Position numbers and translations under genes: made by a program. Below, in pieces: positions 1 through 21,463 of a DNA stretch of 21,463 nt. Position 1 is the first letter of the stretch. Each line of letters begins with the position of its first letter. The stretch comes from a virus, in the IMG/VR virus record IMGVR_UViG_3300029309_004125, positions 1-21,463 of that record; one strand, written 5' to 3'. Below the pieces are notes generated by a model that did not search any database, was not told where the DNA came from, and saw only the letters and a program-made list of their open reading frames with translations.

Positions 1-75
1 TCTAGAAATATTATGGAAGTTACTATCTGTCCATTTGTAGATTTCGTCCATTGTGTATTTTGTAAAAGTAATCAT
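1..75 (-). CDS. Partial N-terminus of a leftward protein (runs off left edge)
   Basis: Reading the minus strand from the ATG at 75-73 gives 25 open codons to the window edge, beginning MITFTKYTMDEIYKW. An AAAGGA-like ribosome binding site lies 8-9 bases upstream (TCCTTTT at 84-90 on the plus strand). A leftward promoter sits at 138-110, so this is the first gene of a transcript divergent from the amidoligase operon. The fragment is too short to assign a family or function. The start is well supported by the ribosome binding site and by the lack of any competing plus-strand gene. Confidence 0.7.
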   Translation of the reverse strand, partial: MITFTKYTMDEIYKWTDSNFHNISR

Positions 76-109
76 TGTGTTTTTCCTTTTGTTAATTGTT
101 TCTATTATA

Positions 110-138
110 AATATAAATTAAATGTTCTTTATTGTCAA
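110..138 (-). promoter_or_regulatory. Leftward sigma70-like promoter with shared AATAAAGAAC element
   Basis: On the minus strand, TTGACA (138-133) is followed after 17 bases by TATATT (115-110). The spacer begins ATAAAGAAC, so the 15-mer TTGACAATAAAGAAC matches the promoter at 16719 exactly. It would drive the partial leftward gene at 1-75. Confidence 0.6.
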
Positions 139-225
139 CAATTATTTTACAAAAAGTATAATTTTTTTTTTATTGTTGTTTTTTTACAACAGATAATTTT
201 TTTTTATTTTTTTTGTTCTTTATTG

Positions 226-253
226 TTGACATAGTTATAGGATATGGTATATT
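226..253 (+). promoter_or_regulatory. Rightward promoter of the amidoligase operon
   Basis: TTGACA at 226-231 and TATATT at 248-253 are spaced by 16 bases. The -35 is directly preceded by GTTCTTTATTG (215-225), the reverse-orientation copy of the element found at the other promoters. The stretch from 140 to 215 is dominated by T-tracts, which may bend the DNA or act as an UP-like region. A clear ribosome binding site (AGGAGAG) lies at 283-289 before the ATG at 293. Confidence 0.65.
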
Positions 254-292
254 TATTATACGAATAGTATAAAACACAAAATAGGAGAGATA

Positions 293-1327
293 ATGAAACA
301 TACTATGAAATTTGGAGTTGAGATTGAGTACAAAAGTGCTAAAGCCTCAAAACTTCTTAAGGGTTTAAAATCCCTTGGCTTAAATGCTAGAATAAAAGGT
401 TACCACCCTGACACAGATTTTACTACTTGGGATATTTGTTCTGATAGTTCTGTATCTTATGGCTATGGTAATAATATGACAGGTGGGGAAATTGTTTCTC
501 CAATCCTTACTCTTGAGAACATTGATATACTTGACAAGGTTTGTAAGGTGCTAAAGGATGTAGGTGCTACTGTTGATTACAGATGTGGTTTACATATACA
601 TTTTTCTTGGACAGATATGAATGGATCAACTGTTAAAAAAATCATTGAGAGATACAGAAAGTTTGAGAATGAGTTTGATGGGATAATGAGTCCTAGTCGT
701 AGAACTTCTTATTGCTCTGAAGGAAGAGTAACAAATGAAAACAGTTATGCTAGAAGTATGATAAACTACACAATGCCTAGAGGTGATTCTTTAGATGCTA
801 TTGCTAGAGCCGGAAGAAGAGAAAACAAAATTAATGTAACTAATATTGGAAGTTATAGTAGAACGGGAACTCTTGAGTTTAGACACCATAATGGAACTAT
901 TGATTCTATGAAGATTAAGAATTGGGTTTTATTTCTTGCTGACTTTATACAAGAATCTAAGAAAAAGGTAAATGCTAAGACTTTTGACTTTGATGTAAAT
1001 AGTGTTAGTGCTGACCAAAAAAATAAAGCCTATGGTTCTCTTAAATATGCTATGCAATCTTTGGACATAGAGATGAAACAGAACAGAGGTTTTGGTTTTA
1101 CTTTCAAGAAAGGTACACGAGTTGAAAGATTGTCTTATTCTGAGATAACTGAAAAATTGTATGTTGTTGGAACAAGAGAGTTATGTTCTGACAAATTGAG
1201 AGAGTTCGTTGGCTATGTGACACAAACTGAATTTACTCCTCAAGATACTATGTTTTGTGGAGTTGAAGAGAAGTTGGCTTATTACTATATGGGTCGTCGT
1301 GATATGTTTACACAGAGGAGGGCATAA
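293..1327 (+). CDS. Putative amidoligase (COOH-NH2 ligase, Amidoligase_2 type)
   Basis: A 344-residue protein that resembles the glutamine-synthetase-fold COOH-NH2 ligases (Amidoligase_2). Family-type motifs appear in order: FGVEIE near residues 7-12, GGEIVSP near 64-70, GLHIHFS near 99-105 and TLEFRHHNGT near 193-202. Enzymes of this fold use ATP to join a carboxylate to an amine, for example peptide-like bonds involving glutamate. The substrate here is unknown; a protein tail, peptidoglycan peptide or small metabolite are all possible. It starts behind a strong AGGAG site. Its stop codon overlaps the start of the next gene (TAATG), a gamma-glutamyl cyclotransferase-like protein. That pairing is known for the family and supports the call. 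The C-terminal 100 residues show no motif I recognise. Confidence 0.8.
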   Translation: MKHTMKFGVEIEYKSAKASKLLKGLKSLGLNARIKGYHPDTDFTTWDICSDSSVSYGYGNNMTGGEIVSPILTLENIDILDKVCKVLKDVGATVDYRCGLHIHFSWTDMNGSTVKKIIERYRKFENEFDGIMSPSRRTSYCSEGRVTNENSYARSMINYTMPRGDSLDAIARAGRRENKINVTNIGSYSRTGTLEFRHHNGTIDSMKIKNWVLFLADFIQESKKKVNAKTFDFDVNSVSADQKNKAYGSLKYAMQSLDIEMKQNRGFGFTFKKGTRVERLSYSEITEKLYVVGTRELCSDKLREFVGYVTQTEFTPQDTMFCGVEEKLAYYYMGRRDMFTQRRA

Positions 1328-1746
1328 TGAAATACATATCTTATGGAAGTAATTTGAATGTAGGGCAAATGAGAATTCGTTGCCCTAAAGCTAAACCTTT
1401 GGGAAAATTGTTATTGCCTAATTTTAGGTTGGTTTTTCGTGGGGTTGCTGATATTGAAGAACATAAAGGTTCTAAATGTCCGGTGGGTGTTTGGGATATT
1501 ACAAAAGAATGTGAAGAGTCTTTAGATAGTTATGAGGGTTATCCTCATCTGTACTCTAAAATATTCTTTAAGCTAGATGATGAGTTGGCTATGACTTATG
1601 TTATGAATACAAACAGAATAAGCCCACCGAGTTATCATTATCTAAAATGTATTGAAGAGGGTTACAATGACTTCAAACTTGACAAGAAGTATTTATTTGA
1701 TGCACAGAAAAGTTCTATCAATGAATCTTCTTTTACTCTTCTTTAG
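1327..1746 (+). CDS. Gamma-glutamylcyclotransferase-like (AIG2/GGCT fold) protein
   Basis: A 139-residue protein with the GGCT signature YGSNL at residues 6-10, the substrate-binding loop, and LDSYEG at 66-71. In the latter, E70 is the expected catalytic glutamate. GGCT-fold enzymes release an amine from gamma-glutamyl amides by cyclising the glutamyl group to 5-oxoproline. The start overlaps the amidoligase stop by one base, so the two are translationally coupled. A ligase plus an enzyme that could undo or trim gamma-glutamyl linkages suggests one pathway. The 3' end overlaps the convergent ParB-like gene by 14 bases. The C-terminus is shorter than in typical AIG2 proteins. The exact substrate is unknown. 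Confidence 0.8.
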   Translation: MKYISYGSNLNVGQMRIRCPKAKPLGKLLLPNFRLVFRGVADIEEHKGSKCPVGVWDITKECEESLDSYEGYPHLYSKIFFKLDDELAMTYVMNTNRISPPSYHYLKCIEEGYNDFKLDKKYLFDAQKSSINESSFTLL

Positions 1747-2305
1747 AATCAGGGGCAAAATTCATTAACTCACTCCTATTTATATAATGCTCCTTGAGGC
1801 AGTGAGGACACATTACTTTATGTAGTGAGTCCTCATTGTTACTAACAAATCTATCTGATTCGCTTTGCATACTATTGTTAAAAGATTCTTCAGTATATTC
1901 TATTGGTTTAAGTTCTAAATTATCATTGATAATATTATCTAAATTTTGTTGTGGGAAAAACTCTTTCATTGAATCTATATCTGATATTTCTCTAAGTTCT
2001 TTCATTAATGCATCATTATCCCACAATGAAAGCTCACTAGATTTATTGTCAATGATTCTATATTCTTTTGCCTTTTGTTCATTTAGATCCAACCTTATGA
2101 TTTCTATTTCTTCTCTACCCATTTCATTTAATGCCATAAATCTTGTATGACCAGCAATTATGACATTATCTTTATCTACTGCAATTGGACTGTTATAACC
2201 ATATCTTTCTATACTGTTCTTAATTGCTTGAACAGCATCTGTGTTTTTTCTTGGGTTATTCCAATATGGTTTAATTTGATTGATGTTCAGTTTTTCTATC
2301 TTCAT
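1733..2305 (-). CDS. ParB/Srx-fold (ParBc) domain protein with C-terminal CxxC tail
   Basis: A 190-residue protein with an N-terminal ParB/sulfiredoxin-type domain. Residues 1-20 carry the LNINQIKPYWNNPRK type start, and the nucleotide-binding motif AGHTR is at 51-55, followed by a DNKSSELSLWD-like segment at 86-96. Such domains bind or hydrolyse nucleotides; plasmid ParB proteins are CTPases and sulfiredoxin is an ATP-using enzyme. The middle region is acidic. The tail holds CPHC (166-169) followed by H173, half of a possible zinc site. It is the last gene of the replication operon and its start lies inside the end of the IbrB-like gene. Phage proteins of this type are often encoded near DNA-modification genes. 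It is not a partition protein in any way I can see, since no ParA is present. Confidence 0.75.
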   Translation of the reverse strand: MKIEKLNINQIKPYWNNPRKNTDAVQAIKNSIERYGYNSPIAVDKDNVIIAGHTRFMALNEMGREEIEIIRLDLNEQKAKEYRIIDNKSSELSLWDNDALMKELREISDIDSMKEFFPQQNLDNIINDNLELKPIEYTEESFNNSMQSESDRFVSNNEDSLHKVMCPHCLKEHYINRSELMNFAPDSKEE

Positions 2306-2843
2306 ATTCTTTTCTTACCTCCAATTGTCGTCTTGTTTCCCAAGATTTTGAATATTCTGTATTCTCAAATAATTTGCTAAATCCAGTGACATGTTTTAAT
2401 CTTATCAGTTCCTCTGGCTCAAGTCCAAGATTATGACAAATTGTCGTGTCTTTAATTCCTTTATCTAACATTGTAAATACAATATTAGCCATACCATCTA
2501 TGCTATGCTTTCCTCTAGCCCTATTATGCCTTACAGTTGAGGCCATTCTCTCTTCTATCTTCTTTTTAATGACAACAATAGGTAAATGACCATCTGTTGT
2601 TTCGTATATATCTTTATACATTTTCATAATTGAATATCTATGAAATCCATCTACTATGACAAATTTGTCAATGCTTTTATCATATATTGTTACTACTGGT
2701 TGTGTGTAGCCATCTTGTTTAATTGATGTGTAGAGTAGATTCATTTCATTTTTGGCAACTGCATTTGGATTGTAATTATTTGCTTGTATTCTGTCAATTT
2801 TGATCCATTGGACTTTATTGACTGGGTGCTTGTCGTAATTCAT
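2271..2843 (-). CDS. IbrB-like ParB-domain protein
   Basis: A 190-residue protein with a ParB-type domain. The start is INxxQ-like with NNYNPN, the motif IVDGFHRY is near residues 63-70, and a conserved basic stretch RMASTVRHNRARGKH lies at 99-113, with a helical C-terminus. The DGFHR and STVRHNRARG motifs are those of IbrB, the partner of IbrA. The upstream gene is indeed IbrA-like, which confirms the pairing. IbrA and IbrB are known from E. coli as co-activators of prophage gene expression, but their biochemical activity is not established. The gene overlaps the IbrA-like gene by 29 bases and the next ParB gene by 35 bases. It is distinct in sequence from that downstream ParB-domain protein. 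Confidence 0.82.
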   Translation of the reverse strand: MNYDKHPVNKVQWIKIDRIQANNYNPNAVAKNEMNLLYTSIKQDGYTQPVVTIYDKSIDKFVIVDGFHRYSIMKMYKDIYETTDGHLPIVVIKKKIEERMASTVRHNRARGKHSIDGMANIVFTMLDKGIKDTTICHNLGLEPEELIRLKHVTGFSKLFENTEYSKSWETRRQLEVRKEYEDRKTEHQSN

Positions 2844-3990
2844 TCTCTTTTTTTTCCCTTTCTTTTCTTTTGTATCTAATGAGAGTTGGCTCTCTTCTAA
2901 AGTTTCTCATCTTTGTGCCTTCCCAATCATTGGTTAATATACAAGAAACTTCAGCTTTTCTACACTTAAGTTCAAAATCTGGGTTCTCCTCAAATATTTC
3001 TCCAAAGACTCTTTCATTATCCATAAACATTTTTATGAAGTATTTGGAGTATTCTTCATTAATGAGTTTTTCTAAAAGATAATCTCTATACTCTATCCAA
3101 CTTTTGAACATATATGGAAGGTCATATATGAAGTAATCTTTATTAAGTTTCGCCGCCATATCAATACCACCTAGTCGTTGGGTAAGTTTTTCATAAGTGT
3201 TCGGCTCTATCTCTTGTGCATAGTAAATATTTTTAATTGCTGTTTCGTGTGTTAGATTTGATATTCTCATATTAGGAAATGGAACTCCATATCTATATTG
3301 AGCATCATAAACCTTATTGTATCTCCAATCATTATCAAATATGGCTTTCCATATGTCATGAAATGTCCAATCATATATTGGGTAGAATGAGTATATGCCT
3401 TTATCTTTATGCCTAACTGCCCCCCATGTTTCCCCTTTGTAAGTTTCTTGATAACATAATCCCATTTTTCTTACTGGAGATTCTTCTGTACGAACACCAC
3501 CAAGTATAGCAAGATTATTGCCCCATTCTTTTTCATAGATTAGATCCATTATGTCATAGAATCTATCACTTCCATAAATATTTTCTTTATACGAGTAGTC
3601 TTGATAAGGATACATCCACTTGTCCTTGTGTTCCTTATCCCAACATTTTAACCACCAATCTATCGTTGATGTTCCATTTTGTATGAGAAAGGGAATTTGA
3701 AACCAATATGGCTCAACTTCTTTTCTTTCCATAGAATATTTAACTTGGTCAATTGTTCCTTGCCACTCTGCCTCTTGGTCTAAAAACAAAACCTTAACTG
3801 GTAATCTGTTCTTTTCTTTTGCAACTTTTATCATAAGTTCAAGAACCACAGTAGAATCTTTACCACCTGATATATTTGTTGCTACTGTTTCAAATTCATC
3901 ATATAGCCATCTTATTCTGTCCAATGCTTTTTCATACACATTGACATCTTGATATATTTTCATAAATGTGGATTTAGATGTTTTTTTCAT
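2815..3990 (-). CDS. IbrA-like PAPS-reductase family ATP-pyrophosphatase
   Basis: A 391-residue protein of the phosphoadenosine-phosphosulfate reductase/N-type ATP-pyrophosphatase superfamily. The PP-loop SGGKDST lies at residues 41-47, followed by a VLFLDQEAEW strand and a GGVRTEES segment. The C-terminal part (NLTHETAIKNIYYAQEIEP and later CILTNDWEGTKM) resembles IbrA/DUF3440 proteins rather than CysH. Enzymes of this fold activate a substrate with ATP, often ahead of sulfur transfer, as in DndC. Family members have been linked to regulation or nucleic-acid modification, but the reaction of IbrA is not known. The gene lies between a GNAT gene and the IbrB-like gene with overlaps on both sides. 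A role in sulfate assimilation is unlikely given the context. Confidence 0.83.
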   Translation of the reverse strand: MKKTSKSTFMKIYQDVNVYEKALDRIRWLYDEFETVATNISGGKDSTVVLELMIKVAKEKNRLPVKVLFLDQEAEWQGTIDQVKYSMERKEVEPYWFQIPFLIQNGTSTIDWWLKCWDKEHKDKWMYPYQDYSYKENIYGSDRFYDIMDLIYEKEWGNNLAILGGVRTEESPVRKMGLCYQETYKGETWGAVRHKDKGIYSFYPIYDWTFHDIWKAIFDNDWRYNKVYDAQYRYGVPFPNMRISNLTHETAIKNIYYAQEIEPNTYEKLTQRLGGIDMAAKLNKDYFIYDLPYMFKSWIEYRDYLLEKLINEEYSKYFIKMFMDNERVFGEIFEENPDFELKCRKAEVSCILTNDWEGTKMRNFRREPTLIRYKRKEREKKENELRQAPSQ

Positions 3991-4366
3991 ACCAATATTG
4001 ATGAGGTTTCCTTTTAGTATATTTTGCTTTTATTTCATAATTTTCATGTAGGTATGTTCTATAAATACCCCTTACATCAATTACTTTAAAATTATTTTTT
4101 TTTGCCCATAATTCTGATTGTACTATTAGTGCTTTACCAATACCAACTTCTCTGTATTGTGGTATCACATAATTATTTCTAAACCTTACTCGTGTTTGCG
4201 AAAGTATGAGTAATGAACAACAACCAACGACCTCATCTATTGTTGCTTTAAACCATATTTCTGGTTTTTTCTTAATTGAGAAACAAGCATTTTCAGTGTC
4301 ATAATTTTTTGGTATAAATGCAATCTCTTCATAATCACATTGTTCTATGTCAAATCTTTTAATCAT
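3974..4366 (-). CDS. GNAT-family acetyltransferase-like protein
   Basis: A 130-residue protein with the acetyl-CoA-binding motif A of GNAT enzymes: VIPQYREVGIGKAL at residues 67-80, where R72-x-x-G75-x-G77 is the pyrophosphate-binding signature. The preceding beta strand is GCCSLLILSQTRV. The short, basic C-terminus (KYTKRKPHQYWY) resembles phage GNAT-fold proteins that act near DNA-modification genes, and a Mom-like role is conceivable but unproven. It overlaps the glycosyltransferase-like gene by 8 bases and the IbrA-like gene by 17 bases, so it is expected to be made together with them. The acyl acceptor cannot be read from sequence. Confidence 0.75.
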   Translation of the reverse strand: MIKRFDIEQCDYEEIAFIPKNYDTENACFSIKKKPEIWFKATIDEVVGCCSLLILSQTRVRFRNNYVIPQYREVGIGKALIVQSELWAKKNNFKVIDVRGIYRTYLHENYEIKAKYTKRKPHQYWYEKNI

Positions 4367-5060
4367 AATAGTACGGCCACCCGTGTCTAAATGATGAAGT
4401 TCGTTGTGTTATCATATCTGTTTTTGACCAATCATATTCTAAATAAGATTTATTGGAAACAAACCATCTTGCAACTCTTGTTTTATTGTTGTTGCCTAGT
4501 GTAGAATTACTTGGACATATATGTTCAACTAAAGAGGGCATTGGACATAAAGGTATATGATTTTTTTTTAAACAATACATTGTGAGTCTACTGTCGTCCC
4601 ATTTAAATTCTTTTTTTATGTGGTTGTTATCCCACTCTAAAAAATTTTCTGTTTCTTCTTTTGGTAATAAACAGGCTTGCCCCCATATTCCATCTGCAAT
4701 CCCAATCCACCTTATGTCTTTTTCTTTTGCCTGTTCGCAGATTTTCCTATTTGCATATAGACACATAATTTTTTTTGGGAATACTTTTATCAACTCTTTA
4801 ACTGTATGAATAAAATCATTACAAAGACTTATGTCATCTTGAATTACTAGATGATGAGTTGCATCAGTTGACAAACAGAACTCCCAACTCTTTTTTGCAG
4901 TATGCCAAACTCCTCTTTTTTTCCAATCCTCTATTACTGCAAAATCTTCTAACTCATTTAAAATATTTGCTTTACCTAATTGATTAATGATCTTTTGAAC
5001 AATTGTTTTTCGCTCTTCATAAAATGGACAATGCATTATAGCAATACTTAATTTATTCAT
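4359..5060 (-). CDS. GT-A-like glycosyltransferase
   Basis: A 233-residue protein with a Rossmann-like start (KLSIAIMHCPFYEERK) and a central HHLVIQDDISLCNDF stretch in which QDD matches the metal/nucleotide-sugar DxD position of GT-A glycosyltransferases (GT25-like). A GQACLLPKE segment and WDDSRLTMYCLKK further on are where acceptor-binding and acidic residues of this fold usually lie. It overlaps the primase-helicase by 8 bases and the GNAT gene by 8 bases. No signal peptide or membrane segment is seen, so it acts in the cytoplasm. Sugar and acceptor are unknown. DNA bases, surface glycans or a protein are possible, and the replication-operon setting favours an intracellular acceptor. Confidence 0.65.
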   Translation of the reverse strand: MNKLSIAIMHCPFYEERKTIVQKIINQLGKANILNELEDFAVIEDWKKRGVWHTAKKSWEFCLSTDATHHLVIQDDISLCNDFIHTVKELIKVFPKKIMCLYANRKICEQAKEKDIRWIGIADGIWGQACLLPKEETENFLEWDNNHIKKEFKWDDSRLTMYCLKKNHIPLCPMPSLVEHICPSNSTLGNNNKTRVARWFVSNKSYLEYDWSKTDMITQRTSSFRHGWPYYYD

Positions 5061-6774
5061 TGTACCAATATTGATTGTTCTGTTCTGATTCTTTGTCTAT
5101 GACTTCTTTATAGATTCTTTTATTTATGTCATAGGTAAAATAACACTCGCCTATATTTCCATATAGACCTTGTTCTCTTATCTTTCGTGTAATAACTCTT
5201 GTTTGTTTAGTGTCAAAATCTCTATATACTACCAAACCAACATCAGACATATTATTCCAATGAGCACTCCCAGAAACATCATACATCGTTGGCACACATA
5301 TTGAGCCATCTTCTTTACGAGGGAGTTTGCTTGGGTGAGCCACGAGCCAAATAGTGACTTCATGCGTTCTACAAAACTTTTTACACTTGCTAATAACATC
5401 GCGAATATGTTCATCTTCTCTTTTGTTTCCTTCTCTACTTGAATTTATCTCATTATATGGGTCAATAATCAAGCCTTTAATTCCAAACTTCAAAACACTT
5501 TGTCGTGCCTTAGATAAGATCCATTCTATTGATGGTATCGTATCTTTATTTTCCATAAAGAAAAAATTGTCATTAAGTATTTGCAAACCTTTGTTTAAAT
5601 CCTCTTTATTCATTCTTTCATTCATTCCATCATCAAATGGCTTATGTATTATCTTTTCTACTATTCTTCGTATATGTTGAGGGGTAGAATGTTCTGGACT
5701 AAATACACAAAATTTCCATTTATATAAATTAAAAAGGTTAACTGCAATCTGGTCTATAAAATTAGATTTACCATGATTAGGTACTCCAGTTACACAATGA
5801 AAAGTGCCCGGTTGTATTTTGTAAATGGTGTCTAGTATTTTAAAGCCTGTGGAGAGAGGTTTTTGAATCTTACCTTCATATATATCTAAGATTTCCTTTT
5901 TGTAGTTCTTAATCGTGTATAAGCCCTCTATGGGATAAGGTATTGCAGTTTTTAAACATTCTATAAGAGTATTTCTTCCAAGTTTGACAAGACACTCATT
6001 TGCATCTTTTGTAATAATATCACCTTGTTGATTAGGGAATTGTATTCGTAAACATCTATCTTTACCAAACCTATGCACCAACTCTAAATGTAATGCCTTA
6101 CCAGCTTCATCTTGGTCCGTTGCTATATATACTTTCTCAACTTCATTTAACCACTTACAATTTTTTAATGCAGAGAATCTTAAGTCATTTAAATCAAACT
6201 TTGCATTTTTTGGTGCCCCATCTGGTAATGTTACAGCATTAATTATTCCAGCTTCATAAAATGCCACTACATCCATTTCACCTTCAGCTATGATTATGTT
6301 TTTCTTTCCTGTCCGTTCCCAATACTTTTTGACATTATCTATATTATATAAAGTTCGTTGTGCATTAGGTTTTTGTGAAAATCTTTTGTCATAAGTTCTA
6401 TATTTGATATTTTGTGTTTCTCCATCTTGAATGTATGGAAAACAGATAGATCCATTGTAAGAATAAATACCTAAATCTTCCACAGTCTTTCCACTAATTC
6501 CTCTTTCCTTAAACCAATCATATAGTTTGTTTTTGTCCATATCTTTATTGTTGTTTACTATTGTATATTTTCGTTCATATAGATTTACTTTACCACTATA
6601 TTCACAATTATGACACTTAAATAATGCACTTTCATTTTCAATCTTTACACTCAATGGAGTGTCATGTGTATTTTTTGATTTTCTTGTGTTTTTACATTTA
6701 GGACAAAATGTTTTATGAGAACCAATACTATAACTATTGCAATAGATTCCAAGTTCCTTAAGTTTTGTTTCCAT
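5053..6774 (-). CDS. Primase-helicase (T7 gp4/Twinkle-like)
   Basis: A 573-residue replicative protein with three regions. An N-terminal zinc ribbon carries C24, C27, C54 and C57. A Toprim domain carries E164 in AEGEMD and D220/D222 in ATDQDEAG. A C-terminal RecA-like DnaB helicase carries Walker A GVPNHGKS at 330-337, Walker B LIIDPYNE with D438, and WLVAHPSK at 476-483. The Toprim residues and a matching zinc ribbon suggest both primer synthesis and helicase activity at the phage fork. The ATG directly abuts the stop codon of the upstream winged-helix gene. The cassette continues with the glycosyltransferase-like gene, so replication and the putative modification genes share one transcript. 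Length and motif order match the family. Confidence 0.93.
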   Translation of the reverse strand: METKLKELGIYCNSYSIGSHKTFCPKCKNTRKSKNTHDTPLSVKIENESALFKCHNCEYSGKVNLYERKYTIVNNNKDMDKNKLYDWFKERGISGKTVEDLGIYSYNGSICFPYIQDGETQNIKYRTYDKRFSQKPNAQRTLYNIDNVKKYWERTGKKNIIIAEGEMDVVAFYEAGIINAVTLPDGAPKNAKFDLNDLRFSALKNCKWLNEVEKVYIATDQDEAGKALHLELVHRFGKDRCLRIQFPNQQGDIITKDANECLVKLGRNTLIECLKTAIPYPIEGLYTIKNYKKEILDIYEGKIQKPLSTGFKILDTIYKIQPGTFHCVTGVPNHGKSNFIDQIAVNLFNLYKWKFCVFSPEHSTPQHIRRIVEKIIHKPFDDGMNERMNKEDLNKGLQILNDNFFFMENKDTIPSIEWILSKARQSVLKFGIKGLIIDPYNEINSSREGNKREDEHIRDVISKCKKFCRTHEVTIWLVAHPSKLPRKEDGSICVPTMYDVSGSAHWNNMSDVGLVVYRDFDTKQTRVITRKIREQGLYGNIGECYFTYDINKRIYKEVIDKESEQNNQYWYNE

Positions 6775-7395
6775 TTAACCAGCCAAACTGCTTGTTGTTT
6801 TTTTCTCTTTTATACTTTTATACTTTTCGTAAACTTTGTCAACAAACCAATTATATGGATTGTGTATAAATTTTCCATTCTTAGATTTTGCATAATTAAT
6901 TACACATTTTTTAATTTCATCTTTGTTTTCTATTTTTTTCCACAATGCAAAAGTTTTATCTTTTTTAGTTTTATGTTCACTAGATGGATATAACTTCCAA
7001 AACTCTTCAAACTCTTGGGGGTATTCTATTCTACCATTAGGTTTCTTTTTCATTCTCACTATATGTATATTATTTATAGTATTAAGGGGTGACATATTTG
7101 TAGGGGGGGAGAGTGACATATTTGTACCCCTCCCAATATTTATTGTATAGAGATTTGAGGTTTGTCTTCCATCTTCAAATCTTTCTTTTTTTATAATTAT
7201 TTTTTTCTCAATGAGTTCTTGTAAACATCTCAAAATTGTTCTCTCATCACAATTACACATTTTTGCCAAGTGTCTTTTACTTGGATATGTTTCATTATCT
7301 TCATTGGCATAGTTGGCTAATACTAATAAAACAAGTTTTGTAGTAGGCTTAATATTTTGAATTTTTATACAATTTGCGATAGCAATAAAAGACAT
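6775..7395 (-). CDS. Winged-helix replication protein (phage O/replisome-organiser-like)
   Basis: A 206-residue protein. The N-terminal half is a winged-helix domain of the helix_turn_helix_36 kind: TKLVLLVLANYANEDNETYPSKRHLAKMC is its core at about residues 19-48, followed by a wing at about 63-78. The C-terminal half has an EFEEFWKLYPSSEHKTKKDK stretch and aromatic helices as in phage replication initiators. It precedes the primase-helicase with no gap, the usual position of an origin-binding or helicase-loading protein. No Shine-Dalgarno sequence precedes the ATG, and a -10 box lies only 6-7 bases upstream, which suggests a leaderless message. A simple regulator is the alternative. Confidence 0.78.
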   Translation of the reverse strand: MSFIAIANCIKIQNIKPTTKLVLLVLANYANEDNETYPSKRHLAKMCNCDERTILRCLQELIEKKIIIKKERFEDGRQTSNLYTINIGRGTNMSLSPPTNMSPLNTINNIHIVRMKKKPNGRIEYPQEFEEFWKLYPSSEHKTKKDKTFALWKKIENKDEIKKCVINYAKSKNGKFIHNPYNWFVDKVYEKYKSIKEKKTTSSLAG

Positions 7396-7401
7396 AAAAT
7401 T

Positions 7402-7429
7402 ATAATAACAAACTTTTTTTGTTTATCAA
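7402..7429 (-). promoter_or_regulatory. Leftward promoter of the replication/modification operon
   Basis: On the minus strand, TTGATA (7429-7424) and TATTAT (7407-7402) are spaced by 16 bases, ending 6-7 bases before the ATG at 7395. Transcription would begin almost at the start codon. A second minus-strand TATAAT lies at 7437-7432 without a good -35. Confidence 0.5.
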
Positions 7430-7457
7430 CTATTATACAAAAGGCATAAAAAAAATA

Positions 7458-7494
7458 TTGACTATTGTTCTTTATATTATACAATGTGTATAAT
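7458..7494 (+). promoter_or_regulatory. Rightward promoter region with shared element
   Basis: TTGACT (7458-7463) is followed by TTGTTCTTTATA, the reverse-orientation copy of the shared element. TATAAT at 7489-7494 is 17 bases from TTGTTC (7466-7471), so the exact -35 is unclear. It would drive the 7518-8634 gene group, which starts behind a GGAG ribosome binding site. Confidence 0.5.
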
Positions 7495-7517
7495 ATTAAT
7501 TTATATGGAGATATTCT

Positions 7518-7715
7518 ATGATAGAAAATTTAGAAAATATCAAACATTTAGAACGGATCAAAAATTTTTTGATTACTCCAGTAGAAAAGGATAATTTTTA
7601 TTACTACACTGGAAAAGTTGATGTTGCTGTTTCTATGTTAAAAGATGAGATAGCAAGACAAGAAAAAATAATATCAACCTTTGAAGAAAGTGAGGCACCA
7701 AATGAAAGAGCATAG
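7518..7715 (+). CDS. Small hypothetical protein
   Basis: A 65-residue acidic protein with no motif I recognise; the C-terminal half (VAVSMLKDEIARQEKIISTF) is probably helical and could form a coiled coil. A GGAG ribosome binding site precedes the ATG by 8 bases. It is the first gene of a short rightward operon and overlaps the next small gene by 14 bases. Its position directly behind a promoter suggests early expression. Confidence 0.7.
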   Translation: MIENLENIKHLERIKNFLITPVEKDNFYYYTGKVDVAVSMLKDEIARQEKIISTFEESEAPNERA

Positions 7716-7854
7716 ATATAGATTTGTTGTTCAATTTAAGGGTTCTACCGAAACACTAAAAAGTGAAGGAACTATAAATGATCTACATGCAATTTTTTTG
7801 GGTCTTTCTCTTTCTATGGGTAATGTAAAAAGAATATTGGCAAAAAGTATATGA
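7702..7854 (+). CDS. Small hypothetical protein, 50 residues
   Basis: The ATG at 7702-7704 opens a 50-codon frame (MKEHRYRFVVQFKGSTETLK...) that ends with TGA at 7852-7854. It overlaps the previous gene by 14 bases and the next start by 4 bases (ATGA), a typical coupled arrangement that fills what would otherwise be a gap. The alternating N-terminal pattern suggests a beta strand (RYRFVVQF), followed by a helix (IFLGLSLSMGNVKRILAK). It has no recognisable family; the pattern resembles the short product at 16769-16921. Confidence 0.7.
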   Translation: MKEHRYRFVVQFKGSTETLKSEGTINDLHAIFLGLSLSMGNVKRILAKSI

Positions 7855-8342
7855 ATATATTTTTTCTAAACATTTGCCCTTTTAAAGCTGGTAGAGAGCA
7901 TTGTGATAAACATATTGTAAAAATGATATTAGAATATGGACAGATGCTTTCTACCACACACAGAATACTTGATAATAACAACCACCCTTTACTTTACAAA
8001 AAAGCATTTATAAATCACCCAATGACAATTTGGGTTCGTCAATCTTGGCGTCATTATGTTTACTTGTTTGACTTATGGACAGAATGTGTAAATGAATATA
8101 GAAGAAGATACAACAACATACATAAGGCAGAAGAGTTGTTCCAAGTATTTAGAGAAACACCAAAAAACTTTCCATCTAATGAATGGCACAATCCTCCACA
8201 ATGTATGCCAGAAAAATACAAAAGAGATTTTTATATAGATGGCTACAAAGCATTTTACATTGGAGAAAAGTCTAGATTTGCTAAATGGAAAATAGAAACA
8301 CCACAATGGTATATTGAAGGATTAAAAAATGAAAACAATTAG
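7851..8342 (+). CDS. Conserved phage protein of unknown function
   Basis: A 163-residue protein that matches a family I know from many marine phages by its pattern: MNIF at the start, CDKHIVKMILEYGQMLSTTHR at residues 18-38, NHPMTIWVRQS and a C-terminal CMPEKYKRDFYIDGYKAFY...FAKWK. The conserved D19, K20, H21, K24 and E28 with Q31 look like an active or metal site. I know of no proven function, and links to DNA repair glycosylases are not visible to me. It starts inside the previous stop (ATGA) and its last codons overlap the next gene by 14 bases. Confidence 0.8.
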   Translation: MNIFFLNICPFKAGREHCDKHIVKMILEYGQMLSTTHRILDNNNHPLLYKKAFINHPMTIWVRQSWRHYVYLFDLWTECVNEYRRRYNNIHKAEELFQVFRETPKNFPSNEWHNPPQCMPEKYKRDFYIDGYKAFYIGEKSRFAKWKIETPQWYIEGLKNENN

Positions 8343-8634
8343 AAACAGTAATAATATAAAAACTTTTATAATTGAAGATAATGACAAAGTTCCAGATTTA
8401 TTAGAAGCATACAAACTTATTGAAACAGATATTGTTGAATGTGTAAATCTTATGAATGGAGACTGCTTTATTATCTGTGAAGAGGGTAAATTAAGAAATA
8501 AACCAATAAATAGATATGCTACTGAGATTTGGGAGAAAAGTTTTTCCTCAAATAATAATAGTATGCAGTTTTATGATGTTATTGTTGGTAATGCAATTTA
8601 TATACCCAAACATCTAAGAAAAGACCATTGGTAG
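8329..8634 (+). CDS. DUF3846-like protein
   Basis: A 101-residue protein. The order IVECVNLMNGDCFIICEEGKL, then NKPINRYATEIW, then FYDVIVGNAIYI follows the DUF3846 pattern (gly-rich turn, EEGK, PxNRxAT, IVG). The domain occurs in phages and mobile elements without a known function. An AGGA site 8 bases upstream supports the start. It is the last gene of the short rightward operon, and a three-base gap separates it from the convergent 60-residue gene. Confidence 0.7.
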   Translation: MKTIRNSNNIKTFIIEDNDKVPDLLEAYKLIETDIVECVNLMNGDCFIICEEGKLRNKPINRYATEIWEKSFSSNNNSMQFYDVIVGNAIYIPKHLRKDHW

Positions 8635-8637
8635 TTG

Positions 8638-8820
8638 TTAAAGAAATTTATTTAATTCTTTGTTGTAATCCTCTTTGTAATTATACCATTTTAGAATACT
8701 ACCTTCACCTAATTCGGGCATTTGTATTTCTATAAACCACTTTTTAACATCAATATCCCAGCCATAAGAAACTTGATATTCCACAATAGGAACATTCCCA
8801 TTTTTTATTTCTCTCGCCAT
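8638..8820 (-). CDS. Small hypothetical protein downstream of radical SAM gene
   Basis: A 60-residue protein that starts three bases after the radical SAM gene's stop codon, so it is co-transcribed. The sequence has a mixed strand pattern (VEYQVSYGWDIDVKKWFIEIQ) and no cleavable leader/core layout, so there is little to suggest a modified-peptide precursor. No ribosome binding site as clear as those elsewhere is seen; re-initiation after the upstream stop is plausible. It has no recognised family. Confidence 0.6.
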   Translation of the reverse strand: MAREIKNGNVPIVEYQVSYGWDIDVKKWFIEIQMPELGEGSILKWYNYKEDYNKELNKFL

Positions 8821-8823
8821 TGT

Positions 8824-9819
8824 TTAAATATGAAACATGCTTAGTTGATTGTCATTTACTTCCACAATATTCCCTGACATATAATCTAAATATTCTTTCC
8901 AAGTTTTGTGCCTATAATACTGACGGACAACATATCTTTGAAATTGTTTTAAATCTTTTTTTTGTTGTAGTGGATCATACACCATTGGATAAGGCAAAAC
9001 ACCTATATCCACCATTTTATTAAAACGATACCATATTCTCTCCCATGTTTCTCGTTTATCATATCCAATTAACATATATGCCATAATATGATTGGGCTTA
9101 ACACCATTCTTGATTAGCAAGTCTACACCTTTAAAAAATCTTTTTTCATCACCAATATTATCCCATGCAGTATAAATTCTTTTTTGTTTAAAACTGTCAT
9201 CTCTATAATCTATTGTAACTAAATTTTCTGCAACAACCTCATCTATCAATCTAATGTTTATTCCTTGATTAAAACATACTTTAAATCCACCCTTTTGAAT
9301 TTCTTGTATTCTTAATTTCCATTGTTCCTCTGGTTGACCAAAGAAATCATTGTCCAATAAATGTATTTTTTTTGGATAATTACCACCTCTCCAAATATCA
9401 TATATAGAATTAACTGATTTGTTTTTTCCCTCTTTATTTGGAACTACACAAAATTTGCATTTTAATCTGCACCCTCTTTGAGTAAATCCTAAACTAAATT
9501 CATAATCTGGATAAAAACTGTAATCTAATTTATTATGATCACCTATATAATCTTCAATGACTAACTTCCAATTATCTGTGCCTGTACCACCAATAATTGC
9601 ATTTGGGTAGTTTTCTTTTAATCTATTTATTCTGTTTAAACTAAATTGAAATATTGATGAACCAAAAACATAATCATATTCTTTGTCAAATAAATCTTTA
9701 CTAACTGACCTTGTAAAATCTACTTCATAACCTTTTTCTTTATAATATGATGACAATCTCATCAAAGCAAGATTTGGCAATTTGCCATCTATTTGAACTA
9801 ATTTTACAGATTTAACCAT
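8824..9819 (-). CDS. Radical SAM protein
   Basis: A 331-residue protein with the radical SAM cluster motif CRLKCKFC (C117, C121, C124; CxxxCxxC). The N-terminal part (VKLVQIDGKLPNLALMRLSSYYKEKG...) resembles the B12-binding-like Rossmann region of B12/radical SAM proteins, with GSSIF and GGTG segments. After the cluster come HLLDNDFFG and GINIRLID strand motifs of the TIM-barrel. Such enzymes make a 5'-deoxyadenosyl radical; the substrate is not apparent. Phage copies have been proposed in nucleotide or tRNA modification. The -10 box TATAAT is 14 bases before the ATG and no ribosome binding site is seen. A short co-transcribed gene follows. Confidence 0.87.
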   Translation of the reverse strand: MVKSVKLVQIDGKLPNLALMRLSSYYKEKGYEVDFTRSVSKDLFDKEYDYVFGSSIFQFSLNRINRLKENYPNAIIGGTGTDNWKLVIEDYIGDHNKLDYSFYPDYEFSLGFTQRGCRLKCKFCVVPNKEGKNKSVNSIYDIWRGGNYPKKIHLLDNDFFGQPEEQWKLRIQEIQKGGFKVCFNQGINIRLIDEVVAENLVTIDYRDDSFKQKRIYTAWDNIGDEKRFFKGVDLLIKNGVKPNHIMAYMLIGYDKRETWERIWYRFNKMVDIGVLPYPMVYDPLQQKKDLKQFQRYVVRQYYRHKTWKEYLDYMSGNIVEVNDNQLSMFHI

Positions 9820-9832
9820 ATACTATCTATTA

Positions 9833-9860
9833 ATTATACATTCTGTAAAAAGTAAGGCAA
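9833..9860 (-). promoter_or_regulatory. Leftward promoter for the radical SAM gene
   Basis: Minus-strand TTGCCT (9860-9855) and TATAAT (9838-9833) are 16 bases apart. The start codon at 9819 lies 14 bases beyond the -10, leaving a leader of only a few bases. The promoter overlaps the hairpin at 9847-9880. Confidence 0.45.
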
Positions 9861-9880
9861 AGAAAATTTGTTTACTTTTT
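9847..9880 (-). terminator. Hairpin with U tract at the end of the 11483-9872 operon
   Basis: AAAAAGTAA (9847-9855) pairs with TTACTTTTT (9872-9880), with an inner CAAA/TTTG pair. Read on the minus strand the right arm ends in a run of five T. It overlaps the stop codon of the small membrane protein gene. The stem is AT-rich, so it is a weak candidate. Confidence 0.4.
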
Positions 9881-10084
9881 TGAGCCTTGTTTGGCAAATC
9901 CAAAATATGAGCCAACTAATGCACTCAAAGAGCCATACATCATCATTAAGATTGAATCCACTTCTACAAATCTTTCAGGTGAGATAATAATTGCAAAGGT
10001 GGTAATAAGCATCATGCCTAATGCACACCAAGCCATATATCTTCTATTTTTTTGATATGTTCCTTTGTTTGGTATCTCTGTCAT
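9872..10084 (-). CDS. Small two-helix membrane protein, holin-like
   Basis: A 70-residue protein with two hydrophobic stretches: about residues 18-34 (WCALGMMLITTFAIIIS) and about 44-62 (ILMMMYGSLSALVGSYFGF), followed by a basic tail. This hairpin topology is common for phage holins and other small membrane proteins. An upstream ATG at 10102 has no properly spaced ribosome binding site, whereas the ATG at 10084 follows AAAGG at a good distance, so the shorter start is preferred. There is already a holin-like gene near the endolysin, so a different membrane role is possible. Confidence 0.68.
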   Translation of the reverse strand: MTEIPNKGTYQKNRRYMAWCALGMMLITTFAIIISPERFVEVDSILMMMYGSLSALVGSYFGFAKQGSKK

Positions 10085-10181
10085 AAAATAATGCCTTTCC
10101 ATCCTTATTCCATATTACCACTGGACATTTATATTCTCTTTTATGTGGTATTGGAAACTTTAATTTATTTTCATATCGCAA
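10044..10181 (-). CDS. Possible small TTG-start ORF, 45 residues
   Basis: The 100-base space between the membrane-protein genes holds an open frame from TTG at 10181 to TAG at 10044. It reads (V/L)RYENKLKFPIPHKREY followed by a beta-like CPVVIWNKDGKALFYDRD segment, which looks like a genuine protein. No ATG or clear ribosome binding site precedes it. It begins just after the upstream gene's TGA-TAA stops and overlaps the next gene by 41 bases. Kept as a candidate because a gene would otherwise be missing here. Confidence 0.35.
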   Translation of the reverse strand: MRYENKLKFPIPHKREYKCPVVIWNKDGKALFYDRDTKQRNISKK

Positions 10182-10185
10182 TTTA

Positions 10186-10623
10186 TCACACTAAATATGC
10201 AAATGCAAAAATCAAACCAAACCCTCCTACTCCTATGCCAACAAAAACTATAATAGCATTTATTATATCTTCTCTTTGTTTCTTTTGATATGCAATTTCT
10301 AGCTTTCTTTTTTTTCTTATTTGACCTTGAAGCCTAAGTAAATCATCCCAAGCCTTCATTCCAAATGTGGCAAGAATATAATTTTTTAATTCTGTTTCCA
10401 TAGCATCAGCTTTTTTCTTGGCGGCAAATTGGTCTAGTGCTTCTTGTTCTACATTTCCTACTATTTTAACTTTTTTAGTTGAAGGGTTTTTAACACTTTC
10501 AATTGCTGACATCCATTTGCCTACATCTGCCATCATTGATTGTGCATCTTTTCCAATAGAAAATCCTTTTTTTATTGTGTTAAATGCTGTTGTTGCAACC
10601 CCCAATGCTGTAACTGGGTCCAT
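10186..10623 (-). CDS. Hypothetical protein with C-terminal membrane segment
   Basis: A 145-residue protein of a kind seen in marine phages but without a known function. Residues 1-40 are mildly hydrophobic (DPVTALGVATTAFNTIKKG), the middle is helical and charged (about 60-117), and the last 24 residues form one membrane segment (NAIIVFVGIGVGGFGLIFAF) ending at the stop. A GAGAAAAAG ribosome binding site lies before the ATG. It could anchor another protein at the membrane, or belong to a structural or lysis complex. It lies in the same leftward group as the DUF1064 nuclease. Confidence 0.7.
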   Translation of the reverse strand: MDPVTALGVATTAFNTIKKGFSIGKDAQSMMADVGKWMSAIESVKNPSTKKVKIVGNVEQEALDQFAAKKKADAMETELKNYILATFGMKAWDDLLRLQGQIRKKRKLEIAYQKKQREDIINAIIVFVGIGVGGFGLIFAFAYLV

Positions 10624-10688
10624 ATCTTTTTCTCAATTGTAATTCCTTTGGAATTGTGTTTTTTTGTCGCGTGACTATTTTTAATATA

Positions 10689-11009
10689 CTAGATTATTTC
10701 AGTAATTTCAATCGGTGGATTCATTGTCAATAATATCTTTTTTTTTAAATTATATAATGGAGTTTTAGTTATTGGCGATTTCACATCTTCTAAAATCTGT
10801 TTTTTCTTTTGTAAATCATAATATGCAAAGTCACCTATGTAATAACCAATCTGTTTATTGTTTACCATTAATGGTATTTTGGGTTGTAATTTTAGATCCA
10901 TTATAAAATTATGTTTTTGCATAAATATTAACTCAGTATATCTTGTTGCCTCTTTTTTACTATGGAAACGGATGCCATCTACTATTGTTATCTTATTTTT
11001 ATATTTCAT
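10689..11009 (-). CDS. DUF1064 phage nuclease (PD-(D/E)XK-like)
   Basis: A 106-residue protein with the DUF1064 pattern: YKNKITIVDGIRFHSKKEA near the start, LQPKIPLMVNNKQIG, then GDFAYYD and EDVKS, followed by PLYNLKKKILL. The residues E (in KKEA), D (GDFAY) and D-x-K (DVK) match the catalytic set of a PD-(D/E)XK nuclease; relatives are considered Holliday-junction or endonuclease VII-like enzymes. The ATG at 11009 overlaps the upstream stop (ATGA), which favours it over an in-frame TTG four codons earlier. It probably resolves replication or recombination intermediates. Confidence 0.85.
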   Translation of the reverse strand: MKYKNKITIVDGIRFHSKKEATRYTELIFMQKHNFIMDLKLQPKIPLMVNNKQIGYYIGDFAYYDLQKKKQILEDVKSPITKTPLYNLKKKILLTMNPPIEITEII

Positions 11010-11314
11010 CTTTTTCGCCAATCTCTTTTATCACCTCTAGGTTGTATGACTTGTTTTTCACAAGCAAAATCACTATGAGTGTTAATTACAAACTCATCTC
11101 GTTTTTCTTTATAGTCTTGGCAACGATAATGACATTTAACTGTGTCCTCTCCTAAAAATGGCTCTACTCTTTTTTCTTTTACTAAACGACAAGTAACAAA
11201 ATATTGGTTTCTTTCATCATACAATTTGCCTCTTCCAGTCCATTGTCTAGCTTCTAAGGAGTATGCTAAAACAAATAATATAAAACTACTTATTAATTTG
11301 ATGAAGGAAGTCAT
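11006..11314 (-). CDS. Secreted cysteine-containing small protein
   Basis: A 102-residue protein with a probable Sec signal peptide: positive start MTSFIK, a hydrophobic core ISSFILFVLAYS at about 8-19, and a possible cleavage near SLEA-RQW. No lipobox is seen. The mature part has four cysteines, in TCRLV, KCHYRCQD and FACEK, so disulphides are possible in the periplasm. It is expressed between the HTH regulator and the DUF1064 nuclease and overlaps both. I recognise no family. A superinfection or envelope role is only a guess. Confidence 0.7.
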   Translation of the reverse strand: MTSFIKLISSFILFVLAYSLEARQWTGRGKLYDERNQYFVTCRLVKEKRVEPFLGEDTVKCHYRCQDYKEKRDEFVINTHSDFACEKQVIQPRGDKRDWRKR

Positions 11315-11483
11315 AGGCTGTTACTTTTCCCTCTGTCATTGTGTGAATCTTTTTTAAGGATTCAGGTCTAGGGAATCTACCACCATAAGTCCATTTTATA
11401 ATAGACCCATATGAAACGCCTAAAGAGTTGGCAAATTCCTCTTTCGTTATCTTGTGTGATTTAAGATATTCTTTCAAAGTCAT
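11286..11483 (-). CDS. HTH transcriptional regulator (Cro/CI-type fold)
   Basis: A 65-residue protein containing one helix-turn-helix: LKEYLKSHKITKEEFANSLG (helices 1-2) with the recognition helix VSYGSIIKWTYGGR at about 23-36. There is no oligomerisation domain, so it is a Cro-like DNA-binding unit. Its ATG lies at the edge of the divergent intergenic region facing the recombination operon, with an inverted repeat TGTCA-AA-TGACA at 11512-11523 between the two promoters, the layout of a local switch. No Shine-Dalgarno sequence precedes the start, so it may be translated from a leaderless message. Operator and targets are unproven. Confidence 0.78.
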   Translation of the reverse strand: MTLKEYLKSHKITKEEFANSLGVSYGSIIKWTYGGRFPRPESLKKIHTMTEGKVTAYDFLHQINK

Positions 11484-11511
11484 AAGGATATGATAATAAA
11501 AATATACAAAA

Positions 11512-11523
11512 TGTCAAATGACA
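11512..11523. promoter_or_regulatory. Inverted repeat, likely operator of the HTH regulator
   Basis: TGTCA-AA-TGACA is a perfect 5-base inverted repeat with a 2-base spacer. It lies next to the rightward -35 (TTGACT, 11525-11530) and upstream of the regulator's start. Its left arm is part of a minus-strand TTGACA. A dimeric HTH protein bound here could control both directions. Confidence 0.5.
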
Positions 11524-11524
11524 A

Positions 11525-11552
11525 TTGACTTTGTTTATACATTTAATATAAT
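11525..11552 (+). promoter_or_regulatory. Rightward promoter of the recombination operon
   Basis: TTGACT (11525-11530) and a consensus TATAAT (11547-11552) are 16 bases apart. The operon's first ribosome binding site, AAGAGGT, lies at 11572-11578 before the ATG at 11583. It is the best -10 match in the window. Confidence 0.65.
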
Positions 11553-11582
11553 AAATTATTAATAAAATCCCAAGAGGTGCTT

Positions 11583-12326
11583 ATGAAGTATGACAAACTT
11601 GAATATCTATCACCTACAACAATTAATCTTTTTGTTAGAGATAAAGCTAAATTTATTTTAAAGTTGGCTAAGCTAGATGACTTTAATGGAAACCCAGCTA
11701 CTCTAAGAGGACAGGCAGTTGAGAAAGCTATTTTGAGTAGCGTTTTCTACAAACACAAGTCCATTGAAGAATTAATTGAAGAGGCAAGAGGATATTTTAG
11801 TTCTGAATTATTAGGTCTATCACAAAAACAAGATGACAAAAAAATACAGTCAGAGCGTAATGCTTTAGCTGAGTATATCTCTGTTGGTATTCCACCTTAT
11901 CGTAGAATAGAAGATGAACCCATAGACACTCAAGGGAAAATTAAAGTTGAGTTAGAGGGAGTTAAACTTCCAATATATGGTTATTATGACATACAGTTTG
12001 AAAATCATATTAGGGATTTAAAAACCACAAGGACAATTCCATTTGGAATACCTTATGCTACTCAACGACAACTTGCCTTGTATGCCTATGCTACCAAAAA
12101 AGAAGTTTGGGTTGATTATGTATCTAGGAAAAAATATTCGTCAAAAAAAATAACGGATCTTTCTAAAACAATTGCTGAAATAACTCATATATGCCAAGGC
12201 ATAGAAAAGTTTATGGCAATTACAGATGACATACACGAGTTGGCAAGTATGCACCACCCAAACCTTGACTCTTGGGAGTGGGGTGAGGACGATATTAACA
12301 ATTGGAAAAAGTTAGGAGTATCATAA
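11583..12326 (+). CDS. PD-(D/E)XK nuclease (Cas4/RecB-like, phage exonuclease)
   Basis: A 247-residue protein of the PD-(D/E)XK superfamily as found in RecB-like/Cas4-like phage nucleases. The active-site strands are YYDIQFE and IRDLKTT (D...DxK), with a following QRQLALYAYAT helix typical of motif QxxLY. The N-terminal LSPTTINLFVRDKAKFILK resembles the start of such nucleases. It directly precedes an ERF annealase; such exonuclease-annealase pairs drive phage double-strand-end recombination. The start used is the ATG at 11583 after AAGAGGT, not the GTG two codons upstream. Its stop overlaps the ERF start (TAATG). Confidence 0.85.
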   Translation: MKYDKLEYLSPTTINLFVRDKAKFILKLAKLDDFNGNPATLRGQAVEKAILSSVFYKHKSIEELIEEARGYFSSELLGLSQKQDDKKIQSERNALAEYISVGIPPYRRIEDEPIDTQGKIKVELEGVKLPIYGYYDIQFENHIRDLKTTRTIPFGIPYATQRQLALYAYATKKEVWVDYVSRKKYSSKKITDLSKTIAEITHICQGIEKFMAITDDIHELASMHHPNLDSWEWGEDDINNWKKLGVS

Positions 12327-13075
12327 TGATATACTATACAAGTGAGGGCAAACCTTACATAAAATATACTAGTGATAATATTGAGGAGATTCTCAAAGCC
12401 TTGGGAACTGCTCAATTAACATTTACAGAGTTAAAACAAAGTGGAAGAAATACTTTTTTTAAAGGCCAAGACAATGAAGGCTCAAAGTATTCTACCTTAA
12501 AAGATATATTTAATGCTTGTGGAGGTAGTCTTAAAGATAATGGTATAAGCATAATATCAACTATGGCAAGAATAAATACTAAAAATATGTTTATACAAAC
12601 TCTAGTACATAGCAAAAGTGGACAATTCATAAGTTCTTCTGCTGATATGGGAGAGTATGACAACATTCACACAGTAGGTAGTAAGATTACATATTTTAGA
12701 CGATATTTATTACAACCTATGCTTAATCTTGAGGGAGATTATTCTACAGATGATGATGGTAATACTGGACAAACTTTAGATAAACCAAAAAAAGAAATTG
12801 ACTATGATTATGTAGATGGTGAGTTTAGAAAGTTAACTGCTAAAGGGGATATAGTTGAAACATTTGATGACTTTGAAAGCTATACTAAATCTCTTGCTAT
12901 TGGTATTGTCAAACATAAAAACATTACTGTTTTAAAATCAAATGAAAAAGAAATGAGAAGAGTTGCCAAATATTTGGAATCTTTGACAGATAATAATACC
13001 CTTGCTAAACAAAATGCCTTACACACTTTAAAAGAGGGTTTGGCAATAATAGAGAGCAATAATGCACAAAACTAA
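12326..13075 (+). CDS. erf: ERF-family single-strand annealing protein
   Basis: A 249-residue protein with the ERF core: YSTLKDIFNACGGSLKDNGI, GQFISSSADMG and VGSKITYFRRYLL followed by GDYSTDDDGN. ERF proteins anneal complementary single strands, often with a nuclease that makes 3' tails. The C-terminal part (about 165-249) is variable and helical. The ATG at 12326 overlaps the nuclease stop and has AGGAG upstream, so the longer TTG-start reading is rejected. The next gene starts 14 bases before this one's stop, and an SSB-like protein follows. Confidence 0.9.
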   Translation: MIYYTSEGKPYIKYTSDNIEEILKALGTAQLTFTELKQSGRNTFFKGQDNEGSKYSTLKDIFNACGGSLKDNGISIISTMARINTKNMFIQTLVHSKSGQFISSSADMGEYDNIHTVGSKITYFRRYLLQPMLNLEGDYSTDDDGNTGQTLDKPKKEIDYDYVDGEFRKLTAKGDIVETFDDFESYTKSLAIGIVKHKNITVLKSNEKEMRRVAKYLESLTDNNTLAKQNALHTLKEGLAIIESNNAQN

Positions 13076-13325
13076 AGTAAAAACTCTATGGAGAGGCACA
13101 ACAGTAAGTGTCAATCAATTTGAAGTAGATAAGGGTATAAAAAATGGTGGGTTAGAAATAACTCACCAAAACCAAACAATGTTTATTTCTTCTGAAAACC
13201 TTGAGATGAAGTTAGCTTTTGCTCGTGGTCCATTTAGAGATAAATGGAAAAAAGATAAGGTTTATTACCTTGTTGACTTCAAATGGGAACCAAATAATAA
13301 TCATAAACAAAATAAACTTATATAA
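13062..13325 (+). CDS. Hypothetical protein of the recombination operon
   Basis: An 87-residue protein with a compact mixed pattern (WRGTTVSVNQFEV, LEITHQNQTMFIS, VYYLVDFKWEP) that suggests a beta barrel or similar small fold, with a charged end. I do not recognise a family. It lies between the ERF and the SSB/DUF736-like gene and overlaps the former by 14 bases, so a helper role in recombination is inferred from position only. Confidence 0.65.
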   Translation: MHKTKVKTLWRGTTVSVNQFEVDKGIKNGGLEITHQNQTMFISSENLEMKLAFARGPFRDKWKKDKVYYLVDFKWEPNNNHKQNKLI

Positions 13326-13334
13326 GGAGTAATA

Positions 13335-13703
13335 ATGGATAATAATAATAAAGGCGCTTTGTATTCTACAACGGATCAAAAAATATTCAAGCAAGGCAAA
13401 GTCAATATTAATGGAGGAGATGAGAACTTTCTTGTTTCTGAAAGAATAAATCAAGATGGTAAAAAAGTATATGAACTTTACAGTCGTGTTGGCTTTTTAA
13501 ATATCAATACAAAAAAAGAAAAAGAAACACAACCAGATGTTTTGGGCAACTTTAACTTTAATACATTTGACTTTAAAATTGCTGGTTGGAAATCAACAAG
13601 TAAAGGTGGTAAAGATTATCTCTCAGTAAAAGTTAATTTAGACACTGAAAAAGAGGCTAAACCAGATTGGCAAGAAAAAATAGCAACTTCTGACCCATTC
13701 TAA
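13335..13703 (+). CDS. SSB/DUF736-like protein
   Basis: A 122-residue protein. The section FDFKIAGWKSTSKGGKDYLS (starting near residue 78) resembles the DUF736 pattern (IA-W-K--TSKNGK-YLS-K). The extreme C-terminus is SDPF, an acidic-aromatic tip similar to the DDxPF end of bacterial SSB that binds partner proteins. Its place between annealase and nuclease fits a single-strand-binding or accessory protein. It has an AAGGAG site 5 bases before the ATG. No OB fold can be proven by eye, so SSB function is inference. Confidence 0.6.
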   Translation: MDNNNKGALYSTTDQKIFKQGKVNINGGDENFLVSERINQDGKKVYELYSRVGFLNINTKKEKETQPDVLGNFNFNTFDFKIAGWKSTSKGGKDYLSVKVNLDTEKEAKPDWQEKIATSDPF

Positions 13704-14006
13704 ATGAAGAAACGATATACAAACAAGAAACACCTAGAGCATATCCATACGCTTAACTGCTGTGTAAGTAATTTAGATTGTAATGGTGTTATTCAAGCCC
13801 ATCACCTTTTAAAACCTTTTGATGGTGTAAGAGGTATGGGAATGAAAGCTAATGATAGGAATTTAGTGCCTCTTTGTTTGTATCATCATACTGAATTACA
13901 TAGAATGGGAAATGAGTATGAGTTCTCTCATAAATATTTTGGTTTAGAAACACAATTAAAATATATTGCACAAACAGAATGGTTAAGGAGTCCATATTAT
14001 GAATGA
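13704..14006 (+). CDS. HNH-type nuclease (DUF968/Ref-like)
   Basis: A 100-residue protein with an HNH-like layout: C19/C20 and C26 near the start, AHHLL (H33-H34), then MGMKANDRNLVPLCLYHHTELH, where N53, H61, H62 and H66 fall. That order (AHH..., GMGMK..., VPLC..HH.ELH) resembles DUF968 and Ref-like phage nucleases of recombination modules. It starts directly after the previous stop with no gap and overlaps the methyltransferase start by 8 bases. A recombination-linked or mobile-element-style DNA-cutting role is likely; the substrate is unknown. Confidence 0.75.
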   Translation: MKKRYTNKKHLEHIHTLNCCVSNLDCNGVIQAHHLLKPFDGVRGMGMKANDRNLVPLCLYHHTELHRMGNEYEFSHKYFGLETQLKYIAQTEWLRSPYYE

Positions 14007-14658
14007 TTTTAAATTAATAAACAAACATGCTTTTACAAGTGGAGATATATTATTAGGTGCTATTGATGATTTAATGATACAAAGTTTTGAATCAACTAAC
14101 ATAGCAAAATCCACATTTGATATTCTATATTGTGACCCACCTTGGGGAGTTGGGGCTCTTAAGATGTTTGATACACTAAATTCAAAGATGAATAATGTTA
14201 ACAAATCAACTGTTTGTTGGGAAACATTTGTAAACTGTTTTCCTAACATTATAAATAAATATTCCCATAACAATTCAATTGTAATTATTGAAATGAGTAT
14301 AAAGTATTATGATGTTTTTAAAAATGTCATTGAAAGAGAAACAAAATTTAAGTTACGACAAATATTCAATACTAATTATAAAAGTGGCTCCACTTTACGC
14401 CCTCTTAAAATTATGTATTTCTCAAATGAAAATCCATTAAGGTTTAATGAGTCAATAATAAAAGATACATATGGAGATGACTGTACTGATAAAATAATAC
14501 GACAATGTGCTTATGACAATGCTGTTATTTTAGATCCGTGTTGTGGATTTGGTCGTACTTTGCGAATGGCTAATAAATACAATATGATTTTTAGAGGTAA
14601 TGAAATTAATAAAGCAAGACTTAACAAAGCAATTAAATATGCAGAAAGGTTAATATGA
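13999..14658 (+). CDS. DNA methyltransferase (DPPW type)
   Basis: A 219-residue protein with an amino-methyltransferase signature. DPPW (46-49) is catalytic motif IV, and the SAM-binding motif DPCCGFG lies later, at about 179-185, followed by GNEIN. Motif IV before motif I is the beta-type order of N6-adenine or N4-cytosine methylases. No target-recognition domain or partner restriction nuclease is seen nearby, so it is an orphan methylase, plausibly for protection of the phage genome or timing of events. It overlaps the HNH gene by 8 bases. Confidence 0.82.
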   Translation: MNDFKLINKHAFTSGDILLGAIDDLMIQSFESTNIAKSTFDILYCDPPWGVGALKMFDTLNSKMNNVNKSTVCWETFVNCFPNIINKYSHNNSIVIIEMSIKYYDVFKNVIERETKFKLRQIFNTNYKSGSTLRPLKIMYFSNENPLRFNESIIKDTYGDDCTDKIIRQCAYDNAVILDPCCGFGRTLRMANKYNMIFRGNEINKARLNKAIKYAERLI

Positions 14659-15101
14659 GTAATACAAATAGAATCACAAAAGGAGTATATTCAAACTTTA
14701 GAATCATTAAATCAAGAAATGTTATTGAAGTTTGTATAGAGATACCACAAGAACAGGGAGAACAATTCGTTGAGATGTTTGGTATGCCTAGTAATACTGG
14801 AAGTAAATGGTTAGCCATAGCCGCACTTGATAAACCAAAAGTTGAAGATTATGAAGAGGGTATGAGAGCAATTCAACAATGTGCATTAATGTGTAAAGAA
14901 GAAAAGTTCGGCATATTTCTTAAGACTGTAAAGAATGTTGAGGAAGTTAATCCATTTGAAGAAGAAAGCATTACAAGAGGATTAAAGGCCATACTTGGCA
15001 TATCCTCAAGAAAAGAGTTAAAAAATAGGCAAGTAAGAATTGGTTATAATAGATTAATCAATGAATATGAACAGTTTTGTCTTAAATCTCAAAAGTCATA
15101 A
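14655..15101 (+). CDS. Conserved phage protein of the recombination operon
   Basis: A 148-residue protein. The sections VCIEIPQEQGEQFVEMFGMP, WLAIAALDKP, and LGISSRKELKNRQVRIGYNR with EYEQFC are familiar from phage proteins near ERF-type genes, but I know no function. It could be a small accessory protein of replication or recombination. It overlaps the methyltransferase stop by 4 bases and the convergent gene's end by 20 bases at 15082-15101. No terminator lies between them. Confidence 0.65.
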   Translation: MSNTNRITKGVYSNFRIIKSRNVIEVCIEIPQEQGEQFVEMFGMPSNTGSKWLAIAALDKPKVEDYEEGMRAIQQCALMCKEEKFGIFLKTVKNVEEVNPFEEESITRGLKAILGISSRKELKNRQVRIGYNRLINEYEQFCLKSQKS

Positions 15102-15477
15102 ACTCATCAAACACTCCAGCTGTTTTTAGGTCAGATACATCAAACTTTTTTAACAATCCATAAAAGTGAGCTTTCATTTCTACTGTATCAGCTTTCTTGA
15201 AATCTTTTACCAATGCTCTGATTAGGTCAAACCTCATATCACAATACTGTTTAGCAATACTTTTTAGAAAGGTATTAACCCTTAACCTATCACAATAAAA
15301 GCTGTCCAGAGTCCTTAAAACAGCTTCAGCTTTGTCATTATCAAGGCTTTCTAATGATTTTATGACATCTTTGTTAGTAAAGGGGTGTTTTGTGCCATCT
15401 TCTGCAACTACAAGCCATTTGACTTCTGCCATATTCATTTTTGCAAAATAACTAATGATCTTCTTTTGGAATTCCAT
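15082..15477 (-). CDS. Hypothetical helical protein
   Basis: A 131-residue protein predicted to be mostly helical, with two charged helical segments (DVIKSLESLDNDKAEAVLRTL and ALVKDFKKADTVEMKAHFYG). No motif is recognised. The ATG at 15477 has an AGAGGAT site 6 bases upstream and lies within the previous gene. The 3' end overlaps the convergent operon by 20 bases. It is the last member of the leftward group that begins with the DUF2958 gene. Confidence 0.65.
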   Translation of the reverse strand: MEFQKKIISYFAKMNMAEVKWLVVAEDGTKHPFTNKDVIKSLESLDNDKAEAVLRTLDSFYCDRLRVNTFLKSIAKQYCDMRFDLIRALVKDFKKADTVEMKAHFYGLLKKFDVSDLKTAGVFDEFMTFEI

Positions 15478-15673
15478 AAATATCCTCTTCGTTGGGTAAA
15501 CCCTTTATATCATTAAATCTTTCTCGCACATACCATTTGATTGCATTGTCTTTAAATTTTTTTGGTAGTTTGCCCCATAATTCCTCTAGTGTTTTTGGTT
15601 TATGTTTTAACATAATGTCACCGACCTTAGCATCTAAGTCCATAAGCCAAGCCTTTTGTTGATTAAACTTCAT
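15452..15673 (-). CDS. Hypothetical protein, 73 residues
   Basis: A 73-residue, basic, helical protein (WLMDLDAKVGDIMLKHKPKT, ELWGKLPKKF, WYVRERF) with an acidic tail. No family is recognised. Its ATG overlaps the previous stop (TAATG) and the following gene starts inside its 3' end, so it is expressed with its neighbours. Confidence 0.62.
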   Translation of the reverse strand: MKFNQQKAWLMDLDAKVGDIMLKHKPKTLEELWGKLPKKFKDNAIKWYVRERFNDIKGLPNEEDIYGIPKEDH

Positions 15674-15807
15674 TACTCACCCATTATCTTTAATATGTTG
15701 TTGAAATGACTTCTCATAGCCTTAAAGTCGTATATTTTTATACCTTTGTCATTTATGACAAAACTTTTTGGAACTTTGACATAATCATCAGAACTGTGGC
15801 TTTTCAT
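15673..15807 (-). CDS. Small hypothetical protein, 44 residues
   Basis: The ATG at 15807 opens a 44-codon frame (MKSHSSDDYVKVPKSFVIND...) closed by TAA at 15675-15673, which overlaps the next start. It overlaps the upstream gene by 20 bases. The space between its neighbours is otherwise empty, so this reading is well supported. It shows a mixed strand-helix composition and no known domain. Confidence 0.6.
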   Translation of the reverse strand: MKSHSSDDYVKVPKSFVINDKGIKIYDFKAMRSHFNNILKIMGE

Positions 15808-15967
15808 TAAAAATTTCTTTGTAGATTGCTCTCATTATTTGCACAACATCTTCTTGTTGGTACTTTTTAAAATGAATCTCTGAACATTGATAAGCATATT
15901 TTTTGAATTGTTTTCTTTGATGCCTTATTCGTCTTTTTAGATTAAGTATTTCTTCTTGCTTTGTCAT
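15788..15967 (-). CDS. Small basic hypothetical protein, 59 residues
   Basis: The ATG at 15967-15965 overlaps the lipoprotein gene's stop (ATGA) and opens a 59-codon frame rich in lysine, arginine and glutamine (KRRIRHQRKQFKKYAYQ), ending with TGA at 15790-15788. The basic stretch suggests nucleic-acid binding or a helical adaptor, but nothing specific can be claimed. Confidence 0.62.
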   Translation of the reverse strand: MTKQEEILNLKRRIRHQRKQFKKYAYQCSEIHFKKYQQEDVVQIMRAIYKEIFNEKPQF

Positions 15968-16356
15968 TTTAAAATATTATATCCTCTGCCTTCCATACAT
16001 TTTTTAACAATATCTTTTCTGTCAGAATATGTATCATAAGTTGCAAGAGCACCACCACCTAGAGCACCAGCACCCCCTCCAATAGCAAGAGAAGTTCCCA
16101 AATCTAAATTAGCACCTCCACCTACACCAAAATAAGTCATCGCACCACTAGTTATAGCAGTTACTAATCCTTTTGTCAAAGCACCCCAAGCTATGTTCTT
16201 TGCATAACTTTCTTGTTCAGATATATTTTCACATTCCATCTTATCAGAATAATAGTTTTCAGGATTGCTAGAACTCTTTGGGTCTATGATATATTGATTA
16301 CTCGCACAACTAACTAATAAGGTAGTTGCACATATCATACAAATACTTCTAATCAT
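15964..16356 (-). CDS. Glycine-zipper lipoprotein
   Basis: A 130-residue protein with a lipoprotein signal peptide: MIRSICMICATTLLVSCAS, where LVSC is the lipobox and the lipidated cysteine is C17. A glycine-rich, alternating GxxxG-like membrane segment follows at about 82-105 (YFGVGGGANLDLG, GGGAGALGGGALA). The tail holds the CMEGRGYNIL pattern typical of bacterial glycine-zipper envelope proteins. Phages can use such lipoproteins at the outer membrane, for example to block superinfection or adapt the envelope, but this is inference. It sits between the DUF2958 gene and small genes and may have been taken from a host. Confidence 0.78.
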   Translation of the reverse strand: MIRSICMICATTLLVSCASNQYIIDPKSSSNPENYYSDKMECENISEQESYAKNIAWGALTKGLVTAITSGAMTYFGVGGGANLDLGTSLAIGGGAGALGGGALATYDTYSDRKDIVKKCMEGRGYNILK

Positions 16357-16636
16357 TTCTACAATCCTTCAAAGGAGTTGGCTTAAAAGAAGAATCTCTT
16401 TCAATAGGAAGTCCATATGGTGGACATTTCATTTTTTTTATATCTGATAAAGCAGTATATCCTAGTTCATTTTCAAAAATATGTGCCATACCATACATTA
16501 TATCATTATCATCTAGCTCAGAAACCCACCAAGTACCAGCACCAGTGGGATTAAAAAATTTGACATAAGCTATGCCATCTCTTTTTTTGCTATTTTCTCT
16601 TAACTGTTTTTCAAGTTCTTTTGTTAATAGTTTCAT
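16349..16636 (-). CDS. DUF2958-like protein
   Basis: A 95-residue protein. The stretches MKLLTKELEKQL, KFFNPTGAGTWWVSEL, GMAHIFENELGYTALSDI and YGLPIERDSSFKPTPL match the DUF2958 pattern, a family spread in phages and conjugative elements without a proven function. The first gene of the leftward operon, it has GAAAGG 10 bases upstream and a TTGACA/TATATT promoter at 16692-16665. Its 3' end overlaps the lipoprotein start by 8 bases. Confidence 0.8.
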   Translation of the reverse strand: MKLLTKELEKQLRENSKKRDGIAYVKFFNPTGAGTWWVSELDDNDIMYGMAHIFENELGYTALSDIKKMKCPPYGLPIERDSSFKPTPLKDCRND

Positions 16637-16664
16637 ATTACGACCTTTCTTTTTTTATACATTA

Positions 16665-16692
16665 AATATAAAATATTGTTTTACATTGTCAA
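16665..16692 (-). promoter_or_regulatory. Leftward promoter of the DUF2958/lipoprotein operon
   Basis: Minus-strand TTGACA (16692-16687) and TATATT (16670-16665) are spaced by 16 bases. The spacer starts AATGTAAAAC, a looser version of the shared AATAAAGAAC element. It faces the promoter at 16719, making a divergent pair. Confidence 0.6.
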
Positions 16693-16718
16693 CAAAAATA
16701 TATTATAAGCAACAAAAC

Positions 16719-16747
16719 TTGACAATAAAGAACAAATATAATATCTT
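16719..16747 (+). promoter_or_regulatory. Rightward promoter with exact shared element
   Basis: TTGACA (16719-16724) begins the 15-mer TTGACAATAAAGAAC found also at 138-124 on the other strand. TATCTT at 16742-16747 is 17 bases away; a better-looking TATAAT (16737-16742) is too close, so the -10 is uncertain. It drives the 16769 operon. Confidence 0.55.
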
Positions 16748-16768
16748 ATAGAAAATGAAAGGATAAAT

Positions 16769-16921
16769 ATGAAATTAAAATATTATAAATTTGTTTTTAC
16801 AGATAGTAAGGCAGAATTCAACATAGAGGCATACTCTCAAGAAGATGCTATGAAAAGAGCAAAGAATTTATTTATGGATAAATATGAATGTTTAGGACTT
16901 AAAGATGAAACAGATAGATGA
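16769..16921 (+). CDS. Small hypothetical protein, 50 residues
   Basis: ATG at 16769 after AAAGGATAA opens a 50-codon frame (MKLKYYKFVFTDSKAEFNIE...) to TGA at 16919-16921. The start is a beta-strand-like KYYKFVF and the later part is helical (SQEDAMKRAKNLFMDKY). Organisation and size resemble the 7702-7854 product, so the two may belong to one fold. It overlaps the HTH gene by 17 bases and is directly behind a promoter. Confidence 0.7.
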   Translation: MKLKYYKFVFTDSKAEFNIEAYSQEDAMKRAKNLFMDKYECLGLKDETDR

Positions 16922-17129
16922 GATAGTTGATTCCTTTTACAATTTTAATGGAACTGATTTAAAGAAGTTAAGAAAGAAATTGTATTTAAGCCAACAGAAG
17001 ATGGCTGAATTACTTGGTTATGAAAGTAGGTCTTACATCTGTCATTTTGAAAAAACAGAAAAGAGATTGCCTAAGCATCTTGCATTACTTTGTAATTTGA
17101 TTAAAAACAATTTCTCCAACGATGTTTGA
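16905..17129 (+). CDS. HTH DNA-binding protein (XRE-like)
   Basis: A 74-residue protein whose helices LKKLRKKLYLSQQKMAELLG and YESRSYICHFEKTEKRLPKH (about residues 19-57) form an XRE/Cro-type helix-turn-helix: Q-x-x-x-A-x-x-L-G with a recognition helix beginning RSYICHFE. There is no other domain. As an early gene behind a promoter carrying the shared element it is a candidate regulator of the phage program, possibly of these promoters. It overlaps the preceding and following genes. Confidence 0.75.
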   Translation: MKQIDEIVDSFYNFNGTDLKKLRKKLYLSQQKMAELLGYESRSYICHFEKTEKRLPKHLALLCNLIKNNFSNDV

Positions 17130-17343
17130 GTTTATTCTGTTTACTTTTTTATATCAAACGAATTATAATACTATAAAAGAATATAAATTGGTACATGGAT
17201 TAGAGTGCCCCTTTGTATTTAAACAAGTGCTAAAAGAAAGAATTGTGACAGAATATAACGGACCATTGAAAAGGAAAACCAAAATCTTAATTGGAGTGAC
17301 TTGTCGTACTAAAAAACAAATTGCTAAATATGGAGTAAAATAA
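17122..17343 (+). CDS. Hypothetical protein, 73 residues
   Basis: A 73-residue protein with a hydrophobic N-terminus (FEFILFTFLYQTNYN) and a basic C-terminus. The hydrophobic segment is short for a membrane helix and lacks a clear cleavage site. Its ATG lies inside the HTH gene's last codons, and its stop overlaps the next ATG (TAATG). Unrecognised family; expressed within the rightward small-gene operon. Confidence 0.6.
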   Translation: MFEFILFTFLYQTNYNTIKEYKLVHGLECPFVFKQVLKERIVTEYNGPLKRKTKILIGVTCRTKKQIAKYGVK

Positions 17344-17549
17344 TGGAATTAATAATTATAGGCGCAGTAATGAACTTTTATGCTTGGACAAATATTGATT
17401 TTTTTGTGACATCAAAATTAAATGACACAAAATATAAATGTGAATGGGTAGATAAAGGTTGGGGTAAAGCCAAAAAGGGTAATCCAAATTTATCTTTTTT
17501 TGGTTACACCAAATGGATTCAAAGTTGTGTGGAAAAGGATAATAAGTAA
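17343..17549 (+). CDS. Hypothetical membrane-anchored or secreted small protein
   Basis: A 68-residue protein. MELIIIGAVMNFYAW is hydrophobic and could anchor the protein or serve as a signal. The rest has DTKYKCEWVDKGWGKAKKG and SFFGYTKWIQSC, with two cysteines and many aromatics, compatible with a small extracytoplasmic domain. No family is recognised. The start overlaps the previous stop by one base. Confidence 0.58.
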   Translation: MELIIIGAVMNFYAWTNIDFFVTSKLNDTKYKCEWVDKGWGKAKKGNPNLSFFGYTKWIQSCVEKDNK

Positions 17550-17553
17550 TTTA

Positions 17554-17679
17554 ATGAGAACTGTTGTTTATTTTAGTGGATTGTTTTTTTGTACCTATTT
17601 TTTTTTCTTTTTATCAATGTTGTTATTAGGTGGATATGAAAAAACAGTCAATGAGATACGATACTTATTGGGATTGTGA
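17554..17679 (+). CDS. Candidate 41-residue membrane protein
   Basis: ATG at 17554 begins a 41-codon frame whose residues 4-26 form one very hydrophobic segment (VVYFSGLFFCTYFFFFLSML) followed by a short polar tail. A distant AAAGGAT at 17534-17540 is the only ribosome binding site. It overlaps the oxygenase start by 44 bases. Such short T-rich frames can arise by chance, so this is a cautious call. Confidence 0.38.
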   Translation: MRTVVYFSGLFFCTYFFFFLSMLLLGGYEKTVNEIRYLLGL

Positions 17680-18259
17680 AGAGATGGCTTTAGCAATTAA
17701 CCCAAAACAAGTAGGAACAACACATGGAGTAGTGAACTGTGGAGAGATAACAAGATCAACTTGTAATAGACTCATTAATGAAAGTACAAGTAGTGATAAT
17801 TTTCAAGTAGCTGGTAGAGTTTTAAACAAAGAAACTTATGAAAAGAATTCTCAAATAAGAGAAGTAAATGCATTTATTATTCATGAAGAAAAATTATGGG
17901 TTGATGAGTTAGTCATATCTCTTGCTGAAACTGCATTAGCTTATTTGGATTATAATGTTGTTGGTTTATTAGAAAGACCTCAACTTCTTAACTATAAGCA
18001 GAACTCAAAGGGGTATGATTGGCATACCGACATTGGATTAGGTATGGCATCAACAAGGAAAATATCAATAACAGTTAACCTCAATGATAATTATGAGGGA
18101 GGAAATCTACAATTTTTTTCTGACAAGACTTATGATTTTAATCCACCAAGAGGAGATGCTATTGCCTTTCCCTCATTTCTACCACATAGAGTAACACCAA
18201 TTACAAAAGGTGAAAGATGGTCTTTGGTAGCTTGGATAGGAGGACAACCTTTCAGATGA
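17636..18259 (+). CDS. 2-oxoglutarate/Fe(II)-dependent oxygenase
   Basis: A 207-residue protein of the prolyl-4-hydroxylase-like 2OG-Fe(II) oxygenase family. The metal triad is H130 and D132 in DWHTDIG with H184 in PSFLPHRVTP, and R194 in KGERWS should bind 2-oxoglutarate. GGNLQFF and RGDAIAFPSF are the usual core strands. Cytoplasmic, no signal peptide. The family hydroxylates proteins or nucleic acids; the substrate cannot be read here, and marine phages often carry such genes. The ATG at 17636 with AGGTGG upstream is preferred over the GTG two codons before. The next gene's ATG overlaps its stop. Confidence 0.87.
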   Translation: MKKQSMRYDTYWDCEEMALAINPKQVGTTHGVVNCGEITRSTCNRLINESTSSDNFQVAGRVLNKETYEKNSQIREVNAFIIHEEKLWVDELVISLAETALAYLDYNVVGLLERPQLLNYKQNSKGYDWHTDIGLGMASTRKISITVNLNDNYEGGNLQFFSDKTYDFNPPRGDAIAFPSFLPHRVTPITKGERWSLVAWIGGQPFR

Positions 18260-18486
18260 GAAACTTAATTTTGATCCATCTATTTGCTTTGGCATTTATA
18301 TTTTTTGTCACTTCTGTTATAGCAAAAGAAATTAAAGTTTATGACAGATATGGTAGATTACAAAGCATTATCGTTGACAACAAACTTTATGATAGATATG
18401 GCAAATATCAAGGTAGAATAATCGGTGGAGATTTCGTCAATACACAAGGAAAAACCAAAAAATCTTATAAAAAAAGAAGTCAATAA
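18256..18486 (+). CDS. Secreted small protein with two YDRYG repeats
   Basis: A 76-residue protein with a signal peptide (MRNLILIHLFALAFIFFVTS, probable cleavage after VIA-K near residue 23) followed by a short mature chain. The mature part holds a tandem motif, KVYDRYGRLQS and KLYDRYGKYQG, 18 residues apart, then a basic tail (KTKKSYKKRSQ). The ATG at 18256 overlaps the oxygenase stop (ATGA), so the longer frame opening upstream is rejected. It is probably periplasmic or cell-surface; the repeat unit resembles YDRxGRxxGRI units in bacterial surface proteins. Function is unknown. Confidence 0.68.
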   Translation: MRNLILIHLFALAFIFFVTSVIAKEIKVYDRYGRLQSIIVDNKLYDRYGKYQGRIIGGDFVNTQGKTKKSYKKRSQ

Positions 18487-18531
18487 AAACAATGACTTAT
18501 AAAGAAAAGTAAAAAAAAGTATCTTTTATTG

Positions 18532-18560
18532 TTGACAATAGAGAACATATCTATTATACT
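18532..18560 (+). promoter_or_regulatory. Rightward promoter with shared element
   Basis: TTGACA (18532-18537) and TATACT (18555-18560) are 17 bases apart. The spacer begins ATAGAGAAC, one base different from the shared element. It drives the two genes at 18586-19027. Confidence 0.65.
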
Positions 18561-18585
18561 TAAGGTATAATAAGGAAAGGTACAA

Positions 18586-18780
18586 ATGAAAAACACAAAC
18601 AAACAAAAACAAAAATTTTTATGTAGAGTTAAGGACAATCTTTTATGGATATTCTTAGTAATACAAATATTAACTTTGTTGGCTATATTCTTTGATGTGA
18701 ATGTTGACAACATATCTGCTAATGTTGAGAGAGGCTTTTGGTTGCTTGCTCTTTGGGTTAGTAAAAAACTTGGGAGTTAA
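18586..18780 (+). CDS. Small single-pass membrane protein
   Basis: A 64-residue protein with a basic N-terminus (MKNTNKQKQKFLCRVK), one hydrophobic span (LLWIFLVIQILTLLAIFF at about 19-36) and a second mildly hydrophobic stretch near the end (GFWLLALWVS). The AAGGAAAGG ribosome binding site is strong. A role as an early membrane protein, for example in altering the host membrane, is only a guess. It belongs with the following gene behind the promoter at 18532. Confidence 0.68.
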   Translation: MKNTNKQKQKFLCRVKDNLLWIFLVIQILTLLAIFFDVNVDNISANVERGFWLLALWVSKKLGS

Positions 18781-18784
18781 AAAA

Positions 18785-19027
18785 ATGGAATATAGATATA
18801 TAATACAATATGAGAAATTAGTAGTAAAAATTGCTACACGCTTATCTAAAGTAAGAGATTTACTTAAATTAAAAACTTTTGAAGAGTATAGAGAAAAAGT
18901 TGTAGATGAGTATTTGGTTCATATGAGAGAAGATGGAAGTTCTATGACAGATGGTTGGAGTGCTGAAATCTATATGGCTAATGATTTTGATTCTGTTGTA
19001 AAAGATATTTGGAATGATGTAGAATAG
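18785..19027 (+). CDS. Hypothetical acidic protein, 80 residues
   Basis: An 80-residue protein, charged and helical at the start (YIIQYEKLVVKIATRLSKVR), with an acidic end (NDFDSVVKDIWNDVE). GGGAG lies 8 bases before the ATG at 18785, which is preferred over upstream in-frame starts that would overlap the previous gene more deeply. Followed by a strong hairpin at 19041-19081. No family recognised. Confidence 0.65.
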   Translation: MEYRYIIQYEKLVVKIATRLSKVRDLLKLKTFEEYREKVVDEYLVHMREDGSSMTDGWSAEIYMANDFDSVVKDIWNDVE

Positions 19028-19040
19028 AAGTTCCTTCCTT

Positions 19041-19081
19041 AATGAATTGGGAGTCTTATGACTCCCTTTCATCTATTCATT
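19041..19081. terminator. Bidirectional transcription terminator
   Basis: A stable stem GGGAGTC (19049-19055)/GACTCCC (19060-19066) with a TTAT loop, enlarged by an outer AATGAA/TTCATT pair. It lies between the rightward operon ending at 19027 and the leftward lysis operon ending at 19073 and can end transcription from both sides. T runs after it are short on both strands. Confidence 0.65.
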
Positions 19082-19309
19082 GATTTCTAAAGATACGGAA
19101 ATACCTACAAATGACAAAAGTCGTTCTGCTTCTTTTTTGCCAGCTGAGTTTATGCTAACTTTACCCTCTTTTTCTTCTACCAAATTTAAAGCCTTTAGAG
19201 AGGTAACTGACTCTTCATTAAGGTTTCTACCCCCAATGAGTTCAATTAACGCTCCTAGACGCTTAGATTGAGAATGAGAGGTACGATATTTAGCTTTTTT
19301 TAACTTCAT
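19073..19309 (-). CDS. Hypothetical small protein, possibly winged-helix
   Basis: A 78-residue basic protein. The pattern ESVTSLKALNLVEEKEGKV-SINSAGKKEAERLL resembles a short winged-helix (helix, strand, wing, helix), but no certain family is found. An AAGAGGAAGA ribosome binding site precedes the ATG at 19309, which lies within the end of the holin gene; upstream in-frame starts lack such a site. It is the last gene of the lysis operon and ends next to the terminator. Confidence 0.62.
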   Translation of the reverse strand: MKLKKAKYRTSHSQSKRLGALIELIGGRNLNEESVTSLKALNLVEEKEGKVSINSAGKKEAERLLSFVGISVSLEINE

Positions 19310-19709
19310 TCTTCCTCTTGTTAGAGAATATACCCATCGCACCTTTACCAACTCTTATTCCATATGAAGCTGACACAGAAATTAAAATAATATGTGTGAA
19401 CCATTCTGGCGTTGATGTATTTAAAAACTCAAATCCCTTTTTGACATAATCTTGTGTAAAAGGTAAAAAACAGCAAATTAATATTCCGCCGATTAAAATG
19501 GTCCAAAATTCGTCTTTCCATGAATCTCCCATTTGTTCTGTTAATGACTGTTGAAGTTCCATTTCTCCAGTGGCTTGTTTCTGTGCAATAATAGCTTGTG
19601 ATTTAACTTGCGCTATTTTTGTTTCTGCATCTGCTCTTAGCTTTTCATTTCTTCCCTCTAACCAAGTTGATGCAATCTTGCCTATTGGTCCTAATAATGC
19701 CCCTATCAT
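19290..19709 (-). CDS. Holin of the 3TM (GTA-type) family
   Basis: A 139-residue protein. The charged alpha-helical section (LEGRNEKLRADAETKIAQVK... at about 17-60) is followed by two clear membrane spans (FWTILIGGILICCFLPF and WFTHIILISVSASYGI), with a hydrophobic N-terminal segment (IGALLGPIGKIASTWL) as a possible third; this resembles the holin type seen with gene-transfer agents and alphaproteobacterial phages. It follows the M15 endolysin gene with an ATGA overlap and an AAAGGA ribosome binding site. Endolysin without a signal peptide needs such a holin to reach the wall. Confidence 0.75.
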   Translation of the reverse strand: MIGALLGPIGKIASTWLEGRNEKLRADAETKIAQVKSQAIIAQKQATGEMELQQSLTEQMGDSWKDEFWTILIGGILICCFLPFTQDYVKKGFEFLNTSTPEWFTHIILISVSASYGIRVGKGAMGIFSNKRKNEVKKS

Positions 19710-20161
19710 ATTTTTAATCCTTTCTCATATCCTTTGGCTTTTGTATATGTTAATACTTCTTTGCGATTCTCTCCACTTATCAAAGAACAATGAACCCAAC
19801 CAGAATTCATATCTCCTTTGCGATAACACTCAAGAATTACTTGATCAAACTCAAAATGGTTAATAATCATCTCTGCTAGATTTAAAGTTGACATTCCAAA
19901 TGCCTCTATGTCAACGGCCTCACCTTTACAATGTTGAGATTTTTCTGAGCTACCTATTGCCTTTGATAATTCTGGACATCTATATCCAGAGGTAATAAGA
20001 ATTGGTTTGTCAATCTTTTCTCTCAATGGCTCTAGTATTTGTGTTGCTATAAATGAGAGTTTTGGAATTATATCTTCAGGTGGTGTGTTATCAATTCCTA
20101 GTCTTTCTGCTGTTTGTGATTTTGTAAATTCTTTTAAACTAAAATGTTTTGTTAATTGCAT
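19706..20161 (-). CDS. M15-family peptidase endolysin
   Basis: A 151-residue protein of the peptidase M15 (D-Ala-D-Ala carboxypeptidase/endopeptidase-like) fold. Zinc ligands are H77 and D84 in SQHCKGEAVDIE and H124 in GWVHCSL; TSGYRCPELSKAIG precedes them, as in M15_3 phage endolysins. It cleaves peptide bonds in peptidoglycan and releases progeny. The ATG at 20161 has GGAG 6 bases upstream and is used in place of two GTG codons before it. It has no signal peptide, and a holin gene follows with a 4-base overlap. Confidence 0.88.
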   Translation of the reverse strand: MQLTKHFSLKEFTKSQTAERLGIDNTPPEDIIPKLSFIATQILEPLREKIDKPILITSGYRCPELSKAIGSSEKSQHCKGEAVDIEAFGMSTLNLAEMIINHFEFDQVILECYRKGDMNSGWVHCSLISGENRKEVLTYTKAKGYEKGLKI

Positions 20162-20163
20162 AT

Positions 20164-20433
20164 CTATCTCCACCACTTGGAATAGACACCCATAGATATT
20201 AAACCAAGAGTGAATACAACAAGTGCTTTTATAATTGTTTCTGTTGCTGTTCTTTTTGCTGACCTATAGCTTTCAATTAAAGTTCTTAGGTCATGTATAT
20301 CTTTTCCAGCTTCTTCATCTTCAAGACCTACTTTTGCCAATGCTCTTTTTGCACCCTCTTCTGATGCTACTCTTAGCATAATCATTAACTTTGGGTCTTC
20401 TCTTACTAATACTTCTAATTTATCTTTGTTCAT
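20164..20433 (-). CDS. Small membrane protein of the lysis cassette (DUF6127-like)
   Basis: An 89-residue protein with one C-terminal membrane span (IIKALVVFTLGLISMGVYS). The preceding part, LGLEDEDA-like in form (here VGLEDEEAGKDIHDLRTLIE) and SYRSAKRTATETI, resembles a family of short phage/prophage proteins I know as DUF6127-like; this is by memory and not tested. CGGAGG at 5 bases upstream supports the ATG at 20433. Its neighbours are the tail protein and the endolysin, so it may help lysis or link to the tail operon. Confidence 0.65.
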   Translation of the reverse strand: MNKDKLEVLVREDPKLMIMLRVASEEGAKRALAKVGLEDEEAGKDIHDLRTLIESYRSAKRTATETIIKALVVFTLGLISMGVYSKWWR

Positions 20434-21059
20434 AATGCCTCCGTACAACTAAATGAAAATCCGTAGGTAGATACCTTATTTGAATTCCATTCAAGTTTAT
20501 TTTGATCCATTCTCCATACTCCCACAGTATTTTGTATAGTACATGGAGTTGAGCCAGTTATTGCTACTTTGAGTGCTGGTTCTAATGAAATGGTAGCTGT
20601 TCCAGAACCACTTGCATTTACATCAGCTGTCACAAGATGTAGTTTTGCACTTGCCCCATTTCCTAATTGTACATAATCACCTTTAACAAGAGCATTACTT
20701 TGACTATTTGTAAATCCACTTACTGCAATATCATAAGCACCTACACTTGCAGATGAAGTTATAGTCAATGAGGATTGTGTTGCATTACCTCGTTTGGACT
20801 TAGCATCTGGATCGCCCATTGTAAATGTTCCTCTTCTGCCATGTAATTGCATAAAGAATGTTTGATAATCTACTGCTTGTGCTCTTGACATAGGTGGTAA
20901 TGTTATAACTGCTGTCCATAATGCCATAGTATGTTCATACACTTGTTGGGCTCCGGTGAATGGAGATTCTGATAACCCTACTGCTCTTTTTAATCCCCAA
21001 TTAGATTTTTGCACTCCTACTGTTGTAGGAAATGCTAATGGATAAGTTGGTGCTGGCAT
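20430..21059 (-). CDS. Distal tail/tail-assembly protein
   Basis: A 209-residue protein that starts YPLAFPTTVGVQKSNWGLKR and continues SESPFTGAQQVYEH, LPPMSRAQAVDYQTFF and GRRGTFTMGDPDA, a sequence pattern I know from phage tail (distal tail/baseplate-like) proteins following the tape measure. The C-terminal part is beta-rich, like an attached domain, possibly one that binds a tail fibre. It overlaps the tape-measure stop by one base (TAATG) and the next gene by 4 bases. It is probably part of the siphovirus tail tip, not visible further in this window. Confidence 0.78.
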   Translation of the reverse strand: MPAPTYPLAFPTTVGVQKSNWGLKRAVGLSESPFTGAQQVYEHTMALWTAVITLPPMSRAQAVDYQTFFMQLHGRRGTFTMGDPDAKSKRGNATQSSLTITSSASVGAYDIAVSGFTNSQSNALVKGDYVQLGNGASAKLHLVTADVNASGSGTATISLEPALKVAITGSTPCTIQNTVGVWRMDQNKLEWNSNKVSTYGFSFSCTEAL

Positions 21060-21463
21060 TATTTACTACCTCCAAAGGCACTTGCAAATTCTCCACCTCT
21101 TAATCTGGACTCTGCAACTGCGGCAATCGTTTCAGCTTTAAATGATGGAAGTAGATTCATCATCTCAGCTTGTACTGTTTGGGCTACGCCTGTTTCTACA
21201 TTAATGTGTTGATTAACAACTACACCACCTCCTGACATTGACCTTGTCATATTACTATTCATAATTCTACCTGATGTATTTGGCACAAAAACTTCTGGCC
21301 CTCTCTCACCGACCATTGTTGGCATATTGGGAGCCACAGTTCCTCCTGTTGCACGAAATCCCATAACTTGATTACCTCCACCAAAATTAGTAATTGTACC
21401 AGCATTTCCCATAACTGGTGTTGTCACCATAGCTGACCTACCCATACCAAAACTGTTTCCTAT
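21059..21463 (-). CDS. Tail tape measure protein, C-terminal part (runs off right edge)
   Basis: The frame is open to the window end, so this is the C-terminal part of a longer protein; the first methionine seen (21445) is internal. The Gly-rich stretch is followed by GGTVAPNMPTMVGERGPEVFVP, the usual tape-measure end motif (G-P-E-x-F-x-P), then GGGVVVNQHINVETG. Tape measure proteins set tail length and are injected with DNA. It marks the beginning of the morphogenesis region to the right. Confidence 0.82.
   Translation of the reverse strand: MGNSFGMGRSAMVTTPVMGNAGTITNFGGGNQVMGFRATGGTVAPNMPTMVGERGPEVFVPNTSGRIMNSNMTRSMSGGGVVVNQHINVETGVAQTVQAEMMNLLPSFKAETIAAVAESRLRGGEFASAFGGSK

Follow-up and report, generated by a model that had tools for sequence, protein, structure and literature searches.

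An uncultivated virus carries five overlapping genes that form one variant of a recurrent viral cassette with interchangeable parts, and we infer, with moderate confidence, that the cassette places a chemical decoration on viral DNA. The core of the cassette is IbrA, a PP-loop protein and predicted adenylating enzyme, together with two ParB-like proteins (IbrB and ParB2), whereas the predicted glycosyltransferase (GT) and the GNAT-superfamily acyltransferase that accompany them in this virus are exchangeable cargo. The window examined here is the whole of a 21,463-base IMG/VR record (IMGVR_UViG_3300029309_004125), which is probably a fragment, and its relevant features are as follows:

6775..7395, minus strand: replication initiation protein (HTH_36/DnaD-like; phrog_270 1e-29, HTH_36 7.8e-15), the head of the operon
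5053..6774, minus strand: primase-helicase preceding the cassette (phrog_239 1e-83; Toprim plus DnaB_C domains)
4359..5060, minus strand: predicted GT-A glycosyltransferase, 233 aa (phrog_854 'glucosyltransferase', E 7e-12), probable transferase of a sugar to the modified base
3974..4366, minus strand: GNAT-superfamily acyltransferase, 130 aa (Pfam Acetyltransf_7 1.3e-6; Acetyltransf_7/_1 above cut-off)
2815..3990, minus strand: IbrA, PP-loop (PAPS-reductase/CysD-like) protein, 391 aa (phrog_2302 3.5e-69, PAPS_reduct 1.6e-15)
2271..2843, minus strand: IbrB, ParB/Srx-like protein, 190 aa (phrog_2159 1.4e-71, ParB_N 4.5e-6)
1733..2305, minus strand: ParB2, second ParB-like protein with a C-terminal CPxC pair, 190 aa (phrog_620 1e-46; ParB-like N-terminus of phage DNA methyltransferases, phrog_498 2e-35)
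13999..14658, plus strand: N6/N4-type methyltransferase (MTase) with a DPPW motif (N6_N4_Mtase 8.9e-6), assigned by a profile of the MTases found in the cassette slot of other viruses to the same family (permMT), and a possible partner in trans

The first-pass annotation had described four genes, each overlapping the next and directly following the primase-helicase, and this observation is confirmed, as are the motifs on which it rested (QDD in the GT, RxxGxG as REVGIG in the GNAT, and SGGKDST in IbrA). The overlaps are 8 bases between primase-helicase and GT, 8 bases between GT and GNAT, 17 bases between GNAT and IbrA, and 29 bases between IbrA and IbrB; however, the set continues with a fifth gene that had been missed, ParB2, which overlaps IbrB by 35 bases.

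Each of the cassette proteins retains the residues expected of its family. IbrA and IbrB match the profiles of, and lie adjacent like, the IbrA/IbrB pair. In IbrA, SGGKDS, D71, E73, E170, R174, P204, D207, W208 and R242 are invariant, such that the PP-loop and the GxRxxES and PxDW motifs of the CysD/FAD synthase branch of adenylating enzymes are all present, and its nearest solved relatives by sequence are the adenylylating enzymes CysD (PDB 1zun, 8e-10) and FAD synthase (2e-9). Its AlphaFold2 model (pLDDT 92.5) also gives fold matches to this superfamily. No cysteine column is conserved in more than half of 92 homologues, and IbrA thus lacks the C-terminal catalytic cysteine (ECGxH) of PAPS reductase (CysH). 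In IbrB the DGxHR and TxRHNRARGxH motifs are intact, and they are 80-100% conserved in 84 homologues. The GT has a predicted GT-A fold with the acidic metal-binding motif (AlphaFold2 pLDDT 88; matches to R655, GnT-I, GalNAc-T2, LH3 and ColGalT1), with D76, D156, H180 and S186 invariant or nearly so in its family. Because it matched no Pfam family up to E 0.1, it cannot be placed in GT25, to which its likeness is at the level of fold only (TM about 0.5). In the GNATs that occupy this slot, R72 and G75 are invariant, and the family profile matches solved GNATs at E 9e-14. The structures of GT and IbrA were predicted from alignments that excluded phage-record sequences.

To determine whether this grouping exceeds chance, we examined the co-occurrence of the families, a check that had been proposed along with the original observation, and the grouping passed. 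In a first test on IbrA-seeded loci, GT-family hits occurred 22 times within 4 genes of IbrA and 0 times farther out. Across 73 non-redundant viral IbrA loci, the counts within 4 genes versus farther away were 22 to 1 for GTs, 12 to 0 for GNATs, 24 to 1 for DPPW-type MTases, and 25 to 4 for a roughly 95-aa domain that we term WTMG and that has no convincing Pfam or PDB relative. IbrB lies within 4 genes of IbrA in 66 of these 73 loci, and ParB2 is near IbrA in 44. Because the GNAT, MTase and WTMG profiles were built in part from IbrA neighbours, those enrichments are somewhat circular, the first GT test being less so. Independent probes nevertheless recovered the same module: of 67 loci found with ParB2, 55 contain IbrA and 34 contain a GT; all 78 of 78 loci found with WTMG contain IbrA, IbrB or ParB2; and 12 of the 13 GT homologues closest to that of the window lie beside IbrA or IbrB. 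These searches required alignments as queries, since scans with the single GT or IbrA sequence of the window found only 1-3 loci, and a 22-sequence GT alignment was too diverse to scan. The GNAT found nothing by tblastn in named phages and only three homologues in IMG/VR, all of which lie beside IbrA.

The cargo varies even among near relatives of the window: one close relative has a GT plus an MTase-like gene, and two have no cargo. The combination of GT plus GNAT beside IbrA recurs in Microbacterium phages Hendrix and Leaf, in three further loci (L019, L031 and L032), and in two probable haloarchaeal-virus contigs (L109 and L110). MTases with DNA-type DPPW/DPPY motifs occupy the slot in other viruses, and a fusion of ParB2 to an MTase was also found. 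The class I MTase present in some slots is not evidently CmoA-like, its nearest PDB entries being generic methyltransferases.

The best clue to the target of the cassette comes from Bclasvirinae mycobacteriophages. Ares, which represents the genus of Rosebush (Rosebushvirus), has the order ParB-DpdA-QueC-QueD-QueE-FolE-TerL, Heath and Baee have ParB-DpdA-x-y-TerL, and Rita1961 has ParB-x-x-IbrA-IbrB-TerL. The ParB of Rita1961 is 49-56% identical to those of the other three phages, the terminases of Ares and Rita1961 are 60% identical, and this ParB, like gp1 of dPreQ0-pathway mycobacteriophages, is homologous to ParB2. IbrA-IbrB occupies the slot, between the same ParB and terminase, that in Rosebush-type phages holds the DpdA/Que pathway, which puts dPreQ0 into DNA; Rosebush DNA carries dPreQ0 in about 28% of its G (PMC6884629).

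The interpretation originally attached to these genes, that the four could form a pathway decorating phage DNA or tRNA at the replication fork, with a leaning towards sulfur transfer, is only partly supported. The enzymes do form a recurrent functional group, and viral DNA is the best-supported target, given the synteny with DpdA/Que, the DNA-type MTases in the same slot, and the ParB partners shared with DNA modification. Sulfur transfer is not supported, owing to the absence of a conserved cysteine and the nearness to CysD and FAD synthase, and little speaks for tRNA. Nor is a tie to the fork or to the primase-helicase supported, since in most relatives the module lies elsewhere, often next to the terminase (TerL is near in 21 of 73 loci, this helicase family in 3 of 73). 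A fixed four-gene pathway is likewise not supported, because GT and GNAT are optional and exchangeable.

The mechanism that we infer is that IbrA uses ATP to adenylate a position on a base of viral DNA, or of its precursor, and that a nucleophile other than an enzyme-bound sulfur replaces AMP. In this view, IbrB and ParB2 would act as the nucleotide-dependent DNA-engaging partners, as DpdB does for DpdA, and the cargo enzymes would then elaborate the resulting handle: here the GT would add a sugar and the GNAT an acyl group, whereas other viruses would use MTases or a hydroxylase-like protein. The purpose would most likely be to mask DNA from host nucleases. What our computations establish are the gene content and overlaps, the intact catalytic motifs, the folds of GT and IbrA (as predicted), the recurrence of interchangeable cargo, and the synteny with a proven DNA-modification pathway; that DNA is the substrate, each chemical step and the order of steps, and any protection are inferences. 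We found no report of a modified nucleoside in any IbrAB virus, and literature searches, which covered CC-licensed PMC papers, found none treating GT, GNAT and IbrA-IbrB as one system, although comparative-genomics work on phage ParB/PP-loop pairs may exist. A broader and more tentative reading, which we consider possible but somewhat less likely than not, is that IbrA-IbrB-ParB2 is the core of a previously undescribed and widespread class of viral DNA hypermodification, in which a cysteine-free PP-loop enzyme adenylates a base in DNA and makes a handle that exchangeable glycosyl-, acyl- and methyltransferases and hydroxylases diversify in viruses of both bacteria and archaea. Neighbouring viral lineages would then carry different DNA decorations by swapping cargo genes.

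An alternative, which we regard as unlikely, is that GT, GNAT and MTases decorate structural proteins or a glycan, with IbrA and IbrB activating or transferring a small molecule in that pathway. The GT25-like fold is of a protein/lipid type, and distant GT homologues (E above about 1e-19) lie in other gene contexts without IbrA, some in actinophage-type contigs with other GT-family ORFs and beside large ORFs that could be tail genes; similarly, phiAsp2 Pas35 follows tail-protein genes. The GT fold alone therefore does not point to DNA. However, the GT clade closest to that of the window is almost always beside IbrA or IbrB, the same GT exchanges in the slot with DPPW DNA-type MTases, the IbrAB slot is shared with a DNA pathway, and in the window the genes overlap replication genes rather than structural ones.

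About equally unlikely is that IbrA and IbrB are a regulator of gene expression or a host-takeover factor, and that GT and GNAT are unrelated accessory genes gathered at a hot spot. E. coli IbrAB is known only as an activator of eib gene expression (PMC7649339), IbrAB pairs in cellular genomes mostly lack the cargo, and cargo is absent from two close relatives of the window, with no recognised cargo enzyme in 20 of 73 loci. But the cargo is not random, in that a few group-transfer families recur in overlapping order across viruses of bacteria and probably haloarchaea, and the PP-loop catalytic residues are invariant.

Slightly less likely still is that the set builds a hypermodified nucleoside in host or viral tRNA. 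PP-loop enzymes such as TilS and TtuA (distant matches of the IbrA model) act on tRNA, the class I MTase in some slots matches phrog_4752 'tRNA methyltransferase', and Hendrix and Leaf encode tRNAs just upstream; yet there is no tRNA gene in the window, the DPPW slot MTases are of DNA N6/N4 type, and the ParB partners and the DpdA/Que slot swap point to DNA. Thiolation or sulfation of DNA in the manner of DndC or CysH is very unlikely, since, despite the shared PAPS_reduct domain and weak hits to BrxP (1e-9) and DndC (2e-6), IbrA has no conserved cysteine whereas DndC needs a cysteine dyad and an Fe-S cluster (PMC10853773), and no DndA, DndD or DndE is annotated around IbrA in the named phages that we read.

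IbrA/IbrB-like genes are common in phages (215 of 50,697 phage records match the IbrA of the window, and there are hundreds of IMG/VR candidates), but they are annotated only as PAPS reductase, partition protein or regulator. If they install a DNA handle, chemistry could be assigned to several unassigned families (phrog_2302, phrog_2159, phrog_620, phrog_854 and the WTMG domain), and a new route to modified DNA would be added that is useful for understanding restriction evasion and for DNA-labelling enzymes.

Among known systems, the Dpd and phage 7-deazaguanine pathways (DpdA-DpdB-Que) likewise combine a ParB-like partner with base-modifying enzymes, but none of the cassette proteins of the window is a TGT such as DpdA, and the IbrAB cassettes have no Que enzymes, a PP-loop IbrA instead, and added GT, GNAT and MTase enzymes. 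The CmoA-CmoX-CmoY 5-carboxymethylcytosine (5cxmC) system of phage S-B43, an experimentally shown DNA modification (PMC12783734), resembles our proposed scheme in joining a handle, ATP-dependent activation (by an asparagine-synthetase homologue) and further decoration, often with ParBc proteins nearby, and the AMP-forming ligase and ParBc proteins that accompany it speak for our reading; however, IbrA belongs to the CysD/PAPS-reductase branch, no C5-MTase or CmoA was recognised among the ORFs scanned, and the decorating enzymes are GT, GNAT and MTase rather than an amide ligase. Dnd phosphorothioation (DndC/DndB) and BREX type 4 BrxP share a PP-loop PAPS-reductase-like protein, and DndB was formerly classed with ParB, but the present cassette is viral, carries GT and GNAT cargo, and lacks the cysteine dyad, the cluster cysteines and DndA, DndD and DndE. 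The IbrA-IbrB pair of E. coli ECOR-9 and prophages consists of the same two adjacent protein families, usually without GT and MTase cargo in cellular copies. In Microbacterium phages Hendrix, Leaf and Rasputia, a terminal GT-MTase-GNAT-IbrA cluster has GT, GNAT and IbrA contiguous as in the window (IbrA 38% identical), with an extra MTase (WTMG-class I), extra GTs in Leaf, and no IbrB at the genome end shown.

Within the window, which is the complete 21,463-base record of an uncultivated virus, the ORFs of interest run head to tail on the minus strand, and from the primase-helicase on, each overlaps the next by 8 to 35 bases:

7395-6775 (-), replication initiator
6774-5053 (-), primase-helicase
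5060-4359 (-), GT, a GT-A glycosyltransferase
4366-3974 (-), GNAT
3990-2815 (-), IbrA
2843-2271 (-), IbrB
2305-1733 (-), ParB2, a second ParB-like protein

Profile matches are strong for IbrA (phrog_2302, 3.5e-69), IbrB (phrog_2159, 1.4e-71), ParB2 (phrog_620, 1e-46) and the primase-helicase (phrog_239, 1e-83), and moderate for the GT (phrog_854, 7e-12) and the GNAT (Acetyltransf_7, 1.3e-6). The first-pass annotation, which described a cassette of GT, GNAT, IbrA and IbrB joined to the replication operon, is confirmed in what it observed, although it missed ParB2.

Close relatives distinguish a core from its cargo. Three IMG/VR contigs share IbrA at 72-75% identity: in the first of these (L004), the helicase is followed by a GT (60% identical), a 207-aa MTase-like protein, IbrA, IbrB and ParB2, whereas in the other two (L003 and L002) the helicase is followed directly by IbrA and IbrB, with ParB2 next in L003 and the L002 locus ending shortly after IbrB. 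IbrA-IbrB(-ParB2) therefore stays, while GT/GNAT, GT/MTase-like or nothing fills the gap. Also kept next to the cassette in L003 and L004 is a pair of genes convergent with it (window 293-1746, plus strand), consisting of an Amidoligase_2 protein followed by a GGACT/AIG2-like protein.

The module is widespread. A profile scan of viral contigs kept 80 further IbrA loci of 368 confirmed, and named phages add Flavobacterium, Mycobacterium, Streptococcus, Arthrobacter, Bacillus, Rhizobium and others. In 95 IbrA loci, co-directional neighbors within five genes include IbrB (81), ParB2 (46), GT (22), DPPW MTase (22), a ~95-aa domain that we call WTMG (22), GNAT (16), and a class I MTase, a second GT type, a cupin and a hydroxylase-like protein. 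When IbrA sequences were thinned to below 70% identity (73 loci), the numbers of occurrences near IbrA (4 genes or fewer) versus far from it were 22/1 for GT, 12/0 for GNAT, 24/1 for DPPW MTase, 25/4 for WTMG, 67/0 for IbrB and 48/2 for ParB2. Because the GNAT, MTase and WTMG profiles were built in part from these neighbors, their enrichment is partly circular, and the flanks are short; however, the first test of the GT, which used a profile from the window GT, L004 and two named phages on loci that were not thinned, gave 22 near and 0 far. The grouping is real and non-random.

Independent probes lead back to this locus. Scanning with ParB2 in place of IbrA recovered 67 loci, of which 59 have IbrB, 55 IbrA, 39 WTMG, 34 GT, 16 DPPW MTase and 12 GNAT. 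Scanning with WTMG gave IbrA, IbrB or ParB2 nearby in 78 of 78 IMG/VR loci; this orphan domain (FAKTMPxxPHxY...YKYWTMGxP...INR; e.g., L043:1856-2152), for which we found no convincing Pfam, PHROG or PDB relative, occurs only near these three genes in an unconstrained scan and is often fused to a class I MTase. Scanning with the GT showed that, of the 13 closest homologs with a called GT, 12 have IbrA or IbrB within a few genes, the exception starting 124 bases from a contig end, whereas of the remaining 66 more distant ones only one does. In two loci (L279 and L280), a 226-aa ORF joins a partial GT in frame to a partial IbrB with no IbrA found in the locus, which looks like a deletion that removed IbrA. 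The three GNAT homologs found all lie beside IbrA.

The combination present in the window also recurs: GT and GNAT occur beside IbrA in Microbacterium phages Hendrix (GT-MTase-GNAT-IbrA) and Leaf (GT-GT-GT-GNAT-MTase-IbrA), in three further loci (L019, L031 and L032), and in two contigs (L109 and L110) with the arrangement IbrA-IbrA-IbrB-WTMG-GT-GNAT-WTMG-...-ParB2-ParB2, i.e., the full cassette with two copies each of IbrA and ParB2. These contigs are probably from haloarchaeal viruses, in that L109 has an acidic proteome (19% D+E against 11% K+R) and a ThyX 62-63% identical to that of Haloarcula tailed viruses; its GT is 30% (2e-32), its GNAT 26% (3e-7) and its IbrB 54% identical to those of the window.

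Why DNA would be the substrate is suggested by the Bclasvirinae mycobacteriophages, in which the interval between the left end of the genome and the terminase holds ParB-DpdA-QueC-QueD-QueE-FolE in Ares, ParB-DpdA-x-y in Heath and Baee, and ParB-x-x-IbrA-IbrB in Rita1961. Across the five left genome ends considered (L011, L260, L261, L262 and L263), this interval is a swap site for different modification gene sets, with a homologous ParB first in each of the four that carry a set. The terminases of Ares and Rita1961 are 60% identical, and the Rita1961 ParB, which is homologous to ParB2 of the window, is 49-56% identical to the other three. Because Rosebush, of the same genus as Ares, carries dPreQ0 in about 28% of its guanines (PMC6884629), IbrA-IbrB occupies the slot, with the same ParB, of a proven DNA-base modification. 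In addition, the MTases in the cassette slot are of DNA N6/N4 type, one ORF fuses a ParB2 domain to such an MTase, and phage DNA-MTase profiles (phrog_498) contain the ParB2 domain. The 2025 description of 5-carboxymethylcytosine in phage S-B43 also notes frequent ParBc proteins and an ATP-dependent ligase acting on a base handle (PMC12783734), but this is analogy, not proof.

With respect to mechanism, IbrA keeps every PP-loop motif (SGGKDS, D71, E73, GxRxxES/R174, P204, DW, R242) across 92 homologs but has no conserved cysteine. Its nearest solved relatives are CysD and FAD synthase by sequence, and FAD synthase and PAPS reductases by fold, plus a helical C-terminal region. These features fit adenylation of an oxygen followed by displacement by an amine or similar, and argue against a sulfur relay of the DndC or CysH type. 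IbrB keeps DGxHR and TxRHNRARGxH, consistent with an active ParB/Srx fold, and the model of the GT (pLDDT 88) is GT-A, with D76, D156, H180 and S186 conserved. Whereas the motifs, the folds and the linkage come directly from these analyses, the substrate, every reaction and its order, and the anti-restriction purpose are inferences.

Two other explanations remain possible, though we consider each unlikely. Modification of the virion or of a glycan is kept alive by the distant GTs that lie outside IbrAB loci, and a regulatory role by E. coli IbrAB and by those loci that lack cargo. Action on tRNA and sulfur chemistry are less likely.

The interpretation offered by the first-pass annotation, that the enzymes decorate phage DNA or tRNA at the fork, perhaps through sulfur transfer, is supported only in part: its DNA-decoration half is strengthened, but the sulfur, fork and tRNA parts are not. 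With moderate confidence, these genes are best viewed as a new, putative form of phage DNA-hypermodification cassette, its core chemistry being a matter of inference. Elsewhere in the record are two other enzymes:

17630-18259 (+), 2OG-Fe(II) oxygenase (2OG-FeII_Oxy_3, 2e-16), which could conceivably supply a hydroxyl handle
8824-9819 (-), radical SAM protein of phrog_9298 (E 8e-50)
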